Shown here: positions 1-64,000 of the stretch, piece by piece
Numbering within the stretch: the stretch's first letter is position 1
How the letters are laid out: the number at the start of each line of letters is the position of its first letter
DNA from: Niallia sp. Man26
Lineage (GTDB): Bacteria > Bacillota > Bacilli > Bacillales > Cytobacillaceae
Length of the DNA stretch: 64,000 nt
NCBI RefSeq assembly: GCF_022049065.2
Contig: NZ_CP095743.1
Coordinates: forward strand, 635,001-699,000
Direction: 5' to 3'
Translations under genes and position numbers: made by a program
Notes under the pieces: model-generated
What the model was told of the DNA's origin: nothing
The model's database searches: none
Seen by the model: only the letters and a program-made list of their open reading frames with translations

Positions 1-1
1 A

Positions 2-1666
2 TCTAAACCAGCTAAAAAGGTTTATAAGGAAGCAGGAGAAACCAATGTAGATACGGCAAAAATCACAGTTGATATACCGGCGTCATCCTTTAATGAGGAG
101 CTGCCGTCATATGTTACTAACTCGATTACGAGCATCAAATATATCGTTGTTCCATATGAGAGGAATATGGATATGGATGATGAAATCAGTCCTGAAGAAT
201 TCAAGGAGCTGTATGCAGACAGCGACTTTGAAAAGGGAGAGTTACTTGAAGAACCGGTCTTAGCTGAGACGGAAGATACATCGAAGACTTTTGAATTGGA
301 AATCACAGATAACAGCATGATCTATTTTCTTATCGAGGATGAGCGTTATCGAGTGACACGGGAAGACGGGTCGACACAACATCATATGACTACCTATATT
401 CCAGCAACATATATTGCTGACAATATTTATACGAAAACAGTGCTGAAACATGTTGGATTGGGAACTGAAGATGGACAAGAGGATATCCAAGTTTATAATG
501 CAACAGACGACCATGTCAGAAACGTTACGAACGATGAGGAGTTTTATGGTCTTCCCTTAGGTAAGGACGGTTATGTAATCGGCACAGATGAAGCTGGCAA
601 TACGATTGAATCAGAGAAGCCAACTTTTGGGTATGACAAAGTCAGGATTAAGAGTTATGAAGCCGCTGGCAATGAAGGCATCCCTGAAGGAGTTATGCCA
701 TACTGGACATTTATAAATCAGAATCAGGAAGCGGAATATACATTAAATCACCTGAAATACTTAAGCGCTGATGATAAATTTTTCATCCATGATTTTTATT
801 ATGAGAAGAATCTTGACTACTGGCCGGCAGTCAGCGGCAAGAAGGTTTGGGATGATGATAATGTTCCAGCCTTACGGCCTGAGAGTCTGCAATTGAAGCT
901 GTATAGATATAAACGGGATATCAGTTTAAATGCTGACGGAACATTTACTGGCACTGGTGAACTTATGGAAGAATCAAAAGAATTGGTGGATGAATTGACC
1001 GTAGAGGAAAATGATAACGGCGAATGGCTATTTGACTTTGGCAGACATCAAGGCTTTCAATACGGCTATCGGGTCGAGGAGGATTATAACGGGCCTTATC
1101 AGCTAATGGGTATTGAATATCAAAATCTAGGTCCAAAAGAAGATCCAATTCAGGATTTGACTAATATTCTTATCACAAACGAGCTTGGCCAGTTTAGTAC
1201 GATGAAGCTTCAAAAAACAGATGAAGAAGGCAGTTTAATAAAGGATGGCAATGCTGTATTTGAATTAAAAGCAGCCGGTGATGGGATAATTTTAGATGAA
1301 AATCAAGAGCTTGCTGACAGCTTAACACTGGAGACTGATAATGGAGTTATTCTCTTCCCGAAACAAGCTCCCGGCACTTACAGCCTGAGGGAAACAGAAT
1401 CTCCAGATGGGTTCAGGCTGCTTCAAGGAGAAATTACGATAGTGATAGATTCAGAGGGAAAGATGACAGCAGCATATGGTAACGAGACTATAGATGTGGT
1501 CAGTGAAACACAGCAGGACGGAAGCGTCATCTACTCCTATGATGTAATTAATTATCAAAAGGGCAGCTTGCCGTTAAGCGGAGGAATCGGAACAATCGCC
1601 TTCACGCTTGCAGGAGCACTGCTTATATTTGGTGCCATTTATTTTTCGCGAAGAAGAAGCACATAA
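2..1666 (+). CDS. Sortase-anchored ancillary pilin-like surface protein (5' truncated by window)
   Basis: The frame is open from the first bases, so the N-terminus lies outside the window; 554 residues are visible. The C-terminal half holds a Cna-B-type domain (starts near SGKKVWDDD, followed by RPESLQLKLYR) and a second prealbumin-like SpaA domain ending in the typical TYSLRETESPDGF stretch. The C-terminus is a cell-wall sorting signal: LPLSGG (1568-1585), a hydrophobic span and an RRR tail. This is an LPxTG variant with Ser in place of Thr. It sits 60 bp before a backbone pilin and two class C sortases, so a pilus tip or minor pilin is the best reading. No pilin-motif lysine was seen in the visible part, which fits an ancillary rather than backbone subunit. 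Confidence 0.8.
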   Translation, partial: SKPAKKVYKEAGETNVDTAKITVDIPASSFNEELPSYVTNSITSIKYIVVPYERNMDMDDEISPEEFKELYADSDFEKGELLEEPVLAETEDTSKTFELEITDNSMIYFLIEDERYRVTREDGSTQHHMTTYIPATYIADNIYTKTVLKHVGLGTEDGQEDIQVYNATDDHVRNVTNDEEFYGLPLGKDGYVIGTDEAGNTIESEKPTFGYDKVRIKSYEAAGNEGIPEGVMPYWTFINQNQEAEYTLNHLKYLSADDKFFIHDFYYEKNLDYWPAVSGKKVWDDDNVPALRPESLQLKLYRYKRDISLNADGTFTGTGELMEESKELVDELTVEENDNGEWLFDFGRHQGFQYGYRVEEDYNGPYQLMGIEYQNLGPKEDPIQDLTNILITNELGQFSTMKLQKTDEEGSLIKDGNAVFELKAAGDGIILDENQELADSLTLETDNGVILFPKQAPGTYSLRETESPDGFRLLQGEITIVIDSEGKMTAAYGNETIDVVSETQQDGSVIYSYDVINYQKGSLPLSGGIGTIAFTLAGALLIFGAIYFSRRRST

Positions 1667-1726
1667 TCTCTTATACTAAAAAAAATCCTCGCGTAGTAAA
1701 TTTATAAATTAACAGGAGGAATAAGA

Positions 1727-3220
1727 ATGAAGAAAGTAATGAAGCTTATTTTCGCATCACTTATTATTACAGCATTAGGTTTAGGAGGCTTTACTGTTGA
1801 TGCAGCGTCCACCATTGACCCGAATAAAACAGGTAGCATAACGGTTCATAAATTAAGCATGGGGGAAGAGTCAATAACGTTTCCGGGGACTGGGGTAGAA
1901 GGAGCGATTCCAGATGGAACAGAGCCGCTTCCTGGTGCAGAGTTTGAGATAGTTCAAACACATAAGCTAGATGAAGCTACAGGCAATATCGTAGCACTTG
2001 GGAATTCAGACACTGCTTATACAGACACTCTTGTAACGAATAGTGAGGGGATTGTATTATTTGATGATCTGCCGCTGGGAAGGTATGAAATGAAAGAAAT
2101 TTCGGCACCGCCTGGGCATGCAGCAGATACAACCACTTATCAAATCGACATTCCTTTAGTCGGTGAGGATGGAGATTTATTCTATCAAAATGGCGAACTT
2201 GTATATGATGTTCATATTTATCCAAAAAATGAACCATTTTCTGCAGATAAATCGCAAAGACCAGCTAGTGAAGGCGAGTACAGGGCACCGGAACAAAATA
2301 ATCCAATGTCTATAGCTGTAGGTGACAGCATCGATTACAAAATTAATGCTAATGTACCTGCAGATATTGCTGGGAATGTTAAGGATGAGCAAGGAAATGA
2401 CATTCGTAAATATAAGGAAGCATCTGTGATTGATATACTAGATTCGCGTTTGACATATGCAGAGAATACAGGAGTGCTTTCCATCATTAGAGATGGTGAA
2501 GCTATCGATCTGGTGCAAGGAAACGATTATTCTATTGTTTTTGACTCTGGTTCAAACACTTTAAAGGCAGTAATGAATGCTGATGGAATGCTGAAGTTAG
2601 CAGCAGGAGATCAATTGGAATTTAGCTTTTCCGTAAAGGTTAATGAACAGGCCATAGATGATATAAGGCCAATTGAAAACAAAGGTAATATTGTATTAAC
2701 AATCCATGATGGAACAGAAAACACAGTAGATACAAATGGAGTATACACAGAAACACAAGAAGGCTCTATTGAGTTAAACAAAGTCGATTCTTTAAAGAAG
2801 GAACCTCTTGCTGGAGCCAAGTTTCAATTATATAAAGCACTTGGTGAAGATGAACAAGCTCCTGATGAGGCAATTACAATTGACGGCATAGTGGCGGTGC
2901 CACTAAGTGCTGAGCAAACAACAGATGGAAACGGAAAAATTAATTGGCGACAGCTTTCAATCGGCACATATTTTATTGTCGAAACAGAAGCACCGTCAGG
3001 CTATAACAACCTAACTGAACCAATTAAGGTAAAAGTAGAAAGAGAAAGTTCTGCTACTTCTGAATTAGAGCTTCACCCAACCCTGCAAGTAGAGAACGTC
3101 AAAAAAGGCATTATCCCGCAAACCGGCGGAATCGGGACAATCATTTTCACAGTCATTGGATTGGTACTTATGATTGGTGCAGCATTCCTTCTGAAAAATA
3201 GAAAAGGCGATACAGCTTAA
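1727..3220 (+). CDS. Major (backbone) pilin, SpaH/EbpB type, sortase substrate
   Basis: 497 residues with a Sec signal peptide ending near VDAAS. The pilin motif is visible as VHIYPKN, with Lys167 as the expected inter-subunit isopeptide lysine. A fimbrial isopeptide D2-like middle domain (about 190-345) and a C-terminal SpaA-type domain with an E-box-like ETEAPSGY stretch follow. The sorting signal IPQTGG (residues 463-468) precedes a hydrophobic span and a KNRKGD tail. Known family behaviour: a class C sortase joins the Thr of the sorting signal to the pilin-motif Lys of the next subunit. The ribosome site is AGGAGG about 8 bp before ATG. The two pilins share the sequence GGIGTI after the cleavage site, suggesting the same sortases handle both. 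Confidence 0.88.
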   Translation: MKKVMKLIFASLIITALGLGGFTVDAASTIDPNKTGSITVHKLSMGEESITFPGTGVEGAIPDGTEPLPGAEFEIVQTHKLDEATGNIVALGNSDTAYTDTLVTNSEGIVLFDDLPLGRYEMKEISAPPGHAADTTTYQIDIPLVGEDGDLFYQNGELVYDVHIYPKNEPFSADKSQRPASEGEYRAPEQNNPMSIAVGDSIDYKINANVPADIAGNVKDEQGNDIRKYKEASVIDILDSRLTYAENTGVLSIIRDGEAIDLVQGNDYSIVFDSGSNTLKAVMNADGMLKLAAGDQLEFSFSVKVNEQAIDDIRPIENKGNIVLTIHDGTENTVDTNGVYTETQEGSIELNKVDSLKKEPLAGAKFQLYKALGEDEQAPDEAITIDGIVAVPLSAEQTTDGNGKINWRQLSIGTYFIVETEAPSGYNNLTEPIKVKVERESSATSELELHPTLQVENVKKGIIPQTGGIGTIIFTVIGLVLMIGAAFLLKNRKGDTA

Positions 3221-3225
3221 AAGTT

Positions 3226-3268
3226 AAAAGAAGAATGTGGGAGCTGATTCTCTTGCATTCTTCTTTTT
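3226..3268 (+). terminator. Hairpin between backbone pilin and sortases (possible attenuator)
   Basis: A perfect 12-bp inverted repeat (AAAAGAAGAATG / CATTCTTCTTTT) starts six bases after the pilin stop codon and ends in five T residues. The sortase ribosome site (AGGAGG) begins directly after it. The stem is A/T-rich, so termination is probably partial. Confidence 0.6.
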
Positions 3269-3280
3269 AGGAGGTGCAGC

Positions 3281-4111
3281 ATGAGAAGAAAGCTCCTTGT
3301 AGCAATCATATTTTTAATCGGTGTGGGAGTTTTTACTTTTCCCCTTATTTCTAATTGGTATAATAACAGGCTTCAATACAATATGATTGAAGGCTATGAG
3401 GATAAGGTGGGCGGGTTATCTGACAAAATAAAAGAAAAACGCCTGCAAGATGCAGAGGCATTTAATAACAGATTAGCATCTGGAAGCATCGCTTATCTCG
3501 ACCCATTTTCAGCAAGTTCCAAACAGAAGGAGGGAGGAGCTGTTAAGTATCCGGAAGGCTTTTTGGAAGGAGAAGTAATCGGCGCTGTTGAGATTCCGAA
3601 AATTTCTGTAAAGCTGCCGATTCTTTTAGGTGTGTCAGATAAGATACTGGCTAAAGGTGTCGGATATTTGCCGTCATCCTCTTTGCCTGTTGGCGGAAAA
3701 GGCGTTCATACTGTCTTAACTGGTCATCGAGGTTTGCCTACAGCTGAGCTGTTTCGCAATTTAGATAAGCTAAATAAGGGCGATGTCTTTTATGTGAAAA
3801 GCTTAGGAAGGACTTTAGCTTATAAAGTGGATCAAATAAAAGTTGTTGAACCGGAACAAGTGGAGGATCTTGCAATCATAAAAGACAAAGATTATACAAC
3901 ATTAATAACATGCGAGCCTTATATGATTAATACACATCGCATGCTTGTCAGAGGGCATAGAATACCATTCGTATCAGCAGATGAGGCAATGGATATCGAG
4001 TCATTTTTCATGCGCTATTTAGAGTATATTATCTCGCTGGCACTCATTTTATTGATCATTATCATTCTGATTATCAGGGACAGAAGAAAGGCAAAAAGGG
4101 ATACGGAATGA
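3281..4111 (+). CDS. Class C (pilus-polymerising) sortase
   Basis: 276 residues with an N-terminal membrane segment and a second C-terminal segment (about 245-268), the topology typical of class C sortases. The catalytic triad can be placed at His149 (TGHRG), Cys211 (TLITC) and Arg220 (nine residues after Cys). A DPF motif near residue 80 matches the flexible lid that plugs the active site in pilus sortases. It follows the backbone pilin behind a hairpin and overlaps the next sortase by ATGA, so the two are translationally coupled. The predicted role is polymerising the upstream pilins. Confidence 0.9.
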   Translation: MRRKLLVAIIFLIGVGVFTFPLISNWYNNRLQYNMIEGYEDKVGGLSDKIKEKRLQDAEAFNNRLASGSIAYLDPFSASSKQKEGGAVKYPEGFLEGEVIGAVEIPKISVKLPILLGVSDKILAKGVGYLPSSSLPVGGKGVHTVLTGHRGLPTAELFRNLDKLNKGDVFYVKSLGRTLAYKVDQIKVVEPEQVEDLAIIKDKDYTTLITCEPYMINTHRMLVRGHRIPFVSADEAMDIESFFMRYLEYIISLALILLIIIILIIRDRRKAKRDTE

Positions 4112-4947
4112 TGCTGAAAAAAATAATAGGAATGACAATATTTCTTGTTGGTTTATGTATTCTTTTATATCCGCAATGGATTATTTTCTATAACGACTTT
4201 AAACGTGATCGAGCAATAGCTTCCTATTATGAGCAAGCAGCAGCCAGCAAGTTTGCGGTGGAGAAGGAGTCTGCCAGTATATTAAATGCAGAGATGGAGA
4301 ATTGGGGAGATGGGCAAATTGATCCGTTTGGTGAAGATAAAGCAGATCAACAAGGAGAAGCAGGAGATGAAATCATCGGTTATTTAGAACTGCCGAAAAT
4401 CGGTGAGAATCTGCCGATTTATATGGGAGCGACAGATGATCATTTGAGCAAGGGAATTGGTATTATCCAAGGGACATCGTTGCCTTATGGCGGTGTTAAT
4501 ACCCATTCTGTATTAGCAGGCCATCGAGGCTATAAATATTCACGGTTTCTACGCAATATAGATGATATGGTAACAGGAGATATTTTCTTTGTTCATATAT
4601 ATGGAGAAAAACATGCTTATAAAGTTTATGAGAAAGAAACAATATTGCCGACGCAAACGGACAAGCTGGACTTAATTCCAGATAAGGATATTATAACACT
4701 ATTAACATGCCATCCATACGGAAGCAGCACTTATCGCCTCTTAGTAAAAGGAGAACGCACAACGGTGGAAAAGGAGAAAATAAAGAAAGAAAACCAATAT
4801 TTTGATAAAGCTGCTTTCTTTCAATACCGTCTGATGAACCGTGCAATAGTTGTGATTGGTACAATTATGATTGCGGCAATTTTTATCGCCTTTTTCAGGC
4901 TGATTTTTACCTCCATTAAAGAAAGGAAAAATCCCCCTTTGTCATAA
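4108..4947 (+). CDS. Second class C sortase
   Basis: 279 residues; the start codon overlaps the previous stop (ATGA). The triad is His139 (AGHRG), Cys201 (TLLTC) and Arg210. A DPF lid motif precedes the core domain, and there is one membrane span at each end. Multi-sortase pilus clusters are known in Gram-positives, where paralogues divide backbone polymerisation and minor-pilin attachment; which does which here cannot be read from sequence. No class D or A sortase, which would anchor the fibre to the wall, is present nearby. Confidence 0.9.
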   Translation: MMLKKIIGMTIFLVGLCILLYPQWIIFYNDFKRDRAIASYYEQAAASKFAVEKESASILNAEMENWGDGQIDPFGEDKADQQGEAGDEIIGYLELPKIGENLPIYMGATDDHLSKGIGIIQGTSLPYGGVNTHSVLAGHRGYKYSRFLRNIDDMVTGDIFFVHIYGEKHAYKVYEKETILPTQTDKLDLIPDKDIITLLTCHPYGSSTYRLLVKGERTTVEKEKIKKENQYFDKAAFFQYRLMNRAIVVIGTIMIAAIFIAFFRLIFTSIKERKNPPLS

Positions 4948-4957
4948 CAGGGGGATT
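4930..4957. terminator. Bidirectional intrinsic terminator
   Basis: AATCCCCC and GGGGGATT form an 8-bp stem between the convergent sortase gene and the anchored surface protein gene. The + strand sortase stop codon lies inside the loop. Confidence 0.7.
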
Positions 4958-4961
4958 GCGC

Positions 4962-7160
4962 TTATGCTAACTTTCGTTTTGCAATAAAGTAAAGAATTCC
5001 GCCGCCGGCAAGAATGATACCGCCATACAATAAGAAGCTGTAATTGCTTGTTGCTGTATCAGGCAGTGCATTGCCATCGTTGTTGTCGTCATTTCCAGCT
5101 ACAGTCTCGACAACCTCTGTATTATCAGACTCATTGCTGTTATTGTCACTGCTGTTCTCAGTGCTAGAGTTATCTTGATCGTTTTGTGAAGAGGTTTCTT
5201 CGTCAGGAATCTTGCTGCCAGTCTCAGTATCTGTGTCTGTATCTTGGTCAGCATCATTTTCATCATCAGCTACAACTGGTGCAGTAACTGTAATAACACT
5301 AGTTGCCTGGTGTTTTTTATCAGCCGTTTCTACAGTAATTGTCGCAGTTCCTGGCGCTACAGCTGTGACTAGCCCTGTTTCATTTACTGTGGCAATATTT
5401 GCGTCAGAGCTTGTCCATGTTAATTCTTTACTCTCTGTTGTGTTTGCTGGTTTAACGGAAGCAGTAAGGGCTAAAGTTTTGCTAACTTCCAAGGTGGCTT
5501 CTGTTTCAGTTAGAGCAATCTCTTCAATCGGGATAACCTGTTCTGTTTGGTACTCGTTAACTGATACAGTACCACTTACCTCATTGCCGACAAGTACAAG
5601 AGGTCTGCCTGTAGGACTATCTGCTGCTTCAATAAACTCAAGTCCTTCTGGTGCCACATCTCCGGAAACAGCACTAGAGAAATCTCTCGTATTTAAATAG
5701 TTAGCAAAAGACGGGGAAGAAGGATTAGAGATATTATAGGTCATGTAACCGCCGATTCTTTCAAGTCCGATAAATGCATATAAATCATTACCGATCTGAC
5801 CGACTTTAACATCTTCAGGCTCAGGTCCTTTTTTGGCACTTCTTTTCTCAAACACATTATCATCATTTGACCAGTTAAATACATCAGGATATTGGGCTGC
5901 TGTAATATCCTCAAAGTCGCTGCCGCTGTCGTATACTAGCTCCATCGTATCTGCTTTCCAAATGGAGAAGGAACGGCCGCCGAGTGTATATATTGCATCT
6001 GTGCCTCTGTCTGTTAGCACTTCTAACTTGTCATAGTCTCCTGAATCCTTCATATCCTGGAAGGCTGCTTCTGCTTCCTCTTTTGTAAAGCCTTTAAATA
6101 GGGAAGTATCCAAAGTAATGGAATCTTTTACTTTTTTGAAGTCTTCAATATTAACAAATTCTTCCCACTCTGTCGCGTCACCTTCATTTGCAGTAAGCAG
6201 ATACTCTACACCGCCAATTTCTGTTTGTGCAATGGAGTCAGGCATATAAGCACCTAGAATCGGCAATTGTTTAATCTCAATTTTATCATTGCGGGCTGCA
6301 TCCAAGCCATTTCCTTCTACGGAATGGTCTTTGTATCCTAGTGATTTAACAGATAGCACCTTGCCTGTTTTTACGTCGATGGATGCAACTGCGTTATTTT
6401 CTTGCAGAGTTACATAAGCTTTGCTGGCATCCTTATTCAAAGCAAGATATTCTGGCTCAAGATCATGGACTGCATCTGCTGTCGTTCCATTATTGCGGAT
6501 ATGTACATCTTGATCAATAACACTTGTATCGTTAAATTTTACTTGTTGTACTTCCTTTGTGTCGTAATTAACGATAGTGACAGAACCTTCTGGATCAACT
6601 CCGTTTTCAAGCCCTTGTCTTGGCTCTGCTTCGTCTGCAGTCAAGATGAAATTCCCATCATCTGAAATCTTAACCATATCAGGCTGTACACCAGCTTCAA
6701 ATGTTTCCTGCACTTCTCCATCATAGTTCATGACAACGATTCGTCCATTTTTCGTATAATCCGCATCTTGAACGGCAGCAGCTATAATCTTTTTATCTGT
6801 GTTAATATCTATGCTTGTTAAATCTCCATATTGAAAGGAGTCTGAATTGACTACATCAGCAATGTTAATAGACTTTTCCTTTTGTAGGTTCTGTACTTCT
6901 GTGGAGTATAAACCTGACATGTTTACAACATCAATTGTCTGGGCTTTGCCATTAATAACATAAAATTTCTCATTATCCTTATTGTATTGGACGATTTCGG
7001 CAACGCCGCCATCCTCATCTGTAATGCCAGTACTGTAACTAGCAATTTTTTTCACGTCTAAGCTGCTGTCAGCAAGTGTGATGGATGGGTAGGCAGAAAA
7101 CAACATTAAGCCTGTCAGTGATAATGTGGAAATTCCCTTTAATTTTTTTGATAGCTTCAT
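4962..7160 (-). CDS. Cell-wall anchored choice-of-anchor I (alkaline phosphatase-like) protein
   Basis: 732 residues. A signal peptide (LTGLMLFSAYPSITLA) leads into a long domain (about 30-545) with the motifs of the choice-of-anchor I family: DGDLTSID-like repeats, LEPEYLAL, TANEGDATEWE, TDRGTDAIYTLGGRSFSIW and FIGLERIGG. That family is often annotated as alkaline phosphatase-like, but the catalytic role is not proven. A Big2/Ig-like domain (about 548-635, ending GTATITVETADKK) follows, then an Asp/Ser/Thr-rich wall spacer and the sorting signal LPDTATSNY with hydrophobic span and KRK tail. LPxTA is the signal class used by class D sortases in Bacillus. It is transcribed divergently from the next gene, whose signal is nearly identical. 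Confidence 0.8.
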   Translation of the reverse strand: MKLSKKLKGISTLSLTGLMLFSAYPSITLADSSLDVKKIASYSTGITDEDGGVAEIVQYNKDNEKFYVINGKAQTIDVVNMSGLYSTEVQNLQKEKSINIADVVNSDSFQYGDLTSIDINTDKKIIAAAVQDADYTKNGRIVVMNYDGEVQETFEAGVQPDMVKISDDGNFILTADEAEPRQGLENGVDPEGSVTIVNYDTKEVQQVKFNDTSVIDQDVHIRNNGTTADAVHDLEPEYLALNKDASKAYVTLQENNAVASIDVKTGKVLSVKSLGYKDHSVEGNGLDAARNDKIEIKQLPILGAYMPDSIAQTEIGGVEYLLTANEGDATEWEEFVNIEDFKKVKDSITLDTSLFKGFTKEEAEAAFQDMKDSGDYDKLEVLTDRGTDAIYTLGGRSFSIWKADTMELVYDSGSDFEDITAAQYPDVFNWSNDDNVFEKRSAKKGPEPEDVKVGQIGNDLYAFIGLERIGGYMTYNISNPSSPSFANYLNTRDFSSAVSGDVAPEGLEFIEAADSPTGRPLVLVGNEVSGTVSVNEYQTEQVIPIEEIALTETEATLEVSKTLALTASVKPANTTESKELTWTSSDANIATVNETGLVTAVAPGTATITVETADKKHQATSVITVTAPVVADDENDADQDTDTDTETGSKIPDEETSSQNDQDNSSTENSSDNNSNESDNTEVVETVAGNDDNNDGNALPDTATSNYSFLLYGGIILAGGGILYFIAKRKLA

Positions 7161-7330
7161 TTTTCCTCTTGTTCCTCCTCTATATAATTGGGTCTAAAGA
7201 TAGAATAGCTTTCTACTATGGTATAAATATCTGAATTATGTAATTTTTTTGTTTTCATTTTGTAAATAGCGAATAACGCAGATGGGACATGGGGTTACTG
7301 CAGAAATTCGGTCAAAAGGAAAAACTCTGC

Positions 7331-7410
7331 TAACATTCCATTTACATATATCCCCTTTTCTTTACAATTATTCACAAATTGTTAAAAGCAGTTTAAAAAC
7401 TTTTTATTAT
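7331..7410 (+). promoter_or_regulatory. Putative promoter with Pho-box-like direct repeats
   Basis: In the 292-bp divergent region, hexamers resembling the PhoP repeat TT(A/T/C)A(C/T)A recur at 10-bp steps: TTTACA at 7341, TTTACA at 7361, TTCACA at 7371, with weaker TAACAT at 7331 and GTTAAA at 7381. A TATTAT -10-like box lies at 7405. PhoP control would suit a gene pair with phosphoesterase/phosphatase-like products. The repeat step is 10 rather than the usual 11 bp, so this is tentative. Confidence 0.3.
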
Positions 7411-7452
7411 GATGGACGAGGGAAGGAAAATGAATAAGCAGAGGAGGCAAAT

Positions 7453-10400
7453 ATGATTAGTCGCAAGAGGGGAAAGACGAGTAAGAAATGGATGTTGCTT
7501 GTGCTCATGGTTGTGTTCTTTTTTTCTACTATTTTTACAAGCAGCCGCCCTGCAGTATCGTACGCAGCAGAACCTTTAGAACCTCAGCAAGCGCCATCAT
7601 CACCTGATGAAGAATCAGAAAAAAGCACAGACAGCTCCAGTGAAACAATCGATAAGGAGCAAAATGAAGCACCTGCTAATTCAGAAGATGAAATAACAGA
7701 AGAAAAGCCTTCAGAAGAAACGGAAACAAAAGCAGCAGAGGAGCCTGTTGTAAAACAAGAGGAAGAAACGAAAACAGAGACTCCAGCTGAAGAAGTAACA
7801 GAAAAGCCTGCTGCAGAAGAACCGAAGCAGGAGGATGTGGAACAGCCGCAAGCGGAAACTTCTGAAGAAGATTTCAGTAAGTACCCCCAGCTGTTAATAA
7901 CAGAAATTTCTCCTGATTCTAAAGGGACTGATTCCTATGAGTATGTGGAAGTGTACAATAATACGAATCAGACACTTAATCTTGGAAGCTATGCCTTTTA
8001 CTATCAATTTACAGATGGCAGCCAAGGTGATAAACTTCTCAGTTTGCCTGACAAGACAATTGCCTCAGGAGAAACCCAAGTGATTTGGTTCAATAAAGAT
8101 GATTTAAACATAAGTGATTTTAATAAGCATTTTCAAACAGCTTTAACAGAAAAGCAACTTCTTTCTTTTAAAGGTGATTTCACTGGATTTGCAAACGGTG
8201 GAAATCGTGCAGTTGCGATAAAGAGCCTTACAGGAACCGAAATCATTTCTGCGAACTACTTGCCTGGAGAAACTGACAATACCGGGTTAACAGTTGCATA
8301 TCGTTATCCTGCTAATGGTACAGTCATGGACAAGCTGAAAACGAAAGCTGCTCCAACACCTGGTACCTTATTGGAAGATCAAGTTCCAGCTAGTCAAGTG
8401 GAGATTAGTCCTCCAGCTGCTGATAATGAAGCTCCGCAAATTTCACATAGCGCAGTTAAAAGCAGCAAACAGGGTACAGCCATTAAAATTGCAGCAAATA
8501 TCGCAGATAATATGAAAATTCCGTCGGCAACTCTTCATTATAAACAAGAAGGGGAAGACACTTATCAGTCTATGCTCATGAGCAAGGATGCCAGCAGCAT
8601 CACCGGCTTTTCTGCCGTAATTCCAGAGGAAGCTGTCCAAGCCAATATTCATTATTACATAGAGGCGACAGATGGAACATCAACTGCCAAAACAGAGGAA
8701 TATGTGATTGAAGTAGCTAAACAGGAAGATACATATAGCTCCATACCGCTTCTTCTAACTGAATTGGCACCGAACTCAAAAGGAAGCGGCACAGACTACT
8801 ATGAATATATTGAACTTTATAACAATACAAACCAGCCAGTATCATTGAAGAACTACTCATTTGCCTACCGCTACACAGATGGCAGCAGGGAAGATGTTAG
8901 TTTTAAAGTGCCTGATGCAGTTATTAAACCGCAATCAACGGTTGTGCTTTGGTTCAATAATGGTGATAAAGCCTTGGCTGATTTTAACAGTCAGTACGGC
9001 ACAAGTTTAACAGAAGAAAACCTGCTGTCCTTTACTGATTCTTTCCCAGGATTCGCAAATGGAGGTAATCGGGCGATCATTATCAAAGATCGTGGCGGAA
9101 ATGAGCTTGTTTCTGCGTCCTATTTGGGAGAAGAAACTAATAATGACGGCAAGGTAATCCAATACTTGTTCCCGAAAAGCGGAACGGAAATGGAAAAGCT
9201 TGAGGTTCTAGCAAGTCCTAACCCAGGCAGTTTGAAACAAGGCCAAGTGCCGACAAAACCAGTTGAGCTTGATCAGTCTGACGATTCGAATCCGCCAACT
9301 ATCAGCCATGAGGCAGTCAGCAGCGGAGAAGCCTTCGCCGATATTGCTGTTGAAGCTGTTGTGAAGGATGATAAGTCAAAACCGTTTGTAACATTGTACT
9401 ATAAGTCAGAATCACAGAATGAGTATCTTTCTTTATCTATGACAGAGGATACAAAGGAAGCTGGCAAGTATAAAGCAGTTATACCTGCTGAAGATGTAGA
9501 TTCTAATATAACGTACTATATTGAAGCAAGTGATGGAGCAAACAGTGCGGAAACAGACAAATTTACCGTTGCGGTCAAAAAGGTTAGTACGGATTATTCG
9601 AAAGTACCAGAGCTGTTTGTGACAGAATTGGTGCCTGACAGCTCGAATGTTAATTCAGCAGATGGCTATGAATTTATTGAAGTCTATAACAATACGAATA
9701 AACCAGTAAACTTTAAAGATTATAAGATTCAATACCGATATGGAACAGATCCTGCAAGTGATGTTGTCTGGCCATCGGTTCCTGAGGATGTTGTTATTCC
9801 GGCGAAAGGGACATTGGTATTCTGGATCATTAATAATGCTAATGGAGATAAGACGGTTGCCGACTTTAACGCTAATTACGGGACTAATCTTATGGAAAAC
9901 AAAGATATTGTCCGCATTCAGAGTGATGGAATGGCGAACAGTGATTTAAGGGGAATTGCCGTTGCAACAAATACACAAGAAGAGATTAGTGTAGCTTACT
10001 ATAATGACGTTCTCGGTGTGGATGATACTGCCGCTAACAAGGGGATTTTGTATAAATATCCGCAGGACGGCTCCACAACTGCAATTAAGGTAAGCAGCGG
10101 TGAAAAGTTAGGAACTCCAGGAAGTGTGGAAGCAAGTCAAGTGCCTGGCAAGCCAGTTGCTGTGGAGGAAGATACAACACCGCCGACAATTGAAAATACG
10201 ACAGCACTAACAGAAACAGGAATAGAGGATATTACAGTTTCCGCAAAAGCAAATGATAATAACGGGGTAAAAACAGTTGCTGTTTATTATCGGACAAATG
10301 GTGAACAGGAATATGAGCGCCTTCTGTTGAAAAAGGATGGCAATGATAATCTCTATACAACGAGCATTTATGCTGCCAACTTTATTGCTAAAGAGTATGT

Positions 10401-13400
10401 CGAGTATTATTTGACTGCATCCGATGGTGTGAATGAAGTGCAGACAGAAAAGCAGCAAATCAAGATTAATAACCCGGAAAATGCAGAAGAGCTTCGCCTT
10501 AATGTAAAGGATGGCAGCATTGTCAGCGGCAATGTTCTGCTGAAAGGAACGTCGAGTAATCATGACGCTGATAAAGTAAAGCTTTTTATTGATGGAAAAG
10601 AATTGTCAGCAGCAATGAACCCGTCACTTGAAACACAAGCCTATTTGGCTGTTGAAATAAGCAGTCTGAATATGTATTTCAAAAATGCAATCACGATGGG
10701 TGATGAAATTATCCAGCTGCTTGATAAGGATAATATGTCATATTGGAAGACGTTTACGATTCCGATTGATGCTGAAAAACTGAAGCAGGGAGTCAATGAA
10801 ATCACAGTCCGTGCCGGAAATAAAGCATCGCCGTTCCAGCTCGAAGAAAGTGAAGAAAACAGGGATGATTATTCATTGCGTAATGTCAGACTTGTGCTTG
10901 CAGACGGAACTATTTTAAGAGACCCAGAGAAGAGTGATCCCAATAAGATTTATGATATGGGAGATGACGGAACGTATCGTCCTTTCGAGCATTTCCATTT
11001 TACACTTAATAGTGAGCAAACTAGCGCTGCTGCCTATAATTGGGACAGTAAAACAGTTGGTGATGGAAAGCACACTATAAGTGCGAAGGATGGACAAAAT
11101 GAAAAGTCTGTTTCCATCTTGGTGGACAATACGGCACCTGCTATTGAAACAAACATGAAAAAGCAAGAATACAGAGGAGCCTTTACCATTAATGCCAGCG
11201 CAAGTGATGAAATTGCTGGAGTAGAATCGTTCCAGATGATGCTTGATGATGAAATAATCGAAGCTCCATATGAAACAGCGTCATCTAAACTTTCTCCAGG
11301 AGAACATGTATTATCTGTTACGGCAGTAGATAAGGCAGGCAATATTGCCGAAAAACAAGTGACTTTTACAGTGAATGATGAAAATCCAACAAAGCCCGAG
11401 CTTGTATCACCTGCAGATAATGCAGAAACTGTAAAAGGCAATCCACTGTTAAAAGTGAAGGTTGCAGATCCGACGAACGATAAGCTGGATGTTTCCTTTT
11501 ATAAGGGCTTTAAATATTCAGCAAGTAGCAGCAATGTAAAAGCCTTTCAGCATGCGAGTGACACAGAGCCGCCAGCCGAGCAAAAGCCAGCAGGTGAGAA
11601 AGCACTGTCTGACAATGAAATTGCGTCGGTTTCAACGCTTGACGGAAAATATTTGACGACAGATTCTGATACACAATTCCCATATCATCGTTTTGATGTC
11701 GAGCTGGATTCATCAGTAGGCGAGGAAGATTTAGTGGAGCTAGAGTGGAGCGGAAAATCGCTTGAAGGCCGAAAAGTATCTATGTATGCGTGGAGTTTTG
11801 TTGAAAACAAATGGAAGATGCTCACATATAAGATAGCTGGCAGTGCTGACTTTGAATTAAAAGCAAATGTAGCTGTCAAAGAGTTTGCGAAGGATTCCAA
11901 AATTAATGTTATTATTCAGGATGAAATCCCAAGCTCTCCAGATGAGTATGATTATACGTTTGTATGGATGTCAGACACACAATATTATGCGGAGAGCTAC
12001 CCGTATATTTTCAAGCGCCAGACAGAGTGGATTGCTGAAATGAAGGACCAGCTGAAAATAAAGTATGTGTTCCATACTGGTGACCTTGTTGATGAAGCAG
12101 ATAAAGAGCAGCAATGGAAATATGCCGATGAATATATGCAGGTGCTTGATGACAACGGCATTCCGTATGGTGTTTTGGCAGGAAATCATGATGTAGACCA
12201 GCTGTCGAATGACTATAACGAATATTATAAATGGTTCGGTGCAGACAGATTCAGCAGCAAGTCTTATTATGGAGATTCCTACAAAAACAACAGAGGACAC
12301 TATGATTTAATTTCATCTGGCGGCAATGATTTTATCATGCTGTATATGGGCTGGGGCGTTGATGATGAGGATATTGCTTGGATGAATAACGTCCTTAAGC
12401 AATATCCAGATCGCAAAGCAATCCTTAACTTCCATGAATATTTACTTGTTTCTGGGAACAGAAGCCCGATTGGTGAAAAGCTGTATGAAGAGGTTGTAAA
12501 ACCAAACAAAAATGTACTCGCAGTATTAAGCGGTCATTACCATGATTCAGAAACACTTATCAGTGAAGTGGACGATAATGGTGATGGAACAGCTGACAGA
12601 GAAGTGTACCAAATGCTTGGTGATTATCAAGGAGGTCCTGAAGGAGGTCAAGGTTATTTAAAACTACTTCACTTTGATCAGGACAATAACCGAATTATTG
12701 TTAACACATACTCACCATATTTAGATGATTATAATTTCTATGATCCAGCAGAATATCCAGGTAAAGATGAGCTTGTTATAAACATGGACCTGGAAGCAGA
12801 GAAAAAGCGGGTTGCAACTGATTATTTCGCTGTTAATGTTTATACGAATGACGAAATCGGCAAACAGGAAAATGTCGACAGCGGCAAAACGGCAGAAGTC
12901 GAGTGGGAAGGGCTTGAAGAAGGTAAGGAATACGCCTGGTATGCTGTTGCAGCAGATGATTATACAGGAAAAGCTGTATCAACTATTTGGACTTTCATAA
13001 AAGGTGCAAAAGAGGACGATACAGGAACTCCTGAGGAACCTTCTGATGGAGATAACGGAGAAACGCCAGGAGACACAGATCCATCTGATGGAGATAATGG
13101 AGAAACGCCAGGAGACACAGATCCATCTGATGGAGATAATGGTGAAATACCAGGAGATACAGGTCCATCTGATGGAGATAATGGAGAAACGCCAGGAGAT
13201 ACAGATCCATCTGATGGAGATAATGGAGAAACGCCAGGAGGCAATTCATCTGACGGAGATGTTGATGAAACACCAGTAAATGCAGATCCATCACATGGAA
13301 ATAATGGAGCAGCCCCGCCAGCTGCTAATCCGTCCAATAATAATAGCAACATTTCAGGAAGCACAACTACAAGTGGAAATGTCAAAACGGACACAGATAA

Positions 13401-13581
13401 TCACAAAGGAAGCAATAGCCAGTATGTAAGATCAGCGAATGATAACAGCGATAATTCCTGGCTGCCAAATACAGCTACGTCGAATTATACTATTCTTTTG
13501 ATAGGCGCAGCTTTAGCTGCAACTGGCATAGTTATTTATGCACACATTAGAAGAAGAGCTAAAATCGTTCAAAATCGTTAA
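7453..13581 (+). CDS. Giant wall-anchored protein: three lamin-tail domains plus calcineurin-like metallophosphoesterase
   Basis: 2042 residues. A signal peptide (1-39) and an acidic Glu/Pro/Thr-rich spacer (40-140) precede three lamin-tail (LTD) modules (about 145-285, 428-590, 712-890; each begins LL(I/V)TE(I/L) and has EYVEVYNNTNQ-like text) alternating with Ig/FN3-like modules. A metallophosphoesterase domain (about 1499-1760) shows MSDTQ, HTGDLVD, AGNHD, NFHE and SGHYHD, the expected metal ligands. A PSDGDNGETPGDTD repeat region follows, then LPNTATSNY (about 2003), a hydrophobic span and RRR. LTD plus phosphoesterase suggests an extracellular phosphoesterase or nuclease, as in YhcR/YfkN-type wall enzymes; the substrate is unknown. 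AGAGGAGG precedes the ATG. Confidence 0.85.
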   Translation: MISRKRGKTSKKWMLLVLMVVFFFSTIFTSSRPAVSYAAEPLEPQQAPSSPDEESEKSTDSSSETIDKEQNEAPANSEDEITEEKPSEETETKAAEEPVVKQEEETKTETPAEEVTEKPAAEEPKQEDVEQPQAETSEEDFSKYPQLLITEISPDSKGTDSYEYVEVYNNTNQTLNLGSYAFYYQFTDGSQGDKLLSLPDKTIASGETQVIWFNKDDLNISDFNKHFQTALTEKQLLSFKGDFTGFANGGNRAVAIKSLTGTEIISANYLPGETDNTGLTVAYRYPANGTVMDKLKTKAAPTPGTLLEDQVPASQVEISPPAADNEAPQISHSAVKSSKQGTAIKIAANIADNMKIPSATLHYKQEGEDTYQSMLMSKDASSITGFSAVIPEEAVQANIHYYIEATDGTSTAKTEEYVIEVAKQEDTYSSIPLLLTELAPNSKGSGTDYYEYIELYNNTNQPVSLKNYSFAYRYTDGSREDVSFKVPDAVIKPQSTVVLWFNNGDKALADFNSQYGTSLTEENLLSFTDSFPGFANGGNRAIIIKDRGGNELVSASYLGEETNNDGKVIQYLFPKSGTEMEKLEVLASPNPGSLKQGQVPTKPVELDQSDDSNPPTISHEAVSSGEAFADIAVEAVVKDDKSKPFVTLYYKSESQNEYLSLSMTEDTKEAGKYKAVIPAEDVDSNITYYIEASDGANSAETDKFTVAVKKVSTDYSKVPELFVTELVPDSSNVNSADGYEFIEVYNNTNKPVNFKDYKIQYRYGTDPASDVVWPSVPEDVVIPAKGTLVFWIINNANGDKTVADFNANYGTNLMENKDIVRIQSDGMANSDLRGIAVATNTQEEISVAYYNDVLGVDDTAANKGILYKYPQDGSTTAIKVSSGEKLGTPGSVEASQVPGKPVAVEEDTTPPTIENTTALTETGIEDITVSAKANDNNGVKTVAVYYRTNGEQEYERLLLKKDGNDNLYTTSIYAANFIAKEYVEYYLTASDGVNEVQTEKQQIKINNPENAEELRLNVKDGSIVSGNVLLKGTSSNHDADKVKLFIDGKELSAAMNPSLETQAYLAVEISSLNMYFKNAITMGDEIIQLLDKDNMSYWKTFTIPIDAEKLKQGVNEITVRAGNKASPFQLEESEENRDDYSLRNVRLVLADGTILRDPEKSDPNKIYDMGDDGTYRPFEHFHFTLNSEQTSAAAYNWDSKTVGDGKHTISAKDGQNEKSVSILVDNTAPAIETNMKKQEYRGAFTINASASDEIAGVESFQMMLDDEIIEAPYETASSKLSPGEHVLSVTAVDKAGNIAEKQVTFTVNDENPTKPELVSPADNAETVKGNPLLKVKVADPTNDKLDVSFYKGFKYSASSSNVKAFQHASDTEPPAEQKPAGEKALSDNEIASVSTLDGKYLTTDSDTQFPYHRFDVELDSSVGEEDLVELEWSGKSLEGRKVSMYAWSFVENKWKMLTYKIAGSADFELKANVAVKEFAKDSKINVIIQDEIPSSPDEYDYTFVWMSDTQYYAESYPYIFKRQTEWIAEMKDQLKIKYVFHTGDLVDEADKEQQWKYADEYMQVLDDNGIPYGVLAGNHDVDQLSNDYNEYYKWFGADRFSSKSYYGDSYKNNRGHYDLISSGGNDFIMLYMGWGVDDEDIAWMNNVLKQYPDRKAILNFHEYLLVSGNRSPIGEKLYEEVVKPNKNVLAVLSGHYHDSETLISEVDDNGDGTADREVYQMLGDYQGGPEGGQGYLKLLHFDQDNNRIIVNTYSPYLDDYNFYDPAEYPGKDELVINMDLEAEKKRVATDYFAVNVYTNDEIGKQENVDSGKTAEVEWEGLEEGKEYAWYAVAADDYTGKAVSTIWTFIKGAKEDDTGTPEEPSDGDNGETPGDTDPSDGDNGETPGDTDPSDGDNGEIPGDTGPSDGDNGETPGDTDPSDGDNGETPGGNSSDGDVDETPVNADPSHGNNGAAPPAANPSNNNSNISGSTTTSGNVKTDTDNHKGSNSQYVRSANDNSDNSWLPNTATSNYTILLIGAALAATGIVIYAHIRRRAKIVQNR
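13039..13287 (+). repeat. Six tandem 42-bp units encoding PSDGDNGETPGDTD
   Basis: Units begin at 13039, 13081, 13123, 13165 and 13207 (42 bp each), with a degenerate 39-bp sixth unit at 13249. The first five are nearly identical at DNA level, so the array is likely to vary in copy number without shifting frame. It forms the acidic wall-spanning stalk of the surface protein. Confidence 0.9.
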
Positions 13582-13586
13582 GAAAG

Positions 13587-13616
13587 AAAGCAAGCCTCAT
13601 AAGCAGGCTTGCTTTT
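13587..13616. terminator. Bidirectional terminator
   Basis: An 11-bp perfect stem (AAAGCAAGCCT / AGGCTTGCTTT, 7-nt loop) with T/A runs on both sides serves the convergent surface-protein and FNT genes. Confidence 0.85.
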
Positions 13617-14424
13617 ATTTTTCTTCTATATCTTCATCCATAAATGGCTTATTCACATAATAGTACATCACGCCCATAAAACCGACACCTCCGATTAGAT
13701 TGCCTAACGTAACAGGGATAATATTGCGTATAATCCCAGGCAAAGTAATGGCAGGGTTTTGGTCAAGTATTAATGAAATAGAGAAGGTTGCCATATTAGC
13801 AATACTGTGCTCATATCCAGAGATGAAGAAGCAAAAAACGAATAATATCATGGCGAATATTTTCGCAATATCCTCCTTTAAAGCCATTGGAATAAAGAAG
13901 GCGAGACAGACGAGCCAGTTACAAAGAATGCCGCGAAAGAAAAGCTCGCTTATAGGTGCTTCAATTTTCGTCTGAGCTGCATGCAGTAGAAATTCATTGA
14001 CCTCATGGGATTTGAATAAACCTGTCAAATAAATAAATACTGCGAAAAAGACAGCGCCGCATATATTGCCGGCATAACTTGTTCCCCACACTTTGAATAC
14101 ATCAAGCCAGGCGATTTTTTTCCGCAATGCAGCATACGTATAATAGAAGGTATTGCCTGTGAACAAGTCTCCTCCACCATATGCTATCAGGATGATAGCA
14201 GCCCCGAAAACGAGTGCTGCAGCAGGATATGCGAAGGGTGAGCCTTCTGCATAAAAGAAATTTCCAGTCTTAAAGGCAACAATTACACCAAAACCGATAA
14301 ACATGCTTGCTACAACAGCACGCATAAAAAATCGAAACTTGCTTCGCTTAAATATTTTCCATTTCTTTAGTGCCAGTTTTTCCACTTGATAAAGAGATGC
14401 GCCTTCCATCGCTGATTCCTCCAA
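13615..14424 (-). CDS. Formate/nitrite transporter (FNT) family channel
   Basis: 269 residues with six hydrophobic segments. Family signatures are visible: GGGDLFTGN in the first half, ILCNWLVCLA, and ISGYEHSIANM in the second half, whose His is the conserved pore histidine. FNT pentamers move formate, nitrite, lactate or hydrosulfide; the substrate cannot be decided here because no formate or nitrite enzyme is adjacent. A TCCTCC-complement ribosome site (GGAGGAATC) lies just before the ATG. It is monocistronic. Confidence 0.85.
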   Translation of the reverse strand: MEESAMEGASLYQVEKLALKKWKIFKRSKFRFFMRAVVASMFIGFGVIVAFKTGNFFYAEGSPFAYPAAALVFGAAIILIAYGGGDLFTGNTFYYTYAALRKKIAWLDVFKVWGTSYAGNICGAVFFAVFIYLTGLFKSHEVNEFLLHAAQTKIEAPISELFFRGILCNWLVCLAFFIPMALKEDIAKIFAMILFVFCFFISGYEHSIANMATFSISLILDQNPAITLPGIIRNIIPVTLGNLIGGVGFMGVMYYYVNKPFMDEDIEEK

Positions 14425-14832
14425 ATATAATCTGTTGGTATAGTATTAACACTATAAGTACGTTTGATAAACATATTATGAATGGTGCATAGTTAATTTA
14501 CAATAGATATTTGTGAAAAAAATCACAATATATAATACTGTTCAAAGAATGTTCAATTTTATAAGAATAATAGGTGATTTTCAGGAAATAGTAGTTAATT
14601 TTATTCATATAAATATACAAAAAGTATGCAAAAGTTTTCTGAAAATAAAATTAATTCAATATAGTCATTTAATTGGAATGGCCCAAAAAACCTTGATATA
14701 GTAATATTTATAACGGTTGGCACATTTTGTCGATATTTTCATGTTATATTTTCTTACAAGTGTATAGACTTTATATTTATTCATGCCTTACAATATAAGT
14801 AAAGATATTTTGAGTAGGGGAGTGAAGAGCTG
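14425..14832. other. 408-bp AT-rich divergent intergenic region
   Basis: The region separates the FNT gene from the ACT-MFS gene. It is very A/T-rich and I see no convincing small gene, since the one open frame of 62 codons has no ribosome site. A candidate promoter for the downstream gene is TAGACT (14765-14770), 18-bp spacer, TACAAT (14789-14794). A good AGGGGAG site lies before the ATG at 14833. Confidence 0.4.
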
Positions 14833-16308
14833 ATGGCTTCTGATTATCGAATTTCCATGCTAGTTATAGATCAGCCGGGAGTCCTGGCTCGTATATCCAA
14901 TTTATTTGGAGCACATGAAGTTAATATAGAAAGTATTCAAACAAAAAAATACAAAGAGGCGACTAGAATCAGAATCGCGAGCAATGCGGAAGAGCATCAG
15001 GTTCAGAATCTGATTGTAGGTCTGCAAGGCTTGATGGACGTTGTGGATATCGACGCTTCTGAATTGCAGAGGTCTGCCTTCCAGCAAAGACTGCTTGAAC
15101 GCACTAGCTCTATTCAAGTGATGCGTGAGCAGCGCATGCTGAGCAGGAAGGTTTCCTTCTGGCTTGTTGCTTGCTGTTTGTTCCTGACGCTCTTTGGCAC
15201 AAATATTCCGGCTTCCCTTTATACACTCTATCGCCAAGAGTGGGGATTATCATCCGGAATGATAACTTTAGTGTTTGCCATTTATGCGTTTACGGTTATC
15301 CCAGCCATTATCGTGGCCGGACAGCTCTCTGATCAAATTGGGAGAAAAAAGGTCCTTATACCAGGAATACTGTTTTCCCTGATTGGAACTGCGTGCTTTA
15401 CGGTTGCTAATGGACTAGGCATGCTTTTGATTGCAAGACTGTTTCAAGGCTTATCTGTCGGAATATTAAATGGTGTTGCGGTTGCGGCGTTAACTGAATT
15501 AGACGAAAAGAGAGATAAAAAGAAAACGGCCCTTATTTGTGCCCTTGCTGTAACGCTTGGAAATGCGATTGGCCCGATTCTGTCTGGATTGCTTGGCGAC
15601 TTTGCGCCATATCCTTTGCGATTATCATACTATGTGCATTTACTGTTTATCCTGCCATGCTTTGCAGCTTTATTCTTTTTGAATGAAAATGCACGCCCTG
15701 GCCTGCAGCCGGTTAAGCTGAAAAAGCCTTATGTACCGAAATCAATAGTGAAGGCATTTATTTTGGCATCATTTACGTCATTTATCGCTTGGTCTATTAT
15801 CAGCATGTTTATGAGCTTAATTCCTTCTAATCTATCAAGCTTCACACATGTGTCTTCGCTGACTGTTTCCGGCATTGTTGTTGCATTAGGCTTAATCGCA
15901 GCAGCAGTAAACCAAATACTGCTGAAACAATTCTCATTGCAGACGATGATTTCAGTCGGTTATATATTATTGGCGTTAGGCTTAATTTTATTAGTAATTA
16001 CTATCGCCGCAAAATCGCTGACATTGCTTCTTATTTCTGCTGTGCTGATCGGCGGGGGGAACGGACCTGCCTATGCAGGAAGCCTTGCGTTAATTAATGA
16101 AAGATCGCCTGCAAAAATTAAAGGCAATATCGTCTCAACTTTTTTTGTCATCACGTATTTAGGTGTCAGCCTGCCTGTAATCGGATTAGGCTTTCTGTCC
16201 CAGCAGTTAGGTGTGGGCGGTGCTGTTAATTTGTATGTACTCATCATGGGAGTGCTGCTGCTGTTGACAGTTGCTTTCGGATTAAAAGAGAAAAAGAATA
16301 TATTTTAG
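14833..16308 (+). CDS. MFS transporter with N-terminal ACT domain
   Basis: 491 residues. Residues 5-78 read as an ACT domain of the type found in the IlvH regulatory subunit: MLVIDQPGVLARISNLFGAHEVNIESI, then a beta strand and a VVDIDASE end. A charged linker (79-100) leads into a 12-segment major facilitator with GQLSDQIGRKK between helices 2 and 3, the classic MFS A-motif, and RLFQGLSVG in helix 4. ACT domains bind amino acids, so the natural inference is export or uptake gated by a cytosolic amino acid. The fusion is in one uninterrupted frame. The nearest MFS type appears to be drug/sugar exporter-like. The substrate is unknown. Confidence 0.8.
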   Translation: MASDYRISMLVIDQPGVLARISNLFGAHEVNIESIQTKKYKEATRIRIASNAEEHQVQNLIVGLQGLMDVVDIDASELQRSAFQQRLLERTSSIQVMREQRMLSRKVSFWLVACCLFLTLFGTNIPASLYTLYRQEWGLSSGMITLVFAIYAFTVIPAIIVAGQLSDQIGRKKVLIPGILFSLIGTACFTVANGLGMLLIARLFQGLSVGILNGVAVAALTELDEKRDKKKTALICALAVTLGNAIGPILSGLLGDFAPYPLRLSYYVHLLFILPCFAALFFLNENARPGLQPVKLKKPYVPKSIVKAFILASFTSFIAWSIISMFMSLIPSNLSSFTHVSSLTVSGIVVALGLIAAAVNQILLKQFSLQTMISVGYILLALGLILLVITIAAKSLTLLLISAVLIGGGNGPAYAGSLALINERSPAKIKGNIVSTFFVITYLGVSLPVIGLGFLSQQLGVGGAVNLYVLIMGVLLLLTVAFGLKEKKNIF

Positions 16309-16314
16309 GAATGT

Positions 16315-16347
16315 AAAAAGACCGAACAAAAAATGTCCGGTCTTTTT
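16315..16347 (+). terminator. Intrinsic terminator
   Basis: A 10-bp stem AAAAAGACCG / CGGTCTTTTT with a 13-nt loop lies just after the ACT-MFS stop codon. Confidence 0.85.
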
Positions 16348-16542
16348 CTTTATTTCTGGTACTAATTACAGAATATCTTCATACTATAGTAAAAAGTTAG
16401 TCCTGATGAGTTAAATATTACGCATGAATGTAATCTTCGTAAAAAAAATGTCGAAAAGTGGTTGATTTTTTAAAACTGCAGTTATATAATAAAAAACGTG
16501 TTAAAAATAAGTTGTCTTTTTGTAAAGCAGCTTGTTAAAAAT

Positions 16543-16616
16543 GCGGGTGTAGTTTAATGGTAAAACCTCAGCCTTCCAAGCTGATGTCGTGGGTTCGATT
16601 CCCATCACCCGCTCCA
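16543..16616 (+). tRNA. tRNA-Gly (anticodon TCC)
   Basis: The cloverleaf can be drawn by hand: acceptor GCGGGTG / CACCCGC, D arm GTTT...AAAC, anticodon stem TCAGC / GCTGA with loop CTTCCAA (anticodon at 16575-16577), T arm GTGGG-TTCGATT-CCCAT, discriminator T and an encoded CCA (16614-16616). It stands alone, followed by a terminator. Confidence 0.95.
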
Positions 16617-16627
16617 TACATAGTCAC

Positions 16628-16672
16628 AACGCAGTGTTTCGTTTCAAAGAAGAACGAAGCATTGCGTTTTTT
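16628..16672 (+). terminator. Terminator of the tRNA-Gly transcript
   Basis: A 16-bp stem (AACGCAGTGTTTCGTT / AACGAAGCATTGCGTT, two G-T wobbles) is followed by six T residues. Confidence 0.85.
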
Positions 16673-16815
16673 CATTTTGGGGAGCTTTTTATTTTCCTGT
16701 GGATAACTCTCTGATTTATTTTAACTGTGGATAACTTTTTGTTTTTACAGATAAACTTTATGGTTAAACTGCAAAAGAGGTATGCACAAGGACTTTCCTT
16801 GAACATACCCCACTA

Positions 16816-17481
16816 TTATTCTACAATTTTAAATTGTGCCTGCCCTCCGTGAACTTGGACAAACATATCCATTAAGGAAGCAACCATACGCTCGGCTGTT
16901 TCCTTCGGGGTGGAGGCTTGAAGATAAACGAACTGGACAGCGTCTTTTGTATCGAAAGTCACTGGAGCTCTGTTTGAATCGACAAACGGGCTGCCGAAGG
17001 GACCTGCATCATCTGCGCTGATAATTAAGTTATCAAGAGAATTGGCTCTGCCGTTTAGACCTGTATACTGTTCACTTTCTTTTCCAATTCTAAAGGTAAT
17101 ATCGCCGGATAGCTTCGATAGGTCATAAATGCCAATCGGCACTCCATATTGAAGGGAAAAGAAATTGTTTAAATCGATGCTGCTGTTGATAGGCTGCAAA
17201 TAATTCTGTTTATGTACCCGTCTGAATAGTGCTTCAGCAGAATGTCGGTAGCGGTTCGGATCTTTCCCGGCAGTTTTAAAGATTTGGCGCCATTCCTGAA
17301 CGGACGGAATATCCTGGACTTTTTTCTCTAACAGATCAAAGTAGATGGATTCTTGGAAAAGCTGCAAGCGGCCCTTTACCATTTGCGGTGATTCACCGAC
17401 TTCAATCTGGTTATAGAAAATAGCGCCAATTTTGAAACCAGCTATGAGGGAAGAGAGTTCTCTGTCAATTGAAATATCCAA
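16816..17481 (-). CDS. B3/B4 tRNA-binding domain protein
   Basis: 221 residues, soluble. It matches the free-standing B3/B4 family, the editing-like domain of phenylalanyl-tRNA synthetase beta (PheT). Visible features are RQIFKTAGKDPNRYRHSAEALFRRV, PINSSIDLNNFFSLQYGVPIGIYDL, a SADDAGPFGSPFVDS segment and a C-terminal FVQVHGG stretch. Free B3/B4 proteins are thought to act on mischarged tRNA or free amino acids; the exact substrate is not established. It is divergent from queG, and both lie beside a tRNA gene. Confidence 0.75.
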   Translation of the reverse strand: MDISIDRELSSLIAGFKIGAIFYNQIEVGESPQMVKGRLQLFQESIYFDLLEKKVQDIPSVQEWRQIFKTAGKDPNRYRHSAEALFRRVHKQNYLQPINSSIDLNNFFSLQYGVPIGIYDLSKLSGDITFRIGKESEQYTGLNGRANSLDNLIISADDAGPFGSPFVDSNRAPVTFDTKDAVQFVYLQASTPKETAERMVASLMDMFVQVHGGQAQFKIVE

Positions 17482-17577
17482 TAATAAGTACCTCCAATAA
17501 ATAAAGTCTATATGTTATGCTATTATTTTAGCGATAAATGAGTAAAAAAACCAATGAAGAAGAAAGGAGGGAGCAGT

Positions 17578-18711
17578 ATGGACTACGATCAACTGAAGCA
17601 GGATATCATTAATTACAGCAAAACAATTGGAATTGATAAAATCGGCTTCACTACTGCAAGTACCTTTGAAGAAATGAGAATCAGATTGATAAGGCAGCAG
17701 GAGCTCAATTTTCAATCAGGCTTTGAGGAGAAGGATATCGAAAAAAGAGTGAATCCCTCCCTCCTTTTAGATCAGCCAAAATCAATTATTTCCATTGCTT
17801 TAGCATACCCTTCCAAAATGAAGGAGCGTGTCTCCAGCAAAAAAGGAGCAAGACGAGGAATATTCTGCCGTGCTTCGTGGGGAACAGACTACCATGTTGT
17901 TTTGCGGGACAGGCTTTCTAAGCTGGAAAAATATATTATGGACAGAGTTCCTGATGCATTATGCAAATCAATGGTGGATACAGGGGAGCTTGTTGACCGG
18001 GCTGTCGCTCAGCGTGCAGGAGTCGGCTGGTCAGCGAAAAACTGTGCTATTATTACTCCTGAGTTCGGTTCGTACGTATATTTAGGCGAAATGATTACTA
18101 ATCTGCCTTTCACGCCAGATACGCCAATGGAAGACCAATGCGGTGAGTGCAATAAATGCATCGATGCATGTCCAACAGGTGCGCTTATTCAAGGCGGGCA
18201 GCTGAATGCCCAGCGCTGTATTGCTTTCCAAACACAGACGAAAGGGTTTTTGGCCGAAGAGTTTCGGGAGAAGCTAGGCAATAGAATTTATGGATGTGAC
18301 ACATGCCAGACGATTTGTCCAAAAAACAAAGGCATGGATTTTCATAATCATATCGAGATGGAACCAGATCCTGAAATTGCCAAGCCGCTCCTTGTGCCGC
18401 TGCTGACTATCAGCAATAAGGAATTTAAGGAGAAGTATGGACATATATCCGGCTCTTGGAGAGGTAAAAAGCCAATTCAGCGCAATGCGCTTATCGCACT
18501 TGCCCATTTCAAGGAAGATAGTGCAGTTCCAGATATTATCGGTGTAATGAAAAATGACCCGAGACCTGTCATAAGAGGAACTGCAGCATGGGCGCTTGGG
18601 AAAATTGGCGGTGATGAATCACGTCAGGCTTTAACGACATTGAGCAATAAGGAAACAGACCCTGAAGTGCTGCAAGAAATGCAGGATGCACTTGCGCGGC
18701 TGTCATCATAA
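17578..18711 (+). CDS. queG: Epoxyqueuosine reductase
   Basis: 377 residues. QueG performs the last step of queuosine synthesis, reducing epoxyqueuosine in tRNA with cobalamin and two [4Fe-4S] clusters. Both cluster motifs are present: CGECNKCIDACP (from Cys188) and CDTCQTICP (near residue 240). An N-terminal QueG domain carries RxVDTGELVDRAVAQRAGVGW-type text, and the C-terminus has HEAT-like repeats (AWALGKIGG) typical of the Bacillus enzyme. I chose ATG 17578 over an in-frame ATG at 17554 because AAAGGAGGG lies directly in front of it. The order queG, amidase gene, trmL matches B. subtilis yhbA-yhbB-cspR. Confidence 0.93.
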   Translation: MDYDQLKQDIINYSKTIGIDKIGFTTASTFEEMRIRLIRQQELNFQSGFEEKDIEKRVNPSLLLDQPKSIISIALAYPSKMKERVSSKKGARRGIFCRASWGTDYHVVLRDRLSKLEKYIMDRVPDALCKSMVDTGELVDRAVAQRAGVGWSAKNCAIITPEFGSYVYLGEMITNLPFTPDTPMEDQCGECNKCIDACPTGALIQGGQLNAQRCIAFQTQTKGFLAEEFREKLGNRIYGCDTCQTICPKNKGMDFHNHIEMEPDPEIAKPLLVPLLTISNKEFKEKYGHISGSWRGKKPIQRNALIALAHFKEDSAVPDIIGVMKNDPRPVIRGTAAWALGKIGGDESRQALTTLSNKETDPEVLQEMQDALARLSS

Positions 18712-18714
18712 AGC

Positions 18715-18747
18715 AAAAGGAGTGACTCATTTTAGTCCTCCTTTTTT
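18715..18747 (+). terminator. Intrinsic terminator after queG
   Basis: Stem AAAAGGAG(T)GACT / AGTCCTCCTTTT with one bulged base, ending in six T residues. Confidence 0.75.
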
Positions 18748-18818
18748 ATTTACTGCATTTTTCAGGCAAGGTATTGCATCCTTTTTCATAAGTATAAGCA
18801 TGGAAAGGAGTGTATAAC

Positions 18819-19691
18819 TTGAGAACTCAGTTGCTAGAGTTAATGGAGAAAAGAATGCAGCAGTGCGTTGCTGATGCCAGGGGTTCTGTTTTGGATGAAA
18901 AGATGGAAAGAAAGACGAGGCTTTTTGATAAGCGCAAGGCTGAAATTGTTAATGTGAAGGCTCGTGGAAATATTTTAACTATTGAAAAGCAGGAAGAAAC
19001 AGAGGAAGTGGACTATCTGGTACATTTTCAATACTTTATTAAACAAAAAGATCATTTCTATGTAGAGGAAGAAATCGAAAACAGGAAAGGGATCTTTTAT
19101 AAAGGAATATTAATAGAAGATAAAGAAATAATCGCACCAATTCAAGCGGATGAAGCAAAGCTTTTAACAAATGAGCAAGAAGAGCGTGAAGGAACATGGA
19201 GATATACGTATGACAGGCTGAAAGCAGTCCAGTATGCAGAAAAATGGTGGAACAGCTATAATCCTGCTTATCATAAATTTGAGGTGGATTGCACCAATTA
19301 TATATCACAATGTGTTCATGCAGGGGGAGCGCCAATGAGGGGCTATCCGAACAGAGGCAGCGGCTGGTGGATGCAGAACAACAGCTGGAGCTACAGCTGG
19401 TCTGTCGCAAATGCTTTTCCACGGTTTCTCGAATCATCCAAGCAAGGTCTTCGGGCGAAGGTCGTTAGTGATGCGTCTGAACTAAAGCTTGGTGATGTTA
19501 TTTGCTATGACTTTGAAGGTGATGGTAAATATAACCACACGACAATCGTTACAGGGAAAGACAGTAATGGAGAACCGCTAGTTAATGCCCATACGTATAA
19601 CAGCAGAATGAGATATTGGGGTTATGAGGATTCAACAGCATATACGCCAAATATAAAATACCGTTTTTTCTCGATTGTCGACGGACAATAA
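18819..19691 (+). CDS. Amidase-domain protein (YhbB-like, Amidase_6)
   Basis: 290 residues from TTG 18819, which sits nine bases after AAAGGAG; a GTG at 18810 is too close to the ribosome site. The N-terminal half (1-130) is charged, with no recognisable motif. The C-terminal half is the putative amidase domain PF12671: AVQYAEKWWNSYNP, the Cys-containing VDCTNYISQC, GSGWW, and YNHTTIVTG with the partner His. This fold is a papain-like NlpC/P60 relative. I see no signal peptide, so it is probably cytosolic or spore-associated. Synteny with yhbB supports the call. Confidence 0.8.
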   Translation: MRTQLLELMEKRMQQCVADARGSVLDEKMERKTRLFDKRKAEIVNVKARGNILTIEKQEETEEVDYLVHFQYFIKQKDHFYVEEEIENRKGIFYKGILIEDKEIIAPIQADEAKLLTNEQEEREGTWRYTYDRLKAVQYAEKWWNSYNPAYHKFEVDCTNYISQCVHAGGAPMRGYPNRGSGWWMQNNSWSYSWSVANAFPRFLESSKQGLRAKVVSDASELKLGDVICYDFEGDGKYNHTTIVTGKDSNGEPLVNAHTYNSRMRYWGYEDSTAYTPNIKYRFFSIVDGQ

Positions 19692-19765
19692 AGAAAGCAA
19701 AATCATTATTTTTTTGCCGGCAAGGTGTATAATAAACAATGAACTAATTGACAGAGGTGACAAGA

Positions 19766-20251
19766 TTGGCTTTACATATTGTATTATATCAACCACAAAT
19801 TCCATCTAATACCGGCAATATTGCAAGAACTTGCGCAGGAACAGATACAGTGCTTCATCTTATCAGGCCATTAGGGTTCTCGACAGATGACAAGATGCTG
19901 AAGAGGGCAGGCTTAGATTACTGGCAACATGTCGATATCCGTTACTATGATTCCATCGAGATTTTCTTTGAGGAAAATAAAGGCGGGGAATTTTTCTATT
20001 TAACGAAGTTCGGAACGAAGCCTCACTCTTCCTTCGATTACAGTGACAAGGACAAAGATTATTATTTCATCTTCGGCAGAGAAACAACAGGCTTGCCGAA
20101 GGATATCATCGAAAATAATAAAGACAGAGCATTGCGGATTCCAATGACTGACAATATCCGCTCCTTGAATTTATCGAACACAGCAGCAATCCTTGTGTAT
20201 GAAGCGCTACGTCAGCAGGATTATCGTGATTTAAATAAGAAATATGAGTAA
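19766..20251 (+). CDS. trmL: tRNA (cytidine/uridine-34 2'-O)-methyltransferase TrmL
   Basis: 161 residues. It methylates the wobble ribose of certain leucine tRNAs using S-adenosylmethionine. The SPOUT-fold signatures are clear: PQIPSNTGNIARTC at the start, LIRPLGF, DYWQHVDI, FGRETTGLP and the knot-forming RIPMTDNIRSLNLSNTAAI. The start is TTG 19766 with AGAGGTGA upstream; homologues (B. subtilis cspR) also begin at MALH. Confidence 0.93.
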   Translation: MALHIVLYQPQIPSNTGNIARTCAGTDTVLHLIRPLGFSTDDKMLKRAGLDYWQHVDIRYYDSIEIFFEENKGGEFFYLTKFGTKPHSSFDYSDKDKDYYFIFGRETTGLPKDIIENNKDRALRIPMTDNIRSLNLSNTAAILVYEALRQQDYRDLNKKYE

Positions 20252-20258
20252 TATTTGA

Positions 20259-20289
20259 GGGATAAGCCTTATGGTTTATCCCTTTTTTT
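20259..20289 (+). terminator. Intrinsic terminator after trmL
   Basis: Stem GGGATAAGCC / GGTTTATCCC with a 4-nt loop and seven T residues. Confidence 0.85.
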
Positions 20290-20381
20290 ATGGGCAGGCT
20301 AAGAGCAGATTATTATTAGATGTAGGTTTCTTTTATTATAATGAATATAGACGAAAATACAAAAAGATGGAGATGTATAGG

Positions 20382-21131
20382 ATGAATAATGTTATTGAAA
20401 CGATGCTGAACCATCGTTCTGTAAGAAAATTCAAGGATGAAGAATTAACAAAAGAACAAATTACAACGATTGTAGAAGCAGCTCAAAGTGCTTCAACATC
20501 AAGCTTCATTCAAGCATACAGCATTATCGGCATAACAGATAAGGAAAAAAAGAAAAAGCTTGCCGAGCTTGCTGGAAATCAGAGCTATGTTGCTGAGAAC
20601 GGTCATGTATTCGTGTTCTGCGCCGATCTTCACAGACATAGTGTGGCTGCAGAAATGGAAGGAAAGGATGTATCAACTTCCCTTGAAAGCACAGAGAAAT
20701 TTATGGTCAGCCTAATTGATGCAGCCCTTGCTGCCCAAAACGCAGCGCTTGCAGCAGAATCAATGGGACTTGGTATTTGCTACATTGGGGGAATTCGCAA
20801 TCAATTGCCAGAAGTGGTTGAGCTGTTAAAAACACCAGACAGAGTGCTGCCATTATTCGCGATTGTCGCAGGTTACCCAGATCAGCATACAGATATAAAA
20901 CCAAGAGTACCTTTCCATCATGTATATCATGAAAATGAGTATGAACAAGACTTGGACAAATACAAACAAGAGCTGGTGGAATACAACGACATCATTTCAG
21001 CTTATTATAAAGAAAGAACAAACAATGAAAGAAGCGATACATGGACTGCCCAAATGATAGGCATGCTAGATAAAAAATCCCGCCTGTACATGAAGGAATT
21101 CGTGGAAGGTAAAAAATTTGATTTGAAATAA
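20382..21131 (+). CDS. nfrA: FMN-dependent NADPH nitroreductase/flavin reductase NfrA
   Basis: 249 residues from ATG 20382, the same length as B. subtilis NfrA. An in-frame ATG further upstream would add 37 residues unlike the family. The nitroreductase fold shows MLNHRSVRKFKDE at the N-terminus (FMN phosphate contacts), SSTSSFIQAYS, AALAAQNAALAAESMGLGICYIGGIRN and the tail YYKERTNNERSDTWT. NfrA reduces flavins, nitroaromatics and disulfides under stress. It is monocistronic with a strong terminator. Confidence 0.9.
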   Translation: MNNVIETMLNHRSVRKFKDEELTKEQITTIVEAAQSASTSSFIQAYSIIGITDKEKKKKLAELAGNQSYVAENGHVFVFCADLHRHSVAAEMEGKDVSTSLESTEKFMVSLIDAALAAQNAALAAESMGLGICYIGGIRNQLPEVVELLKTPDRVLPLFAIVAGYPDQHTDIKPRVPFHHVYHENEYEQDLDKYKQELVEYNDIISAYYKERTNNERSDTWTAQMIGMLDKKSRLYMKEFVEGKKFDLK

Positions 21132-21135
21132 AGAT

Positions 21136-21170
21136 AAAAAAGGAATTCTTAGCCCGAGAATTCCTTTTTT
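21136..21170 (+). terminator. Intrinsic terminator after nfrA
   Basis: A 14-bp perfect stem AAAAAAGGAATTCT / AGAATTCCTTTTTT with a 7-nt loop. Confidence 0.9.
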
Positions 21171-21237
21171 TACGGGCATTTCTTCCCGTTAATATATGAG
21201 TCAAAGCTAGGCTTTAAAAACAAACCTTTCTTTTTAA

Positions 21238-21266
21238 GCATGTTCATTCTCCTGCCTGCATAGATT
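21238..21266 (+). promoter_or_regulatory. Sigma-E-like sporulation promoter upstream of prkA
   Basis: GCATGTT (21238-21244), 14-bp spacer, CATAGATT (21259-21266). This resembles the mother-cell sigma-E consensus (G-x-ATATT, 14-15 bp, CATACA-T) with one mismatch in each box, and it lies 40 bp before the prkA start. B. subtilis prkA is known to be sigma-E dependent. Confidence 0.55.
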
Positions 21267-21305
21267 ATATTAATCGTCTCTGATAAAGTGACAGGGGAGG
21301 TCCAT

Positions 21306-23201
21306 ATGAGTATATTAAAAAAAATCGAGATGTATAGACAGGAAGAAGACTTGCTTAAGTGGGAAGGAACATTTGCTGAGTATTTGGAGATCTTAAAGGA
21401 AAAGCCATGGGTAGCTCAATCAGCGCATTCACGTGTATACAATATGATCAAGGACGCTGGCATTGATGAAGTAAATGGGAAAAAGGAATATAAATTTTTC
21501 TCGAATCAGCTATTTGGTTTAGAGGATTCATTAGAAAGCTTAGTAGAAGAGTATTTCCATCCTGCGGCAAAACGTCTAGATGTCCGAAAACGGATTTTGC
21601 TGCTTATGGGGCCAGTCAGCGGCGGTAAATCAACACTTGTAACCATGCTGAAAAGAGGATTAGAAGAATATACGTACACAGACAGGGGAGCTGTATATGC
21701 AATTAAAGGCTGCCCAATGCATGAAGACCCTCTTCATATGATTCCGCATAATTTACGCAAAGACTTTTATGACGAATATGGAGTTCGCATTGAGGGGAAT
21801 TTATCTCCATTGAATTTGATGAGACTGCAAGAAGAATATAATGGAAGAATTGAAGATGTTTTAGTGGAACGGGTTTTCTTCTCTGAAGATAAACGTACTG
21901 GTATCGGTACATTTAGCCCGTCTGACCCGAAATCTCAGGATATCGCTGATTTGACAGGCAGCATTGATTTTTCCACAATTGCCGAATATGGATCTGAATC
22001 TGATCCGCGCGCCTATCGCTTTGATGGAGAATTGAACAAAGCGAACAGAGGGATGATGGAGTTCCAGGAAATGCTTAAATGTGATGAGAAATTCCTATGG
22101 CATTTGCTTTCTTTAACACAAGAAGGAAATTTCAAAGCAGGCCGTTTTGCCCTTATTTCAGCTGATGAGCTGATTGTGGCACATACGAATGAAACGGAAT
22201 ACCGTTCCTTTATTGCCAACAAGAAAAATGAAGCATTGCATTCACGTATCATTGTAATGCCAGTGCCATATAACTTGAAGGCGTCTGAGGAAGAAAGAAT
22301 TTACGAAAAAATGATTAGAGAAAGTGATGTTTCAGATGTCCATATTGCTCCACATACATTAAAAATCGCGGCAATCTTCACGATATTGACTCGCTTGAAG
22401 GAACCGAAGAAAGGCGATATTGATCTTGTAAAGAAAATGCGCCTGTATGATGGTGAAAGTGTGGAGGGCTTCAGCTCCGCGGACATTAAAGAATTGAAAA
22501 ATGAATACGGCGATGAAGGCATGAGCGGGATTGATCCACGATATGTAATCAACCGGATTTCATCAACAATCATTCGCAAGGACATCACAACGATCAATGC
22601 TTTAGATGTGCTTCGTTCCTTGAAGGACGGCTTGGATCAGCATTCATCAATTACGAATGAATTGCGTGAAAAGTACTTGAACTGCATCTCCCTTGCCCGC
22701 AAGGAATATGATGAAATCGCGAAAAAAGAAGTACAAAAGGCGTTTGTTTACTCTTATGAGGAATCAGCTAAAACGCTTATGGATAATTACTTGGATAATG
22801 TGGAGGCATATTGCAACAAGAATAAACTTCGTGATCCGCTTACAGGGGAAGAAATCAATCCTGATGAAAAACTAATGCGTTCAATTGAGGAACAAATCGG
22901 GATCTCTGAAAATGCGAAAAAATCATTCCGTGAAGAAATTCTTATCCGCATTTCTGCATATGCCCGCAAAGGGAAAAGATTTGACTATAATTCTCATGAC
23001 CGTTTGAGAGAAGCAATTCAAAAGAAATTATTTGCTGACTTGAAGGATGTCGTTAAAATTACGACTTCCACTAAAACACCTGATGAGCAGCAGCTGAAAA
23101 AAGTGAATGAAGTTATTGCACGCCTGATTGATGAGCATGGCTACAATTCTACATCTGCTAATGATTTGCTGCGCTATGTCGGAAGTCTATTAAATCGCTG
23201 A
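21306..23201 (+). CDS. prkA: PrkA AAA+ serine protein kinase/protease
   Basis: 631 residues from ATG 21306, preceded by AGGGGAGG; the length equals B. subtilis PrkA. The AAA module has the Walker A sequence GPVSGGKST near residue 105. The C-terminal PrkA domain ends DLLRYVGSLLNR. In Bacillus it is made in the mother cell and influences sporulation through sigma-K/ScoC; recent work describes it as an ATP-dependent protease. yhbH follows it here, as in B. subtilis, without the SpoVR-family gene that accompanies them in many proteobacteria. Confidence 0.95.
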   Translation: MSILKKIEMYRQEEDLLKWEGTFAEYLEILKEKPWVAQSAHSRVYNMIKDAGIDEVNGKKEYKFFSNQLFGLEDSLESLVEEYFHPAAKRLDVRKRILLLMGPVSGGKSTLVTMLKRGLEEYTYTDRGAVYAIKGCPMHEDPLHMIPHNLRKDFYDEYGVRIEGNLSPLNLMRLQEEYNGRIEDVLVERVFFSEDKRTGIGTFSPSDPKSQDIADLTGSIDFSTIAEYGSESDPRAYRFDGELNKANRGMMEFQEMLKCDEKFLWHLLSLTQEGNFKAGRFALISADELIVAHTNETEYRSFIANKKNEALHSRIIVMPVPYNLKASEEERIYEKMIRESDVSDVHIAPHTLKIAAIFTILTRLKEPKKGDIDLVKKMRLYDGESVEGFSSADIKELKNEYGDEGMSGIDPRYVINRISSTIIRKDITTINALDVLRSLKDGLDQHSSITNELREKYLNCISLARKEYDEIAKKEVQKAFVYSYEESAKTLMDNYLDNVEAYCNKNKLRDPLTGEEINPDEKLMRSIEEQIGISENAKKSFREEILIRISAYARKGKRFDYNSHDRLREAIQKKLFADLKDVVKITTSTKTPDEQQLKKVNEVIARLIDEHGYNSTSANDLLRYVGSLLNR

Positions 23202-23213
23202 TGATGATGAAGG

Positions 23214-23251
23214 AGAAGGAACGGGCAATGGACTTGTCTGTTCCTTCTTTT
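23214..23251 (+). terminator. Intrinsic terminator after prkA
   Basis: Stem AGAAGGAAC / GTTCCTTCT, extended by weaker pairs, with a short T run. It separates prkA from yhbH. Confidence 0.7.
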
Positions 23252-23439
23252 ATCCATATAGAAAAAAGTTATATTGTCATTCGACCAAATTAGCGAATTA
23301 TCTAAATTATTAGTAAATTATTTAAGCGTCATGCATAGGATAGAGTAATCACTAATTTTTTGGAAGATGGTGCCCGAATTAGTTTATGCATGAAACCAGA
23401 AAATGGTGCTGAAAAAATTTATTTTTAGGAGGGGTAAGG

Positions 23440-24615
23440 ATGACAAAACATGAAAATAATCACCAGTTTGTAATTTCCCAAGAAGATTGGTCCCTCCATC
23501 GTAAAGGCCATGACGACCAGCAAAGACACCAGGAAAAAGTGCAGGAGGCTATCAAAAATAATCTGCCCGACTTAATTACGGAAGAAAACATCGTGATGTC
23601 TAATGGAAGAGAAGTAGTGAAAATACCAATACGTTCTTTAGATGAATATAAAATCCGCTATAATTATGATAAAAATAAACATGTTGGGCAAGGAAACGGA
23701 GACAGCCAAGTTGGCGATGTTGTGGCTCGCGATGGAAATGGCGGCCAAAAGGGACCTGGCAAAGGCCAAGGAGCCGGCGATCAGGCAGGAGAAGATTACT
23801 TTGAAGCTGAAGTGTCCTTAATGGAGCTTGAGGAAGCACTCTTTAAGCAATTAGAGCTGCCTAACCTAAAGCGAAAAGAGCAGGATCAGATTGTTGTCGA
23901 AAACATTGAATTTAACGATATTAGGAAAACAGGGCTGATGGGGAATATTGATAAAAAACGGACGATGATGTCTGCCTTTAAACGGAATGCAATGAACAAC
24001 AAGCCAGGCTTTTATCCAATATACCCTGAAGACTTAAAGTTTAAGACATGGAATGAAGTTACAAAGCCAGAATCAAAGGCAGTTGTCCTTGCAATGATGG
24101 ATACGAGCGGCTCGATGGGACTTTGGGAAAAATATATGGCGAGAAGCTTTTTCTTCTGGATGACAAGATTTCTCCGCACAAAATATGAGACGGTGGAAAT
24201 TGAATTTATCGCCCATCATACAGAAGCAAAAGTTGTAACAGAAGAGGACTTCTTCTCTAAAGGAGAAAGCGGTGGTACTATTTGTTCTTCTGTATACAGG
24301 AAGGCCCTTGAATTGATTAATGATAAGTATGATCCAGGCAGATTTAACATTTATCCATTCCACTTCTCAGACGGCGACAACCTCACATCCGACAATGCCC
24401 GCTGTGTCAAGCTTGTCGAAGAATTGATGGAAGTCTCCAATATGTTTGGATATGGAGAGGTGAATCAATACAATCGCCACAGCACGTTGATGTCCGCCTA
24501 CAAAAATATCTCAAACGAGAAGTTTCGTCATTACTTGCTGCGACAAAAGGCAGATGTCTTCAATGCGATGACGAGCTTTTTCCGCAAAGAAGAATCTGGA
24601 AAGATGTATGCGTAA
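23440..24615 (+). CDS. yhbH: Sporulation protein YhbH (DUF444/UPF0229)
   Basis: 391 residues. The N-terminus starts with [21 protein letters not shown] and is followed by a Gly/Gln-rich linker (about 85-125). The C-terminal half is a von Willebrand A-like domain with the metal-site motif MDTSGSMG. The family travels with PrkA; it is needed for normal sporulation in Bacillus, but the molecular role is unclear. AGGAGGGG lies before the ATG. A weak sigma-E-like match (GTAAATT, 14 bp, CATAGGAT) sits about 110 bp upstream. Confidence 0.92.
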
Positions 24616-24621
24616 TGGATT

Positions 24622-24652
24622 AACACAGCTCTTTTTGGGAGCTGTGTTTTTT
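24622..24652 (+). terminator. Intrinsic terminator after yhbH
   Basis: Stem AACACAGCTC / GAGCTGTGTT, 7-nt loop, T run. Confidence 0.85.
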
Positions 24653-24680
24653 GCTGTAAATGTAGCAGAAATAAAAAATC

Positions 24681-24710
24681 TGCAACCATACCTTTTCAGC
24701 ATCGTCTAAA
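24681..24710 (+). promoter_or_regulatory. ECF-type (SigM/SigV-like) autoregulatory promoter
   Basis: TGCAAC (24681-24686), a 16-bp spacer, then CGTCTAAA (24703-24710), 20 bp before the sigma factor start codon. TGCAAC-N16-CGTC is the promoter form used by B. subtilis SigM, SigV and SigX, and ECF genes normally read their own promoter. Confidence 0.75.
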
Positions 24711-24729
24711 GTTTGAAAGGGTGTAAAGA

Positions 24730-25287
24730 ATGTTAGAGAAAAATAATAAAGATAATCTGGATGGGAAACATTCCAGCAGGGGGGAAATAATCGAGTGGTT
24801 AATGAACGAATATGGTCAAAGTGTCGTTAGGTTAGCATTCACCTTTGTGAAAAAGCAACAAATCGCTGAGGATATCGCACAGGAGGTATTCATTAAATGC
24901 TATCAGAACCTGGATACTTTTCGAAAGGAATCTTCCTATAAAACTTGGATTTATCGTATTACAGTGAATTTATGCAAGGACCGGTTACGAAGTTGGAGTT
25001 TCAGAAACATAGTGTTAACAGAACTGCTTTCAAAAAGTTCGATCACTAATCATACTCCAGAATCAGAAATACTGCATGTGGAAAACAGGCAGGAATTATC
25101 AACGAAGGTATTATCACTGCCAATTAAGTACCGTGAAGTTATTATTCTATATTATTATGAAGAGTTTTCCTACAATCAAATATCAGAATTGCTTGGTATT
25201 AGCATACAGACAATAAAATCGCGATTACATAGGGGACGGCTTTCTTTAAAGAAAATGATAGGTGAAGGAGGAAAAATCGATGGATAA
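24730..25287 (+). CDS. ECF RNA polymerase sigma factor
   Basis: 185 residues. Region 2 is visible at about 25-80 (GQSVVRLAFTFVKKQQIAED, then DTFRKESSYKTWIYRI for -10 recognition). Region 4 lies at about 125-180 (LPIKYREVIILYYYEEFSY, then a helix-turn-helix QISELLGISIQTIKSRLHRG). The length and lack of region 3 define the ECF class. Its own promoter is visible upstream. It overlaps the following membrane protein gene by 8 bp, the usual arrangement of a sigma factor with its anti-sigma factor. Which stress it serves cannot be told. Confidence 0.9.
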   Translation: MLEKNNKDNLDGKHSSRGEIIEWLMNEYGQSVVRLAFTFVKKQQIAEDIAQEVFIKCYQNLDTFRKESSYKTWIYRITVNLCKDRLRSWSFRNIVLTELLSKSSITNHTPESEILHVENRQELSTKVLSLPIKYREVIILYYYEEFSYNQISELLGISIQTIKSRLHRGRLSLKKMIGEGGKIDG

Positions 25288-26836
25288 AATGTTAAAGGAT
25301 TTAAAAGAAACGATGGATAACACAGTCTTGAAAGAATTAGACTTTACTGAAATAAATAAGTCTAAAGTAAGGAAAAAAATCTCCAACGCTAACTTTGCAA
25401 AAGCAAAAAATACGAGGAGTCTATATCCGCGAATTTTGAGTCTTAGTTTTACTTGCATTTTTCTAATAGGTATAAGTTATTTTATGATACATACACTTAA
25501 CCAAAGTGAAGAACCTATATCCAGCCACAGTGATAAAAATAATGTTGGTAAAAATAATTCCATTATTACTCCTCCTCATCAAGATGAAAATTATGAAGAT
25601 ATGAAAAAAGAAGATATATTAAGTAAACTTTTAAATACAGTAGATAATTTTCAAACGGCTTCCGGTGCATATGAGATGTTTGATAGATATTATGACGGTT
25701 CAACTAGTAACAATAACGTGGAATATAAGTTTAGTCTAAAAGAAGAAATTGGTGGATATGAAAAAATATTTAATATTCCTGATGAGTTTATAACAGATGA
25801 TCCAATTACAACGAACGAAATCTTTTTTAATGACGAAACCATTTGGAATATAGATAATGATCGGAACACATACAGTACAAGTAATTATGAAGTGACACCA
25901 AAGAGGGAGACAGTTGAGCCGAAAGATGTATTTTCGATTCCAATAAATAAGCTATATGATTCTGAAGAGAAATTTAGAGAAATTCCAGCAATAGGAGATG
26001 TATCTCTGTTTCCATACGAGATAGCAGCGGAATATTTAAGATCTAGTAATGTTTGGGAAATTGAGAGGCAAAATGAAGAGCTGCTTGGTCATAATACGAT
26101 TGTTTTGCATGGAGAAATAAATGAGGCTAATAAAAATATTATGCAGCCAGATAAAAAGAGCTTTCGTTTTTGGGTGGATAAAGATACAGGAATCTTAGTA
26201 ATGTATGAATTTTACGATGAAGAAGGACAATTGATCAGTTATCTTCATCCGAAAGAATTATCAGTAAATGTAACAATTGATGCAAAAGAGTTTATACCTA
26301 AGTTAGAAAATTATAATTCTATGCAACATTATTCGGATATTCAATATGAGGACCCTAAAGAAAAAGATATTAGTATTGTAGAGAGTGCTGATACCAATGT
26401 GGAAGAGGTTGAGTCCGTTTTAGTCACTTTGCGGTCAGAGGTGCCTTTTCTGTATGAATTTACGAGATCAGATGTAAAGATTTTCTCAGCAAGTTTGGAA
26501 AGATATAAAGAATTTAATCAAGCGTATTTAACTTACAGTTATAAAAAAGTAGGAAATGACCTTGGCTCTGGATCGCAAGTGCTATATGTAAGAGCATATC
26601 CTGAAGAATCAGTTGTAAGTTCATTAAATGATTTTAATACAGAGAAGGGCAATAAAATCGATTCGTTTACTTTGAACGAGATTAAATGGGAAGTGTATAA
26701 AATTAAAGATTCTAAAGAGGCGCATTTTATAGGCGTGTCGGGAGATTATGAATACGAAATGATCACTCAGGATGTTTCTGTTGCGGATGCAAAGCGTTTA
26801 CTGAAAACTTTCAAAAAGAGTGCACCAAATAAATAG
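25280..26836 (+). CDS. Putative anti-sigma factor, single-pass membrane protein with large extracytoplasmic region
   Basis: 518 residues from ATG 25280, which follows GAAGGAGG inside the sigma gene; a GTG at 25262 precedes that site and is unlikely. Residues 1-47 are cytosolic and charged, 48-68 form one membrane span (ILSLSFTCIFLIGISYFMI), and the rest is outside. The outer part resembles the LolA-like fold of sigma-regulator proteins and ends with a DUF4367-like segment (IKWEVYKIKDSKEAHFIG). I did not find a clear zinc anti-sigma (HxxxCxxC) motif in the short cytosolic part, so binding to the sigma factor is inferred from coupling and topology. Confidence 0.7.
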   Translation: MDKMLKDLKETMDNTVLKELDFTEINKSKVRKKISNANFAKAKNTRSLYPRILSLSFTCIFLIGISYFMIHTLNQSEEPISSHSDKNNVGKNNSIITPPHQDENYEDMKKEDILSKLLNTVDNFQTASGAYEMFDRYYDGSTSNNNVEYKFSLKEEIGGYEKIFNIPDEFITDDPITTNEIFFNDETIWNIDNDRNTYSTSNYEVTPKRETVEPKDVFSIPINKLYDSEEKFREIPAIGDVSLFPYEIAAEYLRSSNVWEIERQNEELLGHNTIVLHGEINEANKNIMQPDKKSFRFWVDKDTGILVMYEFYDEEGQLISYLHPKELSVNVTIDAKEFIPKLENYNSMQHYSDIQYEDPKEKDISIVESADTNVEEVESVLVTLRSEVPFLYEFTRSDVKIFSASLERYKEFNQAYLTYSYKKVGNDLGSGSQVLYVRAYPEESVVSSLNDFNTEKGNKIDSFTLNEIKWEVYKIKDSKEAHFIGVSGDYEYEMITQDVSVADAKRLLKTFKKSAPNK

Positions 26837-26875
26837 ATGATTTAAAAAGCTAATAAGACTTGGAGGATAATAGAG

Positions 26876-27211
26876 TTGGATATCGAAATAAAGACCTTTA
26901 CGGAAAGAAAAATCAAACCGATTGATGTTTTGAGCCTGTATAACGAAACAGGCTGGCTGCAAGGAAGACTGGATTTAGATATGGAAGAGATATTATACAA
27001 AGTGCCATCAGTTGGTGCTTGGAAGGGTGATACGCTTATTGGCTACGCTAGAGCAGTCTCAGATGGGCATTATAAAGCATATATTGAGGATGTAGTTATA
27101 CATCGTTTATATATGAAGAAAAGTATTGGGATCAAGTTGGTTTCAAAACTATTGGACGAGCTTTCATGCAATCAGTTTATCTTGCGAAAAAGATTAACTG
27201 CCTTTTTATAA
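26876..27211 (+). pseudogene. GNAT N-acetyltransferase truncated by an in-frame stop
   Basis: 111 codons from TTG 26876, preceded by GGAGG. The text ETGWLQGRLDLDMEE...VGAWKGDTLIGYARAVSDG...AYIEDVVIHRLYMKKSIGIKLVSKLL is that of a small GNAT family enzyme of about 130-140 residues. The conserved end AFYxKNGFK is broken here: the frame reads AFL, stop (27209-27211), then INGFKLGT in the same frame. So a nonsense change removes the last acetyl-CoA-fold strand. It could still make a short product; loss of activity is inferred. Confidence 0.6.
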
Positions 27212-27223
27212 ATAAACGGTTTT

Positions 27224-27257
27224 AAACTAGGCACCTAATACTAGTGCCTAGTTTTTT
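27224..27257. terminator. Bidirectional terminator
   Basis: An 11-bp stem AAACTAGGCAC / GTGCCTAGTTT with T run lies between the GNAT remnant and the convergent DUF5348 gene. Confidence 0.85.
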
Positions 27258-27269
27258 AAAAAACACAAA

Positions 27270-27476
27270 TTAAACTACATTAGGATACTTAGCCATTAAC
27301 CCTTGCAAAGCAATATCTGGATAACCGACTAAATAATAGTCCTCATGATTATGATGAACAGTTGTTTTTACCCATTGGTTTTGAATGAAAGCTTCAATGT
27401 CGTCATCTGTTGTAAAATATTCTCCATTAGGAAGTGCGTATCTGCCTTGTTCATTCTTCGATAATTCTGCATACAT
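27270..27476 (-). CDS. DUF5348 family small protein
   Basis: 68 residues from ATG (27474-27476), six bases after AAAGGATGTG; an upstream GTG overlaps the ribosome site. The sequence reads like DUF5348: NEQGRYALPNGEYFTTDDDIEAFI, then VKTTVHHNHEDYYLVGYPDIALQGL. The function of the family is unknown; members are small SH3-like-looking proteins common in Bacillaceae and on mobile elements. It converges on the GNAT remnant. Confidence 0.65.
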   Translation of the reverse strand: MYAELSKNEQGRYALPNGEYFTTDDDIEAFIQNQWVKTTVHHNHEDYYLVGYPDIALQGLMAKYPNVV

Positions 27477-27553
27477 AAATATCACATCCTTTTTGCTATC
27501 AGCATTAACAATTTATTCGCTTCATAAACTAACAGTAACGGCGGGTTTTTAAC

Positions 27554-28183
27554 ATGATGAAAAGTGGTGATACAGTGATTTTTTATACTAAAAACGGTGA
27601 ATTCAACAAATATAGACAGCTGCTAACGATAATTGATTCTACACCAAGAAAACAATCCACAATGTTAATAGGAATAGACGGTTGTGGAGGATCAGGAAAA
27701 ACTACCTTTGCAAACTTGATGAAGGAAGCTTGTTCGTCTGTAACAGTTGTACATATGGATGATTTTTATTTACCATCCTCACAAATAATCAAAGCACAAC
27801 CTGCTAATAAGCCAATTGGTGCCGACTTTGATTGGAAACGTGTATTAATTAATATCCTTATACCTGTTAGTCGAAACATAGAAGGAGCTTATCAACGATA
27901 CGACTGGGAGACAGATAGTTTGGCAGAGTGGCATAACGTGCCCGTCGGTGGCATTGTCATCATAGAGGGAGTTTATTCCATTCGCAAGGAACTAGCCAAT
28001 ATATATGATTTAACTATCTGGGTTGATTGTCCCCGTGAAATCAGGTTAAGACGAGGACTTAATAGAGATGGTGAAGAGGCTAGACAGTTATGGGAGAATA
28101 ATTGGATGGTTGCAGAAGATTTATATGTTAAGCACCATCAGCCGATGGAAAGAGCGGATATTGTGGTTAAGGGTTTTAAGTAA
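27554..28183 (+). CDS. Uridine kinase-like P-loop kinase
   Basis: 209 residues. Walker A is GIDGCGGSGKTT (about residue 38), followed by HMDDFYLPSS, the nucleoside-binding aspartates of the uridine kinase/phosphoribulokinase fold, then VIIEGVYSIR, the Walker-B-like strand, and PREIRLRRGLNRDG for the lid. It is shorter than and distinct from canonical Udk, so the phosphorylated substrate is uncertain. No clear ribosome site precedes the first ATG; a downstream start is possible. The ending ERADIVVKG fits a complete protein. Confidence 0.75.
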   Translation: MMKSGDTVIFYTKNGEFNKYRQLLTIIDSTPRKQSTMLIGIDGCGGSGKTTFANLMKEACSSVTVVHMDDFYLPSSQIIKAQPANKPIGADFDWKRVLINILIPVSRNIEGAYQRYDWETDSLAEWHNVPVGGIVIIEGVYSIRKELANIYDLTIWVDCPREIRLRRGLNRDGEEARQLWENNWMVAEDLYVKHHQPMERADIVVKGFK

Positions 28184-28228
28184 ATAACAGTAATGCAGAC
28201 AAGCATGCTAACGCTATGTAAATATTGC

Positions 28229-28265
28229 AAAAGAACCTTAGTGAAAAATCACCAAGGTCTTTTTT
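28229..28265. terminator. Bidirectional terminator
   Basis: AAAAGAACCTTAGTG pairs with CACCAAGGTCTTTT (one bulge, one mismatch). It lies between the kinase gene and the convergent 48-codon gene. Confidence 0.7.
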
Positions 28266-28279
28266 GCTATGAAAGGCTA

Positions 28280-28426
28280 TTACTTCTGTTTGCCTGTTTT
28301 AGCTGCTTCTGTATTCGGAACAGACTGTGGAGAATGGGAATTTGCAGTACCTCCATTTGGCGGCCCATATGTATGAGCTTTATCAGTGATTTTAGCACCT
28401 TCAGAGAAATCATCCTTTGTTTTCAT
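28280..28426 (-). CDS. Unrecognised 48-residue hydrophilic protein
   Basis: ATG at 28424-28426 (complement) is preceded by GGAGGTGA at ideal spacing, and the frame runs to TAA at 28280. The product begins MKTKDDFSEGAKITDKAH and is rich in Gly, Asn, Pro, Ser and Lys, with no hydrophobic core. It looks like the small disordered spore or stress peptides of Bacillaceae, though I cannot name a family. It lies 45 bp downstream of the next gene on the same strand and could share its transcript. Confidence 0.65.
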   Translation of the reverse strand: MKTKDDFSEGAKITDKAHTYGPPNGGTANSHSPQSVPNTEAAKTGKQK

Positions 28427-28470
28427 TTCTTTCACCTCCGTTTTTATTATGTGATTTCCTCCTTAGATTA

Positions 28471-28848
28471 TTAATTGGATTTATATTCCGCATGATAAGA
28501 GTTTGCTCCTGCGTGAACTGATAATAAGGTGTCAGCATAACCCACAAGCCTGTTGATTACTTCGTCTGCGATTGCATACACAAGTGGGTGAAGCTCATTG
28601 TTAAAGAGTTTATCATCATCAAAAATAATAGTTGTATTAATAAATATTTCTTTATTTCCGTATAAGTTATAATGAATAATGGCTTTTCCTGCAGCTCCGC
28701 CAGTATTAGGATCAGCATAGTTTTTCATAAATAAATACCATTCTTCAGCAGTAGCAGAGCGGAAGTTTTTCGTGAACTTTAAGGAGTCTAGTTCCTCCTC
28801 TATTTCTTTTTTCAAGTGCAGGTCTACGACCGTATTTTCTTCTTTCAT
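28471..28848 (-). CDS. Hypothetical protein, 125 aa
   Basis: Soluble protein with GGGGGA-type ribosome site before the ATG. Readable stretches are FRSATAEEWYLFMKNYADPNTGG, IIHYNLYGNKEIFINTTIIFDDD and HPLVYAIADEVINRLVGYADTLL. The composition is that of a normal globular protein. I do not recognise a family. It is followed on the same strand by the 48-codon gene. Confidence 0.6.
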   Translation of the reverse strand: MKEENTVVDLHLKKEIEEELDSLKFTKNFRSATAEEWYLFMKNYADPNTGGAAGKAIIHYNLYGNKEIFINTTIIFDDDKLFNNELHPLVYAIADEVINRLVGYADTLLSVHAGANSYHAEYKSN

Positions 28849-28967
28849 TTATAATCCCCCTTCTTACAGACCTTCAAAATGTTTCCTCTCATAGTTTGAT
28901 CATTAACTTTCGACTTTAGTATGGATGGTTTGTACAAAGGGAGTCATAATTTAATTGAAGGAATATA

Positions 28968-28996
28968 TTGACAAAACATTATTTGTATTATAATAT
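28968..28996 (+). promoter_or_regulatory. Sigma-A promoter of the DUF896 gene
   Basis: TTGACA at 28968-28973 is a perfect -35. TATAAT (28989-28994, 15-bp spacer) or TAATAT (28991-28996, 17-bp spacer) gives the -10. The first palindromic operator begins at 28996, covering the expected start point. Confidence 0.75.
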
Positions 28997-29015
28997 TATC
29001 TTGAATTCGAGATAA
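28996..29015. promoter_or_regulatory. MhqR-type operator 1
   Basis: TTATCTTGAATTCGAGATAA, a 20-bp palindrome with one mismatch, overlaps the -10/+1 region. It matches the known MhqR box (TATCTCGAATTCGAGATA) of B. subtilis except at one base. Confidence 0.7.
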
Positions 29016-29057
29016 TATAAAAATGTAACCAAATAAGAATACTTTATTTTTTGTATT

Positions 29058-29077
29058 TTATCTCGAATTCGAGATAA
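29058..29077. promoter_or_regulatory. MhqR-type operator 2
   Basis: TTATCTCGAATTCGAGATAA, a perfect 20-bp palindrome in the 5' untranslated region, is centred 62 bp (about six helical turns) from operator 1. It matches the full MhqR box. Confidence 0.75.
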
Positions 29078-29120
29078 ATGTTAAACTAACATTAATACAT
29101 CAAATCTGGAGGTTAAAAAA

Positions 29121-29387
29121 ATGCGAGAAACTTTGAATAGAATAAATGAATTAGCTAAAATCTCTAAAACAAGGAATTTAACACAAGAAGAAACAAACGA
29201 ACGCCAAGGACTTATTAATGAATACATTAAAACGTTTCGTGGCTCTATGGACAGCATTCTTTTAAATACAACGATTATAGATCCATTAGGAAATGATGTA
29301 ACACCAGAAAAATTAAAAGAAGTGCAAGCACAAAACAAAGTGGCAATCAGTAATGAGCAGACAATTGGCAGAATATATTCAAACTAA
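29121..29387 (+). CDS. DUF896 (YnzC/UPF0291) family protein
   Basis: 88 residues. The DUF896 helical hairpin is plain: INELAKISKTRNLTQEETNERQGLINEYIKTFRG, followed by a less conserved tail. The best-known relative, YnzC, is an SOS-operon protein of unknown function; most copies lie under LexA or no obvious control. This copy is instead preceded by two MhqR-type operators, suggesting induction by quinones or catechols. CTGGAGG lies before the ATG. It is monocistronic with a terminator directly after. Confidence 0.85.
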   Translation: MRETLNRINELAKISKTRNLTQEETNERQGLINEYIKTFRGSMDSILLNTTIIDPLGNDVTPEKLKEVQAQNKVAISNEQTIGRIYSN

Positions 29388-29390
29388 AGT

Positions 29391-29418
29391 AAACAGCTGC
29401 CAGCAGGCAGCTGTTTTA
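29391..29418. terminator. Intrinsic terminator
   Basis: An 11-bp stem AAACAGCTGCC / GGCAGCTGTTT with tetraloop AGCA and T run lies between the DUF896 gene and the convergent cupin gene. Confidence 0.9.
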
Positions 29419-29449
29419 TTAGTGGTATCTATATTAACATTTTTTTAGT

Positions 29450-30064
29450 TTATAATTTTACATTCTTGCCGCTAATATTGATAACAATTTCTTCTTGTTT
29501 TTGTTTGGTTCTCTCCAGTTTAGGTGGGCCAATTTCAACAGCCTCTTTAATAGGACTTAAAACATCTTCTATTTTTTCAGCATTAACTCCATAGGATAGT
29601 TCATAAACCTCTGGCGGGGTAAGCCGTAACATATTTGATCCTAATGCTGTTTCAAATTGGTCATTGTTAAAGAAGAGATGCATATGCAAATTTTCAGAAG
29701 CTGCAGTAATCCAATGCCACCAGCCCATTGGAATAAACACAACCTGACCTGGTTTAGCATTATAGGTATGGAGTTTATTAGTATCTGGATCAACAATGGA
29801 AATTTGTGCTTCACCAGAAATGATAACATCCAGCTCCCAAGCATTTGGATGCCAATGTGGTTCGCGAATATTTCCCTTTGAAAGATAAACATCTGCAAAA
29901 GCACCGCCAACCATAGCAGGCAGCTGGGTGGAAGTTACTTTATAAATAATATTATCTTGGTTTTTTTCGTACTCCACATTATTTTTTGAATCAAAAAAGA
30001 GATTAGGAGTTCCGCTTGTTTTCTTAATATTTGTATTATCAGGGACAAGTCCTGACTTTCCCAT
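29450..30064 (-). CDS. Single-domain cupin, oxalate decarboxylase-like
   Basis: 204 residues. Cupin motif 1 reads REPHWHPNAWELDVIISG, giving the metal ligands His-x-His and Glu. Motif 2 reads GQVVFIPMGWWHWI, giving the fourth His. The tail LTPPEVYELSYGV resembles oxalate decarboxylase halves, but true OxdC has two cupin domains and this has one. It may be a sugar- or oxalate-related cupin; the substrate is not known. No signal peptide. GGAGG precedes the ATG. Confidence 0.8.
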   Translation of the reverse strand: MGKSGLVPDNTNIKKTSGTPNLFFDSKNNVEYEKNQDNIIYKVTSTQLPAMVGGAFADVYLSKGNIREPHWHPNAWELDVIISGEAQISIVDPDTNKLHTYNAKPGQVVFIPMGWWHWITAASENLHMHLFFNNDQFETALGSNMLRLTPPEVYELSYGVNAEKIEDVLSPIKEAVEIGPPKLERTKQKQEEIVINISGKNVKL

Positions 30065-30209
30065 TTCTACTACCTCCTCTGCAAAAAAAGGCTACTGTAA
30101 AGATATGTGCAGTGAAGATAAATGGTGATTGTCCGAATTAAAAAAACAGAAACAAACCAAACGCCTATTGAAATCCGTTATAATAAGGTTTAAAGGGAGG
30201 TGCTTACAT

Positions 30210-30302
30210 ATGGATAATCATAAAAAATTATCTAGTACTTCATCCACTCATGCAAAGCCTGTTATTGGGAAGGCGATTCTTTGCATGGGGCGAAACATTT
30301 AA
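30210..30302 (+). CDS. Possible 30-codon leader peptide
   Basis: ATG 30210 follows AAAGGGAGGTG at good spacing, and the short frame ends at TAA 30300. The product is basic and Ser-rich. Inside it, CATGCAAAG (30249-30257) and CTTTGCATG (30279-30287) form a perfect 9-bp inverted repeat, so the mRNA can fold. The CD3324-family gene starts 78 bp later. A leader peptide or a small protein is possible. I recognise no family. Confidence 0.4.
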   Translation: MDNHKKLSSTSSTHAKPVIGKAILCMGRNI

Positions 30303-30380
30303 TTATATCGCTTAACACGCTTTTCTAATATTATGGCTTTGCACCTTATTTTTTCAATATCAATAAGGGGTGGAGCACAA

Positions 30381-30653
30381 ATGAAATATACGAATGCGAA
30401 CAAAGTTTTACCTGAAAAGCTTCTCTTAGAGATCCAAAAATATGTTCAGGGGGAAACATTATATATACCTAAACAGGAAACTGAGTATCAAAAATGGGGA
30501 AGTTCAAGCGGAGGAAGGCAACATTTTGACCGCCGCAATGCTGAAATAAAAAACTCGTTTAGGAATGGCAGCAGTATTGCTCAACTGGCCGAGGCATATT
30601 ATCTTTCCACTGAAACGATTAAGAAAATTGTTTACTCAAATAAACGGCACTGA
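30381..30653 (+). CDS. CD3324-family HTH-like protein
   Basis: 90 residues from ATG 30381 with AAGGGGTGGAG upstream. The opening MKYTNANKVLPEKLLLEIQKYVQGE and the IYIP-type stretch LYIPK are hallmarks of the CD3324 family. The C-terminal half (RRNAEIKNSFRNGSSIAQLAEAYYLSTETIKKIVYS) reads as a resolvase/sigma-70-like helix-turn-helix, so DNA binding is likely. No target is known. Confidence 0.75.
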   Translation: MKYTNANKVLPEKLLLEIQKYVQGETLYIPKQETEYQKWGSSSGGRQHFDRRNAEIKNSFRNGSSIAQLAEAYYLSTETIKKIVYSNKRH

Positions 30654-30675
30654 TGATTTTCATCAGTGTTTTTTT
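30648..30675 (+). terminator. Intrinsic terminator
   Basis: Stem CACTGATG / CATCAGTG with T run overlaps the stop codon of the CD3324-family gene. Confidence 0.75.
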
Positions 30676-30762
30676 ATGTAACAAATGCTTCTAAGTTATT
30701 CTTTCCATTTTAGAATTCTGCTTTTTTCTATAAAATAAACAAAAGAAATGGAGTGAACATAA

Positions 30763-31410
30763 ATGGAACCGTTTATTAATAATGAACAGCTGAACTTTAT
30801 AAAAAACCAGGTTGCTTTAATTAATGACAGTATGAAAAAAAATGTCCCAGCAAAGGTTTTAGCTGCTGTAGTTGATGTAGCCAACAGCAAAATTCACAGC
30901 CTTTTTCCGAGTGCTTCATTAGAACAACAAAGCATGCTTAATCTTTCCAAATTAAAGACAGACAAAGAGTTTGACCGATATATTGAGCAGCTTTCAGCCT
31001 GCTTATTAGCATTTCCAACTGTGCAAGAGCAGGAGCTGAAAAAAATGTTTCCAAAGCAGAAAAAGTTAAAGCTGCCTGATTTATCTAAAATAGACTATAG
31101 CCGACTAACATATTTAAGCTGGAATGATTTACGATCGAATAAAAAATTTATTGTTTATGAGTTAGATGGAAAGCTGGTCGGTATAGAAGGAAGATTTATA
31201 CCAACTAATAAAAAAAATCTTTGCTCCTTTTGTAATTGTTTTGGGGAGATTTCCTACTTCTCTACTATCACTAAAGCCAAAAAATCTAAAAATCCAGATT
31301 ACTACAAGGCTATTGGTAATTTTGTTTGCACAGACAGCATGGTTTGCAATCAAAAAATCACAAGTGCCGAATACTTGACCGCTTTCCTTCACGAATCGTT
31401 AAGAGCATAA
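30763..31410 (+). CDS. FusB/FusC-type EF-G-binding zinc protein
   Basis: 215 residues. The N-terminal helical half opens with EPFINNEQLNFIKNQV. The C-terminal half carries the four-cysteine zinc finger of the FusB family: CSFCN...(about 33 residues)...CTDSMVCNQ. FusB-type proteins bind elongation factor G and release it from stalled ribosomes, giving low-level fusidic acid resistance when expressed. Chromosomal copies occur in many Bacillaceae, so resistance here is only a possibility. TGGAGTGA precedes the ATG. Confidence 0.85.
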   Translation: MEPFINNEQLNFIKNQVALINDSMKKNVPAKVLAAVVDVANSKIHSLFPSASLEQQSMLNLSKLKTDKEFDRYIEQLSACLLAFPTVQEQELKKMFPKQKKLKLPDLSKIDYSRLTYLSWNDLRSNKKFIVYELDGKLVGIEGRFIPTNKKNLCSFCNCFGEISYFSTITKAKKSKNPDYYKAIGNFVCTDSMVCNQKITSAEYLTAFLHESLRA

Positions 31411-31502
31411 AACAGTAAATATATTTATGGGAAAATAGTTTATGCTCAGCTCCTTCCGGTTATATCAAATATATAAGACAGGATGAGGGAGGAGGAGTAA
31501 AC

Positions 31503-31697
31503 ATGGCTTCAGAAAAATTAGCAGTACATGAAACGCTAGAATTACATGAAGTGCTTACTTTGAAACAAAGCTGTCTCGTGAAATCTTATGCATTGCAATC
31601 CCTTGTGGAGGATGACACCTTAAAAATGATTTTGAGCAATGATGTGTCCAGTTCTGAGAAAGCAATTAAGGAGCTGCAAGCTATCTTATCAAAATAA
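31503..31697 (+). CDS. Small spore coat-associated protein (YraG/YraE-like)
   Basis: 64 residues: LAVHETLELHEVLTLKQSCLVKSYALQSLVEDDTLKMIL, closely resembling the YraG/YraE class of short CotF-related proteins. These are made late in sporulation. GGAGGAGG lies before the ATG. It is followed after 16 bp by a CotF-domain gene, the same pairing as in B. subtilis yraD-yraG. Confidence 0.75.
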   Translation: MASEKLAVHETLELHEVLTLKQSCLVKSYALQSLVEDDTLKMILSNDVSSSEKAIKELQAILSK

Positions 31698-31713
31698 AGG
31701 GAAGGTGATTAGA

Positions 31714-32007
31714 ATGGGTATAGTTGATAAATTAAAAACTGCAGGAAAAATGCGTGATGAATTGATTGCAACAGAGCTGCTGGTTTCAGCTAAATCAACT
31801 GTCAGAACGTATGCCGTGGCCTTAACAGAAACTGCTTCGCCGGAAGTACGGGAAGTATTAAAAAAGCAGCTAGATGAAGCAATTGATAACCATGCGAAGA
31901 TTGCCAATTATATGATGAAAAATGGTATGTATTATGCCCATGATGTAAATAAACAGCTTGAGCATGATAAAGAAAAAATAGAAAAATCACTGGAACTAGT
32001 GAATTAA
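31714..32007 (+). CDS. Spore coat protein, CotF family (YraD/YraF-like)
   Basis: 97 residues from ATG 31714 with GGGAAGGTGA upstream; a longer frame starting inside the previous gene lacks such a site. The CotF domain is visible as LLVSAKSTVRTYAVALTETASPEVREVLKKQLDEAIDNHAKIANYMMKNGMY. Two-helix proteins of this family pack in the spore coat. It forms an operon with the YraG-like gene. Confidence 0.85.
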   Translation: MGIVDKLKTAGKMRDELIATELLVSAKSTVRTYAVALTETASPEVREVLKKQLDEAIDNHAKIANYMMKNGMYYAHDVNKQLEHDKEKIEKSLELVN

Positions 32008-32015
32008 AAATATGG

Positions 32016-32055
32016 AAAGACCCATGACTGCATTGGAGCAGACATGGGTCTTTTT
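32016..32055 (+). terminator. Intrinsic terminator of the coat operon
   Basis: Stem AAAGACCCATG / CATGGGTCTTT with T run. Confidence 0.85.
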
Positions 32056-32089
32056 AATTGTTAAAATTGATTGCTGTATATGGATAAAT

Positions 32090-32330
32090 GTAGAAATATG
32101 TCGAAGATTATATCTATCCTAAAAATATCAAGAGGGACCGAGCTGTCGTCCAAAATGAAATCATAAGTTCCTTCAGGCAGTTCCTCGCCAACCATATAGT
32201 GTATAAATTCTATCTCCCTTTGAGAGTTTAATTGGAACTTCTATTCCTGCCTTTGTTTTTTGGTCCCACTGTATTGATTCAATCGGTTCACCGTCTGCAT
32301 TGCGAATATCTAACAAGACTGATGTAGAGA
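32090..32330 (-). pseudogene. Decayed gene remnant on the minus strand
   Basis: Read on the complement, the stretch encodes TSVLLDIRNADGEPIESIQWD followed by KTKAGIEVPIKLSKG, then a frameshift, then FIHYMVGEELPEGTYDFIL and DDSSVPLDIF. There is no start codon or ribosome site, and the frames break at least once. The text resembles the beta-rich end of a secreted or lipoprotein domain. A terminator-like hairpin lies at the upstream edge. I cannot name the family. Confidence 0.4.
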
Positions 32331-32403
32331 ATAATCAGAGAGAGGATACTCCTGTTACATTAAAAAAGGTAGATGAAGAATCTACCAATTGAAGCTGAAT
32401 TTT

Positions 32404-32440
32404 AAAGCCTCTGATGACGAAATTCATCAGAGGCCTTTTT
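32404..32440. terminator. Intrinsic terminator
   Basis: An 11-bp stem GCCTCTGATGA / TCATCAGAGGC (6-nt loop) has A and T runs on either side. It may serve the minus-strand 79-codon gene. Confidence 0.75.
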
Positions 32441-32524
32441 GAATGGAGTATTATTCATATTGTAAAATCCTTTATTTCTCTTTAGAAACTCACTTCACAT
32501 GGAGAAGAAAGGTCTATTACTTCT

Positions 32525-32764
32525 TTACTGTAACCAAAAAGAAACAAGGACAAAAACAAGCATAGCTGCTAGAAAGGAGCCGAGCAAATAGCCAGCATAC
32601 CGAACAGGCTTTGGAAACGTGCTTACATCATAATCTTTCACAGGAAAACGATCACCAGTAGCTCTCTGTGCTTCCTTTAATTCATAAGGAACAAATATCT
32701 CATCGTTATTAACAGTATTAATATAGTTTGTTTCATCCATTTGTGTCTCATGGATTTGTTTCAT
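32525..32764 (-). CDS. Small single-pass membrane protein
   Basis: 79 residues. The N-terminal 55 are polar (VPYELKEAQRATGDRFPVKDYD), and one hydrophobic span occupies the end (YAGYLLGSFLAAMLVFVLVSF). A clear GGAGG site precedes the ATG. No family is recognised. Its role is unknown. Confidence 0.6.
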   Translation of the reverse strand: MKQIHETQMDETNYINTVNNDEIFVPYELKEAQRATGDRFPVKDYDVSTFPKPVRYAGYLLGSFLAAMLVFVLVSFWLQ

Positions 32765-32917
32765 CTTATTGCCTCCATTCTAAATAAGGAAATGGAAATA
32801 ACTGTGCCTTAATTGTGACAGAAAATCTATATTATAGCAATTATCTTCCTTCTAAGGGTGTATTTAGGTGGAGATTGGGGATGTTAATGACAAAAAGTAT
32901 AATTGCAGGTGGTATAG

Positions 32918-33505
32918 ATGAAGCTTGAGCAACAGCAGATGGTTGATAAAATGAGGGAAATGACAAACAAGGCGGATGCATTTCATACAGAGTACTGGAG
33001 TAAGTTCGCTGATTTTCAGGATTGGCATTTTTGGCTGAATATTGTCTTTTTAGTAGGACCGCTTATTGTATTACTCATATGGCTTGATCGGCAATGGATT
33101 TTTCAAATTTTATTTTTTGGTTTTGCGATACATGCTATGATGAACTATTTAGATTCTATTGCAGTTGTAAAGGGCCTCGTGACTCATCCTTATCCGCTGA
33201 TGCCATTGATGAATATTAACTTGTCTATCAACACTTCCTTTATTCCCGTCACATTTATGCTGACATATCAATATTGTATAAACAGAAAGAAAAATTTGTA
33301 TATTGGCGGATTATTCGCAAGCATTGGGACAGGCATTGTGCTTGGTGGCTTTGCTCAGGCAATTGATTATCTTCAGATGTATAAGTGGATGAATATTTGG
33401 TTTGTATTTGTATTTGATTATTTACAGTTTGTCACAGCTGTATTGCTGGTAAAGTTTTTTCAGTACTTGCGTGATAAAAAGAAAAAGAAAAGCTACCGCT
33501 TTTGA
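32918..33505 (+). CDS. CBO0543-family multi-pass membrane protein
   Basis: 195 residues with about five membrane segments. The motifs DWHFWLNIVFLVGPLIVLLIW and a short Arg/Lys tail match the CBO0543 family of uncharacterised Bacillota membrane proteins. The N-terminal 35 residues are charged and cytosolic. CAGGTGG precedes the ATG. Function unknown. Confidence 0.65.
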   Translation: MKLEQQQMVDKMREMTNKADAFHTEYWSKFADFQDWHFWLNIVFLVGPLIVLLIWLDRQWIFQILFFGFAIHAMMNYLDSIAVVKGLVTHPYPLMPLMNINLSINTSFIPVTFMLTYQYCINRKKNLYIGGLFASIGTGIVLGGFAQAIDYLQMYKWMNIWFVFVFDYLQFVTAVLLVKFFQYLRDKKKKKSYRF

Positions 33506-33660
33506 ATTTCCTTATTTATCCACATAAATGTGAAATTTTCGTATACATTAAAAAAGAACAGTTAAGACAAGGCTATGCCTGCACTATAATAAGGGTATAG
33601 AGGTAGAAAGCTGTCTTGCATAATTCTGTAAGCTATTTGAAAGGAGTTAAAGAGAAGAAA

Positions 33661-34056
33661 TTGAAGCAATTATATAAATGGATTTATATTGTATTAGGTA
33701 CCGTTTTTTTAGGGATTGGCCTTGTCGGCATCTTTCTCCCTTTACTTCCGACAACTCCATTTCTGCTGTTGACTTCCTTTTTCTATACACGAAGCTCAGA
33801 ACGGCTTAACGCCTATTTCCGCTCAACAAGATTTTATGAGGAATATGTAAAAGGGTTTAAAAAAGGTGAGTTGACGAAGAAACAAAAAATAAAAATACTG
33901 GTCACCTGCTATATCTGTATTGGGATAAGTGCTTATTTCGCTCCGCATATGTATATGCGCATTATTCTCGGCTGCATTGCAATTGTCCAATTAATCTCTA
34001 TGTTTATTATTAAAACTAAGACAGTTGAACCGAAGGATATCATCATAAAAAAATAG
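33661..34056 (+). CDS. DUF454 (YbaN-like) inner membrane protein
   Basis: 131 residues from TTG 33661; AAAGGAG lies 14 bp upstream, slightly far, so the start is not certain. The signature GIGLVGIFLPLLPTTPFLLLTSFFY, followed by SSERLNAYF, defines DUF454. There are two membrane segments before and two after the central charged part. Function unknown. Confidence 0.8.
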   Translation: MKQLYKWIYIVLGTVFLGIGLVGIFLPLLPTTPFLLLTSFFYTRSSERLNAYFRSTRFYEEYVKGFKKGELTKKQKIKILVTCYICIGISAYFAPHMYMRIILGCIAIVQLISMFIIKTKTVEPKDIIIKK

Positions 34057-34061
34057 ATGTT

Positions 34062-34096
34062 AAGAGCTGAGAAGAGTAAGATTCCAGCTCTTTTTT
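34062..34096 (+). terminator. Intrinsic terminator
   Basis: Stem AAGAGCTG / CAGCTCTT followed by T residues after the DUF454 gene. Confidence 0.75.
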
Positions 34097-34159
34097 GTTT
34101 TAACAATAATCGTATGGGAATAAATAGAAATAAATACTTGTAAAAAAGGGGAGATAATA

Positions 34160-34636
34160 ATGGCTGTAATTACCCATATCGGCCTAGCTGTAACAGATTT
34201 AGATAAAGCGATTGATTGGTATGAAAAGGTTCTAAATTTTAAGCTGATAGCCGGTCCGTATTCCTTTCAGCAGGAGAAAGAGGATGCTTATAATATGACA
34301 AATGACTTGCTCGGAAACCATATAAAAAAAATGCGCAATGCTCATTTAATAGGAGAAAACCAAGTTGGGATAGAACTGTTTGAGTTCCAGGTGCCGAAAA
34401 CAATAAAAAGGGAAAGAGATATTCAGGAAGCTGGCTTTTTTCACCTTTGTATTATTGCTGATAATGTAAAGGAAAAGGCTGCTGAAATACAAAAGAGCGG
34501 CGGAAAGATCAGGAGCAGTATGTGGAATACTTGGGCAGGCAAGCCGTATTATTTAGTTTATTGTGAAGATCCATTTGGGAATATTATTGAACTTTATTCC
34601 TATAGTACGGAATTGATGTATGGTAACAAAGATTAG
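34160..34636 (+). CDS. VOC-superfamily (glyoxalase/dioxygenase-like) protein
   Basis: 158 residues. A paired beta-alpha-beta-beta-beta arrangement shows metal-site candidates His (THIGLAVTDLDKAIDWYEKVL), Glu (VGIELFEF), His (AGFFHLCI) and Glu (PFGNIIELYSY). These are the positions used in glyoxalase I and extradiol dioxygenases. The substrate is unknown. Such proteins are frequent MhqR targets in Bacillus, but no operator is visible here. Confidence 0.8.
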   Translation: MAVITHIGLAVTDLDKAIDWYEKVLNFKLIAGPYSFQQEKEDAYNMTNDLLGNHIKKMRNAHLIGENQVGIELFEFQVPKTIKRERDIQEAGFFHLCIIADNVKEKAAEIQKSGGKIRSSMWNTWAGKPYYLVYCEDPFGNIIELYSYSTELMYGNKD

Positions 34637-34706
34637 ATATTTAGTGGATTATACAATAAACTAATAGTACAAGAATTTCTAAGGCGATATCTTTTGAGGT
34701 GAAAAA

Positions 34707-35618
34707 ATGGGGAATATTTGGGCTCCTGAGGTTGTGGTTGAAAAAGAGCTGGCAATGGCTTTAATTAATAAACAGTTTCCTGAGTTATCTATCCAAAGCA
34801 TTAAGGAAATAGGTGAAGGCTTCGACAATACGATATATGCAGTGAATGACATATATGTCTTTCGATTTCCACGCAGGGAAATCGCGGGAGAGCTAATGGA
34901 AACAGAGGCTGTCCTGCTGCCAAAAATACAGCAATTATTGCCGATAAAAATACCAGTGCCGGTTTTTTTCGGACAAAAGTCGCAAGACTACAGATGGTCC
35001 TTCTTAGGTTACAGCTATCTTGAGGGCAAAATGCCGCATAAATTAACACAGGAAAACCGAACTAAGCTCATCGGGCCACTAGCAGCGTTTTTAAAGGCAC
35101 TACATTCTATTTCTATCAAGGATTTAAAGGGAGTGCCAGTTCCATATGATAAACTGGGCCGTCTGGACATAGGGAAACGGAAAGCTGGAATGATGGAAAA
35201 ACTCGAGGCTTTGTGTCTGCTTGATAACAGTCAAGTTTTTGAAAAGGCGAGAGACTATTGCCAAGGAATAGAGCATATTGAAGTCCCATGTGAGCATGTG
35301 CTAGTGCATGGTGATCTACATTTAGGTAATATGCTTGTAAACGAAGGTAAGGAGCTGACAGCCATTATCGATTGGGGCGATGTCCATATTGGCCACAGGG
35401 CAGTTGACTTAGCGATTGTTTACAGTCTTATACCAGCAGAAGAAAGGGAGGCTTTTTATGCTGTCTATGGCAAAACAGACAGTGTCACATTGGAGCTTGC
35501 CAGATTTAAGGCTGTGTATACACTTGTGTTACTGCTCGCATATGCTTTAGATAAGAAGGAACTATTATTATATGAAGAAGCAAAAACAAGCCTTGCTATC
35601 GCATTGAGCTCATCCTAA
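34707..35618 (+). CDS. Aminoglycoside phosphotransferase-fold (APH) kinase
   Basis: 303 residues. The APH/choline-kinase fold is shown by GEGFDNTIYAVND (nucleotide loop), VHGDLHLGNMLV (catalytic loop, Asp) and IIDWGDVHIGHRAVDLA (metal-binding Asp). The family includes macrolide and aminoglycoside kinases as well as metabolic kinases; HxGDLHxGN with IDWxD is shared by all. No resistance context is present, so the substrate is open. GAGGTGA precedes the ATG. Confidence 0.8.
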   Translation: MGNIWAPEVVVEKELAMALINKQFPELSIQSIKEIGEGFDNTIYAVNDIYVFRFPRREIAGELMETEAVLLPKIQQLLPIKIPVPVFFGQKSQDYRWSFLGYSYLEGKMPHKLTQENRTKLIGPLAAFLKALHSISIKDLKGVPVPYDKLGRLDIGKRKAGMMEKLEALCLLDNSQVFEKARDYCQGIEHIEVPCEHVLVHGDLHLGNMLVNEGKELTAIIDWGDVHIGHRAVDLAIVYSLIPAEEREAFYAVYGKTDSVTLELARFKAVYTLVLLLAYALDKKELLLYEEAKTSLAIALSSS

Positions 35619-35631
35619 AACCTTGCCTTAT

Positions 35632-35661
35632 TTGACTGGTAACGCAGAAATATTATATAAT
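35632..35661 (+). promoter_or_regulatory. Sigma-A promoter of the riboswitch transcript
   Basis: TTGACT (35632-35637), 18-bp spacer, TATAAT (35656-35661), about 35 bp before the aptamer. Confidence 0.6.
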
Positions 35662-35694
35662 TAAGCTAATAATTGAATGAAAGTAACCTTTTGT

Positions 35695-35818
35695 CAAAAG
35701 GGGAGTAACTGTACAATAAAGTCGTCAATACAGGTCAGCAGACCTCGGCTTTATTGGCAACATATGTTGTTTGTGAGACCTTTGCCATTTATTTGGTGAG
35801 GTCTTTTTGCTGTGCCTT
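35695..35818 (+). promoter_or_regulatory. yybP-ykoY (Mn2+) riboswitch with terminator
   Basis: The 5' element AAAAGGGGAGTA, the internal GTCGTCAATACAGGTC and CTCGGCTTTATTGGCAACA, and the 3' element TTGTGAGACCTTTGCC match the conserved strands of the yybP-ykoY aptamer, which binds manganese. The P1 3' strand GAGACCTTTGCC is also one arm of a terminator (AGACCTTTGCCA / TGGTGAGGTCT, then TTTTT at 35813-35817). So ligand binding would free the downstream genes, the usual ON logic. Confidence 0.85.
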
Positions 35819-35866
35819 TTTAACTGCTCCAAACAAAACGATGGTTAGGGAAGGAGGCGGGTCTGC

Positions 35867-35986
35867 ATGTCGACGCTAAAAAAACTTATGAAAAATTATC
35901 TCCAAAAAGAAGGAGTGAAAATTCTTAAGAAAAAAGGCTTACCTTTGTTAAAGAAAGAATGGGAAAAAAGAAAAGGAAAAAAATAA
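35867..35986 (+). CDS. 39-residue lysine-rich peptide
   Basis: ATG 35867 with GGAAGGAGG upstream; 39 codons ending TAA 35986. About a third of the residues are Lys or Arg, with leucines spaced as in an amphipathic helix (LKKLMKNYL, then VKILKKKGLPLLKKEW). It is the first gene after the manganese riboswitch. Its stop overlaps the ribosome site of the lipoprotein gene, implying coupled translation. No family recognised. Confidence 0.6.
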   Translation: MSTLKKLMKNYLQKEGVKILKKKGLPLLKKEWEKRKGKK

Positions 35987-35998
35987 GGAGTGATTTTT

Positions 35999-36445
35999 AT
36001 GAAAAAATTATTGCTGGCTCTCCCGATCATGCTGTTGGTAGCAGCAGGATGCTCACCAGTGGAAGAGACGAAAAATACTATTAATTATGTTAATGAAGCA
36101 ACAGAGTATGCTAATGAAGCAGCGGCGTTCGCAGAAGACCTTCCGGCTAAGGCGCAGGAAGCAGTTACAAATCCGGAAACAGTTGAACAGCTGGAAAGCA
36201 CATTAACTGATTTTGAAAAACAAATCAGTGAGTTCAATCAAGTGGAAGTGCCGCAAGTGATGGAAGATTTGCATGGACAAATTAGTGAGCAAAATGAAAA
36301 AATCCAAACTCAAATTGAAGAATATACAAAAGCAATTGAAGATGGTACCTTCCAGCCAGAATTCCTTCAGAATAGCGAGTTGCTAAACTCGCTGCAGGAT
36401 ATACAAAATATTTATGAAAATATCCAAAAGCTTGGTAATGAATAA
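35999..36445 (+). CDS. DUF6376-like lipoprotein under Mn2+ riboswitch
   Basis: 148 residues from ATG 35999 (AAGGAG at 35985). A lipobox LVAAGC ends the signal peptide at about residue 18, giving lipidation on the Cys. The mature part is alpha-helical: INYVNEATEYANEAAAFAEDLPAKAQEAV, then long Gln/Glu-rich helices. This matches the DUF6376 lipoproteins of Bacillaceae. Given the riboswitch, it may correspond to B. subtilis YybP; I could not align them here. A role in manganese homeostasis at the membrane is inferred. Confidence 0.75.
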   Translation: MKKLLLALPIMLLVAAGCSPVEETKNTINYVNEATEYANEAAAFAEDLPAKAQEAVTNPETVEQLESTLTDFEKQISEFNQVEVPQVMEDLHGQISEQNEKIQTQIEEYTKAIEDGTFQPEFLQNSELLNSLQDIQNIYENIQKLGNE

Positions 36446-36450
36446 AATGA

Positions 36451-36490
36451 AAGAGGTGCAGTCGAGCGACTGCACCTCTTCTTCTTTTTT
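36451..36490. terminator. Intrinsic terminator
   Basis: A 14-bp perfect stem AAGAGGTGCAGTCG / CGACTGCACCTCTT with T run. Confidence 0.9.
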
Positions 36491-36552
36491 GTTAGAGAGA
36501 AAAGGATAAATATTTTGAGGGATAAAGAGGGAACTCCAACTTCTTCTGAGGG

Positions 36553-36936
36553 CTATTGTTTTTTTTCTTCCTGCATAAACGACCAAAAGCGGTATAGTTG
36601 GCCGGCCACTTTTGCTGGTTCTTCCTGAAGTGCTTTATGGAGGGCAGGGTGTCTTTGAATGGCGGTAATTATATTATAATCTTCTACAGCTACTGCCAAG
36701 CGGTTATCGCTGCCGTATCGCGAAGCTGTTTCCATAACGGCAGATCTTCCTAGAAGGTAATCTGTGCTGACATCAAAAAAATCAGCGAGTTTTTGGAGTG
36801 TCTCTGTGTCTGGTTTGCGATTGCCGGTCTCGTATCCAGAAATGGACACTTTTGTCACGTTCATTGCATCCCCTAAAGTTTGCTGTGATATATTAGCCGA
36901 TTTTCTTAAAGCTCTTAATCTTTCAGAAAAACTCAA
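36553..36936 (-). CDS. XRE-family transcriptional repressor
   Basis: 127 residues. The N-terminal HTH (5-62) reads LRALRKSANISQQTLGDAMNVTKVSISGYETGNRKPDTETLQKLADFFDVSTDYLLG, a textbook lambda-repressor-type domain of the phage CI/Xre kind. The C-terminal 60 residues are helical and likely dimerise. It is divergent from a second small HTH gene, and the shared region holds three GTTAAC-centred sites. No phage genes adjoin, so it is probably a chromosomal regulator. Confidence 0.85.
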   Translation of the reverse strand: MSFSERLRALRKSANISQQTLGDAMNVTKVSISGYETGNRKPDTETLQKLADFFDVSTDYLLGRSAVMETASRYGSDNRLAVAVEDYNIITAIQRHPALHKALQEEPAKVAGQLYRFWSFMQEEKKQ

Positions 36937-36968
36937 ATTATTCTCCCCTCCATTTCCATATGATGGTT

Positions 36969-37066
36969 CTATTATAAGTTAACTTATTGCTAACAGTAAA
37001 TGTTCAAAAATAAGTTAACTAAAAAGATAGTAAAAGATTGAAGTTAACCTTAGGTTTACGTATAAT
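36969..37066. promoter_or_regulatory. Divergent promoters with three AAGTTAAC operator sites
   Basis: AAGTTAACTT (36976-36985), AAGTTAACTA (37012-37021) and AAGTTAACCT (37041-37050) share an AAGTTAAC core. The rightward promoter is TTGAAG (37038-37043), 17 bp, TATAAT (37061-37066), and the third site overlaps its -35. The first site lies between the boxes of the leftward promoter, whose -10 is on the complement at 36971-36976. Confidence 0.6.
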
Positions 37067-37109
37067 AGAGATAAAGATAACGGTTTCGACTAAGAAAGAG
37101 GTGAGAGGG

Positions 37110-37337
37110 TTGACTAGACTTAAATTGCGGTATGTTAGAAAGGAGCATGGCTATACTTATCAGCAAATGGCCAGCAAACTAGGCATCACGAAGTCCTACT
37201 ATTGGCAAATAGAGAATGGCAAAAGAGGTTTATCGTATGAGAATGCGATAAGAATAGCTAAAATATTTCATAGAAAACCAGATGACATATTTCTTCCAGA
37301 GAACAATCATGTAAGCCGTCTAGCAAGTGATGACTAA
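37110..37337 (+). CDS. Small XRE-family HTH protein
   Basis: 75 residues from TTG 37110 with GAGGTGAG upstream. It is almost wholly one helix-turn-helix domain: LRYVRKEHGYTYQQMASKLGITKSYYWQIENGKRGLSYENAIRIAKIF, then KPDDIFLPEN. The short Cro-like size and divergent XRE partner recall a CI/Cro switch. Targets are unknown beyond the likely shared operators. Confidence 0.8.
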   Translation: MTRLKLRYVRKEHGYTYQQMASKLGITKSYYWQIENGKRGLSYENAIRIAKIFHRKPDDIFLPENNHVSRLASDD

Positions 37338-37572
37338 AGCTTATGACAGGTTAGTAGACTTTCTTTGGTGGAAATATGTTTTTTTTTTATTTATCGAGCT
37401 CGTTTATTTTATTATTGCATGAATCTGTGCATTTTTGAACCATTTACTTGCATAATATCATCATTAAATAGCCACCTTTCCTCTTCTTATCACAATTTTC
37501 CGAATGGGATTGATTTTCTCTCTTTACTGTGTAAAAGTATAGAGTATAAATAGAGGAGGACGGTTCGTAAAC

Positions 37573-38385
37573 ATGAATAATAAGAAGATTAGTTTCATTG
37601 GCAGCGGCAAAATGGCGCAGGCTATTTTTGGCGGTATGCTAAAGTCAGGATTTACAAGACATGAGGATTTAATTGCAAGTGCAAAAACGGCTGCTACGTC
37701 GGAAATGATATCTAAACAATATGAGATCAAAACAACAATTGATAATAAGATTGCAGCATCGTATGGAGATATTGTCGTTCTTGCGGTGAAGCCATATTTA
37801 TATACAGAGGTATTACAGGAAATCAAGGAATCTATACAGGAGAATGCTATCATCGTGACGATTGCAGCTGGTGTTGATCTTGCTTATATGGAAGAGCAAT
37901 TATCAAGTGAAAGCAAGATTATTAGAACAATGCCAAACACACCATCTCTTGTAGGAGAAGGAATGAGTGTTGTTTGCCCGAATGGCAATGTCACGGAAGA
38001 AGAAGTACAGTATATTGTTGACTTGTTCTCTTCCTTCGGCAAGGTAGAGGTAATGGAGGAGCGCTTGATGGATGCTATTCCAGCTATTAGCGGTTCATCG
38101 CCAGCATATGCCTTCCTTTTTATTGAAGCATTGGCAGACGGCGGTGTCAGAAGCGGAATTCCGCGAGATACATCCTACAAGCTCGCGGCCCAGGCTTTAT
38201 TAGGGGCTGCAAAAATGGTGCTGGAAACAGGCAAGCATCCTGGCATCTTGAAAGATGAGGTATGCACACCTGGGGGAACAACCATTGAAGCGATAGCTAC
38301 GCTAGAGCAAATGCAGTTCAGGGGAGCAGTTATGGCTGCAATGGACAGATGCACCGAAAAAAATAAAGAATTGCAGAAAAAATAA
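37573..38385 (+). CDS. proC: Pyrroline-5-carboxylate reductase
   Basis: 270 residues. It reduces pyrroline-5-carboxylate to proline with NAD(P)H. Visible are the Rossmann start ISFIGSGKMAQAIFGG, VVLAVKPYLY, IIRTMPNTPSLVGEGMSVV, AISGSSPAYAFLFIEALADGGVRSGI and the C-terminal signature DEVCTPGGTTIEAI. GAGGAGGA lies upstream of the ATG. Bacillus has several ProC paralogues (proI, proH, proG), and which one this is cannot be settled here. Confidence 0.92.
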   Translation: MNNKKISFIGSGKMAQAIFGGMLKSGFTRHEDLIASAKTAATSEMISKQYEIKTTIDNKIAASYGDIVVLAVKPYLYTEVLQEIKESIQENAIIVTIAAGVDLAYMEEQLSSESKIIRTMPNTPSLVGEGMSVVCPNGNVTEEEVQYIVDLFSSFGKVEVMEERLMDAIPAISGSSPAYAFLFIEALADGGVRSGIPRDTSYKLAAQALLGAAKMVLETGKHPGILKDEVCTPGGTTIEAIATLEQMQFRGAVMAAMDRCTEKNKELQKK

Positions 38386-38442
38386 ATGTCAGGTCGTTCG
38401 GAATAGGTAATATGTTGTTCTTCTGGACGAACATTTAATTAG

Positions 38443-38487
38443 AAATGCCAAGGTGGTGAGTCTTTACTAACTTCTTGGCATTTTTTC
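38443..38487 (+). terminator. Terminator of proC
   Basis: Stem AAATGCCAAG / CTTGGCATTT with T run, 58 bp after the proC stop. Confidence 0.8.
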
Positions 38488-38534
38488 GTATAAAAAATAG
38501 GTCATTATTCCTTAATATTTTCCATATTTCAGCC

Positions 38535-38563
38535 TTTAAAGTTAGAATCTCATTCTGTATAAT
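38535..38563 (+). promoter_or_regulatory. Putative promoter of the exopolysaccharide/c-di-GMP operon
   Basis: TTTAAA (38535-38540), 17-bp spacer, TATAAT (38558-38563). The -10 is perfect and the -35 weak, so an activator may be needed. It would give a leader of about 230 nt. Confidence 0.5.
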
Positions 38564-38640
38564 AAACATTAATCATTATCAACAATACCAATATTACTAG
38601 CTTATTTATGAACATAATAGACCATTTGGACCGCGAAGAA

Positions 38641-38724
38641 AAACAGCTTTTATTTGGGCACTTAAGCTGTTTGGAGCGATTAGTGCAACCGGCCTTTATT
38701 CATGAGTTGGGCTGGTTTTTTTTT
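38641..38724 (+). promoter_or_regulatory. Structured leader with terminator upstream of the GGDEF operon
   Basis: Hairpin 1 is AAACAGCTT / AAGCTGTTT (38641-38672). A terminator hairpin CAACCGGCC / GGGCTGGTT (38686-38717) follows, with nine T residues. proC already has its own terminator, so this one has no gene to end and probably controls read-through into the operon. The conserved bases of the c-di-GMP riboswitches are not clearly present. Confidence 0.6.
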
Positions 38725-38799
38725 GCTTTTGAGGGGAAAGCTAACCAGATAAAAATATAGAGATAACAGGAGAATGCGTAAGGGAATATTTTTAAAGAG

Positions 38800-40419
38800 G
38801 TGTGGATTTTTGATAAATACAAAGGAATATTACTTAAGAAAATGAAGGATCAGCTTACAAGCTGGTTTGATAATAACGAGATAACATTGATTGAAAACAG
38901 AGATGTATACAGGTTTTTGCATTCAATCAAAGGGACGTCTGGCACGTTGGAGCTTGATATGCTTTACGGTATTGCTTCAGAGCTGTTGGCAAAGGTAGAG
39001 AATAGAAAAGACTCATGGTCCATTCAGGAACTAAGGGATTTCTTGAGCGGGCTGATGGAAATCAGTTATGAATATGAGCATTTCCATGAAGAAATTGGCA
39101 AGCCTCCTGCTTTACGTGAAGGGGACGCACCGCTTATTCAAATTATTGATGATGATATTTCTTTGCTTATTTTCCTGAAGGATAAGCTCGAAAGCAAGGG
39201 CTGGATGGTTATTGCAAACACGACAGCGGATAAGGCAATTGAGCAGTATTATAATATGCATCCTGATTGCATCATCATTGATATCAACCTTCAGGATCAA
39301 TCTGGTTACGATGTGCTCAGTGTTATCCAAAATCATACAAACCGGGCATTTATTCCGAAAATTATGTGCAGCATTAAAACAGACAGAGACTCAAGAATTG
39401 AAGCATATAGAAATGGCGCAGATGATTTCATGGAGAAACCGATTGATGTGGAAGAATTTTTAATTCGTGTGGAACGCCATCTCGAAAGGAAAAAGATATT
39501 TGATCAATCGGTTTTGATAGACGAATTAACCCAAGTTTATAACCGCAAATTTCTTAAAGATTCGTACAATCGTTTTATCAGTGATATGGGAAGGCTGAAT
39601 GCAAATGGAACAATCGCTGTGATTGATATCGATTATTTTAAACGAGTTAATGATACATACGGGCATATTGTCGGTGACAAGGTGCTGATGGAGTTCGCTC
39701 AATTTCTGAAAAAGAGTATTAGAAGTACAGATACACTGTTCCGTTATGGCGGGGAGGAATTTGTTATTCTGTTCCAGAGAGCGACAGAGACGGAAATAAA
39801 AGACGTATTGGAGCGCATGCTTGATAAGTTCTCACAAGTTGAATTTACAGACGGAGAGAAAACCTTTAGTCTCACATTTTCAGCAGGAGTGTATCGAATT
39901 GAAAATACAGAGATTGGTTTGCAGGCAGCAATAAAAACAGCAGATGAAGCTTTATATTTGGCTAAGGAGAATGGCAGGGCGAGGGTTGAAACAGCTAATA
40001 AACGCATTATTTCAAAAGCAACAAAGCTTTTGAATGTATCCATTGTTGATGATGATACACTGATTCGCTCCATCTTAATTAATATTTTCAGTTCTTTGGA
40101 GCTTGATAATATTACCCTTGATGTAAAAGCCTATGAAGATGGGATGCAATTCCTTGATTCTGACAGGCTCGCACAAAACGGCATTCATTTCCTAGTTCTT
40201 GACGGCATCATGCCAGTCATGGATGGTCTGGAGATACTGCAAATCGTGAAAAAATCTCAGTACCGTAACAATGTTAATGTGCTTATGCTGACAGGCAGAA
40301 AGAGTGAAAATGATATTGCGGAAGCATTGAAGCTGGGAGCGGATGATTATGTAACAAAGCCTTTCAGTCTGACAGAACTTCAGGCAAGGATTGTCCGCCT
40401 CATTAAAAGGATGGTTTAA
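38800..40419 (+). CDS. HPt-REC-GGDEF-REC diguanylate cyclase
   Basis: 539 residues. Domain order: HPt (10-95, phospho-acceptor His41 in LHSIKGTSG), REC1 (112-225, Asp161, lysine in EKP), GGDEF (232-400) and REC2 (412-535, Asp468). The active site is intact (GGEEF at 317-321) and the product-inhibition I-site RSTD sits just upstream, so it should make c-di-GMP. It is soluble. The start is uncertain: GTG 38800 abuts the AAAGAGG site, and ATG 38842 would trim the start of HPt. It heads the operon and has both the HPt and receiver partners for the kinase at the operon end. Confidence 0.88.
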   Translation: MWIFDKYKGILLKKMKDQLTSWFDNNEITLIENRDVYRFLHSIKGTSGTLELDMLYGIASELLAKVENRKDSWSIQELRDFLSGLMEISYEYEHFHEEIGKPPALREGDAPLIQIIDDDISLLIFLKDKLESKGWMVIANTTADKAIEQYYNMHPDCIIIDINLQDQSGYDVLSVIQNHTNRAFIPKIMCSIKTDRDSRIEAYRNGADDFMEKPIDVEEFLIRVERHLERKKIFDQSVLIDELTQVYNRKFLKDSYNRFISDMGRLNANGTIAVIDIDYFKRVNDTYGHIVGDKVLMEFAQFLKKSIRSTDTLFRYGGEEFVILFQRATETEIKDVLERMLDKFSQVEFTDGEKTFSLTFSAGVYRIENTEIGLQAAIKTADEALYLAKENGRARVETANKRIISKATKLLNVSIVDDDTLIRSILINIFSSLELDNITLDVKAYEDGMQFLDSDRLAQNGIHFLVLDGIMPVMDGLEILQIVKKSQYRNNVNVLMLTGRKSENDIAEALKLGADDYVTKPFSLTELQARIVRLIKRMV

Positions 40420-40420
40420 A

Positions 40421-41470
40421 GTGGCAAAGGAAATTATGTTATTAGTTGTTGTTGCAGTTGGTTCCATCAGTATTTTGCTAATCCTCCTTGCTTACTTAAT
40501 AGCAAGGAAGCTTCTTGAAAACAACAGGCGGCAGCAAATAAATGATTTAAAGGAAAAAATAGCCCAGGATGTCTTCCTGTTCTTACAGGACAGAAGCTAT
40601 GAGCTGTCCTTCTCTGCTGATTCAAACATAGAGAAGGAAGCACTTGAGGAGCTCCTTACAAAGTATTCAGACATACTCGAGGGAGATCAGGAAAGACAAA
40701 GCTTAAGAATTCTTGCAGCAGCTAATCTGACAGGTTATTACCGAAAAAATGTAAATGCAAGGAAATGGAGCACTCGTATGAACACACTGTATCATATTGA
40801 GAGCTTTCAGCTGGTGGAGCTGAAAGAGGAATTAATTAAGTTGGCTGAACAGGAAAAGAAGCGGTCGAAAGAGGAAAAAATCCAGATTTACCGCATCCTT
40901 GCTTCTTTTCAATATACCGATATTTTTATGCTGATTAATAAGCAGGAATACTTAGCAGAAAAGGATTATCGAAGCATATTAACAAGACTGGAAGCACCAA
41001 TTTTTGAAGAGATGATTGCCCGGTTTGATGAATGTGTGGAAGAGCTAAAACTGGCAATTCTCGATGTGATGGGTGTTAAAAAGGATTTGGAGCATATTAC
41101 TTTTTTAGAAAATGTTTTTCAAACCTATGAGGGAGAGCTGAGGCTGAGAAGCTTAAAAGCAATTTCGAACATAGGGATTGTTCCTAATATTGATAACTAT
41201 TTTCCTTTATGCCAATCAAGTGTGTGGCAGGAAAGAATGATGGCGGCAAGACTGCTTGGCTTTGCCAAACAAGAAACAGCCTTGAAGCTATTAAAGGAAC
41301 TGCTGCATGATCAGTCATGGTTTGTAAGATCTCAGGCGGCAGAATCAATTATGAAATATAAAGATGGTACAAAAGTGCTTGAAGAGGTGCTTCAGCATTC
41401 AAAAGATGCCTTTGCTCGGGATATGGCCTGGGAGTGGGTCAATAAAGGAATTTTAAAAGGAGCTAATTAA
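40421..41470 (+). CDS. Membrane-anchored HEAT-repeat protein
   Basis: 349 residues from GTG 40421 with AAAAGGATGG upstream. One N-terminal membrane span (5-27) precedes a long helical cytosolic region. HEAT-like repeats are seen at about 80-110 and 235-345 (LRLRSLKAISNIG, MMAARLLGFAKQETALKLLKELL, WFVRSQAAESIMKY). No enzymatic motif. It is one base-pair from the glycosyltransferase gene, so a scaffold for the polysaccharide synthase is likely; whether it senses c-di-GMP is unknown. Confidence 0.75.
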   Translation: MAKEIMLLVVVAVGSISILLILLAYLIARKLLENNRRQQINDLKEKIAQDVFLFLQDRSYELSFSADSNIEKEALEELLTKYSDILEGDQERQSLRILAAANLTGYYRKNVNARKWSTRMNTLYHIESFQLVELKEELIKLAEQEKKRSKEEKIQIYRILASFQYTDIFMLINKQEYLAEKDYRSILTRLEAPIFEEMIARFDECVEELKLAILDVMGVKKDLEHITFLENVFQTYEGELRLRSLKAISNIGIVPNIDNYFPLCQSSVWQERMMAARLLGFAKQETALKLLKELLHDQSWFVRSQAAESIMKYKDGTKVLEEVLQHSKDAFARDMAWEWVNKGILKGAN

Positions 41471-41471
41471 G

Positions 41472-42884
41472 TTGGTTTTAGAATGGTGGAAAAATGCGGT
41501 ATTGTTTTTTGGCGGTTTTATTTCTATATATATGATTATTATCATCACGTTTTACACAGCTATTCTTATCGTATCAATGATGCAGCTTAGACGAGAATAT
41601 CAGCTTAATAGAAAGCAGTCTTTTGAGGATATTGCTGACGGTCTGTATACAAAGCCTGTTTCGATAATTGTGCCTGCATATAATGAAGAAGCAGGAATTA
41701 TTCCGAGTGTCCGCTCCTTATTGAGCATTGATTATCCGCAATATGAAATCATTGTTGTAAATGATGGCTCTAAGGATCAAACTTTGCAAAAAATGATTGA
41801 GTATTATGATATGGAAGAGGTTCAAAAGGTAGTCCGCAAACAGGTGGAGACGAAGCCAATTAAGGCTATCTACCAGTCAAAGCTCTTGCCGAGACTATTT
41901 CTTATCGATAAAGATAATGGCGGAAAGGCTGATGCTTTAAATGTCGGCTTGAACTTTTCGAACTATCCTTATATATGCTCATTGGACGGAGATTCGGTTT
42001 TAGAAAGTGATGCTTTCCTGAAAGTTATGAAGCCGATTATGGACAGCAATGAGGAGGTAGTTGCTTCAGGAGGAAGCATCCGAATTGCAAATGGCTGTAA
42101 GATCAAGGACGGAAATATATTGGAGATCGGTTTATCGAACCATCCCCTTGTTATTATGCAGATTATTGAATATTTAAGAGCATTTTTAATGGGCCGCATT
42201 GGGCTTAGCAGGCATAACCTGCTGTTAATCATATCAGGTGCCTTTGGTGTATTTTCGAAGCAATGGGTGATTAAGGCTGGAGGTTACCAAACAAATACAG
42301 TAGGGGAGGATATGGAGCTTGTTGTCCGTATTCACCGAATTATAAAGGAGTCTAAGGTCAATAAAAGAATTGTCTATGTGCCTGATCCTGTCTGCTGGAC
42401 AGAGGTTCCAGAGGATATAAAGTTCCTGAGGAGACAGAGAAGAAGATGGCATAGGGGATTGTTTGAAAGCCTTTGGAATCATCGCAAGCTGACATTTAAT
42501 CCGAAGTATGGAAGCATCGGAATGATTTCCTTCCCTTATTTTTGGCTGATAGAGTTTTTAGGTCCAATCGTAGAAATATTAGGATATCTATATACAGTAA
42601 TCGCGATTTTCTTTGGCGGGATTTATTTGGAATTTGCGATTCTTATATTTTTGCTTTCTTGTATTTATGGATCGATTTTTTCAATGGCAGCAGTCTTGCT
42701 CGAGGAATGGAGTCTTCGCAAGTATCCAAAAGTGTCCCATTTATTGAAGCTGTTTTTCTTTTCCCTGACAGAATCTTTATGGTACAGGCCGATGACAGTA
42801 TTTTGGCGCTGTGAAGGGATTTGGCAGCTCATTAAAGGTGAAAAATCTTGGGGGGACATGAGTCGTAAAGGAGTATCTAAATGA
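41472..42884 (+). CDS. Membrane glycosyltransferase family 2 (polysaccharide synthase-like)
   Basis: 470 residues from TTG 41472 (AAAAGGAG upstream). One N-terminal span, a GT-A domain (about 55-330) and about three to four C-terminal spans follow the PgaC/BcsA/hyaluronan synthase plan. Catalytic landmarks are VVNDGSKDQT, CSLDGDSV, GEDMELVVRIHR (catalytic base region) and QRRRWHRG, the Q-x-x-RW motif of processive enzymes. It has no PilZ domain, so c-di-GMP control would need another protein. The stop overlaps the next start (ATGA). Confidence 0.88.
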   Translation: MVLEWWKNAVLFFGGFISIYMIIIITFYTAILIVSMMQLRREYQLNRKQSFEDIADGLYTKPVSIIVPAYNEEAGIIPSVRSLLSIDYPQYEIIVVNDGSKDQTLQKMIEYYDMEEVQKVVRKQVETKPIKAIYQSKLLPRLFLIDKDNGGKADALNVGLNFSNYPYICSLDGDSVLESDAFLKVMKPIMDSNEEVVASGGSIRIANGCKIKDGNILEIGLSNHPLVIMQIIEYLRAFLMGRIGLSRHNLLLIISGAFGVFSKQWVIKAGGYQTNTVGEDMELVVRIHRIIKESKVNKRIVYVPDPVCWTEVPEDIKFLRRQRRRWHRGLFESLWNHRKLTFNPKYGSIGMISFPYFWLIEFLGPIVEILGYLYTVIAIFFGGIYLEFAILIFLLSCIYGSIFSMAAVLLEEWSLRKYPKVSHLLKLFFFSLTESLWYRPMTVFWRCEGIWQLIKGEKSWGDMSRKGVSK

Positions 42885-45800
42885 AAAGAAGGAATACATT
42901 GCTTTTTTTTCTGTTTGTCATGATTGGGCTTGCGGTACTATTAAGTCCTTTTTGGCTCTGGCAGTTTAAAGGGACAAAGGAACTGAATGTGCTGATTATG
43001 GATAAGACTGTTCCTGATAAGACATACAGGGAGCATAACGGCCTTGTTTATATATTAAACAATCAGAAATATGTGAAGGCTAACAAAGACAAATACTTCA
43101 GTCAAAGTGATTATAAAGGCTTTAAACCGAGCGGAGACAACAGCTATAAAATCAGCGAACTCCCTGATGATTTAAGTGATTATGATGTTTTGTATTTGAC
43201 AGATCAGTATGGAGTCTATGAAGAAGAATTTTATGGAAGCAATAATCTTGGGGAGAGATCGGATAAATTATATGGCGGATTGGAAATAGAGGATGTAGAA
43301 AAAATAGAGAATGCTCTTTTCCAATCAGACAATAAAACACTTATTGCTGAATTTAATACGTTTGCAAGTCCTACAAGTGATGAGGCAAGGGAGAAAATCA
43401 CCAATCTGCTTAATGTATCGTGGAGCGGCTGGATCGGCAGGCATTTCGACGATTTAGATGGTGATGAGGTACCTGTTTGGGTAAAGGATAACTATAAAAA
43501 CCAGAACGGCAAGGAATGGAGCTTTACAGGCTCTGGACTTGTACTGATTAATAAGGATGATTATATTGTCGTCTTAAATAACAAGGACTTAACAGACAGT
43601 GGTGTCGCATTTTCCACTACCGAAAAAGGTCAATCTGTCTTAAAGGAAGAGCTGACATCCACTTATGATTACTGGTTTGATATTATCGCAGCAAAAGATC
43701 AAAAAGAGGTGCTGGCCCAATATAAGCTTCCAGTTTCAGAGACTGGTAAAGAAAAGCTGGAAGGTTACGGAATTCCAAGCACTTTCCCGGCAATCGTGCA
43801 AAATGCCAATACACAATACACTTCCTATTATTTTGCAGGAGATTATGCTGATGAAGCAGAAGTTCCAAGTTTATATCAAACAGTCGGCTTTGATTTATGG
43901 AAGAAATATGTCACATACAGAAATTCCTTTTACTGGAATACTTATGTGCCGCTTATGAAAAACCTGCTGAAGGATGGACTTCACAATAATAATACAGAAG
44001 GCAGTACTATAGAGACAGTAAAGGCTGACGGAATGGTAACGAACAGTCGGACAAATGCTGAATATATTCAAGTTCAAAAGGATGGGAAATGGGAAAATCT
44101 CATTATTAAAGGGGTAAATATGGGGATTTCAAAACCAGGCTCCTTTCCAGGTGAAACATCCATTACAAAAGATGAATATTACCGCTGGTTCAAAGAAATC
44201 GGTGCGATGCATGCTAATACAATCAGGGTGTACACGCTTCATCCACCAGGTTTTTATCAAGCCTTGTATGAATATAATCAAAGTGCAAAAGAGCCTCTGT
44301 ATCTTATCCACGGTTCTTGGGTGAATGAAGATGTTCTTACAGAAAAGCAGGATGCTTATTCAGAAGAAGTAGTAGCAGATGCGCAGTTAGAAATTAAAAA
44401 CATGATTGACATTATTCATGGAAATGCTGATTTGCCAAAAAGGGCTGGGCATGCTTCAGGAAAGTATGAGTATGATGTTTCCAAATATGTGCTAGGATTT
44501 ATGCTTGGAACAGAGTGGGACCCTGATGTTGTTAATCATACCGATGAAGAACACAGTGGCTTAGGACAATACAAAGGCACTTATTTCGAGACAAAAGCTG
44601 CATCTCCGTTTGAGATTTGGGTTGCAAAGTTAATGGACTATGCAGCAGATTATGAAGCTAAGCAATATAAGTGGCAGCATACGATGAGCTTTACGAACTG
44701 GGTGACAACAGACTTGCTTGACCATCCTGCAGAGCCGAGTGAGGATGAAGATAAGGCGGTTGTTGATCCCAACCATATAACTAAAACAGATGATTTTCAT
44801 GCTGGCCTATTTGCGGCTTATCATGTTTATCCGTATTATCCAGATTTCTTGAACTATGAAAAAGGCTATTCGACATATAAGAATAAACAAGGCGAGCAAA
44901 GCAATTATGCAGCCTATTTAAATCAATTGCGAAAGGTTCATAATATGCCAGTGTTAGTTGCAGAGTTCGGAGTGCCAGCATCTAGGGGCAAAACTCATGA
45001 GAACGTTAATGGCATGAATCAAGGCTTTATTTCAGAAGAAGAACAAGGAAATATGGATGCGAGTCTGTATCAGATGATTCTTGATGAGAAGTATGCAGGC
45101 GGACTTGTGTTTACATGGCAGGATGAATGGTTTAAGCGAACATGGAACACGATGGATTATGATAATCCGAACAGAAGACCGTTTTGGTCCAATATCCAGA
45201 CAAATGAGCAGCATTTCGGTCTGTTAAGCTTTGATCCTGGTAAATATGAGCCAACCATCTATATTGATGGCAGCACAGAGGATTGGGAAAAGCTGAATGT
45301 GTCGCCACTGTATACTACTGCTAATGCTGATAATAAGGAAGAAAATGATATTCAAGATGTGAGTGTCACGTCTGATGAACAGCAAATCAGCTTTAAATTC
45401 ACTTATAAGGAGCCGGTTGACTTAAACGTTGATCACACATATCTTCTATTAGATACACTTGCAGATCAAGGGCAAATGAGCACAGTTCTTGATGGCAAGG
45501 AAAAAGTGAACACAGATTTTGGTGTCGATTTTGCTGTTAAGATTGGGGAACAGAATGATTCGCATATCCTGATTGACAGCTACTATGATTCTTATTATTT
45601 CCACTATGGGCACTTGCTGAATATGATAAAAAAAGAAAGCTATGCAAGTAAAAAGAACAACGGTGTGTATCATCCAATCAGACTTGCGCTTAATAAAGAG
45701 CTGGAAATACAAGGGGAAAAAATTCCGTTTAACTCCTATGAAACAGGAAAATTATTATACGGAAACGGCAATCCGGAAAGTAAAGATTTCAATAGTCTGG

Positions 45801-46138
45801 CCGATATTAGTGTAAGTAAAGATAAGAAAACAATCGAGCTTCGCCTGCCGTGGGCTTTATTAAATGTGAAAGACCCAAGTCAGAAGGAAGTATTGGCAGA
45901 CTTATGGAAAAAGGGCATGGAAGGCAGCGAAACCATTGACGGCATTTATTTTGCGGTTGTAATGGAAAAAGATAAAAAGATTGTGCAAACATTGCCTGAA
46001 AGAGGCAGTGACAACACTATTCATCAAGAAGACACTAAACTGTTTGAATGGGAAAGCTGGGAAGAACCAGCCTATCATGAACGATTAAAAAAATCCTATT
46101 ATATACTGCAAGAGGCCTTCTCCAAAATAGGGAATTAG
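42881..46138 (+). CDS. Membrane-anchored TIM-barrel glycosidase-like protein
   Basis: 1085 residues. A signal-anchor (6-26) leads to an outside region: an N-terminal domain (40-380), a (beta/alpha)8-like domain (about 400-790) and a C-terminal CBM9-like domain (about 790-1085; begins PTIYIDGSTEDWEKL). The barrel starts IKGVNMGISKPGSFPG, as in GH2/GH5-type enzymes, and carries two well-placed acids: Glu545 in LGTEWDP and Glu695 in LVAEFGVPAS, strand-end positions of the acid/base and nucleophile in clan GH-A. A role in trimming or releasing the polymer made by the adjacent synthase is inferred. The exact GH family is not assigned. Confidence 0.75.
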   Translation: MKRRNTLLFFLFVMIGLAVLLSPFWLWQFKGTKELNVLIMDKTVPDKTYREHNGLVYILNNQKYVKANKDKYFSQSDYKGFKPSGDNSYKISELPDDLSDYDVLYLTDQYGVYEEEFYGSNNLGERSDKLYGGLEIEDVEKIENALFQSDNKTLIAEFNTFASPTSDEAREKITNLLNVSWSGWIGRHFDDLDGDEVPVWVKDNYKNQNGKEWSFTGSGLVLINKDDYIVVLNNKDLTDSGVAFSTTEKGQSVLKEELTSTYDYWFDIIAAKDQKEVLAQYKLPVSETGKEKLEGYGIPSTFPAIVQNANTQYTSYYFAGDYADEAEVPSLYQTVGFDLWKKYVTYRNSFYWNTYVPLMKNLLKDGLHNNNTEGSTIETVKADGMVTNSRTNAEYIQVQKDGKWENLIIKGVNMGISKPGSFPGETSITKDEYYRWFKEIGAMHANTIRVYTLHPPGFYQALYEYNQSAKEPLYLIHGSWVNEDVLTEKQDAYSEEVVADAQLEIKNMIDIIHGNADLPKRAGHASGKYEYDVSKYVLGFMLGTEWDPDVVNHTDEEHSGLGQYKGTYFETKAASPFEIWVAKLMDYAADYEAKQYKWQHTMSFTNWVTTDLLDHPAEPSEDEDKAVVDPNHITKTDDFHAGLFAAYHVYPYYPDFLNYEKGYSTYKNKQGEQSNYAAYLNQLRKVHNMPVLVAEFGVPASRGKTHENVNGMNQGFISEEEQGNMDASLYQMILDEKYAGGLVFTWQDEWFKRTWNTMDYDNPNRRPFWSNIQTNEQHFGLLSFDPGKYEPTIYIDGSTEDWEKLNVSPLYTTANADNKEENDIQDVSVTSDEQQISFKFTYKEPVDLNVDHTYLLLDTLADQGQMSTVLDGKEKVNTDFGVDFAVKIGEQNDSHILIDSYYDSYYFHYGHLLNMIKKESYASKKNNGVYHPIRLALNKELEIQGEKIPFNSYETGKLLYGNGNPESKDFNSLADISVSKDKKTIELRLPWALLNVKDPSQKEVLADLWKKGMEGSETIDGIYFAVVMEKDKKIVQTLPERGSDNTIHQEDTKLFEWESWEEPAYHERLKKSYYILQEAFSKIGN

Positions 46139-46150
46139 GGAGAGAGAAAT

Positions 46151-46519
46151 ATGAAAAGAATATTATTAGCTGAAGATGAAGATGTATTGAGAATGCTGAT
46201 AGTAGATACACTGGAAGATGAAGATTACGTGGTCGATGAAGCACCAGATGGAGAAGAGGCTCTCCAGCTTATCGCAAAAAATGACTATGATCTGTTAATA
46301 CTTGATTATATGATGCCGATTATGACAGGGCTGGAAGTAATCCAAAAGGTTAGAGCGGACGAAGAGAAGAAGCATCTGAAAATAATGATGCTGTCAGCAA
46401 AAAACCAGACAAATGAACAAAACCATATATTAGAAGCTGGAGCAGATTACTTTATGGCAAAGCCTTTCAGTCCGCTCGCACTATTAGACAAAGTAGGGGA
46501 TATTCTTGATGAAGATTAA
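46151..46519 (+). CDS. Single-domain response regulator (CheY-like receiver)
   Basis: 122 residues, receiver only. Acidic pair EDED near the start, phospho-acceptor Asp52 (LLILDYMMPIMTG), Thr/Ser in LSAKN and Lys in AKPFSP. No output domain. It lies 12 bp after the glycosidase gene and overlaps the kinase gene by 11 bp. It may shuttle phosphate between the kinase and the HPt of the cyclase, or bind a target directly. Confidence 0.9.
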   Translation: MKRILLAEDEDVLRMLIVDTLEDEDYVVDEAPDGEEALQLIAKNDYDLLILDYMMPIMTGLEVIQKVRADEEKKHLKIMMLSAKNQTNEQNHILEAGADYFMAKPFSPLALLDKVGDILDED

Positions 46520-49370
46520 TTCCTATATAAGAAAAAGCATATCAAGGCAATTTATGGCCTTAATATGCTTTTTCATTCTACTGTTTATTATTGGAGGGCT
46601 TGTGCTGGTTTATTGGCAAAACTCTGTAAACAATGAGTATGTAAGTAACCGAGAAGAGCTTGTTGAAAAACAAGCGTTAGTCAGACAGCTAGAAACAAGG
46701 CTCAATGATGCAATGTTTAATGTGAGAGGATATTTCGCTTACAATAACACAGCCTTAAAAGAATCGGCAGAAAGTCAGCAGGCTGAGATCGAAAAGCTGA
46801 TAGAGCAGTTTGACCAAAGGCTTGAAACAGAAGAAGACACACTCTTTTCAACAGAGCTGGCGTCGTTTTATCGGTTTTATTTTGATGAAACAATGCCAGA
46901 AGCAATAGCTTACTTTGAAAGCGGAGATAGAGAGGAAGTTGCTGCTATTGCCAATAATGGTGCGACTGAAAGGGTTAATTCTTTTCAAGGAGAAATGGCT
47001 GATTACCTACAGTCTGTTTCGAACTCGCTGAGCGGTGAGGTAAGCAAGCTGACTACTCATATCGCCATCCTGCAAGTCGGTTTTCTAATTTATATCATTC
47101 TAGTTCTTATCGCAGTATTGCTTATCGGCAGAGTGATGGTCAAGAGGATTGGGAAACCATTGACTGATTTTGCAGTTGCAGCCAATGAAGTGGCAAAGGG
47201 AAATGAAGCAGAAATTAAGCATGATAAGAAAAGGCAAGATGAGCTGGCTACATTATCTGTTGCCTTTGAGCGGATGTATGTGAGCATACAAGAGAAAGAG
47301 CAAGATTTGCTTGCACAGAACGAAGAGCTCGTTGCACAGCAAGATGAACTGCAGGCACAGCAGTTTGAATTAGAAAAAATGCTTGAGACTGTACAATCCA
47401 ATGAAGATGCTTTATTGCGCAGAAACAAGCTTATTAACGGCCTGTCGAGCTCTCTTGATAAGCAGAAGGTGCTGGAGAGCATCATCATAAATATGTGTGA
47501 TGTTATTAAGGCAGACAGGGGTATTATCGTAGAAGCAGACAGTGGAGATTTTGCTGCATTTGGCATATCAAATGAAGGAGCAGAGCAATTTAAGAACCAT
47601 CTTCATACAGGGATGTATCATCGTCTGGAAAAGGAAAAGCTTAGCTTTACAATCATCAGAGATTTAGATGTGTCAGAAAAAGGCTATCATCTTGAAAAAG
47701 GCAGGGTGCATGATCTTTATATCCCAATCTTGTCTGCTGCCGGCAGTATTACAGCAATCATGATGCTAAGCAGGTTTGCTTGCGGCTTTACAGAGCTGGA
47801 AATGGATGAATTCAGCACATTAGCTAAACAGATTGAGATATCATTGGATAAGATTCACTTATTCGAACAAACAGAGAAAGACAGATTGCTAAACACAGAT
47901 ATTTTAAATAATGTTCAAGAAGGAATTCAATTAATAAGTCCAAATGGCGATATTATCCATGCTAACAGCAAGTTCTATGAGATCATGACAGGAAAGGGAA
48001 TGCTTGATATATTTGTCGGCCAAAAGTGGCAGGAATGGACAGGGCAGCTGAAGGAAAAATTAGAGGAAACAGACGATCTGATTGCTTATATTAGTAAGTC
48101 TATGAGAGATTCTTCTGCAGAGTCATTCACCTATAAATTGAAGGAAGATAAGATAGTTAAGGTTTATAGTGAACATTTATACAGAGGCGATGAGAAATTC
48201 GGGACTGTTCTCGTATACAGAGATATTACAATGGAATATGAAGTAGACAAGATGAAGTCTGAATTTGTAAGTACGGTCAGTCATGAGCTGCGCACACCTC
48301 TTGCGAGCATTTTAGGTTTTACAGAGCTCATTATTAATCGTGATTTGAAACCAGAGCGTCAGAAGAAGTATTTGAACACGATATACGGAGAAGCGAAAAG
48401 ATTAACAGCCTTGATTAATGACTTCCTTGATGTACAGCGCATGGAAGCAGGCAAGCAGACATATGAGAAAAAATATATTGAAGTGCTGCCAATCATGGAA
48501 AGAGTTGTGGAAAACCAAGCGGTCAATGCAACTAAACACCATATAACAATTCATAATACGGAAAAGAATTCGTTCATACTAGGAGACCGGTCTAAAATCG
48601 AGCAGGCTTTCACTAATATTGTGAGCAATGCCATTAAATATTCTCCTGAAGGCGGAACTATTGATATCAGCCTCTATCAGGAAGATGGCATGCTGAAAGT
48701 AGCTGTGAAAGACCAAGGGTTAGGAATACCAGAGTCAGCTCATGATAAGCTGTTTACAAAGTTCTACAGAATTGATAATTCGGACCGCCGCAAAATTGGC
48801 GGAACTGGATTAGGTCTTGCGATTGTAAAGGAAATCATGCTAGCACATCAAGGAGATATCACAATAGACTCAGAATATGGAAAAGGCAGCACCTTCACAA
48901 TGAGCTTTCCGATTGTGGAATGGAATATGGAAACTTCGGAGAAGGACGCAGTCGCAGATGAAAAGGTCCGTTATAAAGTTATGGTCGTTGAAGATGATTA
49001 CAGCTTGGCTGAGCTGATTATTCAGGAATTGCAGGAAAGCGGCTTCCAAGTTTATTATTCCAAAAATGGAATGGATGGAATTAAGAAAATGGAGGAAGTA
49101 CAGCCAGATGCGCTCGTTCTAGACATAATGCTGGAAGACAGCAGGATGGACGGATGGGATATCATGAAAGCAATGAAAGATTCTGAGTATCTGAAAAACA
49201 TTCCAATTGTCGTTTCTACTGCCTTGGATGAGAAGGAAAAGGGCATTGCATTAGGCGCAATTGATTACTTGGTGAAACCTTATCCGCCAAGTCAGCTTTC
49301 CCGGGCTATTATGCAAACATTGCTCAAAATGGGCAAGATTGGGCAAGTGCTTATCCCGGAAGAACAATAA
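46509..49370 (+). CDS. Hybrid sensor histidine kinase (CHASE3/HAMP/GAF/PAS/HK/REC)
   Basis: 953 residues from ATG 46509; a TTG three bases earlier is less likely. Order: span 1 (12-33), extracellular CHASE3-like helices (35-180), span 2 (about 182-205), HAMP (206-258), coiled coil, GAF (310-440), PAS (450-560), HisKA with His592 (SHELRTP), HATPase with NIVSNAIKYSPEGG and GGTGLGLAI, then REC with Asp872 (LVLDIML). It is the last gene of the exopolysaccharide operon and should feed phosphate to the operon's receivers through the HPt of the cyclase. The signal sensed is unknown. Confidence 0.9.
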   Translation: MKINSYIRKSISRQFMALICFFILLFIIGGLVLVYWQNSVNNEYVSNREELVEKQALVRQLETRLNDAMFNVRGYFAYNNTALKESAESQQAEIEKLIEQFDQRLETEEDTLFSTELASFYRFYFDETMPEAIAYFESGDREEVAAIANNGATERVNSFQGEMADYLQSVSNSLSGEVSKLTTHIAILQVGFLIYIILVLIAVLLIGRVMVKRIGKPLTDFAVAANEVAKGNEAEIKHDKKRQDELATLSVAFERMYVSIQEKEQDLLAQNEELVAQQDELQAQQFELEKMLETVQSNEDALLRRNKLINGLSSSLDKQKVLESIIINMCDVIKADRGIIVEADSGDFAAFGISNEGAEQFKNHLHTGMYHRLEKEKLSFTIIRDLDVSEKGYHLEKGRVHDLYIPILSAAGSITAIMMLSRFACGFTELEMDEFSTLAKQIEISLDKIHLFEQTEKDRLLNTDILNNVQEGIQLISPNGDIIHANSKFYEIMTGKGMLDIFVGQKWQEWTGQLKEKLEETDDLIAYISKSMRDSSAESFTYKLKEDKIVKVYSEHLYRGDEKFGTVLVYRDITMEYEVDKMKSEFVSTVSHELRTPLASILGFTELIINRDLKPERQKKYLNTIYGEAKRLTALINDFLDVQRMEAGKQTYEKKYIEVLPIMERVVENQAVNATKHHITIHNTEKNSFILGDRSKIEQAFTNIVSNAIKYSPEGGTIDISLYQEDGMLKVAVKDQGLGIPESAHDKLFTKFYRIDNSDRRKIGGTGLGLAIVKEIMLAHQGDITIDSEYGKGSTFTMSFPIVEWNMETSEKDAVADEKVRYKVMVVEDDYSLAELIIQELQESGFQVYYSKNGMDGIKKMEEVQPDALVLDIMLEDSRMDGWDIMKAMKDSEYLKNIPIVVSTALDEKEKGIALGAIDYLVKPYPPSQLSRAIMQTLLKMGKIGQVLIPEEQ

Positions 49371-49378
49371 AGTTTTAA

Positions 49379-49412
49379 AAGAAGCCTGCACATATGTGTG
49401 CAGGTTTCTTTC
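49379..49412. terminator. Terminator of the exopolysaccharide operon
   Basis: A 12-bp stem GAAGCCTGCACA / TGTGCAGGTTTC with A and T runs. It faces the convergent YitT gene. Confidence 0.85.
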
Positions 49413-49417
49413 CATGC

Positions 49418-49990
49418 TTAAACAGTTTTCACTTTCTTAGTTAGCAAACTAGTAAATAGGGCCACAGAGATAATTGTTAAAAACGAAGCGGCTAAAATAG
49501 GAAGACCGACGATTCTTAATCCACCTAATAAAACAAGACCATCAATAATAAAGATGATAATGCCGACAGGGAATTTAAAAATACTAGACAGCATTTGGGC
49601 AAGCATGTCTGTTCCGCCTGTACTTGTATCGAAGCGAAGCATAATGCCAATACCCACTCCAATGATACTGCCGCCAATCACAGAACTGACTAAAATATTG
49701 GTGGAAAATGTGTCGCGCATAAAGGAACAAACGTCAATCATTCCAGAGGAGATGAGAAAACCCAATAAACCGTAGGCGATATATTGCTTATTATAAAACC
49801 AAATAATGATATAAATCGGGATGCTGATAAGTATCATAGATAAGCCTGTCGGGATATCATAATGATAATGTAAGATGAGGCCAATGCCAATTAGACCCCC
49901 ATCAAGAAGATGATGAGGGACTAAAAAGCCGTTAACACCAATCCCGATAAGAAGGCTGCCGATTAATATGGCGCTGATTTTTTCTGTCAT
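49418..49990 (-). CDS. YitT-family membrane protein lacking DUF2179
   Basis: 190 residues with five to six spans. Family text: GIGVNGFLVPHHLLDGGLIGIGLIL, GSIIGVGIGIMLRFDTSTGGTDMLAQ. Usual YitT proteins (about 280 residues) carry a cytosolic DUF2179 domain; this one ends after the membrane part. Transport of an unknown substrate is generally assumed. A second YitT-type gene with DUF2179 lies at the right end of the window. Confidence 0.85.
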   Translation of the reverse strand: MTEKISAILIGSLLIGIGVNGFLVPHHLLDGGLIGIGLILHYHYDIPTGLSMILISIPIYIIIWFYNKQYIAYGLLGFLISSGMIDVCSFMRDTFSTNILVSSVIGGSIIGVGIGIMLRFDTSTGGTDMLAQMLSSIFKFPVGIIIFIIDGLVLLGGLRIVGLPILAASFLTIISVALFTSLLTKKVKTV

Positions 49991-50160
49991 TTGAAAATCA
50001 CCCTAACTGCGTTCATACTATTAATAAAATATATGGACGAGTTGTCTGAAATAGAAGGGGAACTTCTGAAACACATTAAAATCCCCATTGAAAATTTCAG
50101 CTAGCCTTGGTATTTTATAGGTGACCGTTTAGATCAAATTGTATGGGAGTAAGAGAACGA

Positions 50161-51132
50161 ATGGGAAATATAAAAAAAATCGCAGAATTATCAGGAGTGT
50201 CTGTTACAACCGTATCAAGAGTATTAAATAATCATCCTTATGTTAAAGAAGAAAAAAGAAAAGCAGTTTTAGAGACAATTGATAAATTAAATTACAGCCA
50301 AAACTTGAATGCTGTTCACCTGTCGCGAGGAAAAACAAGCATGATAGGTGTAATGGTGCCATATATTACTGTTCCATACTATGGAAGCCTGCTTGACGGT
50401 ATCGGGGAAGAGGCGCTGAAAAATAACTATAGCATCAATTTATTTCAGACGAACTATGATGTGAACAAAGAAAAGGAAGCGCTTGAAAAACTAAAAAGCA
50501 AACAAGTGGACGGGATGATTATCGGCTCCCACACTGCTAATATGGACATTCTCCGCAAATATGCAAGTGACCATCCGATAATAGTCTGTGAAAAGGTAAC
50601 AGAGGAAAATATCGCTGCAGTCTATATTGACCATTACAGTGCATTCAGGCAAGGTTTAGAATTTTTGCATAGCAATGGATACAAGCACATAGGCTACTGT
50701 GTCAACAGGGCGACAAGCGCCAACAGCAGGCTGAGGGAAAAAGCCTTTTATGAAGGCTTGCAGAAGTTAGGTTTGGCTGCAGAGAAGGAATGGGTATTTG
50801 ACAGCTGCCTGTCAATTGAAGATGGAAAAAGAGTCGTTAAAAAACTGTTGGAATTAAAGGATAGACCGGATGCTTTGCTTGTATCGAGCGACCAAGTAGC
50901 AGCAGGCATAATAACAGAAGCAAGAAAGCAGCAGATGAACATTCCAGAGGATTTGGCATTATTAAGCTATGATAACCATCCAATATCTGAAGCCCTCGAG
51001 CTTACGACAATGGATTTGCCTATTGTCGAAATGGGCAGGCGTTCCTTTCAGCTTTTTCAGCAGCTGCAAGACAAGAAACAGGAAATGCCAATTGAACTGA
51101 AGGCCAAGCTTGTCGTTCGTTCAACTGTATAG
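50161..51132 (+). CDS. LacI-family regulator (DegA-like)
   Basis: 323 residues. I chose ATG 50161 because GGAG lies 12 bp before it and the HTH begins at once: IKKIAELSGVSVTTVSRVLNNHPYVKEEKR. An upstream in-frame ATG at 50143 is less likely. The effector domain reads SRGKTSMIGVMVPYITVPYYGSLLDGI...DGMIIGSH...PDALLVSSDQVAAGI...LALLSYDNHPISE, a periplasmic-binding-protein fold. It resembles DegA of B. subtilis. The inducer and targets are not visible; neighbours are unrelated. Confidence 0.88.
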   Translation: MGNIKKIAELSGVSVTTVSRVLNNHPYVKEEKRKAVLETIDKLNYSQNLNAVHLSRGKTSMIGVMVPYITVPYYGSLLDGIGEEALKNNYSINLFQTNYDVNKEKEALEKLKSKQVDGMIIGSHTANMDILRKYASDHPIIVCEKVTEENIAAVYIDHYSAFRQGLEFLHSNGYKHIGYCVNRATSANSRLREKAFYEGLQKLGLAAEKEWVFDSCLSIEDGKRVVKKLLELKDRPDALLVSSDQVAAGIITEARKQQMNIPEDLALLSYDNHPISEALELTTMDLPIVEMGRRSFQLFQQLQDKKQEMPIELKAKLVVRSTV

Positions 51133-51133
51133 A

Positions 51134-51162
51134 AAAAGAGGTCCATATCGGACCTCTTTTTT
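51134..51162. terminator. Bidirectional terminator
   Basis: Stem AAAAGAGGTCC / GGACCTCTTTT between the LacI-type gene and the convergent pit gene. Confidence 0.9.
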
Positions 51163-52159
51163 ATAGGAACAGATTCAAAACATAATAACATAATGCTGCA
51201 ACAGTTGCGGAAATCGGAAGAGTGATTACCCAAGTGATCAGCATTCTTTGAGCTGTACCCCATTTTACTCCTTTAAGACGGTGTGATGCACCTACCCCAA
51301 GAATAGAAGAGGAGATAACATGTGTTGTGCTGACTGGCAGGTGGATGTATGTCGCTCCAAAGATAATCATCGCACCAGTAATGTCTGCTGCAACCCCGTT
51401 TACAGGACGGATTTTCATAATGTTTCCGCCGACAGTTTTGATGATTCTCCATCCGCCGACAGATGTTCCTAGACCCATTGCTGCCGCACAGGCGAATTGA
51501 ACCCAATGTGGGATATCGCTTGTTGTTAAATAGCCGTTAGCAATAAGAGCCATTGTGATGATACCCATTGCTTTTTGAGCATCGTTCGTACCATGTGTAT
51601 ATGATTGCAATGCCGCAGTGAAGATTTGGAAAATCCTAAATCTGCGGTTCGTTTTTGTTAAGTTAAGATCCTTAAAGAAGATCTTGAATAATGTATAGAC
51701 AATATAACCCATTACAAAAGCGATAATTGGCGAAAGAATCAGGGCTTGAATAATTTTCATAAATCCATTATAGTTAAGGGCTTCAAAGCCAGATGCGGCA
51801 ATCGCTGCACCAGCGATGGAACCGATAATTGCATGGGAGGAACTGCTTGGTATTCCGAAGTACCATGTCAATAGATTCCAGAAAATCGCAGCGATTAAAG
51901 CTGCCAATATTACAGTCGAACCATTTTCTAATTGGAAAGGATCTACAATATCCTTCGTGATAGTCTTTGCTACACCAGTGAATGTCATCGCACCAACGAA
52001 GTTCATTATTGCCGCCATGATGATGGCATGCTTTGGCTTTAACGCTTTTGTCGATACAGAAGTCGCAATTGCGTTTGCTGTATCATGGAAGCCATTGATA
52101 AAATCAAAAGCCAATGCAAAAAAGACAATCAAAATTGTTATAAATAAAATCATATCCAT
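51161..52159 (-). CDS. pit: Low-affinity inorganic phosphate transporter (PiT family)
   Basis: 332 residues with about ten membrane segments. PiT signatures: FDFINGFHDTANAIATSVSTKAL near the N-terminus, and GTNDAQKAMGII plus GGWRIIKTVGGNIMKI in the second half. It takes up metal-phosphate with protons. It lies 15 bp downstream of a DUF47 gene, the usual Bacillus pairing (ykaA-pit). Confidence 0.93.
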   Translation of the reverse strand: MDMILFITILIVFFALAFDFINGFHDTANAIATSVSTKALKPKHAIIMAAIMNFVGAMTFTGVAKTITKDIVDPFQLENGSTVILAALIAAIFWNLLTWYFGIPSSSSHAIIGSIAGAAIAASGFEALNYNGFMKIIQALILSPIIAFVMGYIVYTLFKIFFKDLNLTKTNRRFRIFQIFTAALQSYTHGTNDAQKAMGIITMALIANGYLTTSDIPHWVQFACAAAMGLGTSVGGWRIIKTVGGNIMKIRPVNGVAADITGAMIIFGATYIHLPVSTTHVISSSILGVGASHRLKGVKWGTAQRMLITWVITLPISATVAALCYYVLNLFL

Positions 52160-52174
52160 TTTTGTTAGGACTCC

Positions 52175-52792
52175 TTACGCATTCTTCATAATGATGCTTT
52201 CAAGTGTGTTGGCAACATTTTGGCAGTAGTCAGCAATGTCTTCTAAGTTTTCGTAGATTTCTTTGTATTGAATGATGCGAATTGGATCTTTTTCTACTGA
52301 GAACAAATGCTTAATTGATTGGCGAAGGATGCCGTCACATTTTGATTCTGTATCTTTAATACGAATTGCATATTCTCTGATTTTTGGAAGTTTTTTCGTT
52401 GATAGAAGTTCAACTGATTTTTGAATTTCTACTCCACAGCTTTTAATTGCTTCAACAAAACGAATCATGAATTCGTCAGCTGTTGTGATATTGTACATCT
52501 CAAACAAAGCAGCACAATGCTCAAGTCCGTCAAGAACATCATCCATGCTCATAGAAAGTGCAAGAATATCTTCCCTTTCAATAGGAGTGATGAAAGCTTT
52601 ATTTAACTCAGTAATTACATCATGGATGTATGTATCACCTTTTGTTTCAATTTCTTTCATGGTTTCGGAAAACGTTTTTAAGTCGCTTACGTTAGTGATT
52701 TTGTAATCTGCGAAATAGTCAGCGCCTTCCTTTAAGTTCGTTGCAATATTATTTAAAAGTACAGCGAATTTATCTTGTTTTTTGAAAACCAT
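52175..52792 (-). CDS. ykaA: DUF47 (PhoU-like) phosphate transport accessory protein
   Basis: 205 residues, all helical. It reads DKFAVLLNNIATNLKEGADYFADY at the start and IQYKEIYENLEDIADYCQNVANTLESI at the end, the latter being the E-x-x-x-D metal-binding motif of PhoU/DUF47. Such proteins regulate the adjacent PiT carrier. First gene of a two-gene operon with GGGGGTAA upstream of ATG. Confidence 0.9.
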   Translation of the reverse strand: MVFKKQDKFAVLLNNIATNLKEGADYFADYKITNVSDLKTFSETMKEIETKGDTYIHDVITELNKAFITPIEREDILALSMSMDDVLDGLEHCAALFEMYNITTADEFMIRFVEAIKSCGVEIQKSVELLSTKKLPKIREYAIRIKDTESKCDGILRQSIKHLFSVEKDPIRIIQYKEIYENLEDIADYCQNVANTLESIIMKNA

Positions 52793-53073
52793 AATTGTTA
52801 CCCCCGATTTAATTTAGACCCCAAAATAGTCAAGCCTTACATAGTTTATAGGAAAATTGTCGAATCTTAAAGTATTTAGACGAAAAATTTACAAAAACTT
52901 AATAATTGGTTTACAAAAAATATAAATTGGAACCTTATGTTATTTACATTCTTTATACTGTATTTACAAATCTTTTCTTTGTTTTACTGTTATTGTTAAA
53001 CATTAAGCTTGTCACAATACCTCTGATATGGAATAGAATATATGATTTAATATTTGCCATTGGAGTGAGTGAT

Positions 53074-53580
53074 ATGTTGGAAAATGATATGATATTTATT
53101 AGGAAAACAACTGAAGAGGATTTACCGTATATTTTGAGAACAGAAAGTGATTCGGAAAACTCTCCGTTTATCCAGCAATGGACAGTCGATGAGCATATAG
53201 ATGCAATCGTGCAGGATCAAAACCTTCTTCATTTAACTGTTATTAGTAAAGATTTAGAGGTGCCTGTCGGTTATTTATTAGTCAATGGCTTACTAAACGA
53301 AAACAACAGCATAGAATTGAAAAGAACCGCTTTTTCTCATAAAGGGAGAGGTTATGGAAGACAAATGCTGCTGTTACTTAAAAGTTGGGCATTTACTCAG
53401 CAAAATGCGAACAGACTGTGGCTTGATGTGGTGGAACATAACAAAAGGGCCAAGGATTTATATAAATCAGCAGGATTTCACGTAGAGGGGCTGCAGCGGG
53501 AAGCCGTCAAAATTATGGGGCGGTATGAGTCCATTTATTTAATGTCTATTTTGAAGGAAGAATATGATAACGGCTTATAA
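53074..53580 (+). CDS. GNAT N-acetyltransferase
   Basis: 168 residues from ATG 53074, where GGAGTGAGTG is well placed; the open frame continues upstream in AT-rich DNA without a ribosome site. Motif A reads LKRTAFSHKGRGYGRQMLLLL (acetyl-CoA loop), followed by ANRLWLDVVEHNKRAKDLYKSAGF. RimJ/RimL-like type; the substrate is unknown. The stop is 11 bp before the next gene, forming a likely two-gene unit. Confidence 0.85.
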   Translation: MLENDMIFIRKTTEEDLPYILRTESDSENSPFIQQWTVDEHIDAIVQDQNLLHLTVISKDLEVPVGYLLVNGLLNENNSIELKRTAFSHKGRGYGRQMLLLLKSWAFTQQNANRLWLDVVEHNKRAKDLYKSAGFHVEGLQREAVKIMGRYESIYLMSILKEEYDNGL

Positions 53581-53590
53581 GGGGGATATA

Positions 53591-54430
53591 ATGGCAAAGA
53601 CAGTTCTAGTAACAGGAGCGAGCAGCGGTTTCGGATTCATCACAGCATTAGAGTTTGCTAAAGAGGGTTATGAAGTCATTGCAGCAGTTCGTAATAGGCA
53701 AAAAGGGGCCAAGCTAATAGAAGTAGCGAAGAAATTGGAGGTGCATGAACGAATTGCCTTGGAAATACTTGACGTTACGTGCACAGAATCCATTACAGCA
53801 TTGAAGGAAAAGGTCGAAGCACAGGGGAAGCTTGATATTCTTGTTAATAATGCTGGTTTTGCGGGGGCAGGCTTCGCAGAGGAAATTTCGCTGCAAGAGT
53901 ACAAGGAACAAATGGAAACAAACTTTTTTGGTGCTATTGCTGTAACGCAAGCTTTTCTTCCAATGATGAGAAGCAACAGATACGGTAAAATAATCATGAT
54001 GAGCAGCATAAGCGGCAAAATTGGTTTCCCTGGCTTAAGTCCGTATGTATCCTCAAAGTTTGCCCTGGAAGGCTGGAGTGAGTCGCTTAGACTAGAACTC
54101 CTTCCTTTTTCGATATATGTCACATTAGTAGAGCCTGGTTCTTATAAAACAAATATTTGGACTGAGGGGAAAAAAATTACAGAAAAATCGCAGCTCGCAA
54201 GCTCCCCGTACGCCAGTCAGCTGGAAAGTGTTGAGGCTTATTTAAAACAGGGAGAACATAAGTATGGAGATCCACTGGAGGTTGCCCGTAAAATCGTTGT
54301 GATAGCAGAAACGAAAAAGCCAAAACTGAGGTATCGTCTTGGAAAAGGTGTGGGAATGACTATCTTCCTAAAAGAGCATCTGCCTTGGAAATGGTGGGAA
54401 AAAACAGTTCTATATATGTTGCGAAAATAA
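53591..54430 (+). CDS. Short-chain dehydrogenase/reductase
   Basis: 279 residues from ATG 53591 with AAGGGGGA upstream. Cofactor motif TGASSGFG, then NNAG, Ser in MSSISGKIGF and the catalytic YVSSK. The classic SDR type, with a longer C-terminal part (residues about 200-279) typical of the YqjQ/DltE-like subgroup. Substrate unknown. Confidence 0.88.
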   Translation: MAKTVLVTGASSGFGFITALEFAKEGYEVIAAVRNRQKGAKLIEVAKKLEVHERIALEILDVTCTESITALKEKVEAQGKLDILVNNAGFAGAGFAEEISLQEYKEQMETNFFGAIAVTQAFLPMMRSNRYGKIIMMSSISGKIGFPGLSPYVSSKFALEGWSESLRLELLPFSIYVTLVEPGSYKTNIWTEGKKITEKSQLASSPYASQLESVEAYLKQGEHKYGDPLEVARKIVVIAETKKPKLRYRLGKGVGMTIFLKEHLPWKWWEKTVLYMLRK

Positions 54431-54455
54431 TACATATAGGTAGTAACTAACTTAA

Positions 54456-54485
54456 TGCAGCAATCATAATTGCTGCAACCATTTT
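54456..54485 (+). terminator. Weak terminator-like hairpin
   Basis: Stem TGCAGCAAT / ATTGCTGCA, followed after ACC by ATTTTT. Confidence 0.5.
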
Positions 54486-54512
54486 TATGTCTTCATTCTT
54501 TTGGAGGTGTCT

Positions 54513-55337
54513 ATGAATATCCATCATAATTTGAAACTGCATAATGGGATAGAAATGCCTCTTATCGGTCTTGGCACTTATAATCTTGGAGGTGGCAGGC
54601 CGACAGTGGAAACGGTCAAGGCAGCACTTGATCTTGGGTTTCGGTCAATTGACACTGCTTCCTTCTATAATAATGAACTAGAGGTTGGTGAAGGAATAAA
54701 AGAAAGCGCTGTCTTTAGGAAGGACGTTTTTGTAACAACGAAGCTCTGGAATGATGAGCATGGTTATGATGCTGCGTTAAGAGCTTTTGAAGCTAGTTTG
54801 CGAAGACTGGATATGGACTATGTAGATTTATATTTAATACATTGGCCTGGCAAGGATAAATATATCGAGACTTGGAAAGCCTTTGAGCGTTTGTATGGAG
54901 AAGGGGTTGTTAAGGCGATTGGCGTCAGTAATTTTCAAGAACATCATCTAAGCAAGCTTTTCTCCACCTGTAATGAAAAGCCGGCTGTAAATCAAATAGA
55001 ATTGCATCCCCGCCTTACTCAGGAGAAATTAAGAGAATACTGCAAGAAGCTAAATATTAAAGTGGAAGCTTGGTCACCACTGGCCAACGGCAGGCTGCTG
55101 AACGAACCGACAATCAATTATATTGCCAAAAAACATGGCAGGACACCAGCGCAAATTATATTAAGATGGCATGTTCAAAATGACATCATTGTCATACCAA
55201 AAACATCCTCGATAAAGCGCCTTGCAGAAAACGGAAATATTTTTGATTTTCGCTTAAGCATGGAAGAAATGAATTTAATTGACAGCCTAAATATGAATGA
55301 ACGAATTGGCCAAGATCCAGATAAAATGATTTTTTAA
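54513..55337 (+). CDS. Aldo/keto reductase
   Basis: 274 residues from ATG 54513 with TGGAGGTG upstream. AKR catalytic residues can be placed: Asp in SIDTASFYNNE, Tyr in FYNN, Lys in TTKLW and His in LIHWPG. The NADPH-site motif IPKTSSIKRLAEN lies near the end. Resembles the AKR5 group (YvgN/YtbE of B. subtilis) that reduces methylglyoxal and other aldehydes. Confidence 0.9.
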   Translation: MNIHHNLKLHNGIEMPLIGLGTYNLGGGRPTVETVKAALDLGFRSIDTASFYNNELEVGEGIKESAVFRKDVFVTTKLWNDEHGYDAALRAFEASLRRLDMDYVDLYLIHWPGKDKYIETWKAFERLYGEGVVKAIGVSNFQEHHLSKLFSTCNEKPAVNQIELHPRLTQEKLREYCKKLNIKVEAWSPLANGRLLNEPTINYIAKKHGRTPAQIILRWHVQNDIIVIPKTSSIKRLAENGNIFDFRLSMEEMNLIDSLNMNERIGQDPDKMIF

Positions 55338-55349
55338 TCTAAAGTATAT

Positions 55350-55390
55350 AAGAAGGTGCAAGCTGTTTTGACGGCTTGCACCTTCTTGTT
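55350..55390 (+). terminator. Intrinsic terminator
   Basis: A 14-bp perfect stem AAGAAGGTGCAAGC / GCTTGCACCTTCTT. Confidence 0.9.
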
Positions 55391-55535
55391 ATACTGCTAG
55401 GTTTAAAAATAAAAACATGTGGTAAATATAGAGTACAAGCAGATAGCATAAAAGAATTACAAACAAGCTGCAGCTAATGTTACCTTGCTATCGCAATTTT
55501 TACTTAACAAAATGGAACTAAAAGGAGTGTTTAAG

Positions 55536-55790
55536 ATGGGCTTTATTTGGTCTTTAATTATAGGTGGTATTATCGGTTGGCTTGCAGGGCTGATTGTCGG
55601 GAAGGATATTCCAGGAGGAATTATCGGTAACATTATCGCCGGATTTGTCGGTGCATGGTTAGGGTCATTAATTCTAGGAGATTGGGGTCCAACACTTGCT
55701 GACTTCGCTATCATTCCAAGTATCATTGGAGCAGTAATTCTAGTGTTTGTTTTAAGCTTTATTTTGAGAAAGATGCGCAAAACAGCGTAA
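55536..55790 (+). CDS. GlsB/YeaQ/YmgE-family membrane protein
   Basis: 84 residues from ATG 55536 with AAAGGAGTG upstream. Gly-rich membrane hairpins: IIGGIIGWLAGLIVG, then GIIGNIIAGFVGAWLGSLILG, the family signature of transglycosylase-associated proteins. These are small stress-induced inner-membrane proteins of unclear function. A strong terminator follows. Confidence 0.85.
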   Translation: MGFIWSLIIGGIIGWLAGLIVGKDIPGGIIGNIIAGFVGAWLGSLILGDWGPTLADFAIIPSIIGAVILVFVLSFILRKMRKTA

Positions 55791-55798
55791 ATATAACT

Positions 55799-55840
55799 AA
55801 AAAACGGGATAAAGGCAGAGTGCCTTTATCCCGTTTTTTT
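55799..55840. terminator. Bidirectional terminator
   Basis: A 17-bp perfect stem (55801-55817 with 55821-55837) with T run. It serves this gene and the convergent pseudouridine synthase gene. Confidence 0.95.
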
Positions 55841-56765
55841 ATTCTCCGAGCAGCGTAAGTGCATTTTCAGGAAATACTGGCGGATCATCAAGGAAAGGAG
55901 CATATACTGTTAAGCTTTCCCCTGTAATCGGATGTGTCAGCTCAAGCCTTGCTGCATGCAAAGCCTGCCTGCTATACACAGGTGTTCCGCCGTACAGAAT
56001 ATCTCCTGCAAGAGGATGGCCGATGGAACTTAAGTGGACGCGGATTTGATGCGTTCTGCCAGTATCCAGACTGCAGGAAACTAATGATAAATCTTTTTCA
56101 GGAAAATAAGCAAGCTTTCTGTAGTTGGTGACAGCGGCTTGTCCATTTTCTGAGATCCTTCTTCTTGTAGCATGATGACGGTCTTTACCAATTGGCTTGT
56201 CAATCTTGCCTTTTTTTCCTTTAACATATCCGTGAACAAGAGCTAAATAGGTTCTTTTTATTTTCCGTTCCCGCAAAGCATAATCTAACATATTTCCAAT
56301 TAGTTCATGCTTGGCAAATAATATACAGCCTGTTGTATTCCGATCTAGTCGATGAATATGTTTAAGCTGTCGTTCCTCTCCATTCATTAACAAATGAAAT
56401 GCTGCCCCGTTTGTAAGGGAGGAAACATCTTCTAAGGAATTAGGATGGGTATCTATCTCTGCAGGTTTATTTATGATTAATAAGAAGTCATCTTCATACA
56501 CAATGTTTAGCTCCATATAGGTAGGTTCTATATTAGCAGACTGCGAATCAAACATCTTAATGGATAACGTATCACCAGTAGTTAATGTTGTGAGCCAATT
56601 TGTGATTATTTTATTGTTCAGCATTACTTTTTTTTGCATCTTGAAAAGATGCACTTGTTTTTTAGATGCAAGCATTACCGTGCGGAATAAGTCCTCAAGA
56701 GACATATTCTTCCATTTAGCAGGTATAGCCAGCTGCATCCATTCTCCTTTTCTTTCGAAATGCAT
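55839..56765 (-). CDS. RluA-family pseudouridine synthase (YhcT-like)
   Basis: 308 residues from ATG (complement of 56763-56765), with GGAGG eight bases upstream. The catalytic motif IHRLDRNTTGCILFAK supplies the active Asp; an S4-like N-terminal domain (about 20-90) is present, and the end reads LDTGRTHQIRVHLSSIGHPLAGD. It isomerises uridine in rRNA or tRNA; the target base is not known. It is followed by the YhcU gene on the opposite strand, a pairing as in B. subtilis yhcT-yhcU. Confidence 0.88.
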   Translation of the reverse strand: MHFERKGEWMQLAIPAKWKNMSLEDLFRTVMLASKKQVHLFKMQKKVMLNNKIITNWLTTLTTGDTLSIKMFDSQSANIEPTYMELNIVYEDDFLLIINKPAEIDTHPNSLEDVSSLTNGAAFHLLMNGEERQLKHIHRLDRNTTGCILFAKHELIGNMLDYALRERKIKRTYLALVHGYVKGKKGKIDKPIGKDRHHATRRRISENGQAAVTNYRKLAYFPEKDLSLVSCSLDTGRTHQIRVHLSSIGHPLAGDILYGGTPVYSRQALHAARLELTHPITGESLTVYAPFLDDPPVFPENALTLLGE

Positions 56766-56920
56766 AATTAAACCTCCATTAGTGCTGGTTTTGGCAATTA
56801 TTAATAATCTTGCATAACCCATCATATCATGGTTTTAATTACCACGGAAAACTGGATGTGGTCTATGTTATTCTATTGATAATACTTTATGTATATTTTT
56901 AAAGAGGGTGGTAAAATCCA

Positions 56921-57307
56921 ATGAAGGTAGCTTATGCTTCAACACCTGCACAGGAAGAGCAAATAAACGAACTTATACAAACTTTTTATACGTCCATTTT
57001 CCCCGACTTTTTTTCTGACGATGAAATTAACAAGTTCTCACGTTTGAATGTACTGCGTTTAACACAAGAGCAAGCCTATATGCTTAGCACCCTAAAAAAC
57101 TCCTACCAAGTTATAGCAGCATTGCAGACCATTATTTCTATCGTCGAGAATGCGGAAGAAAGTGACCAATATGATTCATTATTCGAAAAGAATGTCGAGA
57201 TTTTAGATGAGTTCGAGTTATTTTTCCCTTTCCGTCTGGATAATTTCACAAAAAAAGATAAAAGCCTAAGTATTTATGTAGAGGCAGCCAATGAACATTT
57301 AATATAA
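56921..57307 (+). CDS. yhcU: YhcU-like protein (DUF5365)
   Basis: 128 residues, soluble and helical. The text MKVAYASTPAQEEQINELIQTFYTSIFP, YQVIAALQTIISIVEN and the end YVEAANEHLI parallel YhcU of B. subtilis. Function unknown. AAAGAGGGTGG precedes the ATG. Its synteny with the RluA gene and the YhcX gene supports the name. Confidence 0.8.
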   Translation: MKVAYASTPAQEEQINELIQTFYTSIFPDFFSDDEINKFSRLNVLRLTQEQAYMLSTLKNSYQVIAALQTIISIVENAEESDQYDSLFEKNVEILDEFELFFPFRLDNFTKKDKSLSIYVEAANEHLI

Positions 57308-57311
57308 AGAT

Positions 57312-57342
57312 GCCGCAGGATAAGCCTGCGGCTCTTTTTTTT
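57312..57342 (+). terminator. Intrinsic terminator
   Basis: Stem GCCGCAGG / CCTGCGGC, 5-nt loop, T run. Confidence 0.9.
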
Positions 57343-57433
57343 GCATATACATAATATTATGTTCATAACAAGATTATCTTACAGGGAAATAGGGAAATGT
57401 AGAATTAAAAAGTGGAAAAAGGGAGCAGCTTAA

Positions 57434-58981
57434 ATGACAAAACTAGATTTATCCAAGTTTGAAAAGCGGTTGATTATCAGAAATACAGAATATAAAGATA
57501 TAGACAAAATTATGCAGCTTCAGGCAGAGTGCTTTCCTGGCATGGAACCGTGGACGAAAGCCCAGCTAAAAAGCCATTTGGATTTATTTCAGGAGGGGCA
57601 ATTTGTTGCTGAATATAATGGAGAAATTATTGGGTCATGTTCTAGCCTGATTATCAATTTTGATGAGTATGATGACAGACATACATGGGATGATGTTACA
57701 GACAAAGGGTACATAACGAATCATAATCCAGACGGCTATAATTTATATGGTATTGAAGTTATGGTTGATCCAAAGTATAGAAGAATGAAAATAGGTCATC
57801 GCCTCTATGAAGCGCGCAAAGAACTGGTACGCCGCCTAAATTTGAAAAGCATCATTATTGGAGGCAGAATCCCGAACTTTTATAAATATGAAAATGAAAT
57901 GTCTGCGAGAGAGTATGTGGAAGAAGTTATCCATCACCGGATTTACGATCCTGTATTATCCTTCCAGCTGATTAACGGTTTTACGATGATGCGCATAAAC
58001 CCTAATTATCTGCCGGATGATAAGCAGTCCAGCAAATATGCGACGTTAATGGAGTGGAATAATGTTGAATATTTGCCGCAGTCAAAGCGTTTTTTCAAAA
58101 GCAGTTATCCTGTCAGAATCTGTGTAGTTCAGTATATGATGCGGCAAATTGACAGCTTTGAGGACTTTGCTAACCAAGTTGAGTATTATACAGATGTTGC
58201 ATCAGATGCCTCATCTGATTTTGTTGTATTTCCTGAAATTTTTACAACACAGCTTATGTCTTTCCTTGACGAGAAGATACCGATAAATGCTATCCGTAAA
58301 GTGACGCAATATACAGAGCAGTATATAGAGCTGTTCTCCAGTCTTGCGATCCGATACAATATTAACATTATCGGGGGCTCCCATTTTGTGCAAGAAGACG
58401 ATGAAGAGATTTATAATATCTCGTATTTATTTAGACGAGATGGAAGCATTGAGAAGCAATATAAGCTTCATATTACTCCGAATGAGCAGAAATGGTGGGG
58501 AATCAGCCAAGGTGATCAAGTTCGTGTATTTGACACAGACTGTGGTAAAATTGCGATTCTGATTTGTTATGATATTGAATTTCCGGAGCTTGCAAGGATT
58601 GCGACAGATATGGGCGCAAAAATCATCTTTACACCATTCTGTACAGAAGACCGCCAAGGATATTTACGTGTCCGCTATTGTGCTCAAGCAAGAGCTGTGG
58701 AAAACCAAATTTACACTGTTATCGCAGGGACTGTCGGTAATTTACCGCAGACCGAAAACATGGATATTCAATATGCCCAGTCTGCGATCTTTTCACCATC
58801 TGATTTTGAATTTGCAAGAGATGGAATTGTCGGTGAGACGAATTCGAATATTGAAATGGTCATGATTGGCGATGTAGATTTAGAAGTGCTTCGCCGTAAA
58901 CGGCAAAATGGTACAGTAAGACATTTGAAGGACAGAAGAGACGATCTTTATGAAATTAATTATAAACATAAAAGATTTTAA
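57434..58981 (+). CDS. yhcX: Bifunctional GNAT/carbon-nitrogen hydrolase (YhcX)
   Basis: 515 residues. A GNAT domain occupies about 10-185 (EVMVDPKYRRMKIGHRLYEARKELV). A nitrilase-superfamily domain occupies about 220-505 with the Glu-Lys-Cys triad visible: Glu in FVVFPEIFTT, Lys in QYKLHITPNE and Cys in AILICYDIEFPE. The fusion is a standard Bacillota architecture, matching B. subtilis YhcX; the enzyme is thought to act in amide metabolism, but the substrate is not established. GGGAGCAG precedes the ATG. Confidence 0.92.
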   Translation: MTKLDLSKFEKRLIIRNTEYKDIDKIMQLQAECFPGMEPWTKAQLKSHLDLFQEGQFVAEYNGEIIGSCSSLIINFDEYDDRHTWDDVTDKGYITNHNPDGYNLYGIEVMVDPKYRRMKIGHRLYEARKELVRRLNLKSIIIGGRIPNFYKYENEMSAREYVEEVIHHRIYDPVLSFQLINGFTMMRINPNYLPDDKQSSKYATLMEWNNVEYLPQSKRFFKSSYPVRICVVQYMMRQIDSFEDFANQVEYYTDVASDASSDFVVFPEIFTTQLMSFLDEKIPINAIRKVTQYTEQYIELFSSLAIRYNINIIGGSHFVQEDDEEIYNISYLFRRDGSIEKQYKLHITPNEQKWWGISQGDQVRVFDTDCGKIAILICYDIEFPELARIATDMGAKIIFTPFCTEDRQGYLRVRYCAQARAVENQIYTVIAGTVGNLPQTENMDIQYAQSAIFSPSDFEFARDGIVGETNSNIEMVMIGDVDLEVLRRKRQNGTVRHLKDRRDDLYEINYKHKRF

Positions 58982-58989
58982 TGAAGTAA

Positions 58990-59023
58990 AAAACCGCGGA
59001 ACCCTAACCGCGGTTTTTTTTTT
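58990..59023 (+). terminator. Intrinsic terminator of yhcX
   Basis: Stem AAAACCGCGG / CCGCGGTTTT with ten T residues. Confidence 0.95.
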
Positions 59024-59037
59024 GGTGGAATTCTTTT

Positions 59038-59283
59038 TTACATCATTGTTGTGTGAATGTCATATCCGCTTACATTGTCGTTGGCATGGTCAATGTAGCG
59101 GAGCAAAGAATATAAATGATTCTCGATTACAGTATAATCATGTTCGAAATTATAGGCGTGCAGGAAATGTTCAATTTTTTTTGAAAGAAAATGATCCTTA
59201 GTGCGCACCATTAATATTAAAAGATTATCCCATTCTGAACGATGGGTGTAGTACAGTGCACGATCATAATCGACTTTATTCAA
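59038..59283 (-). CDS. yhdB: YhdB family protein
   Basis: 81 residues from TTG (complement of 59281-59283), eight bases after AAAGGAGGCGG; the open frame extends upstream without a better start. The sequence NKVDYDRALYYTHRSEWDNLLILMVRTKDHFLSKKIEHFLHAYNFE resembles B. subtilis YhdB. Function unknown. It converges on yhcX. Confidence 0.8.
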   Translation of the reverse strand: MNKVDYDRALYYTHRSEWDNLLILMVRTKDHFLSKKIEHFLHAYNFEHDYTVIENHLYSLLRYIDHANDNVSGYDIHTTMM

Positions 59284-59458
59284 GCTGTCCGCCTCCTTTT
59301 GTTTGAAGGAGATACTTATAGTATATAGCTGATCTGAACAAAATCTCATTCTAAAACTTGGCTATGTTGAATTATCAGGGTTTTCTTTTTTTACCTGTAT
59401 AAAAAAGCTGAATAAAAATCTGTAATTGATAAAAAATAAAAGGGAAAAGGAGGGCAAT

Positions 59459-60451
59459 ATGAAGAAAATAACCATTTTTATGCTTTGCCTTGCACTTTTC
59501 CTTCCATCTTCAGCTAAAGTTTTAGGAAAGGAGCTAAGCAGGGAGGAGCAATACACATATGATGAATATCAGCGAGATATATGGAAAATGAAAAGCAGAT
59601 ACAAAAGGCAATTGGAAGTACATACAATTGGCTATTCAGAATATGGGAGAAAGCTGTACGGAATAAAAGTTGGAAAAGGTGAAAAATCCATTCTGATTAG
59701 CGGAGCGCATCATGGCAGAGAGTGGATCACTGCTCTTTTAATGATGAAAATGATTGAAAATCAAGTACAGCAGGAGGATTTGTATAACCGTATGGGAGAG
59801 TATTCTATCTGGTTTGTGCCGATGCTCAATCCAGATGGTGTTACCATCCAGCAGGGAGACCTGCAGAAGTTTCCGCTGTTTTCACGTATTTCTTTAAAAA
59901 GGATGAATGAAGGATCGAAAGACTTCACCCGCTGGAAAAGCAATGGAAGAGGAATTGATTTAAACCGTCAATATCCGGCAGGCTGGGATGAGTTGAAGGG
60001 TGAAAGTCCGAAGCCTTCTTATAAGAATTATAAAGGCAAAAAACCGCTTGAAGCAAAGGAGGTTCAAGCGATCGTAAGCTTGACGGAAAAAATCAAGCCG
60101 ACAATTGCTGTCGCTTATCATTCCTCTGGCCAAGAGATTTATTGGGAATACAACAATAAGGAAAACACAGAAAGAGACCGAGCTATTGCTGCAAAATTGG
60201 CAGAAACAACAGGCTATGACCTCGGCACTCCTGATGTGGACGCAATTGGCTCAGGTTATACAGACTGGTTTATCAGCACCTATCATTTGCCTGCATTCAC
60301 CATTGAAATTTGTCCTTCTGTTGAAGAGACAAATCCGCCAATGGACACATTCGGTGAAGAATGGAAGCGGAATGTTCATGTTACGTCTGTTTTGCTCGAG
60401 GAAGCAAAACAATTGGAAAATGTACATAAAAAGAATCTAGACTACAGATAA
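59459..60451 (+). CDS. Secreted M14-family zinc carboxypeptidase
   Basis: 330 residues from ATG 59459 with AAAAGGAGGG upstream. A signal peptide (1-23, ending SSAKVLG) precedes the peptidase. Zinc ligands are His-x-x-Glu in GAHHGREW and a distal His in AYHSSGQE; the catalytic Glu lies in FTIEICPS. The NPDGV and GIDLNRQYPAGW motifs are typical of M14 gamma-D-glutamyl-meso-diaminopimelate peptidases, suggesting peptidoglycan-peptide cleavage. Exact specificity is inferred. Confidence 0.88.
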   Translation: MKKITIFMLCLALFLPSSAKVLGKELSREEQYTYDEYQRDIWKMKSRYKRQLEVHTIGYSEYGRKLYGIKVGKGEKSILISGAHHGREWITALLMMKMIENQVQQEDLYNRMGEYSIWFVPMLNPDGVTIQQGDLQKFPLFSRISLKRMNEGSKDFTRWKSNGRGIDLNRQYPAGWDELKGESPKPSYKNYKGKKPLEAKEVQAIVSLTEKIKPTIAVAYHSSGQEIYWEYNNKENTERDRAIAAKLAETTGYDLGTPDVDAIGSGYTDWFISTYHLPAFTIEICPSVEETNPPMDTFGEEWKRNVHVTSVLLEEAKQLENVHKKNLDYR

Positions 60452-60479
60452 TAGGAAAAAAACCAAACGGAGGATTACT

Positions 60480-60809
60480 ATGAAAAATCGGGCTTTTCCT
60501 ATTTTAGTTGCTTCTATTCTTATTATGGGATTTTTGTTTCCATCCCATAATATAGCAGTCCAGAAAGTGGATTATGAAAAGTATGGGAGCATTGCCATTG
60601 CTGTAGTCAAAGCAGATTATCCTGAACAAGCTGTTACAGACTATAAATACATGGGCCGAAAGAAAATATCGACAATGGAAGTGGAAGACAGCTTTCAGTT
60701 CATAGTGAAGGAAAATAGCAAAGAGAAAACAGTTCAAGTGACAATTAAACATGATATAAAGAATGATAAGTTTATTTCTTTAACGGTAAGCGAACCTGAG
60801 CAGCCATAA
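60480..60809 (+). CDS. DUF3889 family secreted protein
   Basis: 109 residues. A signal peptide (1-24) leads into KYGSIAIAVVKADYPEQAVTDYKYMGRKKISTMEVEDSFQFIVKEN, characteristic of DUF3889 (PepSY-like small fold). GGAGGA precedes the ATG, 28 bp after the carboxypeptidase gene, so the two form one operon. Function unknown; a peptidase-modulating role is possible from the PepSY-like appearance. Confidence 0.75.
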   Translation: MKNRAFPILVASILIMGFLFPSHNIAVQKVDYEKYGSIAIAVVKADYPEQAVTDYKYMGRKKISTMEVEDSFQFIVKENSKEKTVQVTIKHDIKNDKFISLTVSEPEQP

Positions 60810-60810
60810 A

Positions 60811-60840
60811 AAAAATCTGGGGGGAACCCAGATTTTTTTT
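60811..60840. terminator. Bidirectional terminator
   Basis: Stem AAAATCTGGG / CCCAGATTTT with A and T runs, between convergent operons. Confidence 0.9.
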
Positions 60841-61828
60841 AATAGACATCCTTTTTTGTAAAAGTGAAAAAGGAAACAGCTAATGCCGCAATTCCCCAAA
60901 CTGCCAATACTGTTAACGAAAACGGCAAGGACATGCCTTCAATAGGCGGGATATTTCCTTGCAAATAATCGGTTAGCCTCAAGTTCACCATAAATAAATA
61001 TTTGGCAGCTTCCCATGATGATGCAATATTAGAGATGATGGTCCCAGAAATTAAAAAGGCAAGCATCACTCCCATGCCAGCAGCTGTACTCCTGACAAGA
61101 ATAGACAGCATAAAGGAAAGGGTCCCGACAACAAGGGAGACAAACCAGGCTAAACCAAACACCATCAATATATACTGCCATTGAGGAACGAGATGGACTC
61201 CTGCAGTATTAAGCTCTCCAGCTTGGACCGTAAATCCAGTCAAGATTGGAGCAGTCCAGCCTACATAGCCAAAGAACAGTCCGCTGATAAGATAAGAAAA
61301 TAAACCGAACATAAACAAGATGAACGAGATGGACAGCACCAATGTGATGTATTTGCTGAGCAATATTTTCCAGCGGCGGACCGGCCTTGTTAAGAGCAGC
61401 TTTATGGTGCCGATGCTCCTTTCAGATGAAACTAGGTCGGCTGCGACAATCATCACCATTAACGGCAGCAAAAGCTGCATAGAGTTATCAAGAAACACTC
61501 GCAGAAATGTTGGCGCCCCAGGCTCCTGCGGATTAATATCATGATCAAGATAATATTGGGATTGACTGATTCGGACTTTTAGCTGATTCCGCCATTCGTC
61601 AGAAATCCCGCTTGAGCCTATTCTATTTTGAGTGTCGATAATGGATTGCTGCAAGGTTGTCCGCCAATCCACATCTCCTAATCGTTTCTTTAAGTTTTCC
61701 ATTTCGCGAAACTGTGCATATGTGAACATAGCAATCATCACGGCAATAATTAAGGTAACAATATACAGCCTTTTGCTCTTAACAAGCTTAAGCATTTCGT
61801 TATAGACAAGATTACTCAATCGTGCCAC
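60839..61828 (-). CDS. ABC-2 type transporter permease
   Basis: 329 residues. One N-terminal span, an extracytoplasmic stretch (about 45-105), then five spans. The text DLVSSERSIGTIKLLLTRPVRRWKILLSKY is the conserved ABC-2 permease loop. Overlaps the ATPase gene by 17 bp. Drug, bacteriocin or lipid export are all possible; the substrate is unknown. Confidence 0.88.
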   Translation of the reverse strand: MARLSNLVYNEMLKLVKSKRLYIVTLIIAVMIAMFTYAQFREMENLKKRLGDVDWRTTLQQSIIDTQNRIGSSGISDEWRNQLKVRISQSQYYLDHDINPQEPGAPTFLRVFLDNSMQLLLPLMVMIVAADLVSSERSIGTIKLLLTRPVRRWKILLSKYITLVLSISFILFMFGLFSYLISGLFFGYVGWTAPILTGFTVQAGELNTAGVHLVPQWQYILMVFGLAWFVSLVVGTLSFMLSILVRSTAAGMGVMLAFLISGTIISNIASSWEAAKYLFMVNLRLTDYLQGNIPPIEGMSLPFSLTVLAVWGIAALAVSFFTFTKKDVY

Positions 61829-62723
61829 CTCCTGTCAGTTCAAGGAAGAGATGCTCTAAAGAAGGAATTTGTCTATTCATTTCAATTATATTAACATTCG
61901 CCTCAAACAACATTTTGCTCCACTTGCTTGCCTCTTCTTCTAAAAAAGGCGTAATGACGTTTTCGCCGTCAATTTTGACAGAAGGAGAGACGCTCTTTAA
62001 TAGATCAATACCAACATCCATAGGAGTAAAGCGCCAAATAATTCTTTCTTGTGCAGTAAGCAAGGATTGAACAGACTCTGTATGAATAATCTTGCCATTC
62101 AAGATGATTGAGACTCTGTCACAAAGCAGCTGGATTTCACTGAGGAGATGGCTTGAAACTAAAACACTTAAGCCTTCCTTTTCCGCCAAAAAGCGGATAA
62201 ATTGTCTCATTTCTCTTATGCCGGATGGATCTAAACCATTTGTCGGCTCATCAAGTATTAAAACTTTAGGTCTGCTTAAAAGTGCCTGCCCGATGCCAAG
62301 TCTCTGTCTCATCCCGAGTGAGTAGGTTTTTACCTTATCATGAATTCTGTCTTTCAAACCGACAAGCTCGATGATATCTTCAATCCGTTTATCATCAACC
62401 CCCTTTAACATGCGCGCAAAAAATTGCAGGTTTTCCCAGCCGGTTAAGTAAGGATATAGCTCTGGATTTTCTACAATGCAACCAAGCCTTTCCATTGCTT
62501 TAGAAAAATCCTTTTTAACATCATAGCCGCAAATTTGGATGGAACCAGAGGTTGGCTTAATCAAACCGACAAGCATTCGAATTGTTGTTGTTTTTCCGGC
62601 TCCGTTTGGTCCAAGAAAACCAAATACTTCTCCGCTTTTCAGTTCAAAGCTGATATCTTTAATAATCTTTCTTTTCCCAATCGTTTTCGTCAGGTTTTTA
62701 ACTGCCAGTGTTGTTTCACTCAT
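61812..62723 (-). CDS. ABC transporter ATP-binding protein
   Basis: 303 residues. Walker A GPNGAGKTT, Q-loop region, signature YSLGMRQRLGIG, Walker B VLILDEPTNGLDPSG and H-loop SSHLL are all intact. The C-terminal 80 residues form the regulatory domain seen in BcrA/LolD-like exporters. Operates with the overlapping permease. Overlaps the SGNH hydrolase gene by 8 bp. Confidence 0.92.
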   Translation of the reverse strand: MSETTLAVKNLTKTIGKRKIIKDISFELKSGEVFGFLGPNGAGKTTTIRMLVGLIKPTSGSIQICGYDVKKDFSKAMERLGCIVENPELYPYLTGWENLQFFARMLKGVDDKRIEDIIELVGLKDRIHDKVKTYSLGMRQRLGIGQALLSRPKVLILDEPTNGLDPSGIREMRQFIRFLAEKEGLSVLVSSHLLSEIQLLCDRVSIILNGKIIHTESVQSLLTAQERIIWRFTPMDVGIDLLKSVSPSVKIDGENVITPFLEEEASKWSKMLFEANVNIIEMNRQIPSLEHLFLELTGGGTIE

Positions 62724-63507
62724 TTTCTTCTACCTCCCAGGAAATTAAGGAAGCGACTCTGTCTGCCATCAATTCGTATCCTTGTTTGTTCGGATGGAAA
62801 TGGTCTGAATAAAGATAGGTTTGGACATTCTGCTGAAAAATATCATATGTAGGAACAAAGATTGTCTTCGCAAAAGCTGCACTCGTTTCCGCACTTTCAT
62901 AATTCCAGTCCCGGACAATTTTAGAGGTAAGCTCACTATCTTCCAAATCACTGAAAGGATTATAGAGACCAATCAGGTAAATTGGTGTCTTCTCATTTGT
63001 CGCTCTAATTGTTGTCAAAATATCCTCTAAATTCTGATTATAGGTTGCAGATAATTTGGAAACAGTACCATCATCAAAATGGGATAGTGTTTCTCCACCC
63101 TGGAATAAATCATTTCCGCCTATCGTAATAAAAATGATGTCGGCATTTTTAATTTGCCGCTGTATTTCCTGCTGCTTGACCTGGGCCGAGAGCTCTGTAG
63201 AGGTTTGGCCTTTAATACCATAGTTTTTTAGTGTAATGTCTTCATCTGTTTTATCAGACAGCTTGTCTTTCAGATAGCCGATATAGCCTTTTCCTGCCTC
63301 ATCGCCAGTTCCCCTTGTAAGAGAATCTCCTAGAGCTAAAAGCTGTACCCCTCCAGATGGTGCTGCTTCTGCAGGTTTATTGGATGTGTCTAATTCCTTC
63401 TTAGAGCCTTGGGCATAATCGACAAGCACCCAGCCGAGACCAAACATCCACATCAAACAGACGAGCAAAGAAAGCGAAGTAATATAGATGGTTGCCTTCT
63501 TTTTCAA
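62716..63507 (-). CDS. Membrane-anchored SGNH/GDSL hydrolase
   Basis: 263 residues. An uncleaved N-terminal span (8-28) anchors the enzyme outside. Catalytic blocks: GDSLTRG (Ser nucleophile), YGIKGQTS (Gly), TIGGNDLF (Asn) and the DHFHPNKQGY end (Asp and His). It is a lipase/esterase of the YpmR/TesA type. It is the first gene of a three-gene operon with an ABC exporter, suggesting the pair handles a lipid or acylated wall component; this is inference. Confidence 0.88.
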   Translation of the reverse strand: MKKKATIYITSLSLLVCLMWMFGLGWVLVDYAQGSKKELDTSNKPAEAAPSGGVQLLALGDSLTRGTGDEAGKGYIGYLKDKLSDKTDEDITLKNYGIKGQTSTELSAQVKQQEIQRQIKNADIIFITIGGNDLFQGGETLSHFDDGTVSKLSATYNQNLEDILTTIRATNEKTPIYLIGLYNPFSDLEDSELTSKIVRDWNYESAETSAAFAKTIFVPTYDIFQQNVQTYLYSDHFHPNKQGYELMADRVASLISWEVEENE

Positions 63508-63633
63508 TATGTCTCCCCCTTTTTCATTTTTAAGTTCTTATGTCATATTTTATCGATGCTTGTAAGCGGAAGCAAACAATAGCTAGTTTTAAGTGTTGAC
63601 AAGTAAAAGATTAAATAGACGTTATGGATGTTA

Positions 63634-63669
63634 AAGCAAAAAAAGAGTCAGGCAAAAGCGCAAGACTCT
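63634..63669 (-). terminator. Terminator for the YitT/DUF2179 gene
   Basis: On the complement AGAGTC / GACTCT is followed by seven T residues. Short stem, downstream of the stop codon. Confidence 0.6.
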
Positions 63670-63678
63670 ATTTCTATG

Positions 63679-64000
63679 TTAATGAATGTCCTTTTTCTTA
63701 AAGCGTCCGCCTCGAACCTCTGCAATATTAGCTACTGCAAGGAAAGCAGTTGGGTCCAGCTCCTCTACAATCAGCTTCAGCTTCGCTTCTTCCAATCTGT
63801 TGATGACACAGAAGATGACTTTCTTATTATCGCCAGTATAGGCACCTTCACCTTTCAGATAAGTTACCCCCCGTCCTAATCTTGCGATAATTGTCTCACC
63901 AATCACTTCAGCATTATCGCTGATAATCCAGGCTGACTTTGATTCATCGAGTCCAGCTATGACAATATCGATCACTTTAAAGGCAATAAAGTAAGCGATG
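63679..64000 (-). CDS. YitT family protein, C-terminal part with DUF2179 (cut by window end)
   Basis: 107 residues are visible, and the frame continues off the edge at 64000 (reads IAYFIAFKVIDIVIAGLDES there), so the start is missing. The DUF2179 domain is seen: KSAWIISDNAEVIGETIIARLGRGVTYLKGEGAYTGDNKKVIFCVINRLE, with the tail GGRFKKK. Full-length proteins carry five or six membrane spans before this. Paralogue of the YitT gene at 49418, which lacks this domain. Confidence 0.88.
   Translation of the reverse strand, partial: IAYFIAFKVIDIVIAGLDESKSAWIISDNAEVIGETIIARLGRGVTYLKGEGAYTGDNKKVIFCVINRLEEAKLKLIVEELDPTAFLAVANIAEVRGGRFKKKDIH

Follow-up and report, generated by a model that had tools for sequence, protein, structure and literature searches.

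A compact six-gene operon in Niallia is best read, from its sequence, as a variant of the c-di-GMP-controlled synthase-dependent polysaccharide systems. We lean towards a machine that makes and exports polysaccharide under c-di-GMP control, in which a predicted diguanylate cyclase would double as the regulatory subunit of the synthase. The operon occupies positions 38800-49370 of the window, the 64,000-nucleotide stretch of DNA that we analysed; all six open reading frames (ORFs) are on the + strand, and the intergenic spacings are, in order, 1, 1, -4, 12, and -14 nt, which confirms the tight packing reported in a preliminary description of this DNA. Position 38535, previously given as the start, is that of a promoter-like -35 box, and the first gene begins at 38800.

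38535..38563, + strand: promoter-like site TTTAAA-17-TATAAT (consensus scan, 10/12)
38620..38703, + strand: c-di-GMP-II riboswitch aptamer (Rfam RF01786, 61.9 bits, gathering 53.5, E 4.2e-12)
38688..38724, + strand: intrinsic terminator (38688-38695 paired to 38709-38716 as its stem, followed by nine T)
38800..40419, + strand: predicted diguanylate cyclase, HPt-REC1-GGDEF-REC2 (H41, D161, RSTD I-site 308, GGEEF 317, D468)
40024..40416, + strand: REC2 domain of the cyclase (own-family HMMs; retained more widely than any other part of the regulator)
40421..41470, + strand: HEAT-repeat protein, predicted to be membrane anchored (Pfam HEAT_2; 349 aa from GTG)
41472..42884, + strand: processive-type family 2 glycosyltransferase, GT2 (Pfam PF00535)
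42881..46138, + strand: GH-A-like TIM barrel protein, 1085 aa, predicted to be exported (structure model, PDB comparison)
46151..46519, + strand: single-domain receiver (lone REC), D52 (Pfam, 98.9 bits)
46506..49370, + strand: hybrid histidine kinase with TarH-like sensor, HAMP, HisKA H593, HATPase, and REC D873 (Pfam)

The six genes are present in identical order in 19 of 22 relatives' loci, a count that takes in one locus with the kinase split over two ORFs (L024) and one with the HPt in a separate ORF (L017), and in 25 of 80 named loci; four further loci (L094, L097, L098, and L132) carry all six rearranged. The neighbourhood singled out earlier in this genome is thus kept in Bacillales, and because its order is conserved in relatives the arrangement is not due to chance. 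Barrel genes with no partner nearby account for 10 of 80 loci, two of these on contigs of <9 kb. Two genomes of the same genus have no barrel gene, and there the proC-yitT site contains nothing in G009 and no more than a kinase fragment in G001, a comparison that argues for gain or loss of the unit as a whole. Within the portion of the open-licence literature covered by our search, no description of the six-gene operon was found.

The cyclase protein has a GGDEF domain (141 bits) and two REC stretches by Pfam, and its HPt is sub-threshold (18.3 bits vs a Pfam cut-off of 24.6); of 51 aligned family members, 3 are gapped at His41 and 47 of the other 48 conserve it. Both the GGEEF motif (317) and the RSTD I-site (308) are intact in the window protein, which carries the diguanylate cyclase signature (GG[DE]EF with DIDYFK and ND) as GGEEF 317 and VIDIDYFKRVND and still looks like an active cyclase. 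It scores 227.4 bits against the PleD equivalog PRK09581, for which the cut-off is 474.

The phospho-sites of the relay, earlier reported as intact, are all present, although those of the kinase are His593 and Asp873 in the frame from 46506, not 592 and 872. Both are invariant in 37/37 kinases, as is D52 of the lone REC in 41/41; a PAS_7 match in the kinase is below cut-off. The proposal that the kinase tunes the operon's own cyclase fits the pattern among relatives, where phospho-site loss appears to track the absence of the REC and kinase genes: the HPt or REC1 site is lost in five of seven loci without a local REC and kinase vs 3 of 39 with them (six rows with duplicate sequences included; Fisher p 0.0008 with kinship ignored; about 3/4 independent tree pairs agree, p 0.25).

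The regulator varies considerably in length, and what is retained bears on how it may act. REC2 is encoded in the ORF adjoining heat, the HEAT-protein gene, in 80 of 90 heat-bearing loci (52 with the full regulator, 3 without HPt in that ORF, 17 with a GGDEF-like remnant plus REC2, and 8, classed by HMM, with REC2 only); it was not found in the ORF neighbouring heat in the other 10. We rejected an outright loss of the regulator gene in many relatives, as the shortened forms had slipped below BLAST thresholds. RxxD is present in 20 of 21 shortened regulators and GG[DE]EF in none. Of these 21, however, 17 were selected with a GGDEF profile that itself includes RxxD, and most shortened regulators belong to a single clade (one starred branch carries 16 tree rows). 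Six long proteins have a damaged GG[DE]EF, with RxxD kept in L075, L077, and L083 and absent in L076, L130, and L131, and RxxD also accompanies the catalytic motif in 35 of 40 rows. Loss of GG[DE]EF amounts to eight changes on the GT2 tree, six forced by starred branches; among six independent pairs, 4-5 combine it with loss of REC and kinase and none shows the reverse (median sign test p 0.0625); the tree associations all stay above 0.05. Neobacillus-type loci (L057, L058, L059, and L062) retain REC2 alone, so sensing by the GGDEF part is not essential everywhere. D468 is replaced by N or S in 17 of 81 REC2 domains, a single change on the tree.

The preliminary description had offered the HEAT protein as a possible adaptor. 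We regard the GGDEF I-site of the cyclase as a likelier c-di-GMP receptor than the HEAT protein, and the C-terminal REC2 of the cyclase as the likelier docking module. It is unlikely that the cyclase is a conventional PleD-like response regulator, feeding a general c-di-GMP pool and sharing the operon for co-expression only, with the synthase under another receptor or uncontrolled. The GGEEF and I-site do match a normal product-inhibited cyclase, and 23 GGDEF matches in the whole genome make a general pool likely, but REC2 stays beside heat even in regulators that have lost HPt, REC1, and the catalytic motif, which is unexpected for a mere source of c-di-GMP.

The GT2 enzyme matches Pfam PF00535 (80 bits), and D98, D172, D174, E279, D280, Q322, R323, R325, and W326, the full processive motif set, are invariant in 82/82 sequences. 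Among NCBIfam models it comes closest to PgaC/IcaA and an XrtG-associated GT2, both under cut-off; it scores 124.2 vs 422.3 bits for the PgaC/IcaA equivalog TIGR03937 and 43.1 vs 699.1 bits for CelA TIGR03030. The motif set and these nearest models both argue against a unit whose product is a short modified glycan or one linked to the cell wall, or whose role is to remodel an existing beta-glucan, and we regard this as an improbable alternative to a biofilm polymer.

HMM searches confirmed the HEAT repeats named earlier (HEAT_2, 42.5 bits), but the glycosidase-like barrel protein has no match in Pfam or NCBIfam. Its model (pLDDT 86.7) has an N-terminal helix, an unnamed domain, and a GH-A-like TIM barrel. 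Clan GH-A enzymes have one Glu after strand 4 and another on strand 7; in the model, strand 537-542 is followed by E545 and strand 691-696 carries E695, in agreement with both placements, and Glu545 and Glu695 are invariant in 51/51 barrel proteins. The best PDB structural matches to the barrel are GH157 and GH2 barrels. A PDB sequence search with barrel alignments returned nothing at E 1, and another gave one chance-level match (E 0.19).

Between the promoter-like site and the cyclase gene is an aptamer with a covariance-model score above gathering for RF01786, one of at least two c-di-GMP-II matches in the genome (150 of 441 candidates scored). We note that this RNA at 38620-38703 is absent from the preliminary description. 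The promoter match is weak taken alone (44 sites in the scanned region vs a shuffle mean of 33.7), and its -10 region is kept in 5/5 aligned leaders, the window counted in. One strand is common to the aptamer, as its 3' strand, and the terminator, as its 5' arm, an overlap seen in all six aptamer-bearing leaders (the window and five more) and in a second genus too (L046). The window terminator folds at -13.0 kcal/mol, equalled by 9 of 200 shuffles; for three of the six hairpins, 37-46 of 200 shuffles fold equally well. Because one strand serves both structures, c-di-GMP is predicted to turn the operon on, and the leader is a candidate c-di-GMP ON switch.

The switch is above gathering in 5 of 20 relatives' leaders and in 1 of 80 named loci, the latter belonging to the genome of one of these five relatives, and we therefore dropped it as a defining feature of the system. 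A relic or an OFF switch seems quite an unlikely reading of the leader RNA: most examined leaders are without a switch and the outer P1 pairs are broken in alignments of the Niallia copies, but the scores exceed gathering in the window and five relatives, and the ON-switch layout recurs across genera. In the A2 alignment, 94.4% of cells are paired, with both-side changes in 11 of 12 pairs, as expected of sequences found with the Rfam model, and this pairing is thus no evidence for a riboswitch. Matches to tmRNA, Thr-leader, and mir-3327 in the 20 leaders were below gathering and were taken as chance.

The HEAT protein starts at a GTG, with a TTG at 40391 also possible, and is predicted to be membrane anchored; its AlphaFold2 model (pLDDT 95.9) has a long N-terminal helix with helical repeats after it. 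Mean column identity is 36% in 66 sequences, and E249, D307, and R313 (numbered from TTG 40391) are the invariant residues. Structure searches returned generic HEAT, armadillo, and designed alpha-Rep proteins, and PgaD (PF13994) scores 14.5 bits vs a cut-off of 27, the weak match spanning the N-terminal helix. It is very unlikely that this protein itself binds c-di-GMP, like PgaC-PgaD, with REC2 acting on the cyclase only, for although heat adjoins the GT2 gene wherever both are found and the PgaD match lies over the helix, conservation is low, there is no obvious nucleotide site, and the structure search is generic, if compatible with a site.

What the sequence itself shows is the order of the genes, their catalytic and phospho-sites, the match to the aptamer, the terminator, and the conservation of these features; the steps below are built upon this. 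In the machine that we favour, with the cyclase as regulatory subunit, the hybrid kinase would sense a signal and pass phosphate from H593 via D873 to H41 of the HPt, and onward to the cyclase receivers (D161 and D468) and to the lone REC. The GGDEF domain would then produce c-di-GMP beside the synthase, REC2 would dock the cyclase onto the membrane HEAT protein as partner of the synthase, and c-di-GMP held by the RSTD I-site would open the GT2 enzyme. In relatives with a catalytically lost GGDEF, the I-site, mostly kept, would take c-di-GMP from elsewhere. The polymer would exit through the GT2 enzyme, and the membrane-anchored barrel protein may trim or rearrange it. In this Niallia clade, c-di-GMP would fold the leader aptamer, block the terminator, and raise transcription of the whole operon; as this includes the cyclase, it would be a positive feedback.

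More tentatively, a Bacillota synthase family may be steered by one GGDEF-REC2 subunit that toggles between phosphorelay-driven cyclase and dead-GGDEF receptor while its REC2 plug into the HEAT-GT2 core stays, with the Niallia c-di-GMP-II ON switch closing a positive loop; if so, polymer production would be a bistable decision. How one cyclase addresses one target is an open question in local c-di-GMP signalling, and in this operon a single chain, encoded beside the likely target, unites a predicted cyclase with candidates for the receptor site and the docking domain. Relatives reveal which parts of the regulator are dispensable, and a few mutants would make the question testable. Beyond this, the operon suggests that many Bacillales genomes encode a polysaccharide system that our literature search did not bring up, and that a c-di-GMP riboswitch would here drive the cyclase of its own operon.

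The PilZ or BcsB-like partners of the bcs, pga, and yda systems, with which the preliminary description had contrasted this operon, have no Pfam match among the six proteins; YdaN is the BcsB-like protein of the yda system, and one PilZ protein is encoded elsewhere in the genome. Of these systems, B. subtilis ydaJKLMN is described, in the passages of PMC7064775 that concern it, as having a cyclase that hands c-di-GMP over locally and a degenerate GGDEF I-site receptor, YdaK, that controls a putative polysaccharide synthase (YdaM/YdaN). By that account the shortened regulators of relatives, 20 of 21 with RxxD, resemble a YdaK-type receptor. The window protein, however, has both GGEEF and RSTD and is thus not degenerate; the regulator here is fused to REC2, and the operon differs further in its HEAT protein, its other glycosidase-like protein, its local phosphorelay, and its riboswitch leader.

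PelD of the B. cereus pel operon is a membrane protein, and PelF is not known to be of this GT2 kind. The sections of PMC7112168 on this Gram-positive operon describe PelD as a degenerate GGDEF receptor with an RxxD I-site, alongside a hydrolase accessory, and a signature of that type occurs in the shortened relatives; the core as set out there is without a HEAT protein or an HPt-REC-GGDEF-REC cyclase. No deacetylase family was matched in the operon by Pfam, in contrast to pga/ica. There, PgaD is the small membrane partner, and the likeness extends to such a partner and to TIGR03937 as the best NCBIfam model of the GT2, but the score is 124 vs 422 bits and the partner here is a HEAT protein. 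PleD likewise has REC and GGDEF in one protein, with the I-site intact, whereas here an HPt is ahead of the GGDEF and a second REC after it. The leader aptamer is of the same class as the C. difficile c-di-GMP-II riboswitches, but it shares sequence with a terminator and stands ahead of an operon in which a predicted cyclase is itself encoded. We note that one figure legend of the C. difficile type II riboswitch paper calls the effect negative, contrary to its text.

Six open reading frames (ORFs) at 38800-49370, all on the + strand, make up the operon, with spacings of 1, 1, -4, 12, and -14 nt, taking GTG 40421 as the HEAT start. Pfam and NCBIfam matches identify a GGDEF domain and two receiver (REC) stretches in the first product, together with a sub-threshold HPt match, HEAT repeats in the second, a GT2 enzyme in the third, a lone REC in the fifth, and a hybrid kinase with a TarH-like sensor and HAMP in the sixth; the fourth, a 1,085-aa barrel protein, has no match in either collection. 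The phosphorylation sites named in the preliminary description are the correct residues, with those of the kinase renumbered as H593 and D873. Elsewhere in the window, a 2,042-aa protein (7453-13581) has a calcineurin-like phosphoesterase domain together with three lamin-tail stretches.

The six-gene arrangement is conserved: 19 of 22 fetched relatives' loci have the same order, counting L024, with the kinase split into two ORFs, and L017, with the HPt in a separate ORF. Of the rest, L031 lacks REC and kinase, and L033 and L034 are partial. The barrel protein is encoded in 23 of 61 near-relative genomes and in 25 of 398 sampled across the phylum, both counts including the Man26 genome (5.7 Mb, 6 contigs). 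In four genomes (G189, G205, G514, and G531), its N-terminal part (about residues 1-380) and barrel part (about 375-1077) match at separate places. At least 590 places in genome_contigs encode a relative of this protein. Among the best 80, the order of the six genes is the same at 25 (including L072, where the GT2 match is split), and all six are found differently arranged at 4. A further 7 combine cyclase, HEAT, GT2, and barrel but lack REC and kinase (L096 stops within the barrel gene), 31 yield only HEAT-GT2-barrel at the BLAST thresholds used, 10 yield just the barrel gene (two of these, L090 and L110, are on contigs of <9 kb), and 3 have other gene sets. In two same-genus genomes lacking the barrel gene, the proC-yitT site is empty (<100 nt; G009) or holds only a kinase fragment (G001; L162:7484-8476, matching residues 474-804), so the operon is gained and lost as a unit.

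Judged by sequence comparison, the C-terminal receiver of the cyclase (REC2) is the commonest regulator part beside HEAT, and the I-site (RxxD) mostly persists ahead of it once the catalytic motif (GG[DE]EF) is gone. At six tested loci with only HEAT-GT2-barrel, the ORF beside HEAT codes for REC plus a front part in four, REC alone in one, and an unrelated product in one; the front part of those four is mostly invisible to Pfam. Own-family profiles run over 90 HEAT-bearing loci, not all independent since the two locus sets share at least seven genomes, assign this ORF as HPt-REC1-GGDEF-REC2 in 52, REC1-GGDEF-REC2 in 3, a GGDEF-like remnant plus REC2 in 17, and REC2 only in 8, with 3 unrelated ORFs and 7 loci without an ORF. 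Of 81 REC2 domains, 64 have D at the D468 site, 15 have N, and 2 have S, with one change on the tree.

All 21 shortened proteins with a front part have lost GG[DE]EF and 20 retain RxxD, 17 of the 21 being recognized by a profile that itself includes RxxD and most forming one clade. RxxD is retained in 3 of 6 long proteins with a damaged catalytic motif, and is at the expected place in 35 of 40 tree rows with GG[DE]EF. The shortened relatives' front part, without GG[DE]EF and mostly with RxxD, resembles Bacillus cereus PelD (PMC7112168) and Bacillus subtilis YdaK (PMC7064775), which are c-di-GMP receptors with catalysis lost and the I-site retained. The simplest reading of this pattern, with REC2 beside HEAT and the I-site retained, would be that GGDEF-REC2 is a regulatory subunit of the synthase. 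It would dock through REC2, and c-di-GMP at the I-site would gate the synthase. The window would have the enzyme form, presumably fed by phosphotransfer from the kinase phosphorelay, and the operon product is probably a polymer.

The GT2 tree (69 rows, excluding L096, L117, and L128, whose contigs end too soon) places GG[DE]EF loss at 8 changes, and starred branches force 6 of them. Loss of the local REC and kinase accompanies GG[DE]EF loss in 4 to 5 of 6 independent pairs, and the reverse is never seen (median p 0.0625). Among 46 long-protein rows, 5 of the 7 that lack REC and kinase have lost the HPt or REC1 site, versus 3 of the 39 that have them (Fisher p 0.0008, uncorrected for kinship); about three of four independent pairs agree (p 0.25).

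The operon leader contains a c-di-GMP-II aptamer (61.9 bits against an Rfam gathering score of 53.5) that is absent from the preliminary description:

38535-38563, promoter-like site upstream of the aptamer
38620-38703, c-di-GMP-II aptamer
38733-38748, GGGGAAAGCTAACCAG-like stretch directly 3' of the terminator

A hairpin with a run of nine T behind it takes its 5' arm from ACCGGCC, the 3' strand of the aptamer, and five relatives' leaders share this layout (L036-L039 from the same genus, L046 from another). From the position of this overlap, the ligand-bound aptamer is predicted to block the terminator, making the leader a putative ON switch with c-di-GMP, and in the window's clade it would add positive feedback at the level of transcription. 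Operon leaders do not generally have the switch: c-di-GMP-II is present in 5 of 20 relatives' leaders examined, the other 15 (L040-L045 and L047-L055) having no Rfam match at gathering, and among the best 80 loci of at least 590 it occurs only in L056, from the same genome as L038. A genome-wide scan with stricter filters finds c-di-GMP-II RNA somewhere in 26 of 60 relatives' genomes.

The operon would fall within an already known kind, the c-di-GMP-controlled synthase-dependent polysaccharide systems, and c-di-GMP riboswitches are already known, in general, to precede turnover enzymes (PMC12564702). The open-licence papers searched yielded no description of the six-gene set, of a GGDEF-REC2 subunit with an enzyme-to-receptor series, or of a c-di-GMP-II leader on a cyclase-synthase operon.

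We note that the GGGGAAAGCTAACCAG-like stretch is conserved in all five Niallia leaders aligned (a single change in one of them) and might base-pair with the 3' arm of the terminator. The cyclase begins at a well-spaced ATG in L036 and L037, and the window is without that ATG (38790-38810); its cyclase would start at GTG 38800 or a rare codon, perhaps with weaker translation. Two c-di-GMP-II aptamers are found in the Man26 genome, that of the operon leader and one scoring 74.5 bits at L035:2228-2311 on contig C4 (232 kb). The latter is 44 nt ahead of a 96-aa ORF, and the ORF adjoining the aptamer resembles a plasmid replication initiator by eye. Equal-scoring c-di-GMP-II matches are located on other contigs in two same-genus genomes.
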